Source: Streptosporangium carneum (GTDB lineage Bacteria; Actinomycetota; Actinomycetes; Streptosporangiales; Streptosporangiaceae). From it: a stretch of 64,000 bases of DNA. Location of the stretch: the NCBI RefSeq assembly GCF_027922005.1, contig NZ_BSEV01000012.1, forward strand, positions 123,440-187,439, in the 5' to 3' direction. Of the stretch, positions 1 through 64,000 are shown one piece after another. Under the pieces are notes generated by a model. It searched no databases. It was given only the letters and a program-made list of their open reading frames with translations, and was not told the origin of the DNA. A program made the position numbers and the translations under genes. Each line of letters starts with the position of its first letter. Position 1 is the first letter of the stretch.

Positions 1-121
1 GCGGCGGGACCACGGGGTGGCGGTGGCGCGCCGGCGGCGGGCCCGCGACGCCTGGTCCGCGTCTCCGCGCCCGTGTCGCCGGCGTATGCGTCGCCGGTGT
101 CCCGCCGTCGGCGTTCGCGCG

Positions 122-1006
122 TCAGTGGCAGGTCCGCGACACCTCGTCGGCGTGGATGCCGGCGAACAGGTCGTCCTCGGGCAGCTCGGTGTCGACCAGC
201 GAGCGGGCCAGGTGGTAGTCCTCGGTCGGCCAGATCTCCTCCTGCAGCTCCCTCGGGCAGACGAACCAGAAGCCGTCGGGGTCGACCTGGGTCGCGTGAG
301 CCAGGAGCGCCCGGTCGCGGACCTCGAAGTAGTCGCCGCAGGGAACGCGGGTGGTCACCGGCCACTTCTGCGGGCGGTCCTCCCAGCGGGAGATCCAGTC
401 GGCGTAGGGGGAGCCCATGCCGCGGGCGTCCATGGCCTCGTGGAGCGCCTCGAACCGCTCCTTGGTGAAGCCCATCTGGTAGTAGAGCTTGAGCGGCTGC
501 CAGGGGTCGCCCGCCTCCGGGTAACGGTCGGGGTCGCCCGCGGCCTCGAAGGCCTCGACCGAGACGCGGTTGGTCATGATGTGGTCGGGGTGCGGGTAGC
601 CGCCGTCGTCGTCGTAGGTGAGGATGACGTGCGGCCTGAACTCGCGCACCGCGGCGACCAGCGGCGCGGCGGCCACCTCGAGCGGCTGCAGGGCGAAGCA
701 CCCCTCGGGCAGCGGCTCGCTCTCGTCGTCGGGAAGGCCCGAGTCGACGAATCCCATGAAACGCTGCTCGACTCCGAGGATCTCGCGTGCGCGTTCCATC
801 TCCAGGCGGCGGACCTCGCCCATGTTCTCGAGGATGTCGGGACGGTCCATCTTGGGGTTCAGGATCGAGCCGCGTTCCCCTCCGGTGAGGGTGCAGACGA
901 GCACGTCCACGCCCTCGGCGACGTAGCGCGCCATGGTCGCGGCACCCTTGCTCGACTCGTCGTCGGGGTGTGCGTGAACTGCCATCAGCCTCAGCGGTGC
1001 ACTCAC
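122..1006 (-). CDS. mca: Mycothiol S-conjugate amidase Mca
   Basis: Cytoplasmic zinc amidase that cleaves mycothiol S-conjugates to glucosaminyl-inositol and a mercapturic acid for export, so it serves detoxification in mycothiol-making actinobacteria. The protein has 294 aa with the GTG start at 1006. The LmbE/PIG-L fold shows the N-terminal zinc motif AVHAHPDDESSKG, then GGERGS, and the second zinc motif GGYPHPDHIMTN. An upstream extension to 1108 is open but has no family match. Length and the C-terminal half (RVPCGDYFEVRDRALLAH) fit Mca better than the deacetylase MshB. It is divergent from the DUF4307 gene, an arrangement conserved in actinobacteria. Confidence is high. Confidence 0.93.
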   Translation of the reverse strand: MSAPLRLMAVHAHPDDESSKGAATMARYVAEGVDVLVCTLTGGERGSILNPKMDRPDILENMGEVRRLEMERAREILGVEQRFMGFVDSGLPDDESEPLPEGCFALQPLEVAAAPLVAAVREFRPHVILTYDDDGGYPHPDHIMTNRVSVEAFEAAGDPDRYPEAGDPWQPLKLYYQMGFTKERFEALHEAMDARGMGSPYADWISRWEDRPQKWPVTTRVPCGDYFEVRDRALLAHATQVDPDGFWFVCPRELQEEIWPTEDYHLARSLVDTELPEDDLFAGIHADEVSRTCH

Positions 1007-1188
1007 GGGCTCGATGTCTCCTCTATGTCGGTCGCGCTCGGATCCGCGCCGGTCTCGCGGACGGCTCGTCTCACCGTGCCGTCCGCCTCGCTCGCGCGGG
1101 TGCCGCACCGCTCCCCCGGGTTGGGCTGGGTCACTCTAAAGAGAGGTTAGTTTCTCTTGGGCGGTCGCGAGGGCAAGGCCCCCGCGAG

Positions 1189-1200
1189 AGACAATTGTCT
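1189..1200. promoter_or_regulatory. 12-bp perfect palindrome between mca and DUF4307 genes
   Basis: AGACAATTGTCT is self-complementary and lies in the 229-bp divergent intergenic region, 36 bp before the DUF4307 start. It could be an operator, but the binding factor is unknown and a chance AT-rich palindrome is possible. Confidence 0.3.
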
Positions 1201-1235
1201 TGGATAACGCCGAGGTAGTGCAGGGAGATTCCGTC

Positions 1236-1664
1236 ATGGCCACCAGCGAGGCCGAGAGGGGCCGGCAGACCGGTCCCGTGCTCGGCACCCCGGACGACTT
1301 CCCCGACCGTCCGGAGCGCAGGGGGCGCTTCGTCGTGCACGTCGTGATCGCCATCCTCTGCGCGGTGTGCGCCGGAGGGTGGGGATACGTGATGTGGGCG
1401 TCCAAGGGCAACACCCAGGTCATCGATCAGGTCATCGCTTTTGACGCCAGGCGCGGCGATTCTCTTCAGATCACCTTCGAAGTGGTCAAGCCGTCCGAGC
1501 GCGCGGCCGTCTGCCGCCTGCGGGCGACGGACGTCGGTCACGCCGAAGTCGGCAGTCGTGAGGTCAGTATTCCGGCTGGTGAGGGATATGTCCGCCTTAC
1601 TGAACGGCTAGAGACCAGTGCCCAGGCTACTTCTGGCGACGTCCACTACTGCTATCTCGTATAG
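1236..1664 (+). CDS. DUF4307 domain membrane protein
   Basis: Small actinobacterial membrane protein of unknown function, 142 aa. About 35 polar residues precede one transmembrane helix (roughly residues 36-57, VVHVVIAILCAVCAGGWGYV). A predicted extracytoplasmic beta-rich domain follows, containing two Cys (CRLRA and the C-terminal HYCYLV), which matches the DUF4307 family. The ATG at 1236 is chosen because AGGGAG lies about 10 nt upstream; an in-frame ATG at 1200 lacks a ribosome site. The family typically sits beside mca and greA, as here. No function can be deduced. Confidence 0.85.
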   Translation: MATSEAERGRQTGPVLGTPDDFPDRPERRGRFVVHVVIAILCAVCAGGWGYVMWASKGNTQVIDQVIAFDARRGDSLQITFEVVKPSERAAVCRLRATDVGHAEVGSREVSIPAGEGYVRLTERLETSAQATSGDVHYCYLV

Positions 1665-1672
1665 TGAGACAT

Positions 1673-1735
1673 TTGGGGAAGCGTTCGAGCGGTTAACTTG
1701 TTAGCCTGTCGAAATTCGAACGACCGCTACCCCAA
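1673..1735 (+). promoter_or_regulatory. Structured greA leader with two competing pairings
   Basis: The 105-nt spacer before greA can pair TTGGGG (1673-1678) with CCCCAA (1730-1735) together with AGCGGT (1688-1693) with ACCGCT (1723-1728). Alternatively CGTTCGA (1682-1688) can pair with TCGAACG (1716-1722). The two inner pairings share base 1688 and abut at 1722/1723, so they are largely exclusive. The element may be a regulatory leader or only a promoter region with inverted repeats. No known riboswitch is recognised. Confidence 0.35.
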
Positions 1736-1769
1736 GTACCAAGCCCCACAGAGGAAGCAAGGAGAACCC

Positions 1770-2270
1770 GTGGCCGACTCCCACAACGAGAGCGTCACCT
1801 GGCTAACTCAGGAGGCGTACGACCGCCTGAAGGCGGAGTTTGAGTACCTCTCGGGGCCCGGGCGCGTCGACATCGCGAAGAAGATCGAAGCCGCCCGCGA
1901 AGAGGGCGACCTGAAGGAGAACGGCGGCTACCACGCCGCCAAGGACGAGCAGGGCAAGATGGAGGCCCGCATCTTCCATCTCCGCCAGATCATCGACAGT
2001 GCGCGGGTCGGCGAGGCCCCCCGCACCGAAGGGGTGGTCGGTCCCGGCATGACCGTCACCGTCCGCTTCGAGGGCGACGACGAGGAGGTCGCCTTCCTGC
2101 TGGCGTCCCGCGAGGAGAGTGGCGCGCCGATCGACGTCTACTCGCCCAAGTCGCCGCTCGGCGCGGCGATCAACGGTAAGAAGATCGGCGAGAAGGCCAC
2201 CTACACCATGCCGAACGGCCGTTCCAACACGGTCGAGATCCTCGAGGCCGTGCCGTACATCGGCAACTGA
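1770..2270 (+). CDS. greA: Transcription elongation factor GreA
   Basis: GreA enters the secondary channel of RNA polymerase and stimulates cleavage of backtracked transcripts. The protein has 166 aa. The N-terminal coiled coil (WLTQEAYDRLKAEFEYL to about residue 80) carries the loop acidic residues in EEGDLKENGGYHAAKDEQ. The C-terminal FKBP-like domain ends in the IGEKATYTMPNGRSNTVEI segment. The GTG at 1770 is selected because of AAGGAGAA just upstream and the family length of about 160 aa. It is followed by a strong hairpin terminator. Confidence 0.97.
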   Translation: MADSHNESVTWLTQEAYDRLKAEFEYLSGPGRVDIAKKIEAAREEGDLKENGGYHAAKDEQGKMEARIFHLRQIIDSARVGEAPRTEGVVGPGMTVTVRFEGDDEEVAFLLASREESGAPIDVYSPKSPLGAAINGKKIGEKATYTMPNGRSNTVEILEAVPYIGN

Positions 2271-2288
2271 CCCGGATCGAAGCAGCTG

Positions 2289-2315
2289 ATCCGCCGGGAC
2301 GGAGTCCCGGCGGAT
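2289..2315 (+). terminator. greA terminator
   Basis: A perfect 12-bp stem (ATCCGCCGGGAC / GTCCCGGCGGAT) with a GGA loop lies 18 nt after the greA stop. There is no U-tract, as is common in actinobacteria. Confidence 0.8.
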
Positions 2316-2550
2316 AGCCATGTCCGGCCGTGTCCGGGACGGGCGGCGTCCGAGGCCGGGCCGGTTCCCGCGACCGTCGGTCCGCGACCGTCGGCCCGTG
2401 ACCCGAGGCCCCGTGACCCGAGCCGAAGCCCTGCCCGACCGCTTCACGCACCTGTCGTGTTTGGAGCGTTTTGGTGAGTTCCCGTGCGGCGCGGCGCGGC
2501 GTGCGGCACCCTCGTAGAGGCGGATTCGAACAGGTGGAAGGGAAGAGGTC

Positions 2551-3816
2551 GTGCCCGACAGGCGGACGCGTGTCTCCCATCTGATCGAGGAGGCCCGCCA
2601 GGACCTGGCCTACCGCCCCCGCGTCCCGTACGGCGCCGCCCGCAGGCCGGGATCGGTGCTCTCGGTCGTCGCGGTCCTCGCCGTCGCCGTGCTGGCGGCC
2701 ACACTGGTGGTCGTCTCGCAGCTGCCCGACGACGCCCCTGAGACGATCCTGCGCAGGCCCGTGGCCGGGCAGGTCCAGCAGGAGGCGGGCCGGGCCCCCC
2801 GGCAGGGCGGGACGACGGCCGCCGAGCCGACCAAGGCGGCCCCGCCTCCCGTGGCCCCGTTGACCACGATCCGCAAACCGAACCTGTTCGTCGTGTCGAA
2901 CAAGCCGCTGAGCTCGGCGGTCGTGGCCAAGGTCGCCCAGGTGGCGGGCGTGCGGGCGGTCGAGCGCGCGGACGCGGCGGAGGTCTCCCTGGACGGCAAG
3001 CGGGTGCAGACGCTGGGGGTCAACCCCTCGACGTTCCGCGCCTTCACCCCGAAGCCGACGGCGCGCTCCGACAGGCTCTGGCGCAACGTCTCAGCGGGTG
3101 AGCTGGCCGTCTCCTTCGTCCTCGGCAACGACGGCGGCATGTCCCTGGGCAAGACCGTCTCGACGGCCGGGCTGACCCTGCGCGTCGGCGCGTACGCCAC
3201 GATGGGGATGGGCGCCATCGACGCCGTGGTCTCCCGGCCGACCGCGCGCGCCCTCGGCATCCCCGAGGACAACGCGCTGGTGGTGAGCGCGCCGCGCGCC
3301 GACTCCGCCGAGCTGCGCCGCACGTTGCTGCGCATCCTGCCGAAGGGGAGCCAGGTCGCCACGATCAACCCGGTGCTGTCGGCCCCCCGGCGCACGGTCT
3401 GGTCGGCGGGGGCCTTCATGACGGCACTCCAGGTCAAGACCGCCCTCACCGCGGCGATCGGCAAGCTGGGCCGCCCGTACGTGTGGGGCGCCGAGGGCCC
3501 GGACACCTTCGACTGCTCAGGACTCGTCCAGTGGGCCTACGGCCAGGCGGGAGTCAAGGTCCCCAGGGTGACGCACCAGCAGTTCGTCTCGGGGCCGCAG
3601 ATCTCGCTCGCCCAGGCCCAGCCCGGCGACCTGCTGTTCTGGCGGCACGACCCGACCAACCCCGGCTACGTCTCGCACGTGGCGATCTACTGGGGCAACG
3701 GCATGATGCTGCACGCGCCCAGGACCGGCGACGTGGTCAAGCTCGTCCCGGTCAGCACCCGCAACTTCGCGGGCGCCGTGCGGATCAGCCCGCAGATCGC
3801 CGCCAAGGTCCTCTAG
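2551..3816 (+). CDS. Membrane-anchored NlpC/P60 peptidoglycan endopeptidase
   Basis: Probable cell-wall hydrolase cutting D-Glu-mDAP stem-peptide bonds, 421 aa. A short cytoplasmic N-terminus precedes one transmembrane segment (about 36-56), a Pro/Ala-rich linker (60-105) and an unclassified region (about 110-285). The C-terminal NlpC/P60 domain (about 300-415) has Cys322 in FDCSG and His376 in SHVAIYWG. The GTG at 2551 follows GGGAAGAGG. The middle region (FVVSNKPLSSAVVAKVAQVAGVRAV) recalls a permease-like extracellular segment, but no family name is safe. It is convergent with the TetR gene, with three bases between stops. Confidence 0.85.
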   Translation: MPDRRTRVSHLIEEARQDLAYRPRVPYGAARRPGSVLSVVAVLAVAVLAATLVVVSQLPDDAPETILRRPVAGQVQQEAGRAPRQGGTTAAEPTKAAPPPVAPLTTIRKPNLFVVSNKPLSSAVVAKVAQVAGVRAVERADAAEVSLDGKRVQTLGVNPSTFRAFTPKPTARSDRLWRNVSAGELAVSFVLGNDGGMSLGKTVSTAGLTLRVGAYATMGMGAIDAVVSRPTARALGIPEDNALVVSAPRADSAELRRTLLRILPKGSQVATINPVLSAPRRTVWSAGAFMTALQVKTALTAAIGKLGRPYVWGAEGPDTFDCSGLVQWAYGQAGVKVPRVTHQQFVSGPQISLAQAQPGDLLFWRHDPTNPGYVSHVAIYWGNGMMLHAPRTGDVVKLVPVSTRNFAGAVRISPQIAAKVL

Positions 3817-3819
3817 GGG

Positions 3820-4416
3820 TCAGGGGCGCAGGCCCTTCTCCAGCAGGGAGAGGGCCTCGTCGACGGTCTCCGCGAGCCGTCTCGCGCCGTCGGACTCGGC
3901 CCAGCTGAACACCGCGGGCAGCATCGCGCCGACCACCGCCCCGGCCGCGGTACGGCTCAGCGGGTCGGTCGTGTCGCGTCCCATGCGTCCCGCGATGCCC
4001 TCGGCGAGCATGGCGATCGTGCTGATCAGGTTGTCCACGGCCTTGGCGCGCAGCGGGGCGTGGCGCAGCTGCAGCCTGGTCCTGGCGAGGATCTGCGCCT
4101 CCTCGTCGGGCGGGATTCGCGTGAACGCGTCGTGCACGGTCGCGCGCAGCGCCGGGATCGGGGCCAGGTCCACGGGCTGCGAGGCCAGCACGGCCATCAG
4201 GAGGGAGTCGTAGTCGTCCTGGACGACGACGTCCTCCTTGGTGGGGAAGTAACGGAAGAACGTGCTCGGCGAGATCTCCGACGCCTCCGCGATCTGCTCG
4301 ACGGTCGTCTCGTCGTAGCCCCGTTCGGCGAACAGCCGCAGCGCCTGCTCCTGGATCGTCCGCCGGGTCCTGGCTTTCTTGCGCGCACGCAGTCCCTCAG
4401 GATGTGGAGAACTCAT
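3820..4416 (-). CDS. TetR/AcrR family transcriptional regulator
   Basis: DNA-binding repressor-type protein of 198 aa. The N-terminal HTH (about residues 16-62: RRTIQEQALRLFAERGYDET, then TVEQIAEASEISPSTFFRYF) is a clear TetR domain. The C-terminal ligand domain fits the MftR/AcrR-like C-terminal family. The ATG at 4416 begins just before the HTH; an upstream in-frame start at 4458 is less likely. It is divergent from the RHH-like gene at 4582. The ligand and targets are unknown. The imperfect repeat CACTGcaacCAGTG just upstream (about 4453-4467) could be its own operator. Confidence 0.88.
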   Translation of the reverse strand: MSSPHPEGLRARKKARTRRTIQEQALRLFAERGYDETTVEQIAEASEISPSTFFRYFPTKEDVVVQDDYDSLLMAVLASQPVDLAPIPALRATVHDAFTRIPPDEEAQILARTRLQLRHAPLRAKAVDNLISTIAMLAEGIAGRMGRDTTDPLSRTAAGAVVGAMLPAVFSWAESDGARRLAETVDEALSLLEKGLRP

Positions 4417-4565
4417 GTGCTGATTGTGGCGTCTCGGACACGCATGTGAACACTGCAACCAGTGCCGCGATCAGCGACGCCGACCCGTTCCGCGCCGTCG
4501 TGGCCGCACCGGTGCGCCGGACGCGGCACGGGCACGGCGGGGTGATGGCTTCTGAGAACGAAGAG

Positions 4566-4583
4566 ATGTAATCTCGATTACAT
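4566..4583 (+). promoter_or_regulatory. Palindrome overlapping a leaderless start
   Basis: ATGTAAT-CTCG-ATTACAT has 7-bp arms around a 4-bp centre. The right arm runs into the ATG at 4582. TGTAAT (4567-4572) also resembles a -10 box at the spacing expected for a leaderless mRNA, so a protein bound here would block the promoter. Autoregulation by the adjacent RHH-like protein is an inference. Confidence 0.5.
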
Positions 4584-5109
4584 GGATACGGAAGAATCAG
4601 TGGAAGAACTGCGGGGCTGGTTCTCCGGGCGGTTGCCCGAGGGCTGGTTCGAGGGGCGTCCCGAGGTGGTGCTCGACCGGGAGGAGATCGCGGTCATCGG
4701 CAGGCTCGAGGCGCCCGTCCTCGCCGAGGGCGTCTCCGACGTCGAGCGGGCCGCCGCCGTCGAGGGCGGGGTGCAGCGCTTCAGGGAGGAGACCCGGGAG
4801 CGGCGCATCGAGATCGCACGGGAGGCGGAGCACCGCTTCCGCAGGAAGGTCTCGTGGGGGGTGGCCGTCGGTGACGAGACGGTGATGTTCACCACACTGT
4901 CAGTTCCTGTTATGACCAGGTTGCGCCAGTCGGAGCGGCGGGTCCTGGACACTCTCGTGGCCGCCGGGGTCGCCCGCAGCCGCAGTGACGCGCTCGCCTG
5001 GTGCGTGCGCCTGGTGGGCGCCCACACCGACACCTGGCTGACCGATCTGCGGGACGCGCTCCAGCACGTGGACCGCGTGCGGGCCTCGGGGCCTGACATC
5101 GGTTCCTGA
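4582..5109 (+). CDS. Hypothetical protein with RHH-like C-terminal segment
   Basis: Protein of 175 aa with no function I can name. The first 95 residues are acidic/basic and probably helical (ERAAAVEGGVQRFREETRER). Residues about 98-150 look like a ribbon-helix-helix unit: a strand-like TTLSVPVMTRLR, a helix, the RSRSDA turn typical of RHH proteins, and a second helix ending in WCVRLVGAHTDTW. No ribosome site precedes the ATG, so translation is probably leaderless. The palindrome at its start fits a self-regulating DNA-binding protein, but the RHH call rests on pattern only. Confidence 0.6.
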   Translation: MDTEESVEELRGWFSGRLPEGWFEGRPEVVLDREEIAVIGRLEAPVLAEGVSDVERAAAVEGGVQRFREETRERRIEIAREAEHRFRRKVSWGVAVGDETVMFTTLSVPVMTRLRQSERRVLDTLVAAGVARSRSDALAWCVRLVGAHTDTWLTDLRDALQHVDRVRASGPDIGS

Positions 5110-5134
5110 GGCGGGCCAGGGAAAACGGCCGAAA

Positions 5135-5191
5135 ATTGGTCTGAACCTGTTCGACGATTGGTTTAGACCTCTGTGATTGGCCTATACCACT
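5135..5191 (+). promoter_or_regulatory. Three tandem dre-like (GntR/HutC-type) operators upstream of pckG
   Basis: Three 16-mers, ATTGGTCTGAACCTGT (5135-5150), ATTGGTTTAGACCTCT (5157-5172) and ATTGGCCTATACCACT (5176-5191), each match 12 of 16 positions of the DasR-type element ACTGGTCTAGACCAGT. Start-to-start spacings of 22 and 19 bp put them roughly two helical turns apart. The protein that binds them is not known; DasR or another HutC-subfamily GntR protein is the best guess. Confidence 0.6.
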
Positions 5192-5319
5192 GGCCGAACT
5201 GGCTCCTTTAGTCTCACTTCTTTTGGGTAGGTCACTCAGAACGTCGTGGCTCCTGCCAGCTCATATGCCCGTCACCGTGGGCGGTCCGGGGGTCCGGCGA
5301 CGACGAACCGCGTCTATTC

Positions 5320-5335
5320 ACTGGTCTATGCCAAT
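5320..5335 (+). promoter_or_regulatory. Fourth dre-like operator, proximal to pckG
   Basis: ACTGGTCTATGCCAAT matches 13 of 16 bases of the DasR-type consensus and lies 65-80 bp before the pckG start, where a bound repressor could cover the promoter. With the three distal sites it could allow looping. Confidence 0.55.
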
Positions 5336-5399
5336 TGGATTAAGGGCGGTTTGGTCGTCAATGATGATTTGGCCCTGAGAAGTGTAAGGAGCCGTAGCA

Positions 5400-7199
5400 G
5401 TGTCCGTTATCGAGGACGTAACCGCCCCAAGTCCCACCACCCACGACGAGCTGGCCGCGTGGGTCAGGGAGGTCGCCGAGCTGACCCAGCCCGACCGGAT
5501 CGAATGGTGCGACGGCTCGGAGACCGAGTGGACGCGCCTGACGAACCTGCTGGTCGAACAGGGGACGTTCAAGCGCCTCGCCAAGCGGCAGAACAGCTTC
5601 TACGCGGCCTCCGACCCGACCGACGTCGCCCGCGTCGAGGACCGGACCTACATCTGCTCCGAGCGTGAGGAGGACGCGGGGCCGAATAACAACTGGATCG
5701 CTCCCGACGAGATGCGCCGCACCTTCGCCGGGCTCTTCAAGGGCAGCATGCGCGGTCGCACGATGTACGTCGTGCCGTTCTGCATGGGCCCCCTCGGCGG
5801 TGAGATCTCCCAGCTCGGTGTGGAGATCACCGACTCGCCGTACGTCGTCGTCTCGATGCGGATCATGACGCGGATGGGCGAGCGGGCCCTGCGGCTCATC
5901 GAGGAGCGCGGCGGCTACGTGAAGGCCGTCCACTCGGTCGGCGCCCCGCTGGAGCCGGGCCAGGCCGACGTGCCGTGGCCCTGCAGCTCCACCAAGTACA
6001 TCAGCCACTTCCCGGAGACCCGCGAGATCTGGTCCTACGGCTCCGGCTACGGCGGCAACGCGCTGCTCGGCAAGAAGTGCTACGCGCTGCGCATCGCCAG
6101 CACGATGGCGCGCGACGAGGGCTGGCTGGCCGAGCACATGCTCATCCTCAAGCTCACCCCGCCGTCGGGGCAGACCCGCTACATCGCGGCGGCCTTCCCC
6201 AGCGCGTGCGGCAAGACCAACCTGGCCATGCTGCAGCCGACCATCCCCGGCTGGAAGGTCGAGACGGTCGGCGACGACATCGCCTGGATGCGCTTCGGCG
6301 ACGACGGCCGCCTGTACGCCATCAACCCCGAGGCCGGCTTCTTCGGCGTGGCGCCCGGCACCGGCGAGTCCACGAACGCCAACGCGATCAGGACGCTCTG
6401 GGGCAACAGCATCTTCACCAACGTCGCGCTGACCGACGACGGCGACGTGTGGTGGGAGGGGCTCACCGACGAGCCGCCCGCGCACCTGACCGACTGGAAG
6501 GGCCGCGACTGGACGCCGGACAGCGACGAGCCCGCCGCGCACCCCAACGCCCGCTTCACGGTTCCCGCCGCGCAGTGCCCGACGATCGCCCCCGAGTGGC
6601 AGGACCCCAGGGGCGTGCCGATCTCGGCCATCCTCTTCGGCGGCCGCCGCGCCACCGCGGTCCCGCTGGTGACCGAGTCGCTGAGCTGGAACCACGGCGT
6701 CTTCACCGGGGCCAACATCGCCTCGGAGAAGACGGCCGCCGCCGAGGGCAAGGTCGGCGAGCTGCGCCGCGACCCGTTCGCGATGCTCCCCTTCTGCGGC
6801 TACAACATGGGCGACTACTTCGCCCACTGGATCAGCCTCGGCGAGCGGGCGAACGTCCAGCTGCCGCGCGTCTACTACGTGAACTGGTTCCGCAAGAACG
6901 ACGAGGGCAGGTTCATCTGGCCGGGCTTCGGGGAGAACAGCCGCGTCCTGAAGTGGATCGTCGACCGCCTCAACGGTGAGGCGGAGGCCGTGCGGACCCC
7001 CATCGGCCTGCTGCCGGCCGAGCTGGACACCGAGGGCCTCGACATCTCCGCCGAGGACCTGCGCACCCTGCTCACCGTCGACGAGGAGGTCTGGCGGCAC
7101 GAGGCGTCGCTGATCCCGTCCTTCTTCGAGACCTTCGGCGACCACCTGCCCAAGGAACTCTGGGACGAGTACCGGGCACTGGTCGAGCGCCTCGGCTAG
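5400..7199 (+). CDS. pckG: Phosphoenolpyruvate carboxykinase (GTP)
   Basis: Converts oxaloacetate plus GTP to phosphoenolpyruvate, CO2 and GDP, the entry step of gluconeogenesis. It is cytoplasmic and Mn/Mg dependent. The length of 599 aa is typical of the GTP class. Visible motifs are the substrate loop [12 protein letters not shown], the nucleotide P-loop [15 protein letters not shown] with the reactive Cys270 and Lys272, the metal-site stretch GDDIAWM, and the C-terminal [20 protein letters not shown]. The GTG at 5400 follows AAGGAGCC. It is monocistronic by position. The 290-bp upstream region carries four dre-like sites, suggesting control by a GntR/HutC regulator and so by amino-sugar or sugar-phosphate status. 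Confidence 0.97.
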
Positions 7200-7361
7200 G
7201 GCACGCCGGCGGCTCACTCCCACAGGGCCGGGGGTGAGCGGCGTGGTGCGGTGAGCGTTCGCGCCCACCGCACCGGAGTCCTGTGCGCCGCAACTTCTGT
7301 GATGCCCCGCGCGTCTACATGACAGCGGGGTACACGCCTCGCTTTTCCCCCGGAGGCGGAC

Positions 7362-8357
7362 ATGGGAGTCGTCCTGTTTGTCGTAGCCGTCACCGTCCTC
7401 GTGGCAGTCTGGATGGCGGCGGTGGCGGTGCGCGCGGAGCACCGCAGAGTGATCTCGGCGGCCAGGGGCAATGCCGACGCGAGTCTGGGCCCCTACGAGC
7501 TCGCCTACCTGTCGGGCGGGCCGCTTCGGGCGGTCAACACCGCCATCGGCGTACTGGCCAGGGTCGGGGCGGTCCGGGTGTCCAGGGGCGGTCAGATCGG
7601 CCTCGTGACGGGCGCGCTGTCCCGCTCCGAGGCGATCGAGCAGGCCGTCCTCGACACCCTGCGCGGCAGGGGCGGCTCGTGCCCGGCGACGGAGCTGCGC
7701 CGTACGGTCGCCGAGGGCGTCGCCATGGACGGCCTGCGCTACCGCCTGCTGGGGATGGGCCTCCTGGTGCCGGAGAGCGCCCTCGGAGAGGCCCACAGGC
7801 TGCTCAGGCGGTTGTTGACCCTCACGGTGGTCGCGGTCGTGTTCGAGGTCTTCACCGTCCTCTTCCTCGCCGTCTCCGACACGGCGGACTTCTTCTTCGT
7901 GGCCTCGGCGCCGCTCGGTACGCTGGCGTCGCTGGTCGGCCTTTTCGCCTACCTGAAGATGAGGCGGACGCTGCGCGGGATCGTCACCGAGGCCGGGAGC
8001 CGGGCGCTCGCCTCCGCCAGGAGGGTCCACGTGCGGGGCGTCCGCTCCGCGACCCCCGACCTGGCCCTCGCGGTCGCCTTCCCCGTCGCCCTGTACGGCC
8101 TCGGCGAGCTGGGCGACCCGGTCCTGGAGGAGGAGCTGAACCGGGCCAACTCCCATGCCGCGACGAGCGGTTCCGGCTGCGCGTCGGGTTCCTGCGGCGG
8201 CGGCTCCGCCGGCTCCTCCGACAGCTCCTCGTACGGCGGGGGCGGCGACTTCGGCTCCGGCGGCTGGGGCGGCGGGGGCGACTCGGGCGGCGGGTCGAGC
8301 TGCGGAAGCGGGTCGAGCTGCGGCGGAGGCGGGTGCGGCGGTGGCTGCGGTGGCTGA
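7362..8357 (+). CDS. TIGR04222-type membrane protein with Cys/Gly-rich tail; candidate MNIO substrate
   Basis: Protein of 331 aa. One transmembrane helix (1-22) is followed by a cytoplasmic region starting LGPYELAYLSGG, typical of TIGR04222 proteins. A hydrophobic pair lies at about 145-192, then a second soluble stretch. The C-terminal tail (about 268-331) is almost only Gly, Ser and Cys, with Cys at 273, 278, 314, 320, 325 and 329, ending GGGCGG. RBS GGAGG precedes the ATG. It is the first gene of a three-gene unit with a DUF692/MNIO enzyme and a small partner. MNIO enzymes oxidise Cys in peptide substrates, so the tail is a plausible substrate; this is inference. The product and role are unknown. 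Confidence 0.85.
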   Translation: MGVVLFVVAVTVLVAVWMAAVAVRAEHRRVISAARGNADASLGPYELAYLSGGPLRAVNTAIGVLARVGAVRVSRGGQIGLVTGALSRSEAIEQAVLDTLRGRGGSCPATELRRTVAEGVAMDGLRYRLLGMGLLVPESALGEAHRLLRRLLTLTVVAVVFEVFTVLFLAVSDTADFFFVASAPLGTLASLVGLFAYLKMRRTLRGIVTEAGSRALASARRVHVRGVRSATPDLALAVAFPVALYGLGELGDPVLEEELNRANSHAATSGSGCASGSCGGGSAGSSDSSSYGGGGDFGSGGWGGGGDSGGGSSCGSGSSCGGGGCGGGCGG

Positions 8358-8408
8358 ACGACTCGTGCGACTCACACGAATCACGACTCGGGATCAGTAG
8401 GGGGGACG

Positions 8409-9221
8409 GTGTCCGGATCGGGATCGTTGGGGGTCGGCATCGGCTGGCGTCCCGAGATCGACCTGACCGTGGAGCGGCTGCCCGGTGTCGGGTTCGTCGA
8501 GGTGATCGCGGAGAACGTCCGCCCCGACAGGCTCCCCGAGTCGCTGCGGGTGCTCCGCGCCCGTGGGACACCGGTGATCCCGCACGGCGTCGGACTGGGG
8601 ATCGGCGGCGCGGAGCCGCCGGATCCGGCGCGTCTGGCGCATCTGGCGGCCTGCGCGGAGGCTTTGGAGTCCCCTCTGGTCAGTGAGCACCTGGCCTTCG
8701 TGCGGGCGGGCGGCATGGAGGCGGGTCACCTCCTGCCGGTGCCGCGCACCAGGGCCGCCCTGTCGGTCGTCGTGGACAACGTGCGGCGGGCCCAGGAGGC
8801 GCTGGCCGTACCGCTCGCGCTGGAGAACGTGGCCGCGCTGTTCGGCTGGCCCGAGGACGAGATGACGGAGGCGGAGTTCCTGGGCGAGCTGGTCGAGGCG
8901 ACCGGGGTCGGTCTGCTGATCGACGTGGCCAACCTCTACACCAACCAGGTCAACCTGGGGCTGGACGCGGTGGCCGCGCTGGACGGCCTGCCGCTGTCCG
9001 CGCTGGCCTACGTGCACGTCGCGGGCGGCCACTCCCACCACGGCCTGTGGCATGACACCCACACCACCCGAGTCCCCGACGACGTGCTGGACATCCTGTC
9101 GGAGCTCCGCGCCAGGGTGGAGCCGCCCGGGGTGCTGCTGGAGTGGGACGGCGACTACCCCAGCGACGCCGTGTTCGAGACGGAGCTGGACCACATCCGC
9201 GGCGCGATGGCCCGTGCCTGA
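8409..9221 (+). CDS. DUF692 / MNIO family multinuclear iron oxidase
   Basis: Protein of 270 aa with a TIM-barrel fold of the DUF692 (UPF0276, MNIO) family. Characterised members (MbnB, TglH and relatives) use two or three iron ions to modify Cys in ribosomal peptides, usually with a partner protein. Motifs seen: [20 protein letters not shown] at the N-terminus, [44 protein letters not shown] and LLEWDGDYP, with the His, Asp and Glu expected of the iron site. The GTG at 8409 follows AGGGGGGACG, 51 bp after the TIGR04222 gene. Its end overlaps the partner gene by 8 bp, implying coupled translation. Confidence 0.92.
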
Positions 9222-9729
9222 CCGGAGCGCGGCCCACGGACCGGCCCACAGTGCGGCCCACAGTCCGGCCCGCAGTGCGGAGCACGGTCCGGGCGACGGC
9301 GCAGGGAGCGGGGCGCGGGAGGCGTTGGCCAGGGCGCAGGCCGGGCTGGTGGCCGCCCTGGTCGCGGGGGGCGAGCCGCCCGAGGGGTTCGACGTGGGGC
9401 GGTTGCGGATCCAGGAGGCCGCGCTGATCTCCAAGCGGCGGGGGACGGTGGCTCGGCTCAGGCCCGACCTGTGCGCGCTGCTGGGCGACGCCTTCGCGGC
9501 GGAGTTCGACGGCTACGCGCGCGGCCGCCCCAAGCCGCAGGGCGGCTCCCGCGTGGACGCCCAGGACTTCGCCCGATGGCTCGGGGAGAAGGGGTTGCTC
9601 CCGCAGGAGCCGGACCCGGAGGCGCGGGTGGATCCGGCCCCGGGGCTGAGGTCGAGGCTGGGGCGGTGGGTGAGCCGGAGTCGGAGCCGGGCACGAGGCC
9701 GGGACAGGGCCCGTGAGTGGGGATCGTGA
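9214..9729 (+). CDS. Small MNIO-partner-like protein (SCO6045-like C-terminal type)
   Basis: Protein of 171 aa starting at the GTG at 9214, inside the end of the MNIO gene. The first 30 residues are low complexity (repeated AHS/ARS). The core (about 30-130) has [40 protein letters not shown] and [18 protein letters not shown], followed by [10 protein letters not shown]. This helical pattern matches small proteins next to actinobacterial DUF692 genes and resembles the DUF2063-type partners of other MNIOs. It may bind the leader or the substrate protein. The Arg-rich C-terminus is probably disordered. The role is inferred from context. Confidence 0.7.
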
Positions 9730-9830
9730 GTGGAGATGAGGTGTGGCCTGGAGCCCGGAGAGGAGGCGTGACTCGGAGCCCGGAGAGAAGGCGCGGGTCC
9801 GACGCGCAGGAGAGGCGCGGACCGGTCTGA

Positions 9831-9900
9831 GGGCGGGCCGTCCGAGGCGGTCTGGGGGCGGGCCGTCCGAGGCGGTCTGGGGGCGGGCCGTCCGAGGCGG
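9831..9900. repeat. 25-bp tandem repeat, 2.8 copies, in a gene-free spacer
   Basis: Unit GGGCGGGCCGTCCGAGGCGG plus TCTGG occurs at 9831-9855 and 9856-9880, and partly at 9881-9900, with identical copies. The unit length is not a multiple of three, so it is not coding. The whole spacer 9730-10058 holds only GC-rich degenerate sequence and no gene I can support. Confidence 0.85.
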
Positions 9901-10058
9901 GGGAGGGGCGTCCCGGGGTGGGGGAGAAGGCGCGGGATCGGGTGGGAGCGGGGAGGAGCCTGGGAGCCGGGAGGGCGGACGGGACGCTTGCTTCTCCTGA
10001 AGAGCGTCTCTCCCCTGAGCACGTTTTGGCGTCCTGTGCCGGGGATACCCTCTCTGGG

Positions 10059-10616
10059 GTGGGGGGACTGCGTTGCCTTGATGGGTCTTATCTGACCGTT
10101 ACGCCGGTGGCGTGCCGGGACAGCATCGGCTCGCCGTACGAGATCACGCTCGAACTCCACCGGGACGGCGCCCTGTACGGAACGGTCGGGGAGCGGTGCG
10201 GCTGGTTCCTCACCAGGCTGGCCAAGGGGGTCGCCGAGGCCCGTGCGGGGCAGCAGGAGCAGTGGCCCGACCCCGACGACCGCTTTCCCGACGACGAGGA
10301 ACTGTTCGCCTTCCGCTACCGGACGAGGAAGGGCATCGTCAGCGGCGGCGAGCTCCGCTGCCAGCTGCGCACCATCCCGATCTGGATCCCCGGGCCGCGC
10401 GGCCCCTCGGGTGAGTGGCGGCTGGCCAGGAGGGCTTTTCTCGAGGCGTGGGGGCGCGGCGGGGTGGGGATGCGCGCGGTGCTCACCTCGGCGGAACTGG
10501 GAGCCTTCGTGGACGGCCTCGTCGCCGAGGCGGAGGAGTGCCTGGGGCCACAGAAGTCCGGCAACTCCTCCAGAACCCCGATAGAGGGGGCGGAGAGGTC
10601 TCCGGGGCGGCGATAA
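10059..10616 (+). CDS. Hypothetical protein
   Basis: Protein of 185 aa if it starts at the GTG at 10059; the frame stays open up to 9918, but that upstream part is low complexity. Codon use and GC skew are those of a real gene. A globular core includes CLDGSYLTVTPVACRDSIGS, YEITLELHRDG, ERCGWFLTRLAKG and a C-terminal helix ELGAFVDGLVAEAEECL. No family is recognised. TACCCT at 10046-10051 could be a -10 box for a leaderless transcript. It is the gene just upstream of the cis-prenyltransferase, 47 bp away. Confidence 0.6.
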   Translation: MGGLRCLDGSYLTVTPVACRDSIGSPYEITLELHRDGALYGTVGERCGWFLTRLAKGVAEARAGQQEQWPDPDDRFPDDEELFAFRYRTRKGIVSGGELRCQLRTIPIWIPGPRGPSGEWRLARRAFLEAWGRGGVGMRAVLTSAELGAFVDGLVAEAEECLGPQKSGNSSRTPIEGAERSPGRR

Positions 10617-10663
10617 TTGCCTGTCAGCGCCCTTCGACGGCGGGCGTTGAGGGGAGGGCTCCA

Positions 10664-11431
10664 ATGGGCGTTCGTGATCTCGTCTACCGGCTCTACGAAC
10701 GACGGCTGGAAGGGAAGCTGTCCCGCGAGAGAGACATGGTTCCCCGGCATGTCGGCGTGATCGTCGACGGGAACAGGCGCTGGGCGCGTTCGATGGGTCT
10801 CAACGACGTCAGCCGAGGTCACCGCAAGGGCGCCGACAAGATCTCCGAACTGCTCGGCTGGTGCCGGGAGGCCGGGGTCGAGGTGGTGACCGTTTGGTTG
10901 CTGTCCAGTGACAACATCAACCGGCCCAAGGACGAGCTCGACCTGCTGATGAAGATCATCGAGGACGTGGTCCAGGAGCTCGTGGCTGACGGATGGCATA
11001 TCAAACCCATGGGAGCGCTTGATCTCCTGCCCGATCACACGGCCCGTGTCCTGAAAAACGCAAAAGAAGAAACATCACACCGTCCGGGTTTGATTGTGAA
11101 CGTTGCCGTTGGGTATGGAGGAAGGCGTGAGATCGCTGATGCGGTGCGCTCCCTTCTCCAGGAGCACGCCAGCAAGGGCGCGAGCATCGAGGACCTTGTC
11201 GAGGTCCTCGATGTCGAGCACATCGCGGAGCATCTCTACACGCGCGGCCAGCCCGACCCGGACCTGGTCATCAGGACCTCGGGAGAGCAACGCCTGTCCG
11301 GCTTCCTGCTCTGGCAGAGCGCCCACTCCGAGTTCTACTTCTGCGAGGCCTACTGGCCTGACTTCCGCAGAGTCGACTTCCTGCGGGCTCTCCGCTCCTA
11401 CGCCGCGCGGCACCGACGGTACGGCTCCTGA
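10664..11431 (+). CDS. uppS: Isoprenyl transferase (cis-prenyl diphosphate synthase)
   Basis: Condenses isopentenyl diphosphate units in cis onto an allylic diphosphate, providing Z-polyprenyl carriers for cell-wall lipids. Protein of 255 aa. The catalytic Asp35 lies in VIVDGNRRWARSMG. VWLLSSDNINRP, NVAVGYGGRREI, the RTSGEQRLSGFLLWQ motif and EFYFCEAYWPDF are all conserved. The start ATG follows GGGGAGG. The synteny position corresponds to Rv1086, a short-chain Z-farnesyl diphosphate synthase, so the product chain length (short or C50-55) is uncertain. Confidence 0.93.
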   Translation: MGVRDLVYRLYERRLEGKLSRERDMVPRHVGVIVDGNRRWARSMGLNDVSRGHRKGADKISELLGWCREAGVEVVTVWLLSSDNINRPKDELDLLMKIIEDVVQELVADGWHIKPMGALDLLPDHTARVLKNAKEETSHRPGLIVNVAVGYGGRREIADAVRSLLQEHASKGASIEDLVEVLDVEHIAEHLYTRGQPDPDLVIRTSGEQRLSGFLLWQSAHSEFYFCEAYWPDFRRVDFLRALRSYAARHRRYGS

Positions 11432-11674
11432 AACAGGACATGAACACCCCCTTTCGGTCAGGCTTGCCCTGTTGGAAGTCGGGTATTCAGGACGTACCGT
11501 AACAAGTAGGCGGGCGCAGCTCGTCTACTCCGGAGAGGGCCCACCTTTGCGTCACGACCTGCCAAGGAGGGCCGGTCACCGGTGCCTCCGCGGCATGCCG
11601 CGAACGTGGTCCCGGGTCCGGTCCGCATCCCAGCTCATGGCAGGGCGCCCCTCATGGCGCCCGGGGGAGAACGC

Positions 11675-13000
11675 GTGGCAAACCCTTCGTCCTCACCCAC
11701 GTCGCCGGTCACCAATCGGCGTACGTACGTCCTGGACACCTCGGTCCTGCTTGCCGATCCAGCGGCGATCAGCCGCTTCGCCGAGCACGAGGTGGTCCTC
11801 CCGATCGTCGTCATCACCGAGTTGGAGGGCAAGCGCCATCATCCAGAACTCGGATACTTCGCGCGTAAGGCGCTGAGGTCTCTCGACGACCTGAGGGTGA
11901 CACACGGGCGGTTGGACGAGCCCATGCCGATCGGCGAGGGCACCATCCGGGTGGAACTCAACCACAGCGACCCGTCGATCCTGCCCGTAGGCTTCCGGCT
12001 CGGCGACAACGACACCCGCATCCTGACCGTGGCGCGCACGCTCGCCGCCGAGGGGCACGACGTGGTGCTGGTCTCCAAGGACCTGCCGATGCGGATCAAG
12101 GCCGCCTCGATCGGCCTGGCCGCGGAGGAGTACCGCGCCGAGCTCGCCCCCGTCGAGTCGGGCTGGACGGGCATGGCCGAGCTCCAGGTCACCACGGAGG
12201 ACATCGAGACCCTCTTCGAGCACGGCGTCGCCGACCTGGCGGAGGCCCGCGACCTGCCCACCCACACCGGACTGCGGCTGCTGTCCAGCCGGGGTTCCGC
12301 GCTGGGCCGGGTGCTGCCGGACAAGTCGGTGCGCCTGGTGCGCGGCGACCGGGAGGTCTTCGGGCTGCACGGCCGCTCCGCCGAGCAGCGCATCGCCCTC
12401 GACCTGCTGATGGACCCCGAGGTCGGCATCGTCTCCATGGGCGGCAGGGCGGGCACGGGCAAGTCCGCGCTGGCCCTCTGCGCGGGCCTCGAGGCGGTCC
12501 TGGAGCGCCGCCAGCACCGCAAGGTCATCGTCTTCCGCCCCCTGTACGCCGTCGGCGGCCAGGACCTGGGCTACCTGCCCGGCTCGGAGAACGAGAAGAT
12601 GGGCCCGTGGGCGCAGGCCGTCTACGACACCCTGGGCGCGGTCACCACGCCCGAGGTGATCGAGGAGGTCATGGACAGGGGGATGCTCGAGGTGCTCCCT
12701 CTCACCCACATCCGCGGTCGTTCCCTGCACGACGCCTTCGTCATCGTCGACGAGGCGCAGTCGCTTGAGCGCGGGGTGCTGCTCACGGTGCTGAGCCGGA
12801 TCGGCGCCAACTCGCGGGTCGTGCTCACCCACGACGTCGCCCAGCGCGACAACCTGCGGGTCGGCAGGCACGACGGCGTGGTCGCGGTGGTCGAGAAGCT
12901 CAAGGGCCACCCGCTGTTCGCCCACATCACGCTGACCCGCTCCGAGCGCTCGCCGATCGCGGCGCTGGTCACCGAGATGCTCGAGGACGTCACGCTGTAG
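11675..13000 (+). CDS. phoH2: PhoH2-type protein: PIN ribonuclease domain fused to PhoH ATPase
   Basis: Protein of 441 aa. The N-terminal PIN domain (about 10-140) has the acidic residues in [26 protein letters not shown] and [12 protein letters not shown]. The C-terminal PhoH P-loop ATPase (about 235-435) has the Walker [12 protein letters not shown] and Walker [11 protein letters not shown]. Mycobacterial PhoH2 is an ATP-dependent RNA helicase/ribonuclease, and the same role is likely here. The GTG at 11675 is preceded by GGGGGAGA; the upstream open frame (from 11582) lacks family similarity. The 243-bp spacer before it (11432-11674) shows no gene. Confidence 0.92.
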
Positions 13001-13016
13001 TCGTCAGGCTGCGTGA

Positions 13017-13595
13017 TCACGGGGGGAGCCGCACTCCTTTCGCCGCGAGGTCGCGGTATTCGAAACAGGTGTGCTCCCCCCAGGTCTTCGGCGGCCCGGG
13101 GAACAGGCGGGTGACCTCGACGCTCCAGATGCTCTCCTGCTTGTTCTGCCGGATGGTGCAGGTGATCTGGGCGATCCCCTCCCTGGAGAGCTCACGCCCG
13201 CCGGTGACGATCACGCTCAGCCGGTAGCCCAGGTTGCCCGCGGGGTCGTTGCGCTCGGCCTCGTTGTGATACCTCGTGGTCTCGGTGTCGTGGTGGGTGA
13301 AGTCGTTGAGCGCGCTGGTCAGGCCCTCCTTCGGCGGTTGCTTCCCGGCCCTGAACAGGGTGTCGACGATGTTCTTCGCCGAGTCGGAGCCCACCGGGAT
13401 CTTGGCGGGCTCCAGGCGGCCGTCACGGAGCAGATAGACCGTCACCCACGTGGGGCTGTAGCTGATCACCGGCGGGCGGTCCAGGTCGCGCACCGCGGTC
13501 GGGTCGATCCCGCACCCGCCCAGCGCCAGCACGGCGGCGAGCAGGCCCGCCAGCCGCCTCGTGCTCCGCCCCGCGCCCCGCGTGCCCCGTCCCAT
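13017..13595 (-). CDS. Lipoprotein of the two-component operon, possible GerMN-like domain
   Basis: Protein of 192 aa with a lipoprotein signal: Arg-rich start, hydrophobic LAGLLAAVLALGGC, and the lipidated Cys about 28 residues in. The exported part (VTVYLLRDGRLEPAKIPVGS, then TLFRAGKQPPKEGLTSAL) resembles GerMN-type sporulation/germination domains, with two further Cys (ITCTIRQ and EHTCFEYRD) that may form a disulfide. It is last in the operon after the response regulator and histidine kinase, so it may modulate the sensor. The ATG at 13595 is chosen as the signal-peptide start; the open frame continues upstream through low-complexity DNA to 13826. Confidence 0.72.
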   Translation of the reverse strand: MGRGTRGAGRSTRRLAGLLAAVLALGGCGIDPTAVRDLDRPPVISYSPTWVTVYLLRDGRLEPAKIPVGSDSAKNIVDTLFRAGKQPPKEGLTSALNDFTHHDTETTRYHNEAERNDPAGNLGYRLSVIVTGGRELSREGIAQITCTIRQNKQESIWSVEVTRLFPGPPKTWGEHTCFEYRDLAAKGVRLPP

Positions 13596-13822
13596 GCCCC
13601 GCGCCGTGCCGCTCCTCGCGCCCCGTCTCATGCCCCGCGCCGTGTCTCGCCTCGCGTCCCGCCCCGCGTCGGGTGTCCCCACGCCGTGTGTCTCCGCACT
13701 GTACGCCCCCGTGCCATGTGCCTTCCCGCCACGCGCCCCTGTGCCGTGTGCCGTGTTTCGTCCGGTTCCTTGTCCGGTGCCTCGCTCAGTGCCTCGCTCG
13801 GTGTCTCGCCTGGTGCCCTGTC
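13596..13822. repeat. Degenerate short GC-rich repeats between kinase and lipoprotein genes
   Basis: This stretch consists of irregular iterations of CCCCGCGCC, GTGTCTCGCC and GTGCCTCGCT-type words. It stays open in one frame only because of composition (repeating Gly-Thr-Arg). I regard it as non-coding expansion, though it could encode an N-terminal extension of the lipoprotein. Confidence 0.55.
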
Positions 13823-15253
13823 TCATGCCGGGGGCAGCCAGACCGTGAAGAGCGTGCCCGGATCCTGTGGACGCACCGAGATCGTGCCGCCGTGCAGGTG
13901 GGCGTTGGCCCGCGCGATGGACAGGCCGAGCCCGCTGCCGTCGCCCCTGGCCCCCGCCTTGTAGAAACGGTTGAACACATGAGGCAGGTCCGAGGGCGGA
14001 ATGCCCTTGCCGTGGTCGCGCACCTTCACCTCCAGCCCGTTCGGCGTGCTGCGGGCGGTCACCACGACGGGAGGCTCGCCGTGCCGGAGGGCGTTGCCCA
14101 CCAGGTTCGCCAGGATCACGTCGAAGCGCCTGGGGTCCAGGGAGAAGGCGAGCCCCTGCGGCACGTTCACCCGGACCTGATCCAACCAGCCCCGCACCTC
14201 CAGGCAGTCACAGATCACGTCGGCCACGTTCACCGTGTCCAGGTGCAGCGTGGCCGTGCCCGAGTCGAACCGGCTCGCCTCGATGAGCTGCTCGACCAGG
14301 GTCCGCAGCCGCCCGATCTCCCGCAGCACCAGCCGTACGGCCTCGGCGGGCTCGCTGGGCAGCCGGTCGGCCTCCTCGGAGAGCATGTCGGTCACTGCGG
14401 TCATCGCCGTCAGCGGGGTTCTCAGCTCGTGCGAGACGTCGGCCACGAACCGCCGGGACATCGCCTCGAGCGTGCGCAGCTCGGACACGCTCCGTTCGAG
14501 CGCGGCCGCCGTGTCGTTGAACGTCGCGGTCAGCTCGGCCAGCTCGTCCTGGCCGTGCACCGGCAACCGGGTGTCCAGGTGCCCGGCGCCGAGCGCGCGG
14601 GCCGCGGAGCCGAGCCGCCTGACCGGAAGCAGCACCCGCCTGGCCGAGATGAGGGCCACCGCGAGCGCGACGAACAGCATGATGACCCCCGCCGCCGCCA
14701 GCGGCTGGCGCAGGTCGTTCAGGAGCTGCTCCTCCTCGGACAGGGGGATGAACGCGAAGACGGTCATCCCGGTCGGCTGGGCCGTGTGGATCGGCTCTAT
14801 CCGCCACACGGGGGTGCCGACGAGCAGCCACATCCGCCCGTTGATCCGCTGGCGTTTGGCCGCCATCCTGCGGTCGGCCCCGGTGGCGAGGTCGGCGGGG
14901 ACGTCGCTCATGCTGAAGCCGCCGTCGGGGTAGAGGTACTCCTCCCCCCGGGGGGAGCGGAGGTCCTTGTAACGGACGACGACGGCGCCGTTCGCCGTCC
15001 GCAGGCTCTTCTGCAGCCCGTTGATCTCCGCGTCGGTCGGCGGCGTCTCGCCCGGCCAGAGCCCGCCGATCGGCACCCTGATCCCCTCCAGGGTGTCGCG
15101 CATGTCGCTCACCGCGACCTCCTCGGCGCGCTCGATCACACGGGTCTTGACCAGCTCGTAGCCGATCCCCGCGACGAGTGCGGACGCCGTGACGGCGATC
15201 AGGGTGAAGGTGATGACCAGACGACCGCGCAGGCCGCTGTAGATCCGTCTCAC
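13823..15253 (-). CDS. afsQ2: Sensor histidine kinase, AfsQ2-like
   Basis: Membrane sensor kinase of 476 aa. TM1 lies at about 12-34, an extracytoplasmic sensor region at about 35-180, and TM2 at about 182-206, followed by HAMP. The HisKA H-box is FVADVSHELRTPLTAMT. The HATPase domain shows the N-box NLVGNALRHG, VRDHGKGIP and GDGSGLGLSIA. The GTG start overlaps the response-regulator stop (GTGA). The gene order regulator-kinase-lipoprotein and the AfsQ1-like partner suggest an AfsQ2 orthologue, which in Streptomyces controls antibiotic production under nitrogen stress. The orthology is inferred. Confidence 0.85.
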   Translation of the reverse strand: MRRIYSGLRGRLVITFTLIAVTASALVAGIGYELVKTRVIERAEEVAVSDMRDTLEGIRVPIGGLWPGETPPTDAEINGLQKSLRTANGAVVVRYKDLRSPRGEEYLYPDGGFSMSDVPADLATGADRRMAAKRQRINGRMWLLVGTPVWRIEPIHTAQPTGMTVFAFIPLSEEEQLLNDLRQPLAAAGVIMLFVALAVALISARRVLLPVRRLGSAARALGAGHLDTRLPVHGQDELAELTATFNDTAAALERSVSELRTLEAMSRRFVADVSHELRTPLTAMTAVTDMLSEEADRLPSEPAEAVRLVLREIGRLRTLVEQLIEASRFDSGTATLHLDTVNVADVICDCLEVRGWLDQVRVNVPQGLAFSLDPRRFDVILANLVGNALRHGEPPVVVTARSTPNGLEVKVRDHGKGIPPSDLPHVFNRFYKAGARGDGSGLGLSIARANAHLHGGTISVRPQDPGTLFTVWLPPA

Positions 15254-15924
15254 GGCGGGCTGAAGCGGTAGCCGAAGCCACGCACCGTGTGGATGAACTC
15301 GGGTTCCGCGGGAACCGCCTCGATCTTGGCGCGGACCCGCTGGACGCAGGCGTCGACCAGCCGGGAGTCGGCGACGTGGGTGTGGTCCCACACGGCCCGC
15401 AGCAGGTATCTGCGGTTGAGCACCTGACCGGGGTGGCGGACGAGTTCGAGCAGCAGCCGCAGCTCGGTCGGGGTCAGGTGCACCTCCCTGCCGGCCAGCG
15501 ACACCTTGAGCGCTCCCCGGTCGACGACCAGGTCGCCGAAGGTGATGCGGTCCGAGGCCACCGACTCGACCCGGCGCAGGACGGCGCGGATCCTGGCGTC
15601 CAGCACGCGGGGCTCGACCGGTTTGATCACGTAGTCGTCCGCCCCCGCCTCGAGCCCCACGACCACGTCGAGGTCGTCGCCCCTGGCGGTGAGCAGAATC
15701 ACAGGGAGCTGGTCCAGTTTCCTGATGCGACGGCAGACCTCGACCCCGTCGATTCCGGGCAGCATGACGTCCAGGACGGCGATCTCCGGGCGGCGCGACC
15801 TGATGTGTTCGAGAGCCTCCTCGCCGCTGCCATAGGAGATGACGGAGTGCCCCTGACGGGTCAGCGCCAGCTCGAGCCCTGTCCGGACCGAGAGATCGTC
15901 TTCAACGAGGAGGATGCCAGCCAC
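15250..15924 (-). CDS. afsQ1: OmpR-family response regulator, AfsQ1-like
   Basis: Protein of 224 aa. The receiver domain (about 3-118) has the acidic pair in LLVEDD, the phospho-Asp in VLDVMLPGIDG, and Lys in DDYVIKPVEPRV. The C-terminal winged helix (about 130-222) contains HLTPTELRLLLELVRHPGQV and ends TVRGFGYRFSPP. Wording such as VVVGLEAGADDYV and RVLDARIRAVLRR is closest in my memory to AfsQ1. The GTG at 15924 is selected by alignment. TAATAA lies about 7 nt before it on the coding strand, so a leaderless transcript is likely. Confidence 0.87.
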   Translation of the reverse strand: MAGILLVEDDLSVRTGLELALTRQGHSVISYGSGEEALEHIRSRRPEIAVLDVMLPGIDGVEVCRRIRKLDQLPVILLTARGDDLDVVVGLEAGADDYVIKPVEPRVLDARIRAVLRRVESVASDRITFGDLVVDRGALKVSLAGREVHLTPTELRLLLELVRHPGQVLNRRYLLRAVWDHTHVADSRLVDACVQRVRAKIEAVPAEPEFIHTVRGFGYRFSPP

Positions 15925-16072
15925 GCGGTCATTATTAATGCAATGCCCGATAGGACCCGCCACGTCACGAAACTGTGACGCGGGCCAGGCGAGATCAAGA
16001 CGCTGATCTGCGAGCCTGAGGTGGACACATCCCCCGGCACAGGGGCACGCGGGACGAGTCGAACCAGAAAAA

Positions 16073-16088
16073 TGTGATGAACATCACA
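16073..16088. promoter_or_regulatory. CRP/FNR-family binding site
   Basis: TGTGATGAACATCACA has perfect TGTGA-N6-TCACA half-sites, and the symmetry extends to 8-bp arms with flanking A and T. It lies between the divergent AfsQ1-like regulator and the transglycosylase gene, centred about 48 bp before the predicted start of transcription of the latter. Confidence 0.7.
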
Positions 16089-16092
16089 TGCG

Positions 16093-16122
16093 TTGCTCAA
16101 ACCCCGGGAAAGACCATGTAAT
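16093..16122 (+). promoter_or_regulatory. Promoter of the transglycosylase gene
   Basis: TTGCTC (16093-16098) and TGTAAT (16117-16122) are spaced 18 bp, just downstream of the CRP-type site. They predict a leader of about 100 nt. No c-di-AMP (ydaO) riboswitch consensus is visible in that leader. Confidence 0.5.
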
Positions 16123-16227
16123 CAGGCAGTAAGTCACGAAAAAGCCGGTGAACCTCCTGTGGAGTGCCAACCAACTCTCTCGTTCAGGTTGCGGACCACC
16201 CCCCCGGGCACGGCAAGCTCATAGGTC

Positions 16228-16956
16228 GTGAGTTCAGGATCACCCCACTTCGAGGAGCCCTCGGCTCCCCGCCCCCGCCGTACGGCCAAGCAGTCAGGCA
16301 AGGCCAAGGCCTCGGGGTGGCTGACCCCCAAGCGTGCCGTCATCCTCGGCGCGGTGGCCGTCGTCGTCGTGGGCGGCGGAGGCTTCACCGTCCACACGGC
16401 GATCCAGAACGCCTCCGCCCCGCCGCCGACGTCCGCGCTCTCCTTGGACGACGTGGCGAAGATGTTTGGCGGCGACCCGTTCGCGTCCGACCAGAAGGCC
16501 GACATCCTGAAGATCCAGGCGGCCCAGGCGATCAAGGCCGACAAGCTGAAGGCCGCCCGCGACGGCCGCGACCCGCTCGACCCGATCTTCATCCCCAAGG
16601 AGGCGCCGGGCGGCGACGGCTTCGACCCCAAGCAGCTCCCGCCGGGCACCTCGAACCCGACGGGCAACAAGGCCATCGGCAAGCAGATGCTGGAGGCGCG
16701 CGGCTGGGGCGACCAGTGGGGCTGCCTGGAGAAGCTCTGGATGAAGGAGAGCGGCTGGAACGAGCGGGCGATGAACCGCTACAGCGGCGCCTACGGCATC
16801 CCGCAGTCGCTGCCCGGCACCAAGATGGCCAGCGCGGGCAGTGACTGGCAGACCAACGCGGCCACCCAGATCGAATGGGGCCTCACCTACATCAAGGGGC
16901 GTTACGGCACCCCTTGTGGTGCTTGGGGCCATTCCCAGGCCAAGGGCTGGTACTGA
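16228..16956 (+). CDS. Exported lytic transglycosylase, aggregation-promoting-factor C-terminal type
   Basis: Probable peptidoglycan transglycosylase of 242 aa. A cytoplasmic Lys/Arg-rich N-terminus precedes one transmembrane helix (about 35-56) and a variable linker. The C-terminal lysozyme-like domain (about 145-242) contains CLEKLWMKESGWNERAMN with the catalytic Glu in KES, SGAYGIPQSLPG, and the terminal Trp-rich CGAWGHSQAKGWY. Anchoring by an uncleaved helix or release by cleavage are both possible. The CRP-type site upstream recalls the CRP control of resuscitation-promoting-factor genes in actinobacteria, which is a parallel, not a proof. Confidence 0.85.
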   Translation: MSSGSPHFEEPSAPRPRRTAKQSGKAKASGWLTPKRAVILGAVAVVVVGGGGFTVHTAIQNASAPPPTSALSLDDVAKMFGGDPFASDQKADILKIQAAQAIKADKLKAARDGRDPLDPIFIPKEAPGGDGFDPKQLPPGTSNPTGNKAIGKQMLEARGWGDQWGCLEKLWMKESGWNERAMNRYSGAYGIPQSLPGTKMASAGSDWQTNAATQIEWGLTYIKGRYGTPCGAWGHSQAKGWY

Positions 16957-17016
16957 GACGCCAGGAGTCGGCAAGTCTGACCGTCTGCGGGGCGCGGGCG
17001 TCGCACGCTTGGCCCC

Positions 17017-18993
17017 ATGGATGTGAAGGTCAGTGTCGTGGTACCGGTGTACAACCCCGGTGACACCGCCGACGCGTGTATCCGTTCGGTGCTCGAGCAG
17101 TCGATGGCCTCGGAGGAGTACGAGGTCATCTTCGCCGACGACGGGTCGGACGACGGGACCCAGCTGCGCCTCGACGCCGTCGCCGCGAACCGTTCGAACG
17201 TGCGGGTGCTCCACCTCGGGCGGACCGGCTCGCCGATGCGCGGCCGCAACGTCGCGATGGCGGTCGCCAGAGGCGAGTACGTCTACATGCTCGACCAGAC
17301 CGACCGCCTCGAGCGGGTCGCGCTCGAGCGGATGTACGCCCGCGCGGTCGAGACCGACGCCGACATCCTCATCGGGCGGCTGGTCGACGGCCAGTCGCCG
17401 CCGTCCAAGATCTTCGAACGCGACCGGGACCGCGCCGACCTGCTCAAGGACCGGCTGCTCACCCTGCTGACCCCGCACAAGCTCTACCGCAGGGCCTTCC
17501 TGGACGCCGAGGCGCTGGCCTTCGCCGATCCGGGGGGCACCCTGGCGGAGCAGACCTTCGTCGCGAGGGCGTACCTGCGGGCCAAGGTCGTCGCCGTCCT
17601 CGCCGAGCAGGTCTGCTGCCACCTGGGGGAGCGCGCGGAACAGCAGGACAACCCCTACGTCCACGGCGCCGAGCTCCGCGAGCTCCTCGACGTCGTCGAC
17701 TACGAGGTGCCCCCCGGGCGGCGGCGCGACCGGATGTACGCGCACTGGTTCCGCACCGCCGTGCTGCGACGCCTCGCGGGCGCCTCGTTCGTGCTGTCCT
17801 CCAGGGACAGGGCGGCGACCTTCACCACCCTGCGGGAGCTGGTCGTCCAGCGCTTTCCCCCGCGACTCGACCGCTACCTTCCCGTCCACCTGCGCGTCAG
17901 GGCGGCGCTGCTCCGCGCGGGCAGGCTCGACCAGCTCCTGCTGCTCGCCCAGGCGATGCGCGGCACCCGCCTGCGGGCCGAGCTCACCGACCTCCTCTGG
18001 GAGGACGGCGCGTTCACCATGGGGCTCAGCGTGGAGATCGTCCGCGCGGGCGGCGAGCCGGTGCGCTTCGTCCCGCACGGCGAGAACGGCCTGATCTGGC
18101 AGCCTCCCGTCCCCCTCGACGGGACCGCCCTCCCGCCCGAGCTGGCCGACGTCACCCACGCCGCGTCCCGGGCCAGGTTCGAGGTCTACGCCAGGCACGA
18201 GGACACCGGCCTCATCTACTTCCTGCCGGTCGCCTGCTCGATGACGCGCAGCCGCCATCGCAACGGGGTCAGGCTCCAGGTCACCGGAACGGCCAGGCTC
18301 GACGCGGCGACCGCCGCCCTCGGCCACCCGCTGCCCTCCGGGCTCTGGGAGATCCACGTGCGGATGTACGGCGGAGCCGACCAGGCCCGAGCCCGGGTGA
18401 CCGGGTCCCCGCTGAACTGCACGGGGACACTGGCCAACCACTCCGACCGGCTGATCATCCCCTGGTGGTCGGACCTGGGGGAGCTGGGCGTCTGCGTCGA
18501 GCCCCGCTCGTTCGCCGAGTCGATCGTGCTGGTCTCCCCGGGGGCGACGGTCACCCCGCAGCGCGACCACGTCTTCGTCGTCGTGCCCGTGCCGTACGTG
18601 CCGCCCAGCGGCGGGCCCACCGCCGAGCTGGTGCTGCGCAGGGCGACGCGGGGGGAGCACGAGGTCTGCGCGCCCGCGCTGGTCGAGCCGGGGGTGCCGG
18701 GACAGCTCGCGGGGCGGCTGGTCGCCAAGGTCCCGACGCGGCGCGTCTACCGCGAGGGCTTCCTCGCCCCCGGCGACTGGAGGCCGTTCCTGCGGGTCGA
18801 CGACCGGGAGGTCGGGCTCCGCTTCAAGGTCGGGATGAGCTTCGGCGGCAGGGTCGAGGTCCACGCCTCCTCGGCGGCCAGACGGCCCGCGTTCCGCTAC
18901 CCGCTGCTCAAGCGCGTCGCGTTGCGGATCCCGGGAATCCGCAACGCCGTCCGGGTCACCCGGAGCGTGCAGCGGCGCTACATGCCGGGCTGA
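17017..18993 (+). CDS. Family 2 glycosyltransferase with long C-terminal region
   Basis: Protein of 658 aa. The N-terminal GT-A domain (1 to about 240) starts VSVVVPVYNPGDT with FADDGSDDGT. The metal-site position reads YMLDQTDRL, where many GT2 enzymes have a DxD/DDD triad. The middle is helical (about 240-345). The C-terminal third (about 345-640) is beta-rich with repeated segments such as RARFEVYARHEDTGL, resembling domains of teichoic-acid-type glycosyltransferases. There is no signal peptide or clear membrane helix. A cell-envelope polymer is a likely target; donor and acceptor are unknown. Confidence 0.82.
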   Translation: MDVKVSVVVPVYNPGDTADACIRSVLEQSMASEEYEVIFADDGSDDGTQLRLDAVAANRSNVRVLHLGRTGSPMRGRNVAMAVARGEYVYMLDQTDRLERVALERMYARAVETDADILIGRLVDGQSPPSKIFERDRDRADLLKDRLLTLLTPHKLYRRAFLDAEALAFADPGGTLAEQTFVARAYLRAKVVAVLAEQVCCHLGERAEQQDNPYVHGAELRELLDVVDYEVPPGRRRDRMYAHWFRTAVLRRLAGASFVLSSRDRAATFTTLRELVVQRFPPRLDRYLPVHLRVRAALLRAGRLDQLLLLAQAMRGTRLRAELTDLLWEDGAFTMGLSVEIVRAGGEPVRFVPHGENGLIWQPPVPLDGTALPPELADVTHAASRARFEVYARHEDTGLIYFLPVACSMTRSRHRNGVRLQVTGTARLDAATAALGHPLPSGLWEIHVRMYGGADQARARVTGSPLNCTGTLANHSDRLIIPWWSDLGELGVCVEPRSFAESIVLVSPGATVTPQRDHVFVVVPVPYVPPSGGPTAELVLRRATRGEHEVCAPALVEPGVPGQLAGRLVAKVPTRRVYREGFLAPGDWRPFLRVDDREVGLRFKVGMSFGGRVEVHASSAARRPAFRYPLLKRVALRIPGIRNAVRVTRSVQRRYMPG

Positions 18994-19108
18994 CGCGCGT
19001 GCCGTCCCGCCGGTCCCGCGCCGCCGCCCCGTGCCCCACGAGGGCCGTCCGGCTGTCCCCGCGCCGCCGCCTGCCCCGCCCGCCCCGTGCTCCACGGAGG
19101 CGCGCGGG

Positions 19109-21073
19109 TCACCGGCCGCTGAGCCTGTGCAGCCGCAGGGCGAGCTGGACCTCCAGGGCCCTGTCAGGGGCCTGCCAGCCGGGGCCGAGGAGTTGTGCGA
19201 CCCGTTCGAGGCGCTGGGTGACGGTGTTGACGTGGATGTGCAGGGCCTCGGCCGTACGGGAGAGCGAACCCTTCGTGCCGAAGTACGCGGTGAGCGTGCG
19301 CACCAGCGCGGTGCCCCTGCGGGCGTCGTAGTCGAGCACGGGGCCGAGGGTCGAGGACAGGAACGCCTCGAGGTCGCGTCCCTCGCCGACGAGCAGCCCG
19401 ACGAAGCCCAGCTCGGCGGCGCTCGCGCCGTCTCCGGCCCTGCCCAGGGCGATGAGCGCGTCCGCGCAGCGCCGTGCCTCCCTGTGGGCCGCGCCGACCC
19501 CGGCGGGACCGCGCACGGGACCGCAGGCGCCCGCGGTCGCGGGGTGGCCGAGGGAGGCGCTCAGCTCGGCCGCCACACGCCTGGCGAGCTTTCCGGGGTC
19601 GTCGCCGGGCAGCAGCAGCACCACCTCGTCCCCGCGCTGGGCGGCGAGACCGTGGTTCAGCGCGGCCTGGGAGGAGGCCCAGAAGCCCGCGCGTTCGCGC
19701 CCCTCTCCGTGGCGGGCGACGACGACCACGTGGGCGTCGTCCAGCTCGACGCCGACCCGCCTGGCCCGTTCGGCCAGGCCGTCCAGGGCGGGACGGGAGA
19801 TCAGGTCGTCGAGCAACTCGCCCCTGACCCGTCCCTCGGCCTCGGCCACCGTGCGGCGGAACAGCAACAGCAGGGCGGTGACCAGCGCGGCCCGTTCGAG
19901 GATGCGCTGGTCGGTGTCCGCGACCCGCTCCTCCGCCCGCAGCACGAGCGTGCACAGCGGCTCCGCGCCCACGTCGACCGACGCGACGAGCAGGTTCCCC
20001 CTCCTGACGGTACGGCCGAGCGCCCTGGACGACCGCGCCGCCTCCGCGACCACGGCCGCGACCGTGGCGCGTCCCCTCCGGCCGCCGCCCCCGCCCCTGC
20101 CCGTTCCCTCGCCCGTGTTCCCTGACCGGCTCCCGGGCCCCCGGGCGGGCAGGCCCGCCTCAAGCTCGGCCGCGTCCCCGGCGATCGGCCGCCCCGCGTC
20201 GTCCAGCACGACGAGCGCGCCGCCGAGCACCTCGGTGACCACGGCGGCGACGTCCTCGATCCCGCCGCCGCGCAGCACCAGCCCGGCCATCCGGTCGTGC
20301 GCGAGCGCCGCCCGCTCGACGGCGCTGCTGCGCGCGCTCGCCTGCAGGTTGGCCTCGCTGAGCTCCTCCAGGGCGTTCCTGGTCTCCTGCAGCAGCCTGG
20401 CGTTGTCGATCGCCACCGCCGCGTGCGCGGCCAGCGAGCCGAGAAGCACCACCTCGTCCTGGGTGAAGGGACGCACACTCCGGTTGGCCGCGAACAGCAC
20501 CCCGATGACCCGCGTGCCGAGCTTGAGCGGCACGCCCAGGATGGCGACCAGCCCCTCCTCGATCACGGCCTCGTCGATGTCCGCCTTGTGGCGGAAGCGC
20601 TCGTCGGCGAAGTAGTCCGCCGTCGAGTACGGCGTGGCGGTCTGGGCGACCAGCCCGCCCAGGCCCGCGCCCATGGCCAGCCTGAGCGCCCTGAACTTGG
20701 CCGAGACCGAGCCGTCCGTCACCCGCATCCAGGTGTCGCCGCGCTCGGGGTCGTGCAGCGTCATGTAGGCGGCGTCCGTGCCCAGGAGCTGCCGTGCCCG
20801 GCGCACGATGGCCTCGAGCACCGCGTCCAGGTCCCGCAGCCCGGCCAGGTCGCCCGCGGTGTCGAACAGCGCCGACAGCTCGGCCTCGCGCCTGGCCCTG
20901 CGCCGCAGCAGCGCCCGCACCCGCAGCGCGGCGAGCTTGGCCTCCTCCAGCTCGGCCAGCGTCGCCGCGTCCGCCCCCGCGGCTCTCGCCGCCAGGACGG
21001 GCCCCTCGAACTCGGCCGCTGAGGCCTCCCTGGCCAGTAGTTCGAGGAAGACCCGCGTGCTCATGACGTCCAT
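19109..21073 (-). CDS. GAF-domain PucR-family transcriptional regulator
   Basis: Protein of 654 aa. An N-terminal helical region precedes a GAF domain (about 75-230: LLGTDAAYMTLHDPERGDTW, IGVLFAANRSVRPFTQDEV), a long middle region with a second GAF-like or PucR GGDEF-like part (LDDAHVVVVARHGEG), and a C-terminal PucR HTH (LVRTLTAYFGTKGSLSRTAE, then ALHIHVNTVTQRLERV). The ATG at 21073 is preceded by AGGCGGG. It lies 17 bp after the 3-hydroxybutyrate dehydrogenase gene on the same strand, so the two are probably cotranscribed and the regulator may respond to 3-hydroxybutyrate metabolism. Confidence 0.85.
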   Translation of the reverse strand: MDVMSTRVFLELLAREASAAEFEGPVLAARAAGADAATLAELEEAKLAALRVRALLRRRARREAELSALFDTAGDLAGLRDLDAVLEAIVRRARQLLGTDAAYMTLHDPERGDTWMRVTDGSVSAKFRALRLAMGAGLGGLVAQTATPYSTADYFADERFRHKADIDEAVIEEGLVAILGVPLKLGTRVIGVLFAANRSVRPFTQDEVVLLGSLAAHAAVAIDNARLLQETRNALEELSEANLQASARSSAVERAALAHDRMAGLVLRGGGIEDVAAVVTEVLGGALVVLDDAGRPIAGDAAELEAGLPARGPGSRSGNTGEGTGRGGGGGRRGRATVAAVVAEAARSSRALGRTVRRGNLLVASVDVGAEPLCTLVLRAEERVADTDQRILERAALVTALLLLFRRTVAEAEGRVRGELLDDLISRPALDGLAERARRVGVELDDAHVVVVARHGEGRERAGFWASSQAALNHGLAAQRGDEVVLLLPGDDPGKLARRVAAELSASLGHPATAGACGPVRGPAGVGAAHREARRCADALIALGRAGDGASAAELGFVGLLVGEGRDLEAFLSSTLGPVLDYDARRGTALVRTLTAYFGTKGSLSRTAEALHIHVNTVTQRLERVAQLLGPGWQAPDRALEVQLALRLHRLSGR

Positions 21074-21090
21074 TGTCCCGCCTGGCGGGA

Positions 21091-21837
21091 TCAGCGAGCC
21101 GTCCAGCCTCCGTCGACGGGCAGGGACGCCCCCGTGACGAACGAGCCGTGCGGCCCGCACAGGTAGGCGACCAGCTCGGCCACCTCCTCCGGATCGATCA
21201 GCCGCTTGATCGCGGCGGGAGCGAGCATGATCCGTTCGACGACCTCGTCCCCGCCGACGCCGTGGCTTCTGGCCTGGTCCTCGATCTGGTTCTCCACCAG
21301 GGGAGTGCGGACGTAGGCGGGGTTCACGCAGTTGGAGGTGACGCCGTGCGCGGCCCCCTCGAGGGCGATGACCTTCGACAGCCCCTCGAGGGCGTGCTTG
21401 GCGGTGACGTAGGCCGACTTGTACGGCGAGGCACGCAGGCCGTGGACCGAGGAGACGTTGACGATCCGCCCCCAGCCTCGCTCGTACATGCCCGGCAGCA
21501 CCGACCTGACCAGCAGGAACGGCGCCTCGACCATGACCTTGAGCATGGTGGCGAAGACCTCGGGAGGGAAGTCCTCGATCGGCGCGACGTGCTGGAACCC
21601 GGCGTTGTTCACCACGACGTCCACGTCCGAGGGGATCGCGGCCACGAAGCCGGGCGACGACAGGTCCGCGACCACCGGCGTCCCGGCGATCTCCTTCGCC
21701 GCCTCCGCCGCGGCGTCGGCGTCCACGTCGACCACGAACACGTGCGCCCCCGCGGCGGCGAGCCGGCGCGCGCAGGCACGCCCGATCCCGCTGCCCGCTC
21801 CCGTCACCACGGCTCGCCGTCCGGCCAGATCAGTCAT
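21091..21837 (-). CDS. bdhA: 3-hydroxybutyrate dehydrogenase (SDR family)
   Basis: NAD-dependent oxidation of D-3-hydroxybutyrate to acetoacetate, used in polyhydroxybutyrate or ketone-body breakdown. Protein of 248 aa with a classical SDR fold: the cofactor motif TGAGSGIG, NNAGFQHVAP, the active-site Ser in VSSVHG, and Tyr/Lys in SAYVTAKHA. The HVAPIEDFPPE and SPYKSAYVTAKHALEG stretches are characteristic of bdh enzymes. The ATG at 21837 is preferred over an in-frame TTG at 21855. It is the first gene of a pair with the PucR/GAF regulator. Confidence 0.88.
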   Translation of the reverse strand: MTDLAGRRAVVTGAGSGIGRACARRLAAAGAHVFVVDVDADAAAEAAKEIAGTPVVADLSSPGFVAAIPSDVDVVVNNAGFQHVAPIEDFPPEVFATMLKVMVEAPFLLVRSVLPGMYERGWGRIVNVSSVHGLRASPYKSAYVTAKHALEGLSKVIALEGAAHGVTSNCVNPAYVRTPLVENQIEDQARSHGVGGDEVVERIMLAPAAIKRLIDPEEVAELVAYLCGPHGSFVTGASLPVDGGWTAR

Positions 21838-22061
21838 GACGTCGAATCTAGGCAATGACCCAGATCACATCCCATGTCGCCCCCGACACACTCCGCCTCC
21901 GGCCTGTGCGCCGCCCGGGACGGCCCGCCCGGCCGCGGGGCCGGGTCCGTGCCTCCTTCCAGGAGGGCAGGCGGACCTCCCGGGAGAGACTCAACGAGCC
22001 CCGGGAGGTTCCGGAAGGTCTCGGTGGATCTCCCGGGAGGGGAGGTTCCGGCGGACGGGGT

Positions 22062-22084
22062 GACTCTCCCGCGGAGGGAGAGTC
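22062..22084 (-). terminator. Terminator of the fumC-tautomerase operon
   Basis: A perfect 9-bp stem (GACTCTCCC / GGGAGAGTC) with a GCGGA loop lies 15 bp beyond the tautomerase stop. Other CTCCCGGGAG inverted words surround it. The spacer 21838-22061 has no gene. Confidence 0.7.
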
Positions 22085-22099
22085 CAGCTCGTGCGGCGC

Positions 22100-22486
22100 T
22101 CAGACGGTGACCGGGTAGGTCAGCGCGAGCTCGTCGCCGGGCAGGCCGCGGATGCCCCAGTTGACCTGCGGAGACTCCATGATCACAATTTCCAGGTCCT
22201 CGGCGGGGAGGTCGAGCTCCTCCTGCGCCCTGGCGAACAGGGTGCGGATCAGGTCACGTTTGGCCTGGTCCGACCTGCCCTGGAAACAGATGATCTCCAC
22301 GATCAGGTAGCGCTCGCCACGCTGCGGGCAGACGAAGTCCTCGGCGTCCAGCAGCAGGAAGCGGTGGAACCGCTTGTCGGCGGGCAGCCGCCACACCTCG
22401 GTGAGGCAGCCCTGCACGGTGTCGGAGATCTCCTGGCGTCTTTCCGACCAGACGTCGCGGCGGCCGTAGAACTTGATCTGAGTCAT
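22100..22486 (-). CDS. Tautomerase family protein
   Basis: Small enzyme-like protein of 128 aa in the tautomerase/MIF superfamily (Tautomerase_2 type): [20 protein letters not shown], then [15 protein letters not shown] and [20 protein letters not shown]. The usual catalytic Pro directly after Met is not present at the annotated start (MTQIKFYG), so the mechanism is uncertain. Its ATG overlaps the fumC stop (ATGA), so translation is coupled and some link with C4-dicarboxylate metabolism is possible. The substrate is unknown. Confidence 0.8.
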
Positions 22487-23904
22487 GATCCGGATCCTCC
22501 CAAGCGATCTCCCTGGGAGGGCGGCCGGGTCATGGAGAGCACGTCCAGCAGGGCGTCGAGCTGCTCCTCCGTCAGGACGCCGTTGGCGACGTGGCCGCGC
22601 TCGACGACGATCTCCCTGATGGTCCTGCGCTCGGCCAGGGCCTGCTTGGCTATCTTGGCGGCCTCCTCGTACCCGACGTGCCGGTTGAGCGGCGTGACGA
22701 TCGAGGGGGACGACTCGGCGTACTCCAGCAGGCGGTCGGCGTTGGCGGTGATGCCGTGGACGCACCGGTCGGCGAGCAGCCGGGAGACGTTGGCGAGCAG
22801 CCGGACGGACTCCAGCACGTTGCGGGCGATGACGGGAAGTCCCACGTTCAGCTCGAAGTTGCCGGAGGCTCCGGCGAAGGCGATGGCCGCGTCGTTCCCG
22901 ATGACCTGGGCGGCGACCATGCACACGGCCTCGGGGATGACCGGGTTGACCTTGCCGGGCATGATCGACGACCCCGGCTGAAGGTCGGGGAGGTTGATCT
23001 CGCCGAGCCCGGCCCTGGGCCCCGAGCCCATCCAGCGGAGATCGTTGGCAATCTTGTTGAGGGAGACGGCGACCGTGCGGAGCTGGCCCGACAGCTCCAC
23101 CACGGCGTCCCGCGCGCTCTGGGCCTCGAAGTGGTCGGGAGCCTCGGAGAACGGCAGCCCGGTGGCCTCCCTGAGCTTCTCGATGACCTTGGCCGCGAAG
23201 CCGGGCGGAGTGTTGATCCCGGTCCCGACGGCCGTGCCGCCCAGGGGGAGCTGGACCAGGTGGGGGATCGAGCCGCGCACCCGGGAGATGGCGTTGTCGA
23301 TCTGGGTCGCGTAACCGCCGAACTCCTGGCCGAGTGTCACCGGGGTGGCGTCCATCAGGTGCGTGCGGCCCGCCTTGACCACGTTCTCGAACTGCGTCGA
23401 CTTGTTCCTGAGCGCGGTGGCCAGGTGCCGCAGGGAGGGAATCAGATGGTAGGTCACCTCGGTCGCGGCGGCGACGTGGATCGAGGTGGGGAACACGTCG
23501 TTCGAGGACTGCGAGGCGTTGACATGGTCGTTGGGGTGGACGGGGCGGCCCAGGCGCTCCTCGGCGAGAGTGGCGATCACCTCGTTGGCGTTCATGTTCG
23601 AGGAGGTGCCGGAGCCGGTCTGGAAGACGTCGACGGGGAACTCGCCGTCCCACTCGTTCTCCGCCACGTCCGTCGCGGCCTCGGCGATCGCCTCGGCCAT
23701 CTCCTTCTCGAGCACCCCCAGTTCGGCGTTGACCTCGGCCGCGACCGCCTTGATCAGGCCGAGCGCGGCGATGTGCGGGCTCTCCAGGCCACGTCCTGAG
23801 ACGGGAAAGTTCTCCACGGCCCGCTGGGTCTGCGCCCGCCACTTCGCGCTCGCGGGAACCCGCACGTCACCCATCGAGTCATGTTCGATCCGATACTCGC
23901 TCAT
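22483..23904 (-). CDS. fumC: Fumarate hydratase class II
   Basis: Reversible hydration of fumarate to (S)-malate in the TCA cycle by the oxygen-stable, iron-free tetrameric enzyme. Protein of 473 aa. Signatures: [27 protein letters not shown], the superfamily motif [12 protein letters not shown], and the catalytic region [15 protein letters not shown]. The ATG at 23904 starts [14 protein letters not shown], as in the family. A second, class I fumarase gene lies 5 kb away, giving oxygen- and iron-independent backup. It is cotranscribed with the tautomerase gene. Confidence 0.97.
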
Positions 23905-23936
23905 GGATCCAGTCTGCGTCCTGCCCGCCGAACCCC

Positions 23937-24081
23937 GGATCCACCCCGGCGATCCGCTCCCCGGCTTCGGTCTGTGTCCTGTGGGGTGGGTCTCGGGTCT
24001 GTTCGGGGGCGTTTCCCGCTGGGGGGCTGTGTTCCGCCCGTGAGCTCGGATCCGCCCCGGCGATCTGTTTCCCGGCTTCGG
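23937..24081. repeat. Direct repeat of 34 bp in the spacer upstream of fumC
   Basis: Copies at 23937-23970 and 24048-24081 share GGATCC, CCCCGGCGATC and CCCGGCTTCGG, with four mismatches by eye. The whole gene-free spacer is 23905-24276. It consists of GC-rich degenerate sequence, this repeat, an 8-bp triplet repeat and a terminator. Confidence 0.75.
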
Positions 24082-24206
24082 CGTCCCGGTGTCGGGCGCG
24101 GGGCGGAGTGCCTTCTCCGTCGTGTCGGAGTGCTTCGTGGCGCCGGTGCGGCGAGGGGGGACGTGGGCCTGATCGGCGCCGATGGGCGGCGCGCGGCCGG
24201 GAGGGG

Positions 24207-24230
24207 CATGACGGCATGACGGCATGACGG
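24207..24230. repeat. CATGACGG tandem repeat, three copies
   Basis: Three perfect 8-bp units abut the terminator hairpin downstream of the first kinase gene. This is likely slippage DNA with no coding role. Confidence 0.85.
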
Positions 24231-24264
24231 GTCGCGGTGTCCGGAGCCGGACGCCGCGACCCGT
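24227..24264 (-). terminator. Terminator of the kinase operon
   Basis: ACGGGTCGCGG (24227-24237) pairs perfectly with CCGCGACCCGT (24254-24264), and the inner GTCCG/CGGAC extends the stem. It lies 12 bp beyond the kinase stop on the minus strand. Confidence 0.8.
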
Positions 24265-24276
24265 CGTCGAGGTCTG

Positions 24277-26010
24277 TCAGCCGGTGAGGGCCGAGACCGC
24301 CAGGATGACGATCACCACGAGGGCGAGGGCCGCGATTCCCATGAGGACGAGCACGCCGACGCGGCTCTTGGCGGGGGCGGGCCGCTGGCCGTTCTGGGCG
24401 GGCCCGCCGTTCTGGCCCGCGATCGCGAACAGGTCGGTTCCCAGGCCGGGATGGTTCGGGAGGCCTCCGGGAGTGCCCGCCGGCTGCCACGGACCCTGTG
24501 GCGCTCCCTGCGGCCCTCCGAAGCCGCCAGGCGGGCCGTCGGGCGACGCGCCGACCGGACCCGCGGGCTGCCGTGCCATCGGCGCTCCCGGCCCCTGGGG
24601 GAACGCGTGCGGCGCCGTGTCCGCGTATCCCGGACCTCCCGCAGGGGGGAATCCTGGCCCCTGGGCCGCCTGGGGGCCCGGGGACGTCACGTTCGGCTGG
24701 GCGGGCCGCCCGGCCACCGGTGTGCCGAGCCCCGTGGGGCCGGAGGAGCCGCGCGGTCCGGCGACCGGCCTGTCAGGGCGCACGCCCGTCGGCGAGGCGC
24801 CCGCCCTCGAGGCGGGGGCCGCGACCGGGGGCGCGGGAGGCTCGGCGGGCGCGCCGGGTCCCGGGGGCAGCCTGAGGCCGCCCTTCGGGCGGATGACCAG
24901 CACCGTGCGATCGGCGTCGAACTCCTCGTCCGCCTCCTGCGCGCTCTCGGGCCCTGACGGCTTCGCGGGCGCCGACGGCTTCGCAGCCCCTGACGGCTTC
25001 GTAACCTCTGACGGCTTCGCGGACTCCGCGGCGGCGTCCTTCGCGCCCTCGGACGCGGCACGTCGCTCCGCGGGCGCCGACGTCTGTTCCGTGGACGCCG
25101 ACGTCTGCTTCGCGGCGGCGGGAGCGGACGCGGTGGATCCGGTGGACCCGGCCGGGGCGGAGGGAGTCGGGGCGGGGGTGGCGGACGACGGGGTGTCCGC
25201 CACGGTCCTGAGCATCGCGATCGCCTGGGCGAGCGACGGCCGTGCTCTGTGGTCCCTTTCGAGGAGTTGCTCGAGCGCCGGGCGCAGCGGTCCCGCCTGG
25301 GTCGGCGGGTCGGCCTTGTCGGTCATCAGCGCGGCCAGCGTCTCGGCGACCGAGGAGCGCTCGTAGGCGGGGCGGCCCTCGACCGCGAAGTACAGCGTGG
25401 CCCCGAGCGACCACAGGTCGGACTCGGGCCCGGTGTGCTCCCCCCTGGCCCGCTCGGGCGCCGTGTAGCCGGGGGAGCCGATCACCATGCCGGTCTTGGT
25501 GAGGCTGGTGTCCCCTTCGGCCTTGGCGATGCCGAAGTCGGTGAGCACCACCCGTCCGCTCTCGGTGATCAGCACGTTGCCGGGTTTGACGTCGCGATGG
25601 AGCACGCCCTGGTCGTGGGCGGCGCGCAGCGCTCCCAGAAGGTCCACCCCGATCTCGGCGACGAGCCTGGGCGGCAGCGGCCCCTCCTCCTCGATCACCT
25701 GCTCCAGGGAGCGCGCCTGCACGAGCTCCATGATGATCCACGGGCTGCCGTCCTCGACGATCGCGTCGTGAACGGTGGCCACGGAGGGATGGCTGATGCG
25801 GGCAGCCGTACGACCCTCACGGATCATGCGCTCCCGAAGTTCGGCGCGTTGTGCCTCGCTGAGCCCGGGTTCCTGACGGATCTCTTTGATCGCGACCTCG
25901 CGGCCGAGGGAACGGTCGTGGGCACGCCAAACCGTGCCCATCGTCCCCCGGCCGAGCGGTGCGATCAGCTCGTAGCGGTCAGCGAGCACGCGCGTCTGCT
26001 GTTCCGGCAT
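24277..26010 (-). CDS. Membrane-anchored Ser/Thr protein kinase (PknB type)
   Basis: Protein of 577 aa. The kinase domain (about 13-265) shows the Gly loop LGRGTMGTVW, Lys42 in VAIKEI, the catalytic loop HRDVKPGNVL, DFG, and the activation loop TKTGMVIGSPGYTAPE. A Pro/Ala/Lys-rich linker of about 280 residues (with repeated EVTKPSGAAKPSAPAKPSG-like units) leads to a C-terminal transmembrane helix (about 552-574) and almost no extracellular part, so it lacks a PASTA or other sensor domain. It follows the paralogous kinase gene by 35 bp and is probably cotranscribed with it. Confidence 0.93.
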   Translation of the reverse strand: MPEQQTRVLADRYELIAPLGRGTMGTVWRAHDRSLGREVAIKEIRQEPGLSEAQRAELRERMIREGRTAARISHPSVATVHDAIVEDGSPWIIMELVQARSLEQVIEEEGPLPPRLVAEIGVDLLGALRAAHDQGVLHRDVKPGNVLITESGRVVLTDFGIAKAEGDTSLTKTGMVIGSPGYTAPERARGEHTGPESDLWSLGATLYFAVEGRPAYERSSVAETLAALMTDKADPPTQAGPLRPALEQLLERDHRARPSLAQAIAMLRTVADTPSSATPAPTPSAPAGSTGSTASAPAAAKQTSASTEQTSAPAERRAASEGAKDAAAESAKPSEVTKPSGAAKPSAPAKPSGPESAQEADEEFDADRTVLVIRPKGGLRLPPGPGAPAEPPAPPVAAPASRAGASPTGVRPDRPVAGPRGSSGPTGLGTPVAGRPAQPNVTSPGPQAAQGPGFPPAGGPGYADTAPHAFPQGPGAPMARQPAGPVGASPDGPPGGFGGPQGAPQGPWQPAGTPGGLPNHPGLGTDLFAIAGQNGGPAQNGQRPAPAKSRVGVLVLMGIAALALVVIVILAVSALTG

Positions 26011-26045
26011 GAGAAGAAGATAGCGATTCTTTCTTGAAGCTCGCT

Positions 26046-27188
26046 TTACCCTCGCTTGCGTAGCTCCCTGGGCCACAACAGGCGCGGGAGCACCAGGCGG
26101 ATGAGCGGCGTGACAAACCGCATGAAAGGGTGTGGTTCCGGGGCTCGCTCGACCGGCTTGCGGTGCACGCCCTCCGTGGGGCGGCGGTGCATCCGAGGCT
26201 GGGGCATCGGGGACGGCGGGGGAGCGACCGGGGCGGGGGCCGAGACCGGCGTCGAGCCCGCGCGGTGCAGCCCGCGGTGCTGCGGGCGGCGGTTGAACGA
26301 CGGGACGCTGATCATCGCGGGGTTCCTGACGGCCCGGCCCGTGGGCCGGGAGAGCGGCTCCTCCGCCACCCCTCCCGCCGCCACCCTGGCGAGCATCATC
26401 GAGGCCCTGACCGCGTCGAGTCTGGCCGCCGGGTCGATCATGAGAAGGCCGCGCAGCACCGGGGTCAGCGGTCCCGCCTTCTCCATCGGGATCGGTTCGC
26501 CGCTGGTCAGCGCGGCCAGCGCGGCGGCGGCCGTACGGCGTCCGTGCAGGCCGCGGCCCTCGACGGCGGTGTAGAGGGTCGCGCCGAGCGACCACAGGTC
26601 GGCGGAGGGGGTGGCCTTGGCGCCGAGCACCCGCTCGGGCGCGATGTATCCGGCCGAACCGAGCACGATGCCGGCCTGAGTGATCGACACGTCGCCCTCG
26701 AGCGCGGCCAGGCCGAAGTCGGTGAGCACCGCCCGCTCGTTGGTCACCAGGACGTTGCTGGGCTTCACGTCGCGGTGCAGGATCCCCTTGGCGTGCACCG
26801 CCCGCAGCGCGCCGAGGACCTGGCGTCCGATCTCCGCCGCCTCGCGCGGCGGCAACGGCCCGCGGTCCTGGAGGAGCTGCTCCAGCGACCTGGCGCGGAG
26901 CAGCTCCATCACGATCCAGGGACGCTCGTCCTCGGTGACGACGTCGAAGACGGTGATGACCGAGGGGTGGGCGACCATCGCGGTCGCCCGGCCCTCGCGC
27001 TCGGTCCTGACGCACAGCTCGGCCCGCAGGTCCTCGTCGAGGACGAGCGGCAGCCGCACCTCCTTGACCGCGACCTCGCGGTCGAGCAACTCGTCGTGCG
27101 CCCGCCAGACAGTGCCCATGCCGCCGCGCCCGACCGGCTCGAAAAGCCGGTAGCGCGCTGCAAGAAGGTATCCGGACGGCGCACGCAT
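26046..27188 (-). CDS. Ser/Thr protein kinase, paralogue without clear membrane anchor
   Basis: Protein of 380 aa. The kinase domain (about 13-265) has VGRGGMGTVW, VAVKEV, HRDVKPSNVL, LTDFGLA and ITQAGIVLGSAGYIAPE, so all catalytic residues are present. The tail is basic and Pro-rich and ends with a semi-hydrophobic stretch FMRFVTPLIRLVLPRLLWP that could be an amphipathic membrane helix. It sits between the superoxide dismutase gene and the second kinase. The tandem arrangement suggests duplication. Substrates are unknown. Confidence 0.92.
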   Translation of the reverse strand: MRAPSGYLLAARYRLFEPVGRGGMGTVWRAHDELLDREVAVKEVRLPLVLDEDLRAELCVRTEREGRATAMVAHPSVITVFDVVTEDERPWIVMELLRARSLEQLLQDRGPLPPREAAEIGRQVLGALRAVHAKGILHRDVKPSNVLVTNERAVLTDFGLAALEGDVSITQAGIVLGSAGYIAPERVLGAKATPSADLWSLGATLYTAVEGRGLHGRRTAAAALAALTSGEPIPMEKAGPLTPVLRGLLMIDPAARLDAVRASMMLARVAAGGVAEEPLSRPTGRAVRNPAMISVPSFNRRPQHRGLHRAGSTPVSAPAPVAPPPSPMPQPRMHRRPTEGVHRKPVERAPEPHPFMRFVTPLIRLVLPRLLWPRELRKRG

Positions 27189-27257
27189 GTGGGGCAGCTT
27201 ACCGATTTGCGTAATGCGACCAGTAGAGACCGGGCCGAAACTTCTTGCGATCTTAGG

Positions 27258-27866
27258 TCAGATTTTCGTACTCGTTACTGTTGAGAAGCGCTGCGTGACG
27301 TCGTTCCAGTTGACCAGACCCCACAGCTTTTCGACGTAGTCGGGGCGCACGTTGCGGTACTGCAGGTAGTAGGCGTGCTCCCAGGCGTCGAAGACCAGCA
27401 GCGGCGTGGTGTTGATCCCGACGTTGCCGTGGTGGTCGTAGACCTGCTCGACGACCAGGCGGCGGCTGAGCGGCTCCCAGGCCAGGATGCCCCAGCCCGA
27501 GCCCTGCACCCCGGCGGTCGCGGTGGTCAGCTGCTTCTGGAAGGCCTCGAACGAGCCGAAGTGCTCGTCGATGGCCGCGGCCAGCTCCCCGTCGGGGCGG
27601 TCGCCGCCGTCGGGGGAGAGGTTCTGCCAGAAGATCGAATGCAGCACGTGCCCGGACAGGTTGAAGGCGAAGGTCTTCTCAAGGCCGACCAGGCCGCCGA
27701 ACTCACCCTTGTCGCGGGCCTCGGCCAACCGCTCCAGCGTGTCGTTGGCGCCCTTGACGTAGGCGGCGTGGTGCTTGGAGTGGTGCAGCTCCAGGATCTC
27801 GCCGGTGATCGCGGGCTCCAGCGCCGCGTAGTCGTAGGGCATGTCCGGAAGGGCGTACTCACCCAT
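27258..27866 (-). CDS. sodA: Superoxide dismutase (Fe/Mn family)
   Basis: Converts superoxide to hydrogen peroxide and oxygen in the cytoplasm. Protein of 202 aa with metal ligands in [25 protein letters not shown] and the signature [12 protein letters not shown]. The position-specific metal choice (Fe or Mn) cannot be settled by eye. RBS GAGGAGG is 8 nt before the ATG. Two TTGCAA-N5-TTGCAA-like boxes upstream suggest repression by nickel-loaded Nur, as for the iron SOD of Streptomyces, which is switched off when the Ni enzyme is made. Confidence 0.95.
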
Positions 27867-27908
27867 GAAGGTCTACCTCCTCGTTGATCTCTGCTCCATC
27901 GGACACTA

Positions 27909-27925
27909 TTGCAACTTACTTGCAC
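27909..27925. promoter_or_regulatory. Nur-like box 1 (sod promoter)
   Basis: TTGCAA-CTTAC-TTGCAC lies 43-59 bp before the sod start codon, where it would cover the promoter. The TTGCAA-N5-TTGCAA arrangement is, from memory, the Nur operator of streptomycetes. Confidence 0.55.
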
Positions 27926-27959
27926 ATGCATCAGACCTGCGACCTAGGACTCTCCTCTA

Positions 27960-27976
27960 TTGCAAGTAATTCGCAA
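27960..27976. promoter_or_regulatory. Nur-like box 2 (sod upstream)
   Basis: TTGCAA-GTAAT-TCGCAA lies 51 bp upstream of the first box, with the same 5-bp spacing. Two spaced boxes argue against chance. Confidence 0.5.
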
Positions 27977-28329
27977 CTGCAGCATGATGGCAGGTGTCAG
28001 TTCGGTCCTGAGGGGTCTCGCGCAACCTCGACCGGCGGACGACGCGGCGCCGCATGGCCGCGCCGTCCGGAACGGTCCACGCGGAGGCGTTCGCACCGCC
28101 GCCGCGGCGCGAGGCTCCTGATCGGATCCGTGCTCTCTCCCGTCGCCCGCCGGGGAGGCGAACGGGCGTGCGCGGCCGGTCCGCCGGACGTGTGCGCGCC
28201 GAGGCGTGTGGTGAAGGACGCGGGGAGGCGCGGGCGAGCCGTGCGCGGCCCTGTCGAGGCCGCTCCGGTGCGGCGAAGGGGTGACGCGGGTGTCGGGATT
28301 CCGATCCCCTCAGGCCCGCTCTGGAAGGA
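27977..28329. other. Gene-free spacer between sod and the PPOX gene
   Basis: GC-rich, with short open frames on both strands but none with a ribosome site, plausible composition or recognisable product. No RNA gene or repeat is seen. Confidence 0.6.
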
Positions 28330-28746
28330 CTACAGGTCGCCGGAGGACCATCCTGTCCAGGACTCGACCTCGATGAGCACGACGGGGCCGTGCGGAGGCC
28401 GGTCGCGATACTGCGGGTAGCGGTCGCTCAGCCGTGCGACGGCCCGTTCCCTGGCCGCGCCGCTCCCGACGATCCTGGCCCTTCCGTCGGCGCGCACCCA
28501 CCACAGGCGTGACCAGTCGTCCTCGTAGTGGTCCGCGAGCAGGCACACCCTGTCGTCGGCGGCGATGTTGCGCAGACGGCGCAGATCCGTCGTGCGCTTC
28601 GGTTTGTGGTCGACCGCGAAGGAGATCGTGTCGCCGTCGACGTCGAACGTCACCGGGACGAGATGGGGCGCGCCGAGGGCGTCCACCGTGGCCAGCCGCG
28701 CGACCCTGGCCGCCCGGAACCTGTCCCGTGCCTGGAACGTGTCCAT
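28330..28746 (-). CDS. PPOX-class F420-dependent oxidoreductase (TIGR03668 type)
   Basis: Split-barrel flavin/deazaflavin-binding protein of 138 aa. RVARLATVDALGAPHLVPVT, the central DGDTISFAVDHKPKRTTDLR segment and DRVCLLADHYEDDW are typical of the Rv0121-like F420-binding subgroup. It probably reduces or oxidises a small substrate with F420, or only binds the cofactor; the substrate is unknown. It is monocistronic and separated from the class I fumarase by a strong terminator. Confidence 0.85.
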   Translation of the reverse strand: MDTFQARDRFRAARVARLATVDALGAPHLVPVTFDVDGDTISFAVDHKPKRTTDLRRLRNIAADDRVCLLADHYEDDWSRLWWVRADGRARIVGSGAARERAVARLSDRYPQYRDRPPHGPVVLIEVESWTGWSSGDL

Positions 28747-28795
28747 CCGGCCATTGAATCAGCGCGGGTCGCCCGCGATCTGCGGATGAGCGGGA

Positions 28796-28830
28796 ACGAG
28801 GGCCGGATTCCCGACGAATCCGGCCCTCGT
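28796..28830 (-). terminator. Terminator of the class I fumarase gene
   Basis: A perfect 14-bp stem (ACGAGGGCCGGATT / AATCCGGCCCTCGT) with a 7-nt loop lies 22 bp beyond the fumarase stop, without a U-tract. Confidence 0.85.
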
Positions 28831-28852
28831 CCCGTCGGGGGCGACGGCGGGG

Positions 28853-30505
28853 TCAGCGGCGGCCGATGGACAGCACGGGGCCGGTCCTGTCGGTGAAGAA
28901 GTCGTCTCCCTTGTCGTCCACGACGATGAAGGCGGGGAAGTCCTCGACCTCGATCTTCCAGACGGCCTCCATCCCGAGCTCGGGATACTCCAGGACCTCG
29001 ACCTTCCTGATGCAGTCCTGGGCGAGACGGGCGGCGGGGCCGCCGATGGAGCCGAGGTAGAAGCCGCCGTGGGCCGCGCAGGCGTCGGTGACCTGCTTGG
29101 AGCGGTTGCCCTTGGCCAGCATGATCATGGAGCCGCCCGCGGCCTGGAAGCGCTCCACGTAGGAGTCCATGCGGCCCGCGGTCGTGGGACCGAAGGAGCC
29201 CGAGGCGTAGCCCTCGGGGGTCTTGGCCGGACCGGCGTAGTAGACCGCGTGGTCCTTGAGGTACTGCGGCATCTCGCCGCCCGCGTCGAGCAGCTCGCCG
29301 ATCTTGGCGTGCGCGATGTCGCGGGCGACGACCAGGGGGCCGGTCAGCGACAGGCGGGTCTTGACCGGGTACTTGGTCAGCTCTGCGAGGATCTCCGGCA
29401 TCGGACGGTTGAGGTCGATCCTCACCACGTCGTCGGACAGGTGCTCGTCCGTGGTCTCGGGCAGGAACCTCGCCGGGTCGGTCTCCAGCTGCTCCAGGAA
29501 GATCCCCTCGGGTGTGATCTTCGCCAGGGCCTGGCGGTCGGCGCTGCAGGAGACCGCGACGGCGACGGGGCACGAGGCGCCGTGCCGGGGCAGGCGGATG
29601 ACGCGGACGTCGTGGCAGAAGTACTTGCCGCCGAACTGGGCGCCGATGCCGAGCTTCTGGGTGAGCTCGAAGACCTTGGCCTCCAGCTCGGTGTCGCGGA
29701 AACCGTGGCCGCTGGGGGAGCCCTCGGTGGGGATGGAGTCCAGGTAGCGGGCGCTGGCGTACTTGGCCGTCTTCAGCGCGAACTCGGCGGAGGTGCCGCC
29801 GACGACGATCGCCAGGTGGTACGGCGGGCACGCGGCGGTGCCGAGGGAGCGGATCTTCTCCTCCAGGAACTGGAGCATCCGCTTCTCGTTGAGGACGGCC
29901 TTGGTCTCCTGGTAGAGGAACGACTTGTTCGCGCTTCCTCCGCCCTTGGCCATGAACAGCAGCTTGTACTCGTCGGCGTGGCCGTGGGGGTCCTCGGCGT
30001 AGAGCTCGATCTGCGCGGGGAGGTTGGAACCGGTGTTCTTCTCCTCCCACATGGTGATCGGGGCCATCTGGGAGTAACGCAGGTTCAGCTTGGTGTAGGC
30101 GTCGTAGACGCCGCGCGAGATGTGCTCGGCGTCGGCGCCGTCGGTGAGCACGTGACGACCGCGCTTGCCCATCACGATCGCGGTTCCGGTGTCCTGGCAC
30201 ATCGGGAGCACGCCGCCCGCCGAGATCGAGGCGTTCTTGAGCAGGTCGAGCGCGACGAAACGGTCGTTCCCACTGGACTCGGGGTCGTCGATGATCTTGC
30301 GGAGCTGGGCCAGGTGGGACGACCGGAGATAGTGGGAGATGTCGTGGATCGCCGTCTCGGTCAGCAGGCGCAGCGCCTCGGGGTCGACCTCAAGGAATCT
30401 GCGGCCCGCGGCCTCGACGACGCGCACCCCCTCGGCGCTGATCAGACGGTATGACGTCTCATCCGGCCCCATGGGGAGCAGGTCGGTGTAGTCGAACTCG
30501 GGCAT
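28853..30505 (-). CDS. fumA: Fumarate hydratase class I ([4Fe-4S])
   Basis: Iron-sulfur fumarase of 550 aa, single-chain type with fused alpha and beta regions. Candidate cluster Cys lie in [19 protein letters not shown] and the segment [12 protein letters not shown]. The C-terminal beta part shows [15 protein letters not shown] and [13 protein letters not shown]. The ATG at 30505 gives the family N-terminus. The class I enzyme is oxygen-sensitive, whereas FumC at 22483-23904 is stable, so the two probably serve different conditions. It is followed by a strong terminator. The upstream spacer to 30776 has no gene. Confidence 0.96.
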
Positions 30506-30776
30506 CGTCTTCGGTCCTCCGTGCCGGGGGCCTTCTCCGGTCCCATAGAGGGTAAGGCCTGCCGATCGTGCCCTTCCGGCCTGGTCGAGCGCCGGGAGGC
30601 CTGCCTCGGCTCCGTGCCTCCTCTGATCTCGCCCCAACAAAAGCGACATGAGATGAGAAATGGGGATTTGGGATAAGCATTGCCCTCTCGTGGCGTCTCA
30701 CACTTCCCCGTGTCCGAAGACTCAGAGGAAGCTGGAAGTGAGGCCGGGCCGGGCCCGGTGAAAGCCGGAGGACGTC

Positions 30777-31067
30777 ATGGAGACCGGAAACATCGTCATG
30801 AGCAGCAACGTCGTGATGCTCGCGATCCTCGCGCTTCTCGTGGTGGCAGGACTCGCGATCTCGCTCATCGCGATCGCGCTCGCGACAATCAGGAGCGTCG
30901 ACGGCCAAGCTCCCCAGCAGCCCGCGGACATCTCGAAGGCCCAGCGGCTGAAGGAACAGCTGAAGGAGCAACTGGCGCAGCAGACGGGCCAGCAGACAGG
31001 CCAGCAGACAGAGCTGCCCCGACAGCGGACGGGCTCCTCGCGGGACTCGGAGAGGCTGTCGCACTGA
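30777..31067 (+). CDS. Small single-pass membrane protein with Gln-rich tail
   Basis: Protein of 96 aa, not assigned to a family. A short N-terminus precedes one transmembrane helix (about 12-38, VVMLAILALLVVAGLAISLI onward). A charged helix KAQRLKEQLKEQLAQQ follows, then repeated TGQQ units and a polar end. RBS GGAGG lies 5 nt before the ATG, so it is probably expressed. It is divergent from the class I fumarase gene. The function is unknown. Confidence 0.6.
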   Translation: METGNIVMSSNVVMLAILALLVVAGLAISLIAIALATIRSVDGQAPQQPADISKAQRLKEQLKEQLAQQTGQQTGQQTELPRQRTGSSRDSERLSH

Positions 31068-31252
31068 GACACACGACGCTCCCCGGAGCGGCGGTGACGT
31101 CCAGACCCGTGTCGGGAACATCGGGAGGCCGGCGGTTCCCCCGCCGAGTCCGACGTTCGTGAGAAGTCGAGGACCGACTGGCCGATCCGCATCCGGCCGT
31201 CGACAGGGCGGCGGGCGGGATCGCCGCCCAGATCACCCGCGGGCCGCGCGAG

Positions 31253-31303
31253 GCCGTACGGCAGGGCAGGCCGTACGGCAGGGCAGGCCATACGGCAGGG
31301 CAG
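31253..31303. repeat. 17-bp tandem repeat, three copies
   Basis: GCCGTACGGCAGGGCAG occurs at 31253-31269, 31270-31286 and 31287-31303 (one G-to-A change in the last). It lies in the spacer 31068-31532, which has open frames caused by composition but no gene I can support. Confidence 0.85.
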
Positions 31304-31532
31304 GCCGGCCGCGGGGGCACGGCCGCCCGCCGGCAGGGATCCGGCCGGGGACCTCGGGTCGCGGGCCCTCGCCACGCCGCCCTCGGACGCGCTCGACCAC
31401 GGCGACCCCGGCGCGCGTGAGCCGCGCGAGGAGTCGGCCGCCTACCCGCGCAGGGTCCGCGCCGACGAGGTCGTCCGCGCCCTCGCGGGCAGGTTCGAAC
31501 GCCTGCCGCGGGATCCCTGACCGTGGGAGCCC

Positions 31533-31772
31533 GTGCACGACGGGACGCCGACCGGCGGCGTGGGAGGGGGCGGGGCCGTCGGGGCGACGGCCGTGCGGCG
31601 CTCGCCGGAGGCGTGGGAAGCGCCGGAAGAGGCCCGCCGGACCGCCCGGGAACGGCTGGACGAGCCCGCTGGAGTGTGGGGGCTTGTGATCGGCCGCGCG
31701 TTGTTGTACCCCTCCGATGAGGACGTGGCCACGGCCGTCGGAACCGCCGTGGCGATGCTGGAGGTGGCATGA
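31533..31772 (+). pseudogene. Remnant of a Cgl0159-type aldolase (inositol catabolism)
   Basis: The last about 35 codons read GVWGLVIGRALLYPSDEDVA and then TAVGTAVAMLEVA before a stop. This is the C-terminus of the Cgl0159 family of (beta/alpha)8 aldolase-like proteins, which in actinobacterial iol operons sits directly before iolB. The preceding about 40 codons no longer match, and the rest of the gene (normally about 290 aa) is missing. There is no RBS for the GTG at 31533. It is judged a decayed gene. The family assignment is from memory of the motif GLVVGRxLLYP. Confidence 0.65.
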
Positions 31773-31835
31773 GCGAGAGATCGGGCGGGCACGACGCCGC
31801 AGGCCGGTGTCCCGGCGGCCGGAGAGACGGGGACC

Positions 31836-31938
31836 GGCGTCCTGACGCGTCGCGGGGACGGGGTCGGCGTTCCGCGGAGCCACGGGGGCGGCGTGCCGCC
31901 GCGTCGGGGGCCTGGGGGCGGCGTCCTGACGCGTCGCG
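31836..31938. repeat. 19-bp direct repeat in the spacer before iolB
   Basis: GGCGTCCTGACGCGTCGCG occurs identically at 31836-31854 and 31920-31938. The 205-bp stretch between the aldolase remnant and iolB is made of such GC-rich words; an open frame from 31769 is ascribed to composition. Confidence 0.7.
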
Positions 31939-31977
31939 AGACCGGGATCCCCGCGGGCCGCGCGGTCAGGAGAGATC

Positions 31978-32799
31978 ATGACCCTCATCCCCGCAGGCAG
32001 CGCCACCCTGGCGCCCTGGGCGCTGTGGATCACCCCCGAGTCGGCGGGGTGGACCTACACCGGGCTCCGCCTGCTCAACCTGTCGGGCGAGAGCGTGCGG
32101 TTCGCGACCGGCGACGAGGAGATGCTGGTCCTGCCGCTCTCGGGCTCGTGCGAGGTCGAGTGCGACGGGGTACGGCTCGCCCTCGAAGGGCGGACCTCCG
32201 TCTTCCACGCGGTCAGCGACTTCGCCTACCTGCCCGTCGGCGCGACCGTCCGGATCACCGGCGCGGGCCGGTTCGCCTTCCCCGCCGCCCGCGCGACCAG
32301 GAGCTTCCCCGTGAGGTACGGCGCCGCCCGCGAGGTCCCCGTCGAACTGCGCGGAGCGGGGCAGGCCAGCCGTCAGGTCAACAACTTCTGCGCCCCGGAC
32401 GCCTTCGACTGCGACAAGCTCGTCGCGGTCGAGGTGCTCACCCCCGGAGGCAACTGGTCGTCCTACCCGCCGCACAAGCACGACTCGCTCTCCGAGCGCG
32501 AGGCCGTGCTCGAGGAGATCTACTACTTCGAGGGCGGTCCCGGGTACCAGCGGGTCTACGGCACCCACGACGTGCTGGCCGAGGTGTCGACAGGGGACGT
32601 GGTGCTCGTCCCGCACGGCTATCACGGCCCGTCGATGGCGGCGCCCGGCTACGACCTCTACCACCTCAACGTGCTGGCGGGACCCGCCCGGAAGCGGTCG
32701 ATGGCCTGCCGCGACGACCCCAGGCACGCCTGGGTCCGCTCCTCCTGGACGGAGCAGGCGGTCGACCCCAGGCTCCCCATGACGAAGGCGGCGCGCTGA
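31978..32799 (+). CDS. iolB: 5-deoxy-glucuronate isomerase IolB
   Basis: Isomerises 5-deoxy-D-glucuronate to 5-dehydro-2-deoxy-D-gluconate in myo-inositol breakdown. Protein of 273 aa with the bicupin IolB fold. Metal-site residues lie in WSSYPPHKHD and LEEIYYFEGG, with VYGTHDVLAEVSTGDVVLVP and the RHAWVRSSW end also typical. RBS GGAGAG precedes the ATG. No other intact iol gene is in the window; only the aldolase remnant lies upstream. It could be a relic still under selection, or it could serve genes located elsewhere. Confidence 0.93.
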   Translation: MTLIPAGSATLAPWALWITPESAGWTYTGLRLLNLSGESVRFATGDEEMLVLPLSGSCEVECDGVRLALEGRTSVFHAVSDFAYLPVGATVRITGAGRFAFPAARATRSFPVRYGAAREVPVELRGAGQASRQVNNFCAPDAFDCDKLVAVEVLTPGGNWSSYPPHKHDSLSEREAVLEEIYYFEGGPGYQRVYGTHDVLAEVSTGDVVLVPHGYHGPSMAAPGYDLYHLNVLAGPARKRSMACRDDPRHAWVRSSWTEQAVDPRLPMTKAAR

Positions 32800-32913
32800 C
32801 CCGCCCCCGCGGATCCCCGCGCCGTGCTCTCACGCCTCCCACGTCGTGCCCCGGCGAGCCCCGCGCCGTGCTCGCGCGTCCCGCGTCGTGCCCCTGTGAG
32901 CCTCGCGTCGTGC

Positions 32914-34143
32914 TCAGCCGGGGACGGGGGCGCCCGGGGCCGGTTCGACCTTCGGCTGGAAGCCCCCGGCCAGCACCACGATCAGCGCGACCGCGACGGC
33001 GGCCGGCACGAACGCCGTCCTGGCCCCCGCGGTGTCGTTGACGGCGCCGACCACGGCGGCGCCGACGAGGAAGCCGACGTAGTTGAACAGGTTGACCCTG
33101 GCGATGGCCGTCTCCGCCCCCGCGCCGAGACGGCCCGCGGCGGAGAACGACTGCGGCGCGATGATCGACAGGCCGACGCCGATCAGGCCGAACGCCAGGA
33201 CGGCCACGAGGACACCGGGGGCGAGCACGACGCCGAGCGTGCCCGCCGCGGCGATGACCGCGCCCGCCCTGACGACCGGGGCCGGGCCGTACCTGCGCAC
33301 CGCGAGGTCGCCGGGGACCCGCGCGAGGAGCATGGCCGCCTGGTACAGCAGGTAGGCGAACGGCACCAGCCAGCCGCTCGCGGCCAGGGCGTTCTGCATG
33401 TAGAAGGTGCTGTAGTTGGAGACCGCCGCGTCGCCGACGTACAGGAACGCCATCGCCAGGCAGAGCGGGATGATCGGCCGCCACGGCGTCCTGGCCGCGA
33501 CCCGGGCCGCACGCTCCGTCGCCCGTTCCCCGTCCCTGTCGTAGAGCCGGGGGAGCATGACCGCCGAGATCACGACGCCGACCAGCACGGGGACGGTGAA
33601 CGACCAGCCGAGGCCGACCCCGAGCGCGCTGAAGGCGGAGTTGACCCCGGCGCCCAGCATCGAGCCGACACTCCACACGGCGTGGAAACCGGTCAGCACG
33701 CTCATGCCGTACCGGCGCTCGACCGCGACCGCCTGCATGTTCATCGCCGCGTCGACCGCTCCGACGAACAGGCCGAACACGGCGCTGAGCACGTACAGCC
33801 CGGCGAGCCGGTCGTTCCAGCCGGACAGGGCGACGACGCCGCAGACGCCTGCCTGGGAGATGCGCAGGACCGGGCCGCTGCCGTACCTCGCGGCGAGGGG
33901 GGCGGCGACGGCGCTTCCCGCACCCGCGATCACCGGGACGAGCAGCAGGACGAGGAGCAGGTCGTCGTCGCTCAGCCCGAACCTGCGCTGGAGGTCGATC
34001 ACGTGGGTGAGCAGGGTGGCGAAGCAGAGACCCTGGACGAAGAAGGCGGCCGAGGTCGCCACCCGCGCCTGTCTGTCGCGTCTGTCGCGCGGAACCGGAA
34101 GCCTGGCCGGAGCCGGGGACGGGGTCGGCACAACGACCTCCAT
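32914..34143 (-). CDS. Major facilitator superfamily transporter
   Basis: Protein of 409 aa with about 12 hydrophobic helices, an MFS-type cytoplasmic loop RRFGLSDDDLL and a central charged loop (RDGERATERAARVAARTPWR). The pattern resembles the FucP/bypass-of-stop group of sugar or drug permeases. The ATG at 34143 lacks an evident RBS, and other starts upstream (34200) are possible. It is convergent with iolB, and the 114-bp spacer is repetitive GC-rich DNA. The substrate is unknown; proximity to iolB alone does not make it an inositol carrier. Confidence 0.85.
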   Translation of the reverse strand: MEVVVPTPSPAPARLPVPRDRRDRQARVATSAAFFVQGLCFATLLTHVIDLQRRFGLSDDDLLLVLLLVPVIAGAGSAVAAPLAARYGSGPVLRISQAGVCGVVALSGWNDRLAGLYVLSAVFGLFVGAVDAAMNMQAVAVERRYGMSVLTGFHAVWSVGSMLGAGVNSAFSALGVGLGWSFTVPVLVGVVISAVMLPRLYDRDGERATERAARVAARTPWRPIIPLCLAMAFLYVGDAAVSNYSTFYMQNALAASGWLVPFAYLLYQAAMLLARVPGDLAVRRYGPAPVVRAGAVIAAAGTLGVVLAPGVLVAVLAFGLIGVGLSIIAPQSFSAAGRLGAGAETAIARVNLFNYVGFLVGAAVVGAVNDTAGARTAFVPAAVAVALIVVLAGGFQPKVEPAPGAPVPG

Positions 34144-34288
34144 CAAACATGAGGGGTGTTCAGGTTCCGTCAGGGTAGGGGCGCGGTTCCCGAGGGTCAA
34201 TGGTCGCCTACGCGGCGGTCTCGCGGGTGCTGTACGAGAATTTCGCGAGATTTCCGGTGATGCCCCTCGCGGGGATTATGGTCAAAGG

Positions 34289-34909
34289 GTGGACAGTTTC
34301 CCGTCTCCCGCACACCGTGAGCCCGCGCGCGAACCGCGTCCGGGAGAGCTACGGGCGGGAAACGACGACAGGGAGCGGGTGGCCGCCGTGCTGGGCGACG
34401 CGCTCGCCGACGGACGGCTCACCCCCGAAGAGCACGAGGAGCGGATCACCGCGCTGTACCGCGCCCGCACCCTGGGCGAACTGTCCGTGCTCACCGTCGA
34501 CCTGCTCCCGCCGGAGGCCCAGCCGCTGCGGACCGACGTCCGCCCCGTGACGGCGTTCTTCGGCAGCCAGGTGCACGCGGGCCGCTGGGTGGTGCCGACC
34601 CGCTTCTCCGCGACCGCGATCTGCGCCAACGTCACCCTCGACCTGCGCGAGGCGGTGCTGCAGTCGAACCACGTGACCCTTCAGGTCACCGTGATGGCCG
34701 GGACGCTCACGCTGATCGTCCCCGAGGGCGTCCGGATCCTGATGCCCGCCTCCGGCGTCATGGCGAGCAAGAAGAACCAGGTCCCGCCCTCTCCGGACGG
34801 GCCGGTGATCGAGATCACCGGCCTCGTCACCATGGGCGGCGTCGTCGCCAAGTCGCCGAAACGCCCCCGCCGCCCCTGGTTCCGCCGCCGGACGGCGAAC
34901 GGCGGGTGA
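34289..34909 (+). CDS. DUF1707 (SHOCT-like) protein with LiaF-like C-terminus
   Basis: Protein of 206 aa. The DUF1707 domain (about 18-75: LRAGNDDRERVAAVLGDALA, GRLTPEEHEERITALYRART) is followed by a C-terminal beta domain (VTAFFGSQVHAGRWVVPTRF, and LQVTVMAGTLTLIVPEGVRI) like the cell-wall-active-antibiotic response (LiaF) family. There is no membrane helix. The GTG at 34289 is nearly leaderless: GATTAT lies about 10 bp upstream and could be the -10 box. A role in envelope stress is suggested by family only. Confidence 0.85.
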   Translation: MDSFPSPAHREPAREPRPGELRAGNDDRERVAAVLGDALADGRLTPEEHEERITALYRARTLGELSVLTVDLLPPEAQPLRTDVRPVTAFFGSQVHAGRWVVPTRFSATAICANVTLDLREAVLQSNHVTLQVTVMAGTLTLIVPEGVRILMPASGVMASKKNQVPPSPDGPVIEITGLVTMGGVVAKSPKRPRRPWFRRRTANGG

Positions 34910-34924
34910 CGGAGCCGTAAGCCG

Positions 34925-34970
34925 TCCCGCCCCGGAGGCCCGGGACCGTTCCCGGGCCGGGGAGGCGGGA
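34925..34970. terminator. Bidirectional terminator between DUF1707 gene and glpX
   Basis: A core stem GGCCCGGGA/TCCCGGGCC (34937-34945 with 34950-34958, CCGT loop) is extended by CCCG/GGGG and TCCC/GGGA pairings with bulges. It is placed between convergent stops. Confidence 0.75.
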
Positions 34971-35008
34971 GGCCGTCCCCGACCGGAACGGAGGGAGCCG
35001 TCCCCGGC

Positions 35009-36043
35009 TCAGCTGGCGCTGTCGAAGTTGATGGCGCTGTAGGCCCGAAGCTTCCAGAGCTGGTGCTCGCTCTCGATCTTGCGGATCGTGCCGGAACGGC
35101 CCCGCATGACCAGGGAGTTGGTCACCGCGCGACCGCTTCGGTAGCGGACGCCCTGCATGAGCTCTCCGTCGGTGATCCCGGTCGCGGCGAAGAAGACGTC
35201 GTCCGACCTGACCAGGTCGTCGGTGGTCAGCGTGGCGTCCAGGTCGAGGCCCGCGTCCAGCGCCCTGCGCCGCTCCGCGTCGTCCTGCGGCCACAGCCTG
35301 CCCTGGATGACGCCGCCCAGGCACTTGAGCGCGCACGCCGCGATGATGCCCTCGGGGGTGCCGCCGATGCCGAGCATCAGGTCCACGCCCGTGCCGGCGC
35401 GGGCGGCCATGATGGCCCCGGCCACGTCGCCGTCGGTGATGAGCTTGATCCGCGCTCCGGCCTCCCGGATCTCCCTGATGATCTTGTCGTGACGCGGCCG
35501 GTCGAGGATGACCACGGTCACGTCGGAGGCCTCGCAGCCCTTGGCACGTGCCACCGCGGCGATGTTGTCGGCCACCGGCGCGTTGATGTCCACGGTTCCC
35601 GCGGCCTCGGGGCCGGTGACCAGCTTGTCCATGTAGAAGACGGCCGACGGGTCGTACATCGAGCCGCGCTCGCTGACCGCGATGACCGAGATCCCGTTCG
35701 GCATGCCGAGCGCGGTGAGCCGGGTGCCGTCGATCGGGTCGACGGCCACGTCGCACTCGGCGCCGCTGCCGTCACCGACGTGCTCGCCGTTGTAGAGCAT
35801 CGGCGCGTTGTCCTTCTCGCCCTCGCCGATGACCACCACGCCGTTCATCGACACCGTGTTGATCAACTGACGCATGGCGTTCACCGCGGCGCCGTCCGCG
35901 CCGTTCTTGTCGCCGCGCCCGACCCAGCGGGCCGCGGACATCGCCGCCGCCTCGGTGACCCGGACGAGTTCAAGGGCAAGGTTGCGATCAGGTGCGTGTT
36001 CACCTGTGGCGAGCGCGGCAGGGACGGACGTCTGATCGGACAT
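35009..36043 (-). CDS. glpX: Fructose-1,6-bisphosphatase class II
   Basis: Hydrolyses fructose 1,6-bisphosphate to fructose 6-phosphate, the committed gluconeogenic step, complementing PckG in this window. Protein of 344 aa. Metal and substrate motifs: [45 protein letters not shown] segment, DGDVAGAI and [12 protein letters not shown]. The ATG at 36043 is preceded by GAGAGGGG. It is the main bisphosphatase in actinobacteria that lack class I. It is divergent from a TetR gene. Confidence 0.96.
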
Positions 36044-36127
36044 GGCGGAGGGCCCCTCTCGTGGATTACTGCACAACGATCGTAGTTGCCCCCCTCTAAC
36101 CGGTCAGCGGAGGATAATGTCCCCACG

Positions 36128-36733
36128 ATGAGCAGCGACACGGAACGGGTGGTGACAGACGTGACCGCACGCACCTCCGAGCGGGGTGCGGCAACGCGCG
36201 TCGCCCTCCTCGCCGCGGCCAGGGAAGTCTTCGTCACCAGCGGTTTCGCCGAAGCCGGGGTCACCGACATCGTCTCACGCGCCGAAGCCAGCGTCGGCAG
36301 CCTCTACCACCATTTCTCCGGCAAGGCAGACCTCTACCTGACGCTCTTCGACGAGTTCCAGGAGCGGCAGACGCAGCGGACGAAGCAGGCGGTCCACACC
36401 GCCCGCGCCGGGGGTGAGAGCGACCCGATGCGGCTGTTCGTCGCCGGCGCCCGCGCCTACCTGGAGGGCTGCCTCGCCGAGCGCGAGATCTCCGCGCTCT
36501 TCCTGCGCGGCGACGGACCGCCGGGGTTCGAGGTCACCATGCGCGACAGGCTGCGTCAGTGGGCCAAACGCAACGCCGCCCTGTTCGAGGGCGACGAGGG
36601 GGCCCTGGTCGTGGTGCTCACCGGGGCGCTCGCCGCCGCCGTCTCCGAGGTCGCCCTGTCCGAGGACGAGCACGCCTCCCGTGCCCTCGCCGACGGAGTG
36701 CTGACCATCATCGGGCAGATCCGACGCCCCTGA
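36128..36733 (+). CDS. TetR family transcriptional regulator
   Basis: Protein of 201 aa. N-terminal TetR HTH (about 18-65): ATRVALLAAAREVFVTSGFA, then VTDIVSRAEASVGSLYHHF. The C-terminal ligand domain includes RAYLEGCLAEREISALFLRG and a long helix ALVVVLTGALAAAVSEVAL. GATAAT at 36113-36118, ten bases before the ATG, is a good -10 box and implies a very short or absent leader. It is divergent from glpX, so glpX is a candidate target, though the ligand is unknown. Confidence 0.88.
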   Translation: MSSDTERVVTDVTARTSERGAATRVALLAAAREVFVTSGFAEAGVTDIVSRAEASVGSLYHHFSGKADLYLTLFDEFQERQTQRTKQAVHTARAGGESDPMRLFVAGARAYLEGCLAEREISALFLRGDGPPGFEVTMRDRLRQWAKRNAALFEGDEGALVVVLTGALAAAVSEVALSEDEHASRALADGVLTIIGQIRRP

Positions 36734-36771
36734 GACGGGAGCGCCCCCGAGAACGGATAGTCTCGACAGTC

Positions 36772-37320
36772 GTGCGACGGTTCACTGAGGGTTTCTACGG
36801 CTATGCGTTCGCGATGCTCGTCTGCCTCGCGGGCGTCGGCGCCTTCCTGCTGGTCGCCCCGCAGAGCCGGACCGAGCACATCCCCAGCGTCAACTTCTCG
36901 ATCGACCTGGCCAACATGCGCCGCGAAGCGGCCTACCAGGTGTGGTCGCCGGAGCCCGTGCAGCCCGGCTGGGTGCCGACCAGCTCCAGAAGGACCGAGG
37001 CCAAGACCCCCGACGGCAAGACCGCGGTGACCTGGAAGCTCGGCTTCGCCACCGCCAAGCGCCTGCACGCCATGCTCGCCCAGAGCGACGAGAGGCCCGC
37101 CGCCGAGTTCGCCAACCGGATGGCCAACAGCAGCACGGTCGTCGGCAGCGTCCAGATCAACGGGGTGACCTGGGAGAAGCGCTTCCGCGAGGACAAGAAC
37201 CAGCGCTCCCTGATCCGCTTCCTGCCCGACACCACCGTGGTCGTCACCGGCAGCGCCCCGTGGGAAGAACTGTCCGCCCTCGCCGGATCACTCAAGCAGC
37301 AGCCCAGGATCACCTCCTGA
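36772..37320 (+). CDS. DUF4245 membrane protein
   Basis: Protein of 182 aa in the family of Rv1100, always found near glpX in actinobacteria. One N-terminal transmembrane helix (about 10-31) precedes an exported domain with VNFSIDLANMRREAAYQVWS, the PGWVPTSSR segment and TWKLGFATAKRLHAML, ending in a small beta sheet. GTG start at 36772; TAGTCT at 36758-36763 predicts a leaderless mRNA. Its function has not been described to my knowledge. Confidence 0.85.
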   Translation: MRRFTEGFYGYAFAMLVCLAGVGAFLLVAPQSRTEHIPSVNFSIDLANMRREAAYQVWSPEPVQPGWVPTSSRRTEAKTPDGKTAVTWKLGFATAKRLHAMLAQSDERPAAEFANRMANSSTVVGSVQINGVTWEKRFREDKNQRSLIRFLPDTTVVVTGSAPWEELSALAGSLKQQPRITS

Positions 37321-37331
37321 GCCCCTCCGGC

Positions 37332-37346
37332 TCCGCAGAAAGCGGA
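37332..37346. terminator. Small hairpin between convergent DUF4245 and xseB genes
   Basis: TCCGC-AGAAA-GCGGA is a 5-bp stem in the 31-bp spacer between the two stops. It is weak, but it is the only candidate terminator there. Confidence 0.4.
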
Positions 37347-37351
37347 AGGCC

Positions 37352-37582
37352 CTAGAAAGGGGTGTTTCCCGCGGGGTCGGGCTGCCTGCGCTGCGCCATG
37401 GCGGCCGCCAGCTTCACCCGGGCCCCCTGGAGCCACTCCTCGCACAGCGCCGCCAGTTTCTCGCCGCGCTCCCACAGCTCGATCGACTCCTCCAAGGTGA
37501 GCCCGCCCGCCTCCAGGCGGCGGACCACCTCGGTCAGCTCCTCGCGTGCCTGCTCGTACGACGGTGTCTTCTCATCGGCCAC
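37352..37582 (-). CDS. xseB: Exodeoxyribonuclease VII small subunit
   Basis: Protein of 76 aa, helical hairpin typical of XseB: SYEQAREELTEVVRRLEAGG, then LTLEESIELWERGEKLAALC. It binds the large subunit XseA to form an enzyme that degrades single-stranded DNA. xseA and xseB are usually adjacent; here a GNAT gene on the opposite strand (37701-38171) separates them, so they need separate transcripts. Confidence 0.93.
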   Translation of the reverse strand: MADEKTPSYEQAREELTEVVRRLEAGGLTLEESIELWERGEKLAALCEEWLQGARVKLAAAMAQRRQPDPAGNTPF

Positions 37583-37700
37583 ATGCCCACCCTAGTGCGG
37601 CGACCACCGGTGTTCGCCGGATCGGACACCGCTCCGCCGGCGTCGACCTGAGCGGCCCGCCGGTCGCCGTCGCCGATCACCCACCTGGGAGACTGGATCG

Positions 37701-38171
37701 ATGAGTGTTCGTCACGCGGTCTCCGAGGACATCCCCGAACTGGTACGGCTCCGCCAGATCCTGGCCGACCGCATGGCCATGGACGGCAGTTATCCGGTCG
37801 AGAGCCGCTGGCACGAGGCCTACGCGGAGAGCCTCGGAGAGCGGATCGGCAGCCAGGACACGGCCGTCTACGTCGTGGACGCCCCTGAGGGCGGACTGGC
37901 CGCCTGCGGGATCGGTCTCATCTTCGACCGCTTCCCGGGGCCCAGCCTTCCCGACGGCCGCTACGGCTACATCCAGGGCATGACGACCGATCCGGCCCAC
38001 CGGAGGCGGGGACACGGCCGGGCCATCATGGTCACGCTCATGGGGTGGTACCGCGGCCTGGACATCCGCAGGGTCGACCTGCACGCCACCTCCGAGGCGG
38101 AGCCGCTCTACCGGGAGCTCGGCTTCGCCGACGACGGCTACCCCTCGCTCACGTGGCGCAACCCCTCCTGA
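37701..38171 (+). CDS. GNAT family N-acetyltransferase
   Basis: Acyl-CoA-dependent transferase of 156 aa. The GNAT core has GYIQGMTTDPAHRRRGHGRA (the R/Q-x-x-G-x-G/A acetyl-CoA loop) and LHATSEAEPLYRELGFAD near the end. The N-terminus VRHAVSEDIPELVRLRQILA is the usual first strand-helix. It is inserted between xseB and xseA on the opposite strand, a sign of later insertion. The acceptor substrate is unknown. Confidence 0.88.
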   Translation: MSVRHAVSEDIPELVRLRQILADRMAMDGSYPVESRWHEAYAESLGERIGSQDTAVYVVDAPEGGLAACGIGLIFDRFPGPSLPDGRYGYIQGMTTDPAHRRRGHGRAIMVTLMGWYRGLDIRRVDLHATSEAEPLYRELGFADDGYPSLTWRNPS

Positions 38172-38238
38172 GCGTCACCCGGCCGTTCCTCGCCCATGCG
38201 CCGGAGCCCCCACGTGCGGTCACCGGGCCGCCTCCGGC

Positions 38239-39447
38239 TCACGGGGCGGAATCCCTCCTGACCGTCACCCGGTCGTCGGGGAACCTGATCGTCAGCTCGT
38301 CGCCGGGGGCGACGTCGGCGGCACGCCGTACGACGTCGCCCGTGGGACGCTGCACGATCGCGTAACCCCGCTCGAGGGTCGCGGCGGGGGACAGGGCGAG
38401 CAGGCGGGCTCGCAGGTGCCCGAGGGAGTCCTCGGCGCGGTCGAGGGAGGCGGTCAGGGAACGTCTCGCCCGATCCCTGAGCTGCTCGGCCTGCTCGGCC
38501 CTGCGCTCGACCTCGCGGACCGGGTCGGCCAGGGACGGACGCGAACGGGCGGCGGCCAGCCAGGCCGTCTCGCGCTCCAGCCAGCCGCCCGTCACCCTGC
38601 GGCCCCGGTCACGGAGCTGGCGGATGAGCGTGAGCTGTTCGCCGACGTCGGGGACGACTTTCTTGGCCGCGTCCGTGGGGGTCGACGCCCGCACGTCGGC
38701 GACCATGTCGAGCAGCGGGTTGTCCTGCTCGTGCCCGATGGCGCTGACCACCGGGGTCCGGCACGCGGCCACCGCCCTGACCAGGGACTCGTCGGAGAAG
38801 GGCAGCAGGTCCTCCATCGACCCGCCGCCCCGCGCGATCACGATGACGTCGACCTCGCCGTCGGCGTCGAACGTGCGCAGAGCCTCGGTGACCTCCGTGA
38901 CGGCGTACGGCCCCTGCACCGCGACGGGCTCGACCTTGAACCGGACCGCGGGCCAGCGACGCCGGGAGTTCTCCAGCACGTCGCGTTCCGCGGCCGAGTC
39001 GCGACCGCAGATCAGCCCGATGGTGCCCGGCAGGAACGGCAGCCGCCGCTTGCGGTCGACCCCGAAGAGCCCTTCGGAGGCGAGCAACTGGCGCAGCCGT
39101 TCCAACCTGGCCAGCAGTTCGCCGACGCCGACCGGCCGCATCTCCAGGGCGGTGAAGGCGAAGGAGCCCTTGTTGACCCAGAAGTCCGGCTTCAGGTGCA
39201 TGACGACCCGGGCGCCGTCCACGGGACGGGGGACGGTCGCCTCGTAGACGCCGCGCGGGCAGGTGACACGGGCGGACACGTTGGCCACCGGGTCGCGCAA
39301 CGTCAGGAACACCGTGCCGCCCCGGGCGGTCAGCTCGGTGATCTGCCCCTCGACCCAGACGGTGCCGAGCTTGCTGATCCAGCCGCCGACCATCTGCAGA
39401 ACCGTGCGGACGGGGAGCGGCTGCTCAGGGGTGGTCTTCGAGCTCAT
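38239..39447 (-). CDS. xseA: Exodeoxyribonuclease VII large subunit
   Basis: Protein of 402 aa. The N-terminal OB fold (about 12-110: [20 protein letters not shown]) binds single-stranded DNA. The catalytic core shows [35 protein letters not shown] and [16 protein letters not shown], followed by the helical region and a C-terminal beta segment [10 protein letters not shown]. The ATG at 39447 starts at the family N-terminus. It is convergent with the GNAT gene, whose 3' end carries a near copy (about 26 bp) of DNA found at the xseA 3' end. Confidence 0.94.
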
Positions 39448-39604
39448 GCTCGCAGAGCCTACGCGCAGGGCCCGGCCGTCGGGCTGATCCCGTGTCTCCG
39501 CCGGGTTCGGGATGTCCCTCGGACATCCTGTGAGCGCCCGGATGTCCGTGTCCGACAGCGGCGCGTGACCCGGTGAACGTTTCCGGTCACAACGCTGTGC
39601 GGCG

Positions 39605-40588
39605 TTACTCGGCGGCTTCCAGCTTGACCAGACGGTTCTCGTACATGCGCACGACGTCCGCCCTGGCCGAGGTGGCCTGCTCGTAGGCGAGAAGCTCCTT
39701 GATCTGGTCGGCTGACCTGCCGCGCATCCGGGCACGCAGGGAGGCGATCGACAGCCCGCCGTAGCCGGGCATCGGCTCCGCGAGCGTCGGCTCCTCAGCC
39801 GTTTCCGGCTCGGCCTCCGCGGCCGTTTCCGCCTCGACCGCCCGGGCGGGTTCCGTTTCGACCGCCGGAGTCGTCTCCGTCCGCGTCGTCACGGTGTCCG
39901 CCTCCGCCTTCGCGGTCGCCGTCTCCGCCGCGGCGGTCTCGGGCTTCGGCGTGCCCGCTGCCGCCTCCGGCTTCGCGACCTTGGTCTTGGTGACCTCGAC
40001 CGTCGCGGTGTCGGCCGTCTCGGACTCGGTGACCTCGACCTCGGTGACCTCGATCTTCACGGCCGCGGGCTCGGAGACCTCAGGCTCGGGGCTCTGAGCC
40101 TTCGGCTCCGCGGTCCGGGGTTCGGCGGTCCGGGGTTCGGTGGTCCGGGCTTCCGTGGTCCGAGGCTCCGCGGCCTTGGGCTCGGTCGTCTCGGGCTCGA
40201 CGGTCTCCGCGGCCTTGGGCTCGGCCGTCTCGGGCTCGACGGTCTCCGCGGCGCTCCTGGACTTGGCGGGGGCGAAGATGACCGGCTCGGGGCGCGCCTT
40301 CGTGCCGTTGGACTCGGCCTTGGCCTCCTCGGTGGCGGCGGGCGCGGTCTTCTCCGGCCGCGGGGCGAAGATCACCGGCTCGCGGCGGGCGGGCTTGTCC
40401 TCCGCCTTCTCCGCGCTCTCTCCGGCGTCGACCCGCTGGTCGGCGGTCTCCTCCGACTCCTCCTGACCGGTGAGACGCTTGATCGTGTTCTTCACCCGGT
40501 CGCCGAGCTGCAATGCCTGGCCGACCCCGTTCAATGCGGTCTGGAGCACGCTTTTGGTGACATTGCGGACGATGTCGGGGACTGTCAT
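39605..40588 (-). CDS. Rv1109c-like (lipid droplet-associated type) protein with Glu/Pro/Thr repeats
   Basis: Protein of 327 aa. The conserved N-terminus ([20 protein letters not shown]) and C-terminus ([20 protein letters not shown], to [11 protein letters not shown]) match the short actinobacterial proteins annotated as lipid droplet-associated. Between them lies an expanded low-complexity region with PVIFAP twice and many TAEPKA, VEPET and TEPR units. Rv1109c itself is much shorter, so the expansion is lineage-specific. No membrane helix. It is divergent from ispH. The function is poorly known. Confidence 0.75.
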
Positions 40589-40709
40589 GTCGTCTCCCTG
40601 AAGATCTGTATTGGACGCTGCATCTGGCAAGCGTTAGGTAAGACTTGTGCCTCATGAGGTCATAGAGCAAGTGGGCGGGCTCCCCAGGCTCTCCACGTAG
40701 CATAAGGAC

Positions 40710-41678
40710 ATGACCTCAGAGAGCCCCGCGACCCGACGTGTACTCGTGGCGAAGCCCCGTGGTTACTGCGCCGGGGTCGACCGCGCGGTCCAGGCCGTGG
40801 AGAAGGCCCTGGAGCAGTACGGCGCGCCGATTTACGTCCGCAAGCAGATCGTCCACAACACCCACGTCGTCAGGACGCTGGAGCGGCGTGGAGCGATCTT
40901 CGTGGAGGAGACCGAGGAGGTGCCGGAGGGCGCCATCGTGGTCTTCTCCGCCCACGGAGTCTCCCCGGCCGTCCACCAGGAGGCCGCCAGTCGCAGCCTG
41001 AGGACGATCGACGCCACCTGCCCGCTGGTGACCAAGGTCCACAACGAGGCGAAGCGCTTCGCCTCCCAGGACTACGACATCCTCCTCATCGGGCACGAGG
41101 GACACGAGGAGGTCGAGGGCACCGCCGGTGAGGCCCCCGACCACATCCAGCTCGTCGACGGCCTCGGCTCGGTCGACACCGTCCAGGTGCGGGACCCCGA
41201 GCGGCTGGTGTGGCTGTCGCAGACCACGCTGTCGGTCGACGAGACGACCGAGACGGTCTCCCGGCTCAAGGAGCGCTTCCCGAACCTCATCGATCCGCCG
41301 AGCGACGACATCTGCTACGCCACCCAGAACCGCCAGGTCGCGGTGAAGGAGATCGCCGCCCAGGCCCAGCTGGTCATCGTCGTCGGCTCAGAGAACTCCT
41401 CCAACTCCAAGCGCCTGGTCGAGGTGGCCCTCGACCACGGGGCCGACGCCTCCTACCTGGTCGACGACGCCTCGTTCATCAAGGACGAATGGCTCGACGG
41501 CGTCACCACGGTCGGTGTGACGAGCGGCGCCTCCGTTCCCGAGGATCTCGTCGCGGGAGTCCTGTCCCGCCTCGCCTCGCACGGCTTCGAGGACGTCCAG
41601 GAGGTCGAGTCCGTCGAGGAGAGCGTCCGCTTCGCCCTCCCGCACGAGCTCCGCAAGGACCTGCGCGTCACCGTCTGA
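40710..41678 (+). CDS. ispH: 4-hydroxy-3-methylbut-2-enyl diphosphate reductase
   Basis: Last step of the MEP isoprenoid pathway: HMBPP to isopentenyl and dimethylallyl diphosphate, [4Fe-4S]-dependent. Protein of 322 aa with the three cluster Cys in [11 protein letters not shown] (Cys20), [11 protein letters not shown] and [11 protein letters not shown]. Substrate residues lie in FSAHGVSP and [15 protein letters not shown]. It supplies precursors for the cis-prenyltransferase encoded at 10664-11431. A strong bidirectional terminator follows. Confidence 0.97.
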
Positions 41679-41693
41679 TCCGGCCCCGACGCC

Positions 41694-41724
41694 CCGTACG
41701 GCGGCGCCCCGCGTCGCCGTACGG
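41694..41724. terminator. Bidirectional terminator between ispH and DUF6542 gene
   Basis: A perfect 10-bp stem (CCGTACGGCG / CGCCGTACGG) with an 11-nt loop lies between the convergent stops. Confidence 0.8.
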
Positions 41725-41742
41725 TCCCTGACCGCCCGGCTC

Positions 41743-42312
41743 CTACTGCCCGTCGCGAGGCGTGCCGTACACCTTGGGCTCGAAGTATCCCTCGGGCTCG
41801 GGGGCGAAGCCCGCGCTGTCGCCGACCCTCGGGCGGGGGATGTCGGGGCCCGCCGTTCGCAGCTCCTCGCGCAGCTCGCGGACGCAGCTCGCCAGGCCGC
41901 GCCGCCAGGCGACGACCAGGACCAGGAGCGAGCCCGCGAACAGCCACGGGGCGCCGGCGGACAGCGCGGTGAACATGCCCAGCCCGAAGGCCTGGATCGG
42001 GGTGGGGGCGCTCAGGGAGGCGACGGCCTCCGCGACCAGCGTGGCCGCGAAGAAGGCCAGGGGCGGCGAGACCACCAGCGAGAGCAGGTCCCGCCGGTTC
42101 ACCAGCGCGACCGCGCCTGCGCAGCCCGCCAGGAAGGCCACTCCGACCAGCGCGGACGGTCCGAACACCGCCTGCAGGATCCTGCCCAGCAGTGTGAAGG
42201 CCACAACGAGCGCGATCGCGCCCCGGCCGGTCAGCCGGACGCCGTTCTTCTGCTTCCGATCGTTCGCGCGCTCGCCGCCAAGCGGCCGTCCGTCGCCTCG
42301 CTCGCTCACCAC
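41743..42312 (-). CDS. DUF6542 membrane protein (Rv1111c-like)
   Basis: Protein of 189 aa. A polar N-terminus of about 25 residues precedes four hydrophobic helices (about 28-48, 52-72, 78-98, 105-137) and a polar tail ending EPKVYGTPRDGQ. The position between ispH and ychF matches Rv1111c. Two consecutive GTG codons (42312 and 42309) could both serve as start; a G-rich ribosome site precedes them. No biochemical role is known to me. Confidence 0.75.
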   Translation of the reverse strand: MVSERGDGRPLGGERANDRKQKNGVRLTGRGAIALVVAFTLLGRILQAVFGPSALVGVAFLAGCAGAVALVNRRDLLSLVVSPPLAFFAATLVAEAVASLSAPTPIQAFGLGMFTALSAGAPWLFAGSLLVLVVAWRRGLASCVRELREELRTAGPDIPRPRVGDSAGFAPEPEGYFEPKVYGTPRDGQ

Positions 42313-42397
42313 TCGCCCCCCTCGACCTCGGTCCCCATCGACCCCTCTTTCCCGCCTGCGGCGTCCGGCCGCCGGCGCCTTGCGGGGAACAGCATCT

Positions 42398-43714
42398 CTA
42401 GGGCAGGTCGCTCGCCAACTTACCGTTCAGGCGGGAGATGAGAGACGAGCTTGACTCCTCTTCTCCCAGCAGTTCGGGTGAGGTCAGCGCGCGTGGCAGG
42501 TCCTCGACGGTCTGGGGGCCGTCCAGCTCGCCGTCGACCAGCCCCAGGTCGTTCAACCTGCGCGCGCTGACCAGCACCCGCGACTCCAGGGAGCCGACGG
42601 TGCGGTTGTACGACTCGACCGCTCGGCTCAGCGACCGGCCCATCGTGTCCATGTTGCGTCCCAGACTGCTCAGCCGCTCGTAGAGCTCCTTGCCCAGTTC
42701 GAAGACCGCCCGCGCGTTCTCGCCGAGCGCGGCCTGCTGCCAGGCGTACTGGGCGGTGCGCAGCATGGTGATCAGCGTGGTCGGCGTGGCGATGTGGACG
42801 CGCCGCCGCATGGCGTACTCCAGCAGCGCGGGATCGCGTTCCAGAGCGGGCGCGAGGAAGGCCTCGCCGGGGATGAACAGCACCATGAACTCCGGCGCGG
42901 GGCTGAACGCCTGCCAGTAGGCCTTGGCCGCCAGCCGGTCCACGTGCTCGCGCACGTGACGGGCGTGGGTGTCGAGCCTTGCCGACTGGTGGTCGGGGTC
43001 GGTCGACTCGGCGGCCTCGAGGTAGGCGGCCAGGGAGACCTTGGAGTCGACCACGATGTTCTTGCCGCCCGCCAGCCGTACGACCATGTCGGGCCTGAGC
43101 ACGCCGTCGGCGGTGGTGACGCTCGCCTGCTCGTCGAAGTCGCAGAACCGCTGCATCCCGGCGATCTCGGCGACCCTGCGGAGCTGGAGCTCCCCCCACC
43201 GCCCCCTGGCCTCGGGGCGTTGCAGCGCCCTGACCAGGGCTGTCGTCTGAAGGCGCAGCTGTTCGTTGCTCTCGCGGACGACGTCGATGTGCTTGGCCAG
43301 CTCGGCGTGGGCGGCCCGTTGACCCGACTGGGTGTCGCGCAGCTGCGTCTCGACACGGGCCAGGGTGTCCTTCAGCGGCTCGATCAGGTGCTCGACGGCC
43401 TGCTTGCGCTGTTCGAGCTCCCCGGCGGCCTCGGCCCGCCCCGCCGCCAGCCTGGTCTCGGCCAGCTCGAGGAAACGCAGGTTGTTGACGTCGAGCGCGC
43501 GGGCGGACAGGGCCTGGAAGCGCTCGGCGAGCTGCTCCTCGACGTAGGCGACCTTCTCCTCGGCGGCTCTGGCCCTGGCCTCGGCGTCCGCCAGGCGGGT
43601 GACGACGTCCGCCTCTCCTGAGGAGGCACGCGCCCTGCCCAGCAGGAACCCGATCGCGAGTCCGGCGGCGAGTCCTACGGCGAGCTGGAAGGCGAGGGCC
43701 ATGACATCCACCAC
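42398..43714 (-). CDS. rmuC: DNA recombination protein RmuC
   Basis: Nuclease-fold protein thought to limit inverted-repeat recombination. Protein of 438 aa. An N-terminal membrane helix (about 5-25) is followed by a long coiled coil (about 35-150) and the RmuC core (about 150-390): PEARGRWGELQLRRVAEIAG, DMVVRLAGGKNIVVDSKVSL, FIPGEAFLAPAL and RVHIATPTTLITMLRTA. The GTG GTG start at 43714 is uncertain; ATG at 43702 would remove four residues. It is upstream of the DUF6542 gene by 85 bp, possibly one operon. Confidence 0.92.
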   Translation of the reverse strand: MVDVMALAFQLAVGLAAGLAIGFLLGRARASSGEADVVTRLADAEARARAAEEKVAYVEEQLAERFQALSARALDVNNLRFLELAETRLAAGRAEAAGELEQRKQAVEHLIEPLKDTLARVETQLRDTQSGQRAAHAELAKHIDVVRESNEQLRLQTTALVRALQRPEARGRWGELQLRRVAEIAGMQRFCDFDEQASVTTADGVLRPDMVVRLAGGKNIVVDSKVSLAAYLEAAESTDPDHQSARLDTHARHVREHVDRLAAKAYWQAFSPAPEFMVLFIPGEAFLAPALERDPALLEYAMRRRVHIATPTTLITMLRTAQYAWQQAALGENARAVFELGKELYERLSSLGRNMDTMGRSLSRAVESYNRTVGSLESRVLVSARRLNDLGLVDGELDGPQTVEDLPRALTSPELLGEEESSSSLISRLNGKLASDLP

Positions 43715-43858
43715 GGAATGATGTCAGGCCCGCCGGTTCCCGGCCTCCCGACACGCTTTCCACGCGGAGGCCGCGCGTTCCGCGCCGTCGGCCTCCCCTT
43801 ACGGTCCTCCGGGCCCCTCTGCACCCCTCCACGGCGGGTAGCACTGGGTGATTCGCCG

Positions 43859-43864
43859 TAAACT
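43859..43864 (+). promoter_or_regulatory. -10 box of ychF (leaderless)
   Basis: TAAACT ends 8 bp before the GTG start, so transcription probably begins at or next to the start codon. No ribosome site is seen. Confidence 0.45.
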
Positions 43865-43872
43865 CGGCTGAC

Positions 43873-44961
<1,089 letters not shown>

Positions 44962-45125
44962 GCCGGTTCAGAGAGTGTGAACGGGCTACGTCGTGCCCGC
45001 GGCAGAGGGGCGTCCGGCGCCTCCTCGGCCGCGGGACTCGGCGGGACGTCGCCGCGTTCCCCGTCCGCTCTCAGCCGGCGGTCGTGAACGCGGGCACGGC
45101 GTAAGCCGGTCCGTCGCCCCGCTGA

Positions 45126-45140
45126 CACCCTTCAGGGGTG
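45126..45140 (-). terminator. Hairpin downstream of the ABC permease gene
   Basis: CACCC-TTCAG-GGGTG is a 5-bp stem about 50 bp beyond the permease stop. It is short but the best candidate in the 227-bp spacer 44962-45188, which holds no gene. Confidence 0.35.
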
Positions 45141-45188
45141 AGGTCCTCCGGCAGAAGCGGTACGGCTCCGGCCCGGTGCCGTCGGCGG

Positions 45189-47348
45189 TCAATCCGCCGC
45201 AGGGCGCCACTGGGCGGTCGCCTGTACGGCTCCCAGGCCTCCGGCCAGGCCGATGACGCCCGCGAGTCCCAGTGCCACCAGCGCACTTGTCCCGAGCAGG
45301 GTCCAAGAAAACGTTCCGGCGCTGGTCATCGCGATGAAGAACGTTCCCTGCCAGGCGGCCACAGCGGTCCCGAACCCCACGGCGATCACGGTGGGAGCGC
45401 TCAGGTTCCAGAGGGCGATGCCCATGACGAATCTTCGACGTTCGGTCAACACCGCCAGGGGGGCGACGGCGGTTGTGAACGTCAGGAACTCGCCCGCCGA
45501 GCTGGTGACCACGGCCAGCAGCAGGATTCCCATCATGAGGACGGTGAACAGCCTTACCCAGGTGGCCATGGTGGCCAGATTGTCCGTGCCGAGCAGCCAT
45601 GAGTCATAGGGCCGTTCCACGAAGGCCATCCCGAAGGACTGGTAGGCGGCCTGCTTCACCTGACCGCTGAAACCGTCCGAGCCCAGCGGAAGTATCACAG
45701 CGATCCGGTCGGAGGTTTTCGCCGCCGCGAGAACGCTCCCCTCCCGTAGCTCTGTCTTCCCGACGTAGCTGACGTACTGGTTCAGGAAACGAGCTCGGAC
45801 GTCGCCCTTGTCCTGCGCAAGGGGGCCTGGGGAGCACTTGAGGTTCAACTTCCGGACGGTCGAGCACGACCCACGGATCTCAGTCGTTCCTTCAGGGGTG
45901 TCCGGAGTGTTTACCATGAGCAGTTCCGCTTCCTTCGGAAGCAGGCCCGTGAAGCGATCGACCCTCAGAGGGGTCATGGACTGTGGAACGACGATCAGTA
46001 CGGAGTCGCGCAGTTCCTGGTGGGCCCTTTGGGCGTTCTGACCTGATTCACCTAAGCGGCTGGACCAGACCTGGGCTTGGGTGATCACACCAAGGCCGAT
46101 GACGACGACGGAGACCAGACGAACCACGACTCCCGGGCGGGCGTGGGCCCATCGACCGGCGATCAGCGTGTCGCTCCGCCCCGTCCGTACGCCGAAGTTC
46201 GCCAGAGACGTCCCCAGGCGTCGAATCACCAGGCCGGCGGTCGAGGGCAACATCCCCCAGAGCAGAGCCGTGCCCCCGACGTACGCGAGGAAGCTCATGA
46301 CCTTCGAGAGGTAGGGCGTGACGACGATCGCGATCAGCCCTATCGCCCCCACGACGGACCGCCACCGAGGAATGGCTCCCTCAAAGGTCCGGGGTTGTGT
46401 CCCCTGAGTGCTCCCGGTGTCCCGGTGAATGGTCACGACCACCAGAAGCGCCAGCGCGAACGCGCTGACGGCGGCTGTGGGAGCCGCCCAGGCCCACGAG
46501 CGCAGGTCGGCGGAGTTCGTGGTGAATCCGGTTATGGGAAGACGGACATTCCATATCGTCATCACGAAGTAGGGGACGCATCCCAGGACGGTTCCGACGG
46601 AGGAGGGAATGAGTGCCTCGCCAAGATTGACCAATGCCCTGTGCCGGTAACCTCCCCCCAGGGCCGTCAGCAGGCGTGTACGCCTGTCCCTCACGGTTGA
46701 TCCGCATCGCGCGGCGATGATGAGAAGCACCATGGCCGCGCCGCCGAGGGTGATGCTTATCGTGGCGATGAACTGGCCGATCGGCACGCGGTTGCGAGAG
46801 TCGCCCATGAGGGCGGATCTCGCGGAACCGATTCGGGTGACACCGAACCAGTCGCGACGGTCGTCGACCTTCGGTCTGACGTAGGCGAGTCGCTCGGCGG
46901 AATTGGCGAGCCCGTCGTCCTGGATGATTCCAGCGAACACCCCGTACCTGTCACGTATGCCCTCTCCCGCGCCGGCGCGGAGCAGCTCGGGAGAGAGAAA
47001 CGCCTCTCCAGGGCCGGGCCAACGTGGCAGTCCCGGCGGCGGAGCGACTGTCGACGAACGCGGCTCGACATGAACAACCTGGTGAGGGACGTTCCCCACG
47101 GAGTCTCTGGTCCACTTGTAGCTCGCGACTACGGGTCTTTTGCCTCTCGCCATCTCCGCGCCGCGCGCCAGATCTCGCTTGTCCCATCCGTCGTATGTCG
47201 CGACGACCGTGAGGACGGACATGAACACGAGTGTCATGGTGGTGGCCGCGACGGTGAGGGCCGCGAACCGCAGCCTCCCCCCAGGTGAGTTCCTGCCTGC
47301 GGCGAGTCCCAGACGCAACAGATGCCACCAGAGTCTTTGGCGGCTCAC
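45189..47348 (-). CDS. FtsX-like (MacB-type) ABC transporter permease
   Basis: Protein of 719 aa. A first transmembrane helix (about 27-50) is followed by an extracytoplasmic domain to about residue 195, then groups of helices (about 195-215, 240-270, 285-305, 330-360, 405-425). A second large outer domain with two Cys (SCSTVRKLNLKC) follows, then the final helices (about 590-710). This is the two-FtsX-unit layout of exporters for peptides, lipoproteins or antibiotics. Its ATG overlaps the ATPase stop (ATGA). Codon use is less GC-biased than the backbone, consistent with acquisition. The substrate is perhaps the Cys-containing secreted protein encoded upstream. Confidence 0.87.
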   Translation of the reverse strand: MSRQRLWWHLLRLGLAAGRNSPGGRLRFAALTVAATTMTLVFMSVLTVVATYDGWDKRDLARGAEMARGKRPVVASYKWTRDSVGNVPHQVVHVEPRSSTVAPPPGLPRWPGPGEAFLSPELLRAGAGEGIRDRYGVFAGIIQDDGLANSAERLAYVRPKVDDRRDWFGVTRIGSARSALMGDSRNRVPIGQFIATISITLGGAAMVLLIIAARCGSTVRDRRTRLLTALGGGYRHRALVNLGEALIPSSVGTVLGCVPYFVMTIWNVRLPITGFTTNSADLRSWAWAAPTAAVSAFALALLVVVTIHRDTGSTQGTQPRTFEGAIPRWRSVVGAIGLIAIVVTPYLSKVMSFLAYVGGTALLWGMLPSTAGLVIRRLGTSLANFGVRTGRSDTLIAGRWAHARPGVVVRLVSVVVIGLGVITQAQVWSSRLGESGQNAQRAHQELRDSVLIVVPQSMTPLRVDRFTGLLPKEAELLMVNTPDTPEGTTEIRGSCSTVRKLNLKCSPGPLAQDKGDVRARFLNQYVSYVGKTELREGSVLAAAKTSDRIAVILPLGSDGFSGQVKQAAYQSFGMAFVERPYDSWLLGTDNLATMATWVRLFTVLMMGILLLAVVTSSAGEFLTFTTAVAPLAVLTERRRFVMGIALWNLSAPTVIAVGFGTAVAAWQGTFFIAMTSAGTFSWTLLGTSALVALGLAGVIGLAGGLGAVQATAQWRPAAD

Positions 47349-48031
47349 GGCTTGGCCCCTATGAGGCGCCCGGCCACCAGGTCGAATCTGCGGTCCGCCC
47401 TGCGTGCCAGACTCTCGTCATGGGTCACCACCAGGAGTGCGCAGTTCTGTTTCCGGGGCAGCTCAAAGATGAGATCGGCCACCGAATCCCTGGTGTTCCT
47501 GTCCAGCGCTCCGGTGGGTTCGTCGGCGAGCAGAAGCGGCGGGTTCGTGATCAACGCCCGCGCCACAGCCGTTCGCTGTCTCTCTCCACCGGAGAGGTAG
47601 GCGGTCGGAGTCTGCCCGAGAGGAACGCCGAGTTCGGACAGGAGTCTCTCCGCGGAGTCGTACGCCGTCTTGCGATCGACCCCCGCGAGGAGAGCCGCGA
47701 GGGCCACGTTCTCGGGCGGTGACAGCTCGGGGAGCAGCTCACCGAACTGGAACACCATGCCGACGTGCTTGCGACGATAGAGGGCGAGCTGTCTGGATGA
47801 CATGTCGGTTATGTTCTTTCCGGCCACGTAAATGTGCCCGGTGTCCGGCCTGGTAAGACCCAGCACGCATGTCAGAAGAGTGGTCTTGCCGGTCCCGCTC
47901 GGTCCGCAGAGTACGACCGACTCCCCCCGGCGGACATGGAGGCTGAGGCTGGTGAAAATCTCCGCGTTCACAGTGGAGTGGCTCAGATTTTCGATGCTCA
48001 GCAATGGATGCTGATGTCTTGGATCAGGCAT
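47345..48031 (-). CDS. ABC transporter ATP-binding protein (LolD/MacB type)
   Basis: Protein of 228 aa. Walker A GPSGTGKTTLL, Q-loop region MVFQFGELLPELSPPENVAL, signature LSGGERQRTAVARAL, Walker B LLLADEPTGALD, and the H-loop VVTHD. The ATG at 48031 follows AAAGGGG. It powers the adjacent permease. An 11-bp-stem hairpin lies between this gene and the upstream peptide gene and may reduce its transcription relative to the peptide. Confidence 0.93.
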   Translation of the reverse strand: MPDPRHQHPLLSIENLSHSTVNAEIFTSLSLHVRRGESVVLCGPSGTGKTTLLTCVLGLTRPDTGHIYVAGKNITDMSSRQLALYRRKHVGMVFQFGELLPELSPPENVALAALLAGVDRKTAYDSAERLLSELGVPLGQTPTAYLSGGERQRTAVARALITNPPLLLADEPTGALDRNTRDSVADLIFELPRKQNCALLVVTHDESLARRADRRFDLVAGRLIGAKP

Positions 48032-48052
48032 GATTGCCCCTTTAAATAGGAG

Positions 48053-48091
48053 GGTGCCGAGCAAGTAGTAAGGAAATACCTGCTCGGCACC
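48053..48091 (-). promoter_or_regulatory. Intercistronic hairpin between peptide and ABC genes
   Basis: GGTGCCGAGCA (48053-48063) pairs perfectly with TGCTCGGCACC (48081-48091) around a 17-nt loop. In the minus direction it follows the peptide stop and precedes the ATPase RBS. It could be a leaky terminator or an RNA stabiliser that makes the peptide more abundant than the transporter. Confidence 0.65.
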
Positions 48092-48126
48092 GTATCTTGC
48101 CATGTGTCAACTGGAGCCGTTGTTTG

Positions 48127-48507
48127 TCAGCCCCAGGCGCTGCAGTCGTCCGGCCACGCGGAGATGGTCTCGCACGCGCGGAGGCTGGTTACCGTCGATC
48201 CGGTGTTACTGTCGACATAGTTCTGCCACGGGCCGTTCTCGGGGCCGTAAAGCTCGTACGAGCGCTTCGTCCCGGGCGCTGCACTTCGGTAGTACTCGTT
48301 GTAGACATGGCAGGGGTTCGTGGCCCAGCAGTGGTTGAGCAGACGCACCACATTGTTGCCGTGTGTGTACGACTGAGCAGCTCCACTGCCGTTCGTGACG
48401 TTGATTGCGTACGCGCTCGCGATCGGGGTGAGAGCGGCGACCGCCACTATCCCTCCCGCAAACGCGGTAAGCGCGCGCATGCGGCGGCTGTACCTATCGC
48501 CGGACAC
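48127..48507 (-). CDS. Small secreted four-cysteine protein, candidate exported peptide or toxin
   Basis: Protein of 126 aa. The signal peptide (about 1-34: RALTAFAGGIVAVAALTPIA with an Ala-x-Ala end) precedes a mature part of about 92 residues with Cys in NHCWATNPCHVYN and LRACETISAWPDDCSAWG, likely two disulfides, and many aromatic residues. RBS AAGGAGG is ideally placed before the GTG at 48507. It is first in an operon with an ABC exporter. I do not recognise a family; the arrangement recalls bacteriocin operons such as lactococcin 972, but the sequence does not match that motif convincingly. Confidence 0.72.
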   Translation of the reverse strand: MSGDRYSRRMRALTAFAGGIVAVAALTPIASAYAINVTNGSGAAQSYTHGNNVVRLLNHCWATNPCHVYNEYYRSAAPGTKRSYELYGPENGPWQNYVDSNTGSTVTSLRACETISAWPDDCSAWG

Positions 48508-48538
48508 AGGTATCCTCCTTGTTGCATCGACAGATGTG

Positions 48539-48579
48539 CTGTAGGCGGGGGACGTTTTGGCGACCTTCCCCGCCTACAG
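48539..48579 (-). promoter_or_regulatory. Long hairpin in the leader of the secreted-peptide gene
   Basis: CTGTAGGCGGGG (48539-48550) is fully complementary to CCCCGCCTACAG (48568-48579), with a 17-nt loop, 32 nt upstream of the start codon. It could attenuate transcription, protect the mRNA or bind a protein. Confidence 0.65.
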
Positions 48580-48662
48580 GTGAACGGAAAGCCATACTGA
48601 TCTTTACACGGCTTTCCTTCTGTGTGCAATCTTGGATGAACAGGACAGGCTTCATTCTTGGC

Positions 48663-48678
48663 ATGGCGTCGACGCCAT
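48663..48678. promoter_or_regulatory. 16-bp perfect palindrome upstream of the peptide operon
   Basis: ATGGCGTCGACGCCAT is fully self-complementary. On the minus strand TTGCGC-N18-TTATGG just before it could be a weak promoter, which would put the palindrome at the transcription start as an operator. No regulator is assigned. Confidence 0.45.
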
Positions 48679-49044
48679 AAGGTGTTCCCCTTTTTGAGGC
48701 GCAATTCCAATGGTTTTCGGGCAAGCCGGAAAGAAAAGCGGTAAATGGAGTCTTCGTCTGGCGTTGTGACTTGCAGCGGAGGCGGAGGCTTAGCTTTTGG
48801 CGAGTGAGGTCTTCTGGTGAGACGGCGATCGCCAAGTTTCGACGCCCGGTGTTACTGCTTGTCTGTGTACGGTCTCGGGCGGTGCCGGAATTGGCGGGTG
48901 CCGAGGAGTCGCGCGCCTGATCGGCGGGATCTGGTCAGTTGTTCGCCCGGTGACCGGACGGCTCGGTCGGATGGAGCCCCGGCGGGCAGAGGTTCGGCGC
49001 AGGCCGTTGGCGCCTGCGGAACGGGAGAGCGGTCGGCGGTCGAC

Positions 49045-49093
49045 CGAGGCGGCCGGGGGCGTCCACACTGATCTCCAGCGCGACTTCGTCGCC
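49045..49093 (+). pseudogene. Decayed second copy of a ychF C-terminal segment
   Basis: The DNA reads as EAAGGVHTDLQRDF, against EAAGVIHTDFQRGF in YchF (encoded at about 44778-44826). By eye about 40 of 49 bases agree, including an uninterrupted run of 14. Nothing else of ychF is seen around it. The surrounding spacer 48680-49168 has no gene. The copy lies in the same orientation as ychF on the far side of the ABC/peptide operon. Confidence 0.65.
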
Positions 49094-49168
49094 ACGTCAA
49101 CCTCTCCGCCTCTCCGCGCGTGAGTTGATCGACTCCGACGCGGCAGATACGGGGAAAGGAGTGGTGTA

Positions 49169-49300
49169 AGGCTCTTCTTCGAAGGGCACGGCTGGGAGGA
49201 CTGCACCTCCTGGCTCAAGAGCGACCGCAAGGTGCTCGCACGGACCAGCGAGCTCATCGAGGACATCCTCCGTCGCCCCCTGGCCGCCGGTCGCCCGGGC
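49169..49300 (+). pseudogene. Remnant of a YoeB/Txe-family toxin
   Basis: The frame reads RLFFEGHGWEDCTSWLKSDR, then KVLARTSELIEDILRRPLAA before similarity ends. This is the N-terminal half of YoeB-type mRNA interferases (usual form RLVFEDQGWEDYTSW and so on, about 85 aa). The second half with the catalytic C-terminus is lost. A GTG with a good AAGGAG sits two bases out of frame, so the gene is broken. No YefM antitoxin is visible upstream. Confidence 0.7.
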
Positions 49301-49335
49301 ACGCCATGGGAGCGGACCGCACAGGGGGAGGCGTC

Positions 49336-49656
49336 ATGCCGAAGCGGGTTCAGTACAAACGGGGGCAGCCCAAGCCGCAGGGGGTCGTCGTCGTGACCCG
49401 TGTCAGCCGGTGGGGCAACCCGTTCACGGTGGCCGAGCACGGCAGGGCGGAGGCGATGCGCCTGCACCGTGAACACCTGCTCGCCGGGACGCTGGTCAAC
49501 AGGTTCGGCCATCGCGTCACCGTTGACATGGTGCGCCGCGAGCTTCGCGGATTCGACCTCGGATGCGCGTGCGATCTCGGCGAGCTGTGCCACGCGGACA
49601 CCTTGCTGAGGGTCGCGAACTCGACCGACCCGGTGACCGAGATCAGTTTTCGATAG
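49336..49656 (+). CDS. DUF4326 protein
   Basis: Protein of 106 aa. The DUF4326 pattern is clear: RVSRWGNPFTVAEHGRAEAM, then the short Cys-containing LGCACDLGELCHADTLL, as in proteins found in phages and mobile regions. The function is not known to me. The ATG at 49336 follows GGGGGAGG; an ATG at 49306 would add ten residues. It is placed directly after the toxin remnant in a gene-poor accessory stretch. Confidence 0.75.
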   Translation: MPKRVQYKRGQPKPQGVVVVTRVSRWGNPFTVAEHGRAEAMRLHREHLLAGTLVNRFGHRVTVDMVRRELRGFDLGCACDLGELCHADTLLRVANSTDPVTEISFR

Positions 49657-49700
49657 GGACGGCGATCGACCGCAGGGACGGCCACCGTCCTCAAGGGCGC

Positions 49701-49829
49701 TCAAGGACGGCCGTCGGCCTCGGGGACGGATGAAGACCCGGGGGAGGGGGGAGGCGCAGGCAGGGTGCGCAGGATCTCCGCCTGGCGGGTCAGCTCCTCG
49801 TCCCCCTGACGTCGCCGCTCCGGCGTCAT
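49701..49829 (-). CDS. Very small protein, third of an overlapping set
   Basis: Open frame of 42 aa (MTPERRRQGDEELTRQAEIL, then a Pro/Ser-rich end). Its ATG shares one base with the stop of the preceding gene (TGATG), which favours real, coupled translation. No family. It could also be chance. Confidence 0.45.
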   Translation of the reverse strand: MTPERRRQGDEELTRQAEILRTLPAPPPSPGSSSVPEADGRP

Positions 49830-50110
49830 CAGGCGGCCCTCCGATGCGCCGTCTCCGCCTCGCGCATCCGCGCCGCCAAACCCTCGGCGGTGTCGTCCGA
49901 GACGATCAGCGGCTCGGGAGCCGGCCAGGCCGCGAGGGCGTAGAAGCGGCGGTCGCCGAGACTGTAGAGCACGCTCCACCCCCGCCAGGTGTCGTTCAGC
50001 AGCTTGGCCTGGTCACGGGCGGGACCGTCCCACAGGCGTTGGTGAACCCTCGTGTGAGGTCGCCCCTCACGATGTCGCCCCGGCTCACGGGCGGAACGCC
50101 GCCTGATCAC
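49829..50110 (-). CDS. Small hypothetical protein, second of an overlapping set
   Basis: Protein of 93 aa. The first 25 residues are Arg-rich. The core WRGWSVLYSLGDRRFYALAA, followed by WPAPEPLIVSDDTAEGLAAR, resembles small proteins found beside XRE/DUF397-type regulators in actinomycetes. The GTG start overlaps the preceding stop (GTGA). It is probably cytoplasmic; the function is unknown. Confidence 0.65.
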   Translation of the reverse strand: MIRRRSAREPGRHREGRPHTRVHQRLWDGPARDQAKLLNDTWRGWSVLYSLGDRRFYALAAWPAPEPLIVSDDTAEGLAARMREAETAHRRAA

Positions 50111-50334
50111 TGCGTTTCCCGTCCCGCCGCCTCCTGCCGACCGACCTCGGCCTGAAGATCGGCGAAGGTGTCGGCGTCCACGGTGCGGAACGGCGGCCGG
50201 TGCAACGAGGTGTCCTCGGCCGCCGTGCAGGGGAAGGGCTCCTGGCGGCTGGCCCAGTAGCGCCCCGCGTCGCTGCGGATGACCCGCCAGCCCGGGATGG
50301 CCGGGCTGGTCGCGGTGGACCTAGCATCGCTCAT
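50107..50334 (-). CDS. Small hypothetical protein, first of an overlapping set
   Basis: Protein of 75 aa with GWRVIRSDAGRYWASRQEPF, a middle rich in polar residues and a helical end ADTFADLQAEVGRQEAA. RBS AAGGAG lies 8 nt before the ATG at 50334. It is divergent from the XRE regulator gene, with an inverted repeat between them. Family unknown. Confidence 0.65.
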   Translation of the reverse strand: MSDARSTATSPAIPGWRVIRSDAGRYWASRQEPFPCTAAEDTSLHRPPFRTVDADTFADLQAEVGRQEAAGRETQ

Positions 50335-50357
50335 GGATCGCACTCCTTTGCGATCGA

Positions 50358-50392
50358 GGAACCCCGTATGGCCTGTCCGCCTGCGGGGTTCC
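50358..50392. promoter_or_regulatory. Inverted repeat in the divergent region before the XRE gene
   Basis: GGAACCCCG (50358-50366) and CGGGGTTCC (50384-50392) are perfect complements spaced by 17 nt. It may be an operator or a leader hairpin of the minus-strand genes. Confidence 0.5.
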
Positions 50393-50505
50393 GCTTTACG
50401 TGGCCTTGCCTGCTGCCATAGTTGGAGTCACGCACCGCACCGGACAAGACACAGTGCGTTGCGGCTCGGGTGTGCAAGCCGTGCAACAGGGGCAGGGTGA
50501 AGGCG

Positions 50506-51813
50506 ATGGGCGCAGAGTCACCGGAGTGGCGGGAGTTCGGCCGCGCAGTGCGAAAGCGGCGCGAGCAGTGCCAGATGAGTCAGCGTCGGCTCGCCGAGCG
50601 GATCCGCTGGAACTACTCGATGGTGAGCCGCTGGGAGGCCGCCACCCATCGCCCGCCTGCCGACGCGATCGAAGCTCTGGACGCCGAGCTCGGCGCCGAG
50701 GGGAAGCTGATCTCGCTGGGGCTGCGCGCCGCCATGGCCGATGCGGACCGGTCACGAAGGAGTAACGTCGAAGTAAAGGCCTTGACGCGGGATGAGGACG
50801 AGGACATGGAACGCAGACGACTGATGCGGGATGCCGTCGCCGTCGCCGCGGTAGGCGCTATGGCTCCTGTTCTGACCTCGTTGAGCGACGCTCTGGCCGT
50901 CGCGCAGCAGCCGTTGCCGGGGGCGAGCGTGTCGCAGGGGATGATCGACGACTGGGAGCACGCCGCCGACATCCACGAGCAGCGGGCGCGCCTGGACCCT
51001 CCCGCCGTCGTCCTCGCCGCGCTCGCGGTCGACTACACCGACATGGCGCCCCATCTGGGGCGTGCCCAACCTGACGCCGTGCAGCGTGATCTCACGCATG
51101 CCGCCGCGCGCCACGCGGCCCTGATCGGAGGCAAGTGGTTCGACCTGGGCAATCGCCGCCAGGCGCACCGGTGGTGGGCACAGACGCGCCTGCTGAGCGC
51201 ACAAGCTGGGGACGACCTCCTGGCGTCGTGGCTGAGAGGCTGGGAGGCGGGATATCGGAGGCAGGATCCGGACGAGAACCTTGACGACGTGCTTGTCGTG
51301 GCGAGAGAGGCGCGTCGCCTCGCGGGAGACGACCCCAGCGAGCCGCTCGTGGCTGCTCTCGGGGTCGAGTCGCTGATCCTCGCGATGATGGGGCGTCACA
51401 CTGAGGCGATCACCGCGCTGCGCCGGACCGAGGAGACGTACGAGCGGCTGTCCGCCTCGGGAAGCTCGCGCCAGGGTCGTGCCCTGTGGCACAACCGAAC
51501 GCTGGTCTACACGCTCGCGGGAGACGTCAAACGGGCCGAGGCCGCCCGAGACACGGCCGAGAGCCTCTATCCGGCGGGGCACCGTACGGCGACCATGCTC
51601 GCCTTCTACGGCGCGGCGCTCCACGCCCGCACCGATCCCAGTGAGGGCGCGCATCAGGCACTGCGCCTCGTCGACGCGCTGCCTGCCGAGCGGCGCGATA
51701 CCCGGGTGATGTCGGCGACCCGTCTGGTCGTCGACGCCCTGCCGGAGAAGGCCCGCGCCCTGCCCGAGGCGAGGGAACTGCGCGCCCTGACGGTGGGCGG
51801 TCGATCGGCCTGA
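50506..51813 (+). CDS. XRE-family regulator with TPR-like C-terminal region
   Basis: Protein of 435 aa. The N-terminal HTH (about 8-65) is EFGRAVRKRREQCQMSQRRL, then AERIRWNYSMVSRWEAATHR. A linker includes a hydrophobic stretch (AVAVAAVGAMAPVLTSLSDA). The large C-terminal helical region (about 170-430) contains repeats such as GRHTEAITALRRTEETYERL, like the tetratricopeptide regions of actinomycete regulators that bind peptides or other proteins. The ATG at 50506 is preceded by GGTGAAGG. Divergent small genes are its likely targets or partners. Confidence 0.85.
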   Translation: MGAESPEWREFGRAVRKRREQCQMSQRRLAERIRWNYSMVSRWEAATHRPPADAIEALDAELGAEGKLISLGLRAAMADADRSRRSNVEVKALTRDEDEDMERRRLMRDAVAVAAVGAMAPVLTSLSDALAVAQQPLPGASVSQGMIDDWEHAADIHEQRARLDPPAVVLAALAVDYTDMAPHLGRAQPDAVQRDLTHAAARHAALIGGKWFDLGNRRQAHRWWAQTRLLSAQAGDDLLASWLRGWEAGYRRQDPDENLDDVLVVAREARRLAGDDPSEPLVAALGVESLILAMMGRHTEAITALRRTEETYERLSASGSSRQGRALWHNRTLVYTLAGDVKRAEAARDTAESLYPAGHRTATMLAFYGAALHARTDPSEGAHQALRLVDALPAERRDTRVMSATRLVVDALPEKARALPEARELRALTVGGRSA

Positions 51814-52462
51814 TCGCCGTTGGCGTGCTGGACGGCGACGGGTGACCGGGTCGGTGGCCGGCAAGTGCGACGGGCGACGGATCCTTCCCCCGAGGGCTGG
51901 GGGACGGCGGTCCGAGCGGGAGTCGCGCAGGCGCGGGGAGTCGGCGAGATCTACGTGATGTACGCATGGAGATCCGTACGCGGGTGGTGTCCGGCGCTTG
52001 ACGGTTCGTGGGGCGGGATGCGGAACTTGTGGTTCGTGCGGAGGGGTGTCCACGCGCGGAGGGGAGTCTGTGCTTCGACGTCCGGTGGCCGGTTTGTGAC
52101 AGGCGGCTCCGGCTCGCGGACGCGGCCGTGGCTCCCGTCCGGTGACCCTGGGTGACGGGTTCGGTGGTAAATGTGCAGGTCGGGACACTCGCACTGCTGT
52201 TTGGATAGCAATGCGTGGCCTTTGGGTAATCAGTGCCCGTGCTGGCCAGGCGTAATGTGCTTTCTTCGCCCCCCTCGTCCGGGATGGGCGGTCAGCCGGG
52301 TTCCAGACCCGGTTTGCTCAGTAACCATGATGCCTGCAGCATAGGCGTGGCTTTCCTGAAACAATCGGCAAGGCGGTTAGAGTAAGTGCTTGACCATGGT
52401 TAACGGGGTCGGGAGTAATACGACACCGCGTCAGCCGGGGGATTGGCGCGAGCGGAGGCAAG
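51814..52462. other. Gene-free region before the transfer locus
   Basis: About 650 bp with lower GC in its second half. Short open frames on both strands have no RBS or recognisable product. It holds a hairpin CCGGGT-TCCAG-ACCCGG (52296-52312) followed by TTT, and a TTGACC (52390-52395) with TAATAC (52416-52421) at a 20-bp spacing, too wide for a standard promoter. No oriT is recognised. Confidence 0.5.
52296..52312 (+). terminator. Hairpin with short T run upstream of the transfer locus
   Basis: A 6-bp stem (CCGGGT/ACCCGG) with a TCCAG loop and TTT after it. It could insulate the transfer operon from read-through. Confidence 0.4.
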
Positions 52463-53494
52463 ATGGCTCGAAGGTCAACCGTCCGTGATCCTCGGATCAC
52501 CGACGACCCTGAGCTGTCGGCATACCCGGGGGCGCCTCGCGACCCCGAGTTCGACCGCTCTCCGGCGCGAGGGCGGGGCGCGCCGTCCCGGGGTCGCTGG
52601 TCCGGCGGTGGCGGGCGTTGGCTCGTATGGGCAGGTCGCGCCATACTTTGGGCGCTAATAGTGGTCATCGTGGTGAACGGGGTCCGTGCACCTTTTGAGC
52701 GCTTCACTCAGCAGAACGCCACAGGTGGAGCGACCCCTGTTTCCCCGGACACCGAATTTCCCGTCAGCCGGGCGACGTCTTTCGCCAGCCAGTTCGCCGC
52801 GGTCTATCTGAATTTCGAGGCCGTCCGCTCCCAGGAAAGGGCGTCCAGGCTCGCCCCCTACCTGCCCGACGGCGCCGAGCCGCAGTTCGGCTGGGACGGG
52901 CTCGGCCGGATGGCCGCCGGAGCGGTGCAGCCGTACGGCTCCGAGATCATCGACAGGGAGAACGCCGTGGTGACGCTGGCCTTCCAGTCGGGAGACCGCC
53001 GTCAGCTGCTGTCCGTGCCGGTGTTCTACGACACCGAGACCGGCAGGTTCGTCGTCTCGGGGCGTCCGGGCATCCTGCCCGCGCCGACACCGGCCGACCT
53101 GCCCGCGGTGGCGGACGGGGAGCGGGACGACGCCGCGGAGACCGAGCTGCGCACCCCCCTGGCCGACTTCTTCAAGGCGTACGCCGCCGGAGACACCGTG
53201 TCCCTGCAGCGCTACGCGGCCGCCGGGGTCACGCTGGAGGGCTTCGGCGGCGCCTTCACCTTCGTGAACCTCAAGGACCTCGTCGTTCCCTCCGGTGGCG
53301 GCGCCACCCGCGAGGCGACCGCGACGGTCGTGTGGGGCGTGCCCTCGGGGGCGACCCCGTCCGCCGACTCCACCGCCTCGGACCCGGGCGAGATGAGCGG
53401 GAAGCTGGAGCAGGCATATCGCCTCACCGTCGTGAAACAGGGCGACAAGTGGTTCGTCAAGGACATCCGAGGCGCGAAACGGTCTGTGGGGTAA
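52463..53494 (+). CDS. TcpC-like conjugal transfer protein
   Basis: Protein of 343 aa. The N-terminal 50 residues are polar, with one transmembrane helix at about 53-75 (WLVWAGRAILWALIVVIVVN). Two outer NTF2-like domains follow (about 100-215 and 225-340), as in TcpC/VirB8-type core subunits of Gram-positive transfer systems; the end LTVVKQGDKWFVKDIRG is typical. It opens the transfer operon and probably anchors the channel in the membrane. The ATG is preceded by GGAGG-like AGCGGAGG. Confidence 0.82.
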   Translation: MARRSTVRDPRITDDPELSAYPGAPRDPEFDRSPARGRGAPSRGRWSGGGGRWLVWAGRAILWALIVVIVVNGVRAPFERFTQQNATGGATPVSPDTEFPVSRATSFASQFAAVYLNFEAVRSQERASRLAPYLPDGAEPQFGWDGLGRMAAGAVQPYGSEIIDRENAVVTLAFQSGDRRQLLSVPVFYDTETGRFVVSGRPGILPAPTPADLPAVADGERDDAAETELRTPLADFFKAYAAGDTVSLQRYAAAGVTLEGFGGAFTFVNLKDLVVPSGGGATREATATVVWGVPSGATPSADSTASDPGEMSGKLEQAYRLTVVKQGDKWFVKDIRGAKRSVG

Positions 53495-53628
53495 CACATG
53501 ATCGAATGGTGCCGGTCCACAGTGAGCAGACCCCCCCTGATCGGCGAGTCGGCGGTGAGCGGGTTCCCATATGCGTGTCATGAGCCCGCGACTCCCCGGG
53601 CCGTGATCACAAGCACGGAGGACGAGAA

Positions 53629-53919
53629 GTGATCCTGAAGACCATCCTGCTGAACGCGATGGACCTCGCTCAGCCAACGGCGCCTCCGAAGGGCGTGGAC
53701 ACCCAGGGCCTGGCCAACTTCCTCCGAAGCTTCTTCGCCCCGCTCTTCCTCGTCATCGTGTCCGTCGTGGCGCTCTTCTTCCTCTTCACCCGTGAGATCA
53801 CCAGGTTCGTCCAGTTCATCATCCTCGCGATCGCCATCGGAGTGATCTTCTACGTGCCCAACATCATCGAGGTGACCGCGAAGGCGATCGCGGGGGCGCT
53901 GGGGATCTCGGGGGGTTGA
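53629..53919 (+). CDS. Small two-helix membrane protein, VirB2/TrbC-like
   Basis: Protein of 96 aa. Residues 1-32 are a short polar part with PTAPPKGVDTQGL; two helices lie at about 33-52 (FFAPLFLVIVSVVALFFLFT) and 58-80. Size and topology fit pilin-like VirB2/TrbC or TcpD-type components. The GTG at 53629 is preceded by GGAGGACGAG. The gene order after TcpC and before TcpE supports a structural role in the channel. Confidence 0.68.
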   Translation: MILKTILLNAMDLAQPTAPPKGVDTQGLANFLRSFFAPLFLVIVSVVALFFLFTREITRFVQFIILAIAIGVIFYVPNIIEVTAKAIAGALGISGG

Positions 53920-53966
53920 GACCGCGCGTAAGCGGTCAAACAACGAGTGGCGGAGAGGAGGAGCGT

Positions 53967-56900
53967 GTGGATCTACCCACGTATACCAATATCTGGCGGA
54001 TCGAAAAGCGGCTCTACAAGCTGTACGACCTACGGCTGCCGACGCCGCTTCCGATCGTCTGGATCGGTGTGTTCGTGGGTGTGGTGGCCCCCTGGTCACT
54101 GCTGCTCGCGCTGCTCGGCCTGCCTTTCGACGCACCCTGGCACGTGGTCTACCTCGTGCCGCCCGGGGTCGTCACCTGGCTGTCGACCAGGCCGGTGATC
54201 GAGAGCAAGAGACTCACCGAGCTGCTCCAGTCGCAGGTCCGCTACGTCGGGGAGCCGCGCACCTGGTGCCGGATGGCTCCGACCACGGAGCCCGCGGAGA
54301 TCACCCTGACCGGCAGGGTCTGGCGCGCGGCGCCCCAGAAGGCCGAGGTCCGTGGCAGGGCCGCGCGCAAGGCAAGGCAGGCCCAGGCGAAGCGCGCCGC
54401 GACCCCGGCCCGCGAGGTGCGGCCCGTCGTCGCCGCCGCGGCTGCCGCGGCCACGGCGGCGGCCACGAATCCGGCTCCGGTCGTGCGTGAGCGCGCAGCA
54501 AGGGGCACGGCTCCTGTCCCGCGCAGGGGCGCCGCCCCGGCCCTCGGGCACGCCGCCCCCGCCGACACGTCCAGGGAACCCGCCGAGACGTCCAGGGAAA
54601 CGGCTTCCTCCAGGCCCTCCGGGCGGCCCGCCACGACCCCGGTCGAGCGGGTCTTCGCTCCGCCTCCTCGCTCCTTCCCCGTAGAGGTCAAGGTCCAGGG
54701 CGATCGGACGCCCACCGCGTCGGCTCCCCAGGCCCCGGAGACTTCCGTCTCGTCCGCCGCCCAGGCCCCCGCCGCGCCGTCTTCCCGAACCCCCCAGGCG
54801 CAGGCCGCCCGGGTTTCGCAGACCGAGGCCTCCCAGGCTCCCGCCGCACCGTCGGCTCCCGGCGCACCGGTCGTCAGGGCTCCGCGGACCCCCGTCGCTC
54901 CTGTGGATTCCACCGCGTCCCCGGTTTCCTCCTCCACGGCCGCCTCCTCCACGGCCGCGGCCTCCGCGACCCCTGAGGCCCCGATCGGAGCCGAGGCGTT
55001 GCGGCGGCTGCGCAGGCTCGCCGCCTCGGCCGAGGCCGAGCGAACCGCCTCGTCCCAGGCCCAGCGGCCCGAACGCTCGGAGGAGTCCCAGCGCCCCGAG
55101 GAGTCCCAGGGGCCGGAGCGCTCCGGGGAGTTCCAGCGCTCCGAACGGTCTGACGGGCCCCGGCAAGCCGCGGTCGAGCGGGGCGAGCCTGTCGAGCGCT
55201 CCAAGCGGCCCGCACCGGTCGAGCGCCCTGTTCGGGGCGAGCGCCCGCCGCTCGTCGAGGCGAGGTCCGCTGCCGAGGCGAAGCCCACGGCTGAGGCGAA
55301 GCCCATGGTCGAGGCGAAGCCCGATGCAGAGGTGAGATCCGCTCCCGGGGCGAAGGCTGTTCCCGAGGCGAAGACCGTTCCCGAGGTGAAGGCCGTTCCC
55401 GAGGTGAAGGCCGTTCCTGAGGCGGGGATCGACGCCGGGCGCGCCGAGCCCGTCGGCCCCGAGGCCGCGCCCGCCGAGCGGCCTTCCGCGACGCCGGGCT
55501 TCGTCGGCCCCTCCCCGGTCGGGCGACGTGTCACGGAGACCACGACCAAGGGGGGCGACGTCCCGCGGAGGGACACCTCCGCGCGGGAGACGCCGGGCAA
55601 GGGCGTGCCGGTCAGGGGTGTGCCCCGCGAGACGCCCGGCAAGGGCGCGCAGGTCGGGAGTGGGCCTCGCCAGACGCCCGGCAGGGACGTGCCGGTGCGG
55701 AGCGTGCCCCGTGAGGTGCCGATGTGGAACGTCTCCCGTGAGACGCCGGTCGGCGACGCGCCCCGCGAGACGCCCGGCAAGAAGGACGTGCCGCGTGAGG
55801 GCGCGCCGTTGAGGAGCGGTCCGTCGGGAACCCCTCAGGGCAGGGCGGACGAGAGCGCGCTGGCCCAGCACCGCAAGGGGCAGCCGGCCCCCGCCGAGCA
55901 GGTCGCCGACAGGCAGCGGGCCCGCTCGCAGGAGCGGCAGACGGGGACGCCGGGAGGCGTCTCGATCAGGGCGGTCCCCTCGGGACCCGTCACCGGCTCC
56001 GACCCGGTGACGCCCGCGGTTCCCGTGCCGAGGCCCGGCCATCCGGAGACCCGGGTCCGCAGGGTCGAGTCGGTCGTCGGCAGGGACTCGGCCGGCGGCT
56101 GGCGGCGGCTGGCACAGGTGGTCATCGGGCCCGGGGGCGGAAGCCGTACGGACGGCTCCGAGATCGACGAGGCGCGGGCCAGGGCGGCGTTCACCGGCAG
56201 CCGCAGGGTGGTCGTGCTCGGGTGCACCGGCGGCGCGGGGCAGACCACGACCGCGCTCATGCTCGGCCACACCCTCGCCCGTCACCGCGAGGACCGGGTG
56301 CTCGCCGTCGACGCGAACACCGGCGCGAACGCCCTGTCCGGCCGGGTCCAGGCCGAGTCGCCCGAGACGCTGACCTCCCTGCTGGCCGGGCTCGACAACG
56401 TCAACGGCTATCTCGGCATGCGCACCTACACCAGCCGCTGCGCCTCGGGCCTGGAGGTTCTCGCCGGTGACGCCGACTCCGGCGCCGAGCAGCGGCTCTC
56501 CGACCGCACGCTCTTCTCCGACCGGCGGCTCGGCCAGACCATGGACGTCCTCGACCGCCACTACAAGCTGATCGTCGTCGACCCGGCCGCGGCGCTGGCG
56601 GCGCGGGTGCTTCCCTACGCCGACCAGCTCGTCCTGGTCGTCCCCGCGAGCGAGGACGGGCCCGACGCGGTCGCCATGACCTACGAGTGGCTTGACGGGC
56701 ACGGCTGCGCCGACCTCCGCAGGCGCGCGATCATGGTCGTCAACGGGGTGAGCCGCCGCAGCATGGGCGACGTGGAACAGGCGGAGGCCGTCGCCAGGGG
56801 CCGGTGCAGGGCGATCGTGCGGGTGCCCTGGGAGGACGAGCTCGCTCCCGGAAGGTCGGAGCGGGTGGAGCCGTCCCACCTGCGCGCGCCGGGCCGCCGG

Positions 56901-56987
56901 GCGTATCTCGCGCTGGCAGGGGTCGTGGTCGCGGGTTTCGGAGCGGCGCAGGCGGTTCGACCGAGCGAGGAGGAAGTGGCCCAGTGA
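53967..56987 (+). CDS. TcpE-like membrane domain fused to a MinD/ParA-type P-loop ATPase
   Basis: Protein of 1006 aa with three parts. (1) About 1-115 is a TcpE-like unit (TYTNIWRIEKRLYKLYDLRL, two membrane helices at about 30-70). (2) About 115-730 is an Ala/Pro/Glu/Arg-rich low-complexity linker with several repeat types (EAKP, VPEVKA, ETPGKG, RETP). (3) About 735-1005 is a SIMIBI ATPase domain with a deviant Walker A GCTGGAGQTTTALML (Gln where Lys is usual), VDANTGANAL, and the Walker B-like LIVVDPAAALAA. It ends in a hydrophobic segment. The GTG at 53967 after GGAGAGGAGGAG is chosen. It is probably a membrane-tethered motor or assembly factor of the transfer machine. Confidence 0.75.
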   Translation: MDLPTYTNIWRIEKRLYKLYDLRLPTPLPIVWIGVFVGVVAPWSLLLALLGLPFDAPWHVVYLVPPGVVTWLSTRPVIESKRLTELLQSQVRYVGEPRTWCRMAPTTEPAEITLTGRVWRAAPQKAEVRGRAARKARQAQAKRAATPAREVRPVVAAAAAAATAAATNPAPVVRERAARGTAPVPRRGAAPALGHAAPADTSREPAETSRETASSRPSGRPATTPVERVFAPPPRSFPVEVKVQGDRTPTASAPQAPETSVSSAAQAPAAPSSRTPQAQAARVSQTEASQAPAAPSAPGAPVVRAPRTPVAPVDSTASPVSSSTAASSTAAASATPEAPIGAEALRRLRRLAASAEAERTASSQAQRPERSEESQRPEESQGPERSGEFQRSERSDGPRQAAVERGEPVERSKRPAPVERPVRGERPPLVEARSAAEAKPTAEAKPMVEAKPDAEVRSAPGAKAVPEAKTVPEVKAVPEVKAVPEAGIDAGRAEPVGPEAAPAERPSATPGFVGPSPVGRRVTETTTKGGDVPRRDTSARETPGKGVPVRGVPRETPGKGAQVGSGPRQTPGRDVPVRSVPREVPMWNVSRETPVGDAPRETPGKKDVPREGAPLRSGPSGTPQGRADESALAQHRKGQPAPAEQVADRQRARSQERQTGTPGGVSIRAVPSGPVTGSDPVTPAVPVPRPGHPETRVRRVESVVGRDSAGGWRRLAQVVIGPGGGSRTDGSEIDEARARAAFTGSRRVVVLGCTGGAGQTTTALMLGHTLARHREDRVLAVDANTGANALSGRVQAESPETLTSLLAGLDNVNGYLGMRTYTSRCASGLEVLAGDADSGAEQRLSDRTLFSDRRLGQTMDVLDRHYKLIVVDPAAALAARVLPYADQLVLVVPASEDGPDAVAMTYEWLDGHGCADLRRRAIMVVNGVSRRSMGDVEQAEAVARGRCRAIVRVPWEDELAPGRSERVEPSHLRAPGRRAYLALAGVVVAGFGAAQAVRPSEEEVAQ

Positions 56988-57122
56988 TCCCCCGGGCGCG
57001 AGGAGAAGTGGTGAACGGGCGTAACGAGGTGTCCAGGTGAACGGATGCGGCGAGGGGGCCCCCGGCCCCGGAGCGTCTGCCGTGCGTCCGCGGAAGGCCG
57101 CAGGTCGGGCGAAGGAGGTCGT

Positions 57123-59615
57123 GTGAGCCGCCCGTCGCGGGCACGCAACCGCCTCGCCGTCCGATACTTCGACGACCGGATCCTGCTGACCGACTCGTCG
57201 GTCTGGGCCTATTTCCGGCTGCCGACCGTGAGTTACGAGTTCGTCACCCCGGAGGAGCGGGAGGCGCTGGCCACCAACGTCACGATCGCGCTGGCGGCGA
57301 TCAGGATGCCGGACGCCGAGGTGCACCTGCGGGTCGCGCATCGCACCTATCCCGCGGCCGAGTGGGCGATGGCCCTGAACGCCACCTCCGACGAGGGCCC
57401 CGGCTGGCGCGACTACCTGGAGGAGATGTACCGGCACGTCTGGGCGAAGGACTTCTGGACCAAGGAGGTCTACCTCGGCGTACGGCTCGGCGCGCGCGGC
57501 AGGCAGCTGGGCAACGGGGTGCTCTCCCAGCTGTTCGGCTTCTACCAGCGCAGTGAGAAGGCCCTTGGCATCGAGGACGACCACGTCCCCCGGGCCGAGA
57601 TCGCCAAATGGAGCGAGCAGGCGGAGCGTCTGGGCCGGGCCCTGTCGTCGAGCGCCCTGTACGCCAGGCACGCGACCTCGACCGAGATCGCGTGGCTGTT
57701 CCAGCACGCCGCGACCGGTTCCCTCGGCGATCCCCCCGCCTCGGCCAGCCCGAAGCGGACGTGGGGAAGGGGTGAGATCGAGGCCCTGGTCGAGGGGCAG
57801 ATCCACAACGGCAGGTCGCTGCTGCGGGTCGAGCAGCCCGACGGCGACTCCTACGTCGCGCACCTGTCCTTCGCCCGCTTCCCCGACCTGATGCCCTTCC
57901 CCGACGGCGAGCCGTGGATGCACTTCGCCGACCAGCTGCCCTTCCCCGTGGAGATCAGCTCCAGAATGCGGCTGATCTCGCCGATCAAGGCCAGCAAGGA
58001 CGTCGCGCGCAAGCTCGCCCACGCCCGTGACATGGACATCCACATCCGCGAGGCCGGGGCGGAGGCGCCGCTGGCGCTGGCCGAGCAGATTGACGCGGCC
58101 CGGATGCTGGAGCACGGCATCACCAAGGAGCGACTGCCCTTCGTGTACGGCTGGCACCGCCTGATCGTGTCCGCCCCGACGGAGGAGATCTGCGTCCAGC
58201 GGGTCGAGGCGGTCGTGGAGCACTACCGCGACATGGGCATCGACATCGTCAACTCGACCGGCGACCAGTTCTCGCTGTTCTGCGAGGCGCTTCCCGGCGA
58301 GAAGGTCCGGGTCAACGCCTACGCCCAGCGGCAGCCGCTGCGCACCATCGCGGGCGGCATGGCGACCGCGACCGTCGACCTGGGCGACCGGGTCGACGAG
58401 GGCAACGCGGGCTGGATGGGGCCGTACGTCGGGGAGACCCTGGGCAGGGCCCGCAGCATCGTGCACTTCGACCCGTTGGTCGCGGCCACCCGCAACCGCC
58501 CCACGGCCATCGCGATCACCGGCGAGCCCGGCGGCGGCAAGACGACCCTGGCGCTGCTGATGATCTACCAGATGGCGTTGCGCGGCGTGACGATCGCCGT
58601 CATCGACCCGAAGGGCGACGCCGAGTCCCTGGTCCAGCTGCTGCAGGGGCGGGGCAGGAAGGCGCGGACCATCCCGCTCGGCTCGGCCGCGCCCGGCCTG
58701 CTCGACCCGTTCTCCTTCGGGGAGGACATCGCGGCCAAGAAGACGATGGCCAGCGAGACCCTGCGCCTGCTGCTTCCCCGCATGTCCGAGGAGCGCGAGT
58801 CGGCGATGATCCAGGCGGTCGCGGCGGTCTCCAACGGGCCCGACCCCTCCCTGGGCAAGGTCGTCGAGCACCTCGAGCAGACCGAGGACGCCGCCTCGAA
58901 GAACCTGGGCGCCGTGCTCCGCTCGATGTCGGAGATGCACCTCGCGCGGCTGTGCTTCGACCCCTCGGGCGGCGACCAGATCGACACCGAGGGCTGGACC
59001 ACGGTCTTCACCCTGGGAGGCCTGACCCTCCCCGACGCCTCGACGGGCCGCGACGACTACTCCTACGAGCAGCGCCTGTCGGTGGCGCTGCTCTATCTGG
59101 TCGCGCAGTTCGCCAGGGGCCTGATGAACGGCCTCGACAGGCGGACGCCCAAGGCGATCTTCCTGGACGAGGCGTGGGCCATCACCTCGACGCCTGAGGG
59201 CGCCAAGCTGGTGCCCGAGGTCAGCCGGATGGGGCGTTCGCGCAACACCGCGCTGGTGCTGGTCTCGCAGAACGCGGGCGACCTGCTGAACGAACAGGTG
59301 ACCAACTGCCTGTCCTCGGTGTTCGCCTTCAGGTCCACCGAACGGGTGGAGGTGGACCACGTGATGGCGCTGCTCGGGGTCGAACCCTCTGAGGAGCACA
59401 AGGCGGTGCTGCGCTCGCTGGGCAACGGCGAGTGCGTGTTTCGGGATCTGGACGGTCGCGCGGGCCGGATAGGGGTGGACCTCATCTCCGATGAGCTGCT
59501 CCGCTGGCTCGACACGAATCCGACCCACGACAAACCCGATGAGAACGTGCATGATCTTTCTGGGGGCGACAGAGTCAGTAGGTCTGGGGCTGCGGCGCTG
59601 GAGGTACGGTCATGA
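57123..59615 (+). CDS. VirB4-like transfer ATPase
   Basis: Protein of 830 aa. The N-terminal half (about 1-440) is a VirB4/TcpF-type domain. The C-terminal AAA+-like ATPase (about 455-800) has Walker A ITGEPGGGKTTLALLM, VIDPKGDAESLVQLLQG, Walker B AIFLDEAWAITSTPEG, and the sensor-like LVSQNAGDLLNEQ. It powers channel assembly or substrate transfer. The GTG at 57123 is supported by GAAGGAGG; an upstream open frame from 57045 is weaker. The stop overlaps the next ATG (ATGA). Confidence 0.88.
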   Translation: MSRPSRARNRLAVRYFDDRILLTDSSVWAYFRLPTVSYEFVTPEEREALATNVTIALAAIRMPDAEVHLRVAHRTYPAAEWAMALNATSDEGPGWRDYLEEMYRHVWAKDFWTKEVYLGVRLGARGRQLGNGVLSQLFGFYQRSEKALGIEDDHVPRAEIAKWSEQAERLGRALSSSALYARHATSTEIAWLFQHAATGSLGDPPASASPKRTWGRGEIEALVEGQIHNGRSLLRVEQPDGDSYVAHLSFARFPDLMPFPDGEPWMHFADQLPFPVEISSRMRLISPIKASKDVARKLAHARDMDIHIREAGAEAPLALAEQIDAARMLEHGITKERLPFVYGWHRLIVSAPTEEICVQRVEAVVEHYRDMGIDIVNSTGDQFSLFCEALPGEKVRVNAYAQRQPLRTIAGGMATATVDLGDRVDEGNAGWMGPYVGETLGRARSIVHFDPLVAATRNRPTAIAITGEPGGGKTTLALLMIYQMALRGVTIAVIDPKGDAESLVQLLQGRGRKARTIPLGSAAPGLLDPFSFGEDIAAKKTMASETLRLLLPRMSEERESAMIQAVAAVSNGPDPSLGKVVEHLEQTEDAASKNLGAVLRSMSEMHLARLCFDPSGGDQIDTEGWTTVFTLGGLTLPDASTGRDDYSYEQRLSVALLYLVAQFARGLMNGLDRRTPKAIFLDEAWAITSTPEGAKLVPEVSRMGRSRNTALVLVSQNAGDLLNEQVTNCLSSVFAFRSTERVEVDHVMALLGVEPSEEHKAVLRSLGNGECVFRDLDGRAGRIGVDLISDELLRWLDTNPTHDKPDENVHDLSGGDRVSRSGAAALEVRS

Positions 59616-62050
59616 AAGGCTCCCTGAAGGGGCGCGAGCACTCCCGCAAGAGACGACTACGCAGGCGGATCGCCATCGCGTTGATGGCGATGGCCGCCTT
59701 CCTCGCACTGCCGCTGCTGCTGCCGACGGGCCCGTCGGCCACCGCGGCCGCCGCCATCTGCGACCTCTCCCCGGACCTGGCCCCCGAGATCGTCGGGTCG
59801 GGCGTGGACGGTCTGCTCAAACCGCCGCCCCCGGACGCGGCGGCGGGAGTCCCCGCCGCCGTGCCGTCTCCCGCGCCGACCGCGGGCGCGCAGGCCGCCG
59901 CCCCACAGGACAACTACTCCAGATACGGCACCAGCGGGCTGTTCTGGCACACCCACCAGCTCGGCTGTGACGACGTCGCCGCGGTCATGGGCAACATGAC
60001 CGCGAACACGGTCTTCTCCTGGGCCAAGGCGCTCGACCGGCTGACCATCACGACCTACCAGGCGGCGGCCACCGAGGGCCCCCTTGAGTCGATCAAGAAC
60101 GTCGTCGACGACATGGTCAAGAGCCTGGCCGACGCGATGTACTGGCCGTACCTCCGGCCGGTCGTCATCCTCGGCGCCATCTGGATCGCCTGGTACGGCC
60201 TGATCCGCAAGCGCGCGACCACGACCGCCGAGGGCATCATCTGGATGGTCCTCGCGGTCACCGTCGCCGTGTGGTTCTTCAGCCGCCCCGGCGACTTCAC
60301 CGGCATCGGCAAGACCGTCACCGACAAGACCGGTGAGATCGTCAACTCCGCCTTCTCCGGCCTGCCGAACGCGGGCGGAGCCTCCTGCCTTCCTGCCAAG
60401 GGTGACGCCAATCCCCAGGCGAAGCCCGGTGGTTACGGCCAGACCGGCGTCCCGGGAGTCGACCAGAACGCCGAGGCGCTCTGGTCGACCCTGGTCTGCA
60501 AGCCGTGGCTGATGGGTGAGTTCGGCACCGCCGACCCCAAGGCGCCGGTGGTGCGGGACTTCGGTGCGAAGCTGCTGGACATCCAGGCGTTGGACGCGGC
60601 CGAGATGAAGGCGTCCCAGACCCCCAACACGAATGCCCATCAGGCACGGTACGAGGAGGATGTCGCCAACAGGCTGGAGAACACGCCCATTTTCTTCCTC
60701 CTCCAGGGAAAGGATTGGACGAGCAGGCTCGGCATCGCGATCGGCGCGCTGGTCGCGGCGATGGTCGCGGGACTGCTGATCTTCCTGGTCGCGGTGTCGC
60801 TGCTGGTTCTCAAGATCGGCTTCCTGCTGCTGCTGATCCTCGCTCCGATCTTCCTCCTGCTCGGAGTCCATCCGGGATCGGGGCGGATCATCGCGATGCG
60901 CTGGGTCGAGATGCTGGTCGGCACACTCCTCAGACAGGCGGTGCTCGCCCTGGTCCTGAGCGTCCTGGTGTACGGCTACGCGCTGATCATCTCCACGGCG
61001 CTGCCGTGGGGCATGCAGGTCATGTTCATGGCTCTGATGACGATCGCGGTGTTCTTCTACCGGCGGCCGTTCCAGCACCTGTTCTCCTCCATGGACGGAC
61101 ACACCCTCACCACCCGCATGCTGGGTGAGGCGACCTCCGCGCCGACGCTGCAGCGCGCGGCCGGGGCGCTGCCGCCGGTCGCGGCGGCCAGGGTCGGCCG
61201 CTGGGGCATGCGCAAGGCCGAGCCCGTGCTGCAGGCGGCCGCGCTCGCGGGCGGAGCCTCGGTCGCGACGGCCGCGGCCGCGGTGGCCCAGGGCAGGGTG
61301 CGCGGCGAGGAGGGCGCACAGGCGACGGGCACGCCCTCGGGCACCAGGGTCCCGGTCGGCACGCAGCCCGCGCCGCTGGACACCGACGCCCAGACCGGCA
61401 CCCGGCGCAAGGGCACGGGCCGCCCCGTCACCGCGGCGCGCACCGGCGCGGCCCCGCCGCTCAACCTGTCCGGCGGCGGTACGGCGGGCGGCGCGTCCCC
61501 GACCAGGTCCGGCGGTTCCGTGCGGAGCGGCGCGGGCGCCTCAAGCGGTTCAGGCGGTTCAGGCGGTTCAGGCGGCGCGGGCGGCGGCTGGTTCGGCGGC
61601 GCCTCAGGAGGCTGGGCCCCGCAGCGAGGCTCGGGGTCGGCGGGCGGATCCTCCCCGTCGTCCTCCGGCAGGTCCTCAGGAGGCGGCGGCAGGTCCTCCG
61701 GCGGCGGCGGTTCCTCCGCGCCCTCGTCCTCCGGCAGGTCCTCCGGCGGGGGCGGTCGCTCCGGCGGCGGCCTTTTCGGAGGCGGCGGCGGTGGCGGCGG
61801 TTCCCGGCGATCCGAGTCCGGCTCGCGCGGCTCGGGGAACGGTTCGGGCAACGGCGGCGGCTCCCGGGGCTCGTCGAGGTCGGGCAGCAGCATCTTCGGA
61901 TCGTCCGGATCCTCGAGGGACGACGCGGGGCGCGGCAGGTCCTCGGACGCGCCGCCGCTGTGGTTGCCCGGCAGGCCGGAGCGTGACAGGCAGGCAGACG
62001 AGGCGGCGGCGCCGTTCTGGCTCCGCGCCTCGAATCCCGATAAGGACTGA
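59612..62050 (+). CDS. VirB6/TrbL-like polytopic channel protein with Gly/Ser-rich tail
   Basis: Protein of 812 aa. A signal-like N-terminal helix (about 22-46) precedes an outer region to about 180, helices at about 186-205 and 209-228, an outer loop with Cys (ASCLPAKG and LVCKPWL), and a tight group of helices at about 375-485. A cytoplasmic C-terminus of about 325 residues changes from Ala-rich to almost pure Gly/Ser (about 625-775). Topology fits the VirB6/TrbL inner-membrane channel. The tail is poorly conserved in such proteins. Gene overlap of 4 bp with the VirB4-like gene. Confidence 0.78.
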   Translation: MKGSLKGREHSRKRRLRRRIAIALMAMAAFLALPLLLPTGPSATAAAAICDLSPDLAPEIVGSGVDGLLKPPPPDAAAGVPAAVPSPAPTAGAQAAAPQDNYSRYGTSGLFWHTHQLGCDDVAAVMGNMTANTVFSWAKALDRLTITTYQAAATEGPLESIKNVVDDMVKSLADAMYWPYLRPVVILGAIWIAWYGLIRKRATTTAEGIIWMVLAVTVAVWFFSRPGDFTGIGKTVTDKTGEIVNSAFSGLPNAGGASCLPAKGDANPQAKPGGYGQTGVPGVDQNAEALWSTLVCKPWLMGEFGTADPKAPVVRDFGAKLLDIQALDAAEMKASQTPNTNAHQARYEEDVANRLENTPIFFLLQGKDWTSRLGIAIGALVAAMVAGLLIFLVAVSLLVLKIGFLLLLILAPIFLLLGVHPGSGRIIAMRWVEMLVGTLLRQAVLALVLSVLVYGYALIISTALPWGMQVMFMALMTIAVFFYRRPFQHLFSSMDGHTLTTRMLGEATSAPTLQRAAGALPPVAAARVGRWGMRKAEPVLQAAALAGGASVATAAAAVAQGRVRGEEGAQATGTPSGTRVPVGTQPAPLDTDAQTGTRRKGTGRPVTAARTGAAPPLNLSGGGTAGGASPTRSGGSVRSGAGASSGSGGSGGSGGAGGGWFGGASGGWAPQRGSGSAGGSSPSSSGRSSGGGGRSSGGGGSSAPSSSGRSSGGGGRSGGGLFGGGGGGGGSRRSESGSRGSGNGSGNGGGSRGSSRSGSSIFGSSGSSRDDAGRGRSSDAPPLWLPGRPERDRQADEAAAPFWLRASNPDKD

Positions 62051-62052
62051 GG

Positions 62053-62736
62053 ATGGCGGAGGAGGGCAACCGGCGGGGCGTCGTCTTCGCGGTGCTGGTC
62101 GCGATGCTCGCACTGGTCGGCGTCTACCTGACCATGTGGCCGGACTCCGGCGGCGAGGAGAACACCGCCGCCGGGCCGGCCGGGGTGAGCCGTACCGTGC
62201 TCGAGGCGCAGGGGAACCCCGAGGCGCAGGGGAACCCCGAACCCCCGCGTCCGGCCGCGACGGCCAGCAACGCGCCGTTCGACGTCTACTCCTACCTGCC
62301 GATGACCAAGCAGGAGCTGGCCGCCTCCGCCGACTACGCCCGGCGGTTCACCGCCGACTACGGCACCTACAGCTACGACGAGGAGCCCGCCGACTACGGT
62401 GACCGCCTGAGGGGATACACCACCGCCGAGTTCGCCGAGGTGCTGCTGCGCATCGTCACCTCGCCCGGCACCGTCGAGAAGAACGCGGCCGACCAGGTGG
62501 TCTCCGTCGGGACGGCGAAGGTGAAGGAGATCCGGCAGATCCAGAAGACCTCCGTGGTCTTCGTGGTCACCGGCACCCAGACCGTCACCGCCAAGAGCGG
62601 GACCAGGCAGCAGACGGCCGACTACGCCGTGACGCTCGTCGCGGTCGGCGCCGACTGGCGGGTCCACGACCTGCAGCCCGCGGACTCCGGGCAGGACGGG
62701 GACGACGACTCCGCCCAGGCCGGCGAGGTCGGCTGA
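62053..62736 (+). CDS. Single-pass membrane-anchored transfer-locus protein
   Basis: Protein of 227 aa. One transmembrane helix (about 9-29) is followed by a short linker with a perfect duplication of EAQGNPEAQGNP, and an outer alpha/beta domain (about 75-215: DYARRFTADYGTYSYDEEPA, VVFVVTGTQTVTAKSG, VGADWRVHDLQ). The fold pattern resembles NTF2-like VirB8/TcpC second domains. It begins 2 bp after the VirB6-like stop, and its own stop overlaps the next start (TGATG). Confidence 0.7.
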   Translation: MAEEGNRRGVVFAVLVAMLALVGVYLTMWPDSGGEENTAAGPAGVSRTVLEAQGNPEAQGNPEPPRPAATASNAPFDVYSYLPMTKQELAASADYARRFTADYGTYSYDEEPADYGDRLRGYTTAEFAEVLLRIVTSPGTVEKNAADQVVSVGTAKVKEIRQIQKTSVVFVVTGTQTVTAKSGTRQQTADYAVTLVAVGADWRVHDLQPADSGQDGDDDSAQAGEVG

Positions 62737-63821
62737 TGGGTGACAGAAAGGTCCGTCTCGCGCTGATCGTGGCCGTCACGGGCCTGTGCCTGCTGACGCT
62801 GAGCATGGCGCCGATGCTGATGGTCGGCTCGTTCCCCTCCTTCACCGGAGGCAGCCTGCCCGACTGCGACGACACGGCCCAGACCGTGTCGGACCAGTCG
62901 GAGACCGCGACCTCGGACATCCCGGCCGACTACCTCGAGCTGTACCGCGAGAGCGGCAAGAAGATCGGCGTGCAGTGGAACGTGCTCGCCGGGGTCGGCA
63001 AGCGGGAGACCGACCACGGGCGCTCGACGCTTCCCGGGGTCAGCAGCGGCACCAACTACGCCGGGGCCGCGGGGCCGATGCAGTTCCTGGTCAGCACCTG
63101 GGGCGGGAAAACGAAGATCAAGATTCCGTCGACGTTCAACGGTTACGCCTCGGACGGCGACGGCGACGGCTGGGCGGACATCTACAACCCGGCGGACGCC
63201 ATCCTGGGCGCGGCGAAGATGCTCAAGCGCAACGGCGCGCCGGAGGACGTGCGCCGTTCGCTGTTCGTCTACAACCGGGCCTGGTGGTACGTCGACCAGG
63301 TCATGGAGATCGCCGAGAGGTACGCCAAGGACGGCGAGGTCGGCGTGCCCCCGGACGCCGAGGGGGCCTGCGACGAGCCCCTGCTGGAGGCCGCGCCCTC
63401 CGGCACGGTCTCCGGGATCCTGGAGTACGCCCTGGCCCAGCGCGGCAAGCCGTACCTGTGGGGCGGCACGGGACCCGACGCCTACGACTGCTCCGGGATC
63501 ATCTACATGGCCTACCGGAGCGTCGGCCTGACCATCCCGCGCACCACCTTCGGGCAGTGGCCCTTCGGGGTGCGGGTCCCCGAGGGGGAGGAGCAGGCGG
63601 GCGACCTGGTCTTCTTCAACTCCGGTCCGGGAACGGGCGTCGACCGTCCGGGCCACGTCGGCATGGTGGTCTCGCCGGGCAAGATGGTCGAGGCCAGATG
63701 CCGTCTGTGCGGGCCGATCAAGGTCACCTCCTACAAGGAGCGCACCGGCATCGTCGGTTTCACCCGTCCGTTGCAGAATCCCCAGATCCTCGCACAGCTC
63801 AAATTGAAGGAGCAGGGCTGA
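62736..63821 (+). CDS. Bifunctional transfer-associated wall hydrolase: SLT plus NlpC/P60
   Basis: Protein of 361 aa. One N-terminal membrane helix (about 8-29) is followed by a lytic transglycosylase domain (about 60-200) with the catalytic Glu91 in GKRETDHGRS, AAGPMQFL and the Ca-loop-like DGDGDGWAD. An NlpC/P60 peptidase domain (about 225-345) has Cys252 in YDCSGIIYMAY and His in RPGHVGMVVS. This pairing is that of CwlT/TcpG-type enzymes, which open the cell wall for the transfer channel. It is the last gene of the transfer operon. Confidence 0.9.
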   Translation: MGDRKVRLALIVAVTGLCLLTLSMAPMLMVGSFPSFTGGSLPDCDDTAQTVSDQSETATSDIPADYLELYRESGKKIGVQWNVLAGVGKRETDHGRSTLPGVSSGTNYAGAAGPMQFLVSTWGGKTKIKIPSTFNGYASDGDGDGWADIYNPADAILGAAKMLKRNGAPEDVRRSLFVYNRAWWYVDQVMEIAERYAKDGEVGVPPDAEGACDEPLLEAAPSGTVSGILEYALAQRGKPYLWGGTGPDAYDCSGIIYMAYRSVGLTIPRTTFGQWPFGVRVPEGEEQAGDLVFFNSGPGTGVDRPGHVGMVVSPGKMVEARCRLCGPIKVTSYKERTGIVGFTRPLQNPQILAQLKLKEQG

Positions 63822-63834
63822 CACAATCAGGCCC

Positions 63835-64000
63835 ATGGACAAGGTCGTTGTGGGAGCCGCGATCGTCGACGGCGGCGGCAGACTGCTCGCCGCCCAGCGC
63901 GCCGACCCTCCCGAGCTCGCCGGTGGATGGGAGTTCCCCGGGGGAAAGGTCGACCCGGGGGAGGATGACCGTACGGCGCTGATCCGGGAGTGCCAGGAGG
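63835..64000 (+). CDS. MutT/NUDIX hydrolase, cut by the window end
   Basis: Only the first 55 codons are in the window. VVVGAAIVDGGGRLLAAQRA, then GGWEFPGGKVDPGEDDRTAL and RECQE give the start of the Nudix box (GGKVxxGE, RE), as in 8-oxo-dGTP diphosphatases of the MutT/CTP-pyrophosphohydrolase group. The ATG at 63835 is 13 bp after the transfer-operon stop with no strong RBS, perhaps a leaderless start. It is not obviously part of the transfer locus. Confidence 0.85.
   Translation, partial: MDKVVVGAAIVDGGGRLLAAQRADPPELAGGWEFPGGKVDPGEDDRTALIRECQE

Follow-up and report, generated by a model that had tools for sequence, protein, structure and literature searches.

A cysteine-bearing TIGR04222 membrane protein as the putative substrate of a co-encoded MNIO enzyme and partner protein in Streptosporangium carneum

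The window, a stretch of 64,000 nucleotides from a contig of the Streptosporangium carneum genome (NZ_BSEV01000012.1, positions 123,440 to 187,439), carries three consecutive genes, recognised from its open reading frames and from profile searches, for a TIGR04222 membrane protein, an MNIO enzyme and a partner protein (Table 1). The first two genes are separated by 51 bp and the start of the third lies inside the end of the second, with 8 bp shared, a spacing which suggests that all three form one operon. The GTG at 9214 is our assignment of the partner start, since the mechanically delimited reading frame opens at the ATG at 9052. A phosphoenolpyruvate carboxykinase gene lies upstream of the module. 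Profile searches of the whole genome (9.84 Mb) gave a single MNIO match and a single TIGR04222 match, adjacent to each other and both at this locus, and the closest named homologues of the module proteins come from Streptosporangium and its relatives. A first-pass annotation of the bare sequence had described a Gly/Ser tail with six cysteines, an MNIO with intact metal-site motifs and a partner gene overlapping by 8 bp, and all three features are borne out by the sequence, the profiles and the conserved residues.

Table 1. Features of the three-gene module (positions in the window)
Feature	Coordinates	Strand	Evidence
TIGR04222 domain membrane protein, putative MNIO substrate, 331 aa	7362..8357	+	NCBIfam TIGR04222, E 4.8e-33
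Gly/Ser/Cys tail, residues 261-331 (final 71), six Cys	8142..8354	+	sequence
MNIO (DUF692, PF05114) oxidative enzyme (by family), 270 aa, GTG start	8409..9221	+	PF05114, E 3.8e-80
MNIO partner, 171 aa, GTG start inferred, label PF26136	9214..9729	+	homologues; same domain fused to MNIO elsewhere

The membrane protein scores 114.7 bits against the NCBIfam TIGR04222 model (near_uncomplex, cut-off 43), which places it in that family. It is laid out as an N-terminal transmembrane segment, a winged-helix-like region at about residues 38-140, a transmembrane hairpin at about 154-200 and then the tail, whose C-terminal letters are GCGGGCGG. The tail cysteines stand at positions 273, 278, 314, 320, 325 and 329 in Gly/Ser surroundings. 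In 65 aligned homologues, picked by their similarity to the window protein, C314, C320 and C325 are kept in at least 90%, and the neighbours of tail cysteines are mostly Gly or Ser, with Gly directly after 296 of 349 cysteines.

On profile comparison, TIGR04222 is related to DUF2207, and the match lies outside the Gly-rich tail: hhalign gives a probability of 99% with the tails included and 93% with the tails removed (score 58.6 over profile positions 6-219, against at most 11.5 in five shuffles). The DUF2207 profile was made from 27 ORFs of DUF2207 loci, a few of them with doubtful reading frames. Among the 65 homologues there are also weak matches to DUF2207_C in 13 (best E 2.6e-4) and to a Crp-type helix-turn-helix in 14 (best E 6.8e-3). 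The DUF2207 membrane proteins resemble TIGR04222 along this region and have a similar Gly-rich C terminus, but their N terminus is longer and none of 22 Gly-rich DUF2207 tails contains any cysteine.

The enzyme belongs to the MNIO/DUF692 family by its score of 269.4 bits against PF05114 (cut-off 25). Nine residues, H59, H94, E139, D172, N175, H203, D216, H218 and E245, placed by alignment to solved MNIOs, are conserved in all 70 of the TIGR04222-linked MNIOs, the window's included, and we take these to be the metal-site ligands. The best NCBIfam model is BufB (NF050167) at 196.4 bits; as this lies below the equivalog cut-off of 310, the enzyme was rejected as a bufferin equivalog. It also falls below the cut-offs for HvfB (146 against 360 bits), ApyH (121 against 400), ChrH (65 against 600) and MbnB (45 against 325). 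As a first guess, the best score with the BufB model would point to a 5-thiooxazole-like cysteine modification, with a change of about -4 Da per cysteine. Among solved structures, the closest in sequence is that of TglH, 8HI7 (E 1.1e-28), and the two enzymes have in common a histidine preceding the DxH motif. TglH differs in acting on a peptide, together with its partner TglI (PMC12452194).

A search for homologues of the partner gave 61 proteins, and those with names come mostly from Streptosporangium, Nonomuraea and their relatives. In precomputed Pfam annotation the matches are labelled PF26136, and the name SCO6045-like C-terminal domain-containing is given to some of them; in a library without PF26136, the window partner matches no Pfam or NCBIfam family at E <= 1. 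A partner profile finds the protein at all 70 MNIO ORFs that adjoin TIGR04222 genes. In 38 it is a separate gene, downstream of the MNIO in 36 and upstream in two, and in the other 32 it is fused to the enzyme, following the MNIO domain within a single open frame (E 8e-22 or better with the iterated profile; the uniterated profile recovers every one of the 32 as well, worst E 4.9e-10). With the same profile, none of the nine MNIOs that have no TIGR04222 neighbour has a partner within 1.5 kb. The MNIO set comprises these 79 ORFs, one weak MNIO-like ORF at 37 bits having been excluded. The contrast between 70/70 and 0/9 argues strongly for joint action of partner and enzyme, and the natural fusions suggest that the two proteins would bind each other as a complex.

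In being encoded with an MNIO and having no DUF2063 signature, the partner agrees with the class termed PME-type 2, the definition of which also has a structural side, similarity to DUF2063 proteins (3DEE, 8HI7) (PMC12452194, as given in the available part). For the partner fold we relied on profile comparison. A relationship to DUF2063 is suggestive: one of 26 aligned partner members matches DUF2063 (E 0.07), and the profile-profile match is weak (probability 36%, score 30.5, against at most 21.7 in eight shuffles). PDB sequences gave no useful match to the partner.

The presence of the enzyme tracks the tail cysteines rather than the TIGR04222 domain, a relationship that is new here. The TIGR04222 profile was applied to a class sample of 295 genomes (108 matched, 85 of them over the cut-off) and a family sample of 61 genomes (44 matched, 39 of them over the cut-off), and PF05114 to the same 61 family genomes, 30 of which have an MNIO. 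The over-cut-off matches of the two samples, which overlap and both hold the window's genome, come to 143 TIGR04222 ORFs; paralogs can be missed, since nine candidates per genome were scored in the class sample and at most 38 in the family sample. An ORF was counted as linked if an MNIO ORF lies within 3 kb, unlinked status requiring at least 3 kb of contig on both sides, and as Cys-tailed if its last 80 residues contain two or more [GS]C[GS] and G+S+C make up 45% or more of its last 40. By these rules 63 of the 83 linked ORFs are Cys-tailed and 20 are not, against 6 and 40 of the 46 unlinked ORFs (Fisher test on the 129 decidable ORFs, 3e-12, with kinship ignored); the 14 ORFs of undecidable linkage, at contig ends, divide into one with a Cys tail and 13 without. 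An earlier, looser rule asked for at least two Cys among the final 80 residues and for 45% G+S+C among the final 60. Under it 62 linked ORFs were Cys-tailed and 21 were not, against 13 and 33 of the unlinked ones; it was replaced after the first count because cysteines outside the Gly-rich part were counted. The direction is unchanged over nine combinations of thresholds.

The same relationship is seen when tails of like composition are compared. Among Gly/Ser-rich TIGR04222 tails that run to a stop codon, at least two [GS]C[GS] are present in 62 of 62 linked proteins and in 6 of 19 unlinked ones, with three more undecidable. Within the family sample, an MNIO is found in all 25 genomes that hold a Cys-tailed TIGR04222 protein, in 1 of the 14 with Cys-less TIGR04222 only and in 4 of the 22 with no TIGR04222 over the cut-off. 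The six unlinked Cys-tailed proteins lie in six genomes, each with an MNIO elsewhere; the partner check among these genomes covers the MNIO of one, G437, which has another, linked pair. For one further Cys-tailed protein (genome G302), whose contig ends 143 bp past the gene, no MNIO was found in the 98% complete genome. The tree used to allow for kinship was built from 120 TIGR04222 domains trimmed of their tails, 23 of the 143 ORFs having been excluded for a short match or undecidable linkage. Five supported independent pairs differ in MNIO linkage (mean 4.7 agreeing, 0.0 opposing, median p 0.0625) and the reverse test has six pairs (mean 4.3 agreeing, 1.7 not differing, median p 0.125); with so few independent pairs, the tree-aware test runs in the same direction and is too small for significance.

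Our reading, to which we would give a probability of about 0.7, is that the three genes make up one protein-modification module in which an MNIO-partner complex oxidises cysteines in the co-encoded TIGR04222 tail. The assignment of the Gly/Ser/Cys tail to the complex comes from co-occurrence, and this tail is the probable site of modification. The product would then be a membrane-tethered array of modified cysteines and, more speculatively still, such an array might bind soft metals such as copper or respond to thiol or redox stress. In the first-pass annotation the enzyme was proposed to act on the tail of the membrane protein; of this, the association of enzyme, partner and Cys tail stands on the co-occurrence and the 70/70 partner count, with the tail the likeliest substrate, and the Streptomyces loci discussed below are exceptions to it. 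That annotation also advised looking across genomes for separation of the MNIO and TIGR04222 genes and for conservation of the cysteines. The outcome is mixed: coupling is clean in the window's own family (25/25 against 1/14), but in a Streptomyces lineage MNIO and partner persist next to a TIGR04222 protein that has no Cys tail.

The side of the membrane on which the tail lies was assessed from hydropathy, charge and profile comparison. Over the 65 homologues, loop charges are +2.1 after TM1, +2.4 before TM2 and +4.7 after TM3, and the TM2-TM3 loop is slightly negative, so that the winged-helix-like region is probably cytosolic. The segment before the tail, segment 4, is short and weakly hydrophobic: in two Cys-tailed sets only 7 and 11% reach 1.6 on the Kyte-Doolittle scale, against 91 and 82% for TM1 and 40 and 62% for TM3. 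Together with the loop charges this makes a cytosolic tail more likely. MNIOs act in the cytosol, and placement of the tail on this side, where the enzyme works, is moderately favoured by charge and hydropathy, which are not decisive. The hydrophobicity of TM3, too, is only moderate, and the stretch past segment 4 is acidic (mean charge -2.9 over the 65 homologues), which also fits a crossing of the membrane by segment 4. The relationship to DUF2207 does not settle the side, because the tail-free alignment stops short of segment 4.

The tail may instead be exported, being modified before or during membrane insertion, and the product displayed outside the cell. An external tail is what Antoine et al. 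obtained from AlphaFold2 and topology prediction, which place the tail of TIGR04222 proteins in the periplasm (PMC12452194, available part), and the acidic stretch would lie outside if segment 4 does cross. The weakness of segment 4, the positive loops after TM1, before TM2 and after TM3, and the cytosolic location generally accepted for MNIOs all argue the other way, and we regard export as less probable than a cytosolic tail. The surface structure first suggested for this locus is accordingly doubtful, though the case from charge and hydropathy for a cytoplasmic tail is not decisive.

Not all linked TIGR04222 proteins have the cysteines. Of the 20 linked ORFs without a Cys tail, six have a Cys-tailed copy in the same locus, a contig end cutting one of them; the remaining 14 have none. 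An MNIO-partner fusion with solely a Cys-less TIGR04222 neighbour is found at 14 loci, 13 from one genus, which is very probably Streptomyces, and one from genome G357, and the metal-site residues are intact in the MNIOs of these loci too. When an enzyme of that genus was used as query against named genomes, the best 80 of 544 loci were all from Streptomyces. All 80 have the fused enzyme, 56 have a Cys-less TIGR04222 gene nearby and none has a Cys-tailed gene within about 4 kb, 14 of the 80 having short flanks; these loci were picked by likeness to a Cys-less-type enzyme and are biased by the query. On the TIGR04222 tree, the Streptomyces rows form two paralog groups, 11 Cys-tailed and 17 Cys-less. 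A Cys-tailed Streptomyces query recovered copies in two control genomes and no Cys-tailed paralog in the 14 exception genomes. Thus, in part of Streptomyces, the enzyme has another substrate or acts on the Cys-less paralog.

These loci lend themselves to an alternative for the window as well, in which the substrate of the MNIO and partner is a different protein or peptide whose gene lies elsewhere and the Cys tail stays unmodified, a metal- or redox-binding appendage of the same regulon. We take SCO6045 of Streptomyces coelicolor, from its protein name, to be a fused MNIO. Its 3-fold induction under oxidative stress together with sulfur assimilation genes would suit an enzyme with such a substrate; it is also deregulated without HbpS-SenS-SenR (PMC4991794). 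The alternative sits poorly with the distribution of MNIO between genomes with Cys-tailed and with Cys-less-only TIGR04222 proteins in the window's family, and with a window genome in which the only MNIO and the only TIGR04222 match are neighbours. Inspection by eye of the surroundings of the 13 Streptomyces fusions gave no convincing conserved small Cys peptide that could serve instead, and we consider another substrate rather improbable for the window. The conserved short ORFs near these fusions resemble, by eye, shadow ORFs of other frames. That the cysteines are functionless products of mutation, GGC codons for Gly having drifted to TGC in a GC-rich repeat, is rejected as highly improbable: the last 78 codons of the window gene do hold 21 GGC and use TGC, one substitution away, for all six cysteines, but 13 of 19 Gly/Ser-rich tails with no MNIO nearby lack such cysteines, all 22 Gly-rich DUF2207 tails have no cysteine at all, and three columns are conserved in the similarity-picked homologues.

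The modification of the tail by the co-encoded enzyme can be extended to a fuller picture. A cytosolic MNIO-partner complex would recognise its substrate, an integral membrane protein of DUF2207-like build, through that protein's own winged-helix-like domain and would decorate its Gly-Cys tail, which would face the cytoplasm. Once mature, the protein would stay anchored in the membrane for good as a metal or redox sensor or buffer, a product of RiPP chemistry with no released peptide. In the Streptomyces lineage the machinery would have outlasted the loss or relocation of the tail. All of these parts holding together is unlikely.

MNIO enzymes are known mainly from peptides and from exported copper-binding proteins. 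Modification of an integral membrane protein would, if true, extend MNIO chemistry to resident membrane proteins, with perhaps a role in metal or redox sensing in soil actinobacteria. The arrangement had been thought undescribed at first pass. However, in the available part of their 2025 survey, Antoine et al. (PMC12452194) record more than 3,500 TIGR04222 proteins, mostly from Actinomycetota, often adjoining MNIO genes and with C-proximal Ser/Gly/Cys tails, and propose subsets of them as MNIO substrates, so that the core of the proposal is already in print. Their clusters agree with the present one in protein family, enzyme family, partner class as far as tested, Actinomycetota range and the proposal of the tail as substrate. 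They also report that C-proximal cysteines are absent from over a quarter of TIGR04222 proteins and that 490 of 1,372 TIGR04222 genomes have no MNIO. Two features differ. The survey predicts the tail to be periplasmic, where charge and hydropathy here favour the cytosol, and it predicts that 10% or more of the TIGR04222 clusters encode a PME-type 2 partner, with many seemingly lacking one, whereas every linked MNIO here has one, often as a C-terminal fusion. Such fusions, which the available part of the survey does not mention for TIGR04222 clusters, bear on its clusters seemingly without a partner gene.

Action on the end of a large protein, at first taken to be an unusual substrate type, also has precedent. 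Among ChrH-like MNIOs (DybH, MelH/MelHc), modification of the C-terminal ends of large proteins was shown experimentally, the enzymes having a helper domain that is fused or separate, as here. The examples are a 34 kDa protein that carries a signal peptide, modified with the aid of a separately encoded helper domain, and GFP bearing the motif (PMC12636315). The ChrH-like recognition motif CPxCxMG is absent from the Gly/Ser/Cys tail, and the ChrH score puts the window enzyme in another subfamily. The bufferins and captophorins (BufB, FonB and HvfB type) are alike in combining a cysteine-directed MNIO with a dedicated partner, and BufB supplies the nearest NCBIfam model. Their precursors have Sec signal peptides and their partners are of the DUF2063-RRE type (PME-type 1), in contrast to the multi-span membrane protein and short partner without a DUF2063 signature found here. 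For related MNIO-PME1 systems, 5-thiooxazole products are reported, along with copper binding, an absorbance near 305 nm and, in a substrate with two repeats, a loss of 8 Da (PMC13097082).

A literature search judged on titles and the starts of abstracts found no experimental work on TIGR04222, and the available part of PMC12710340 does not mention it. A TIGR04222 peptide is named in a bacteriocin cluster (PMC5183585, available part). The MNIO-partner fusions, being single-polypeptide enzymes, are easier to test.

Partner domain and MNIO domain share a single open frame in 32 of the 70 TIGR04222-linked MNIOs, as detected by profile search of the linked loci. A His immediately precedes the conserved DxH motif (HDTH) in 67 of these 70 enzymes but in none of the nine MNIOs without a TIGR04222 neighbour, and TglH (8hci/8hi7) resembles the linked enzymes in also having it.

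At L182, one MNIO is preceded by a tandem of three Cys-tailed genes. In Streptomyces, a group of Cys-less paralogs adjoins the fused enzyme, and a Cys-tailed copy was often not found in the loci and genomes examined. The gene order around the fused enzyme at L205 recalls the ‘Adjamnio-II’ arrangement of PMC12452194.

Relatives of the window's PEPCK gene and of its undecaprenyl-diphosphate-synthase-like and PhoH-like genes each occur at 22 of the 70 linked loci, within the fetched stretches. The latter two names are presumptive, being based on the look of the sequence rather than on a family search. The 232-aa ORF has relatives at 16 of the 70, and a Pfam search with it gave no family at E <= 0.01. 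Outside Actinomycetes, weak matches to the TIGR04222 profile fall on DUF2207_C proteins, which is in line with common descent.

Features of the window, fetched loci (L) and sampled genomes (G)
Feature	Position	Remark
PEPCK gene	window:5400-7199	near module
MNIO residue H215	window:9051-9053	directly before DxH
232-aa ORF	window:9918-10616	
Undecaprenyl-diphosphate-synthase-like gene	window:10658-11431	near module
PhoH-like gene	window:11582-13000	near module
PTH2 peptidyl-tRNA hydrolase-like gene	L205:2478-3194	before Streptomyces fused enzyme
MNIO-partner fusion	L205:3591-4961	single open frame; also L200, L203 and 29 further loci
DUF4142 gene	L205:5038-5877	after Streptomyces fused enzyme
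Cys-less TIGR04222 paralogs	L205:5980-6777; L200:6982-7833	beside fused enzyme; also related loci
DUF2207_C proteins	G015:C13:12650-13405; G021:C7:97092-97778	weak TIGR04222 profile matches
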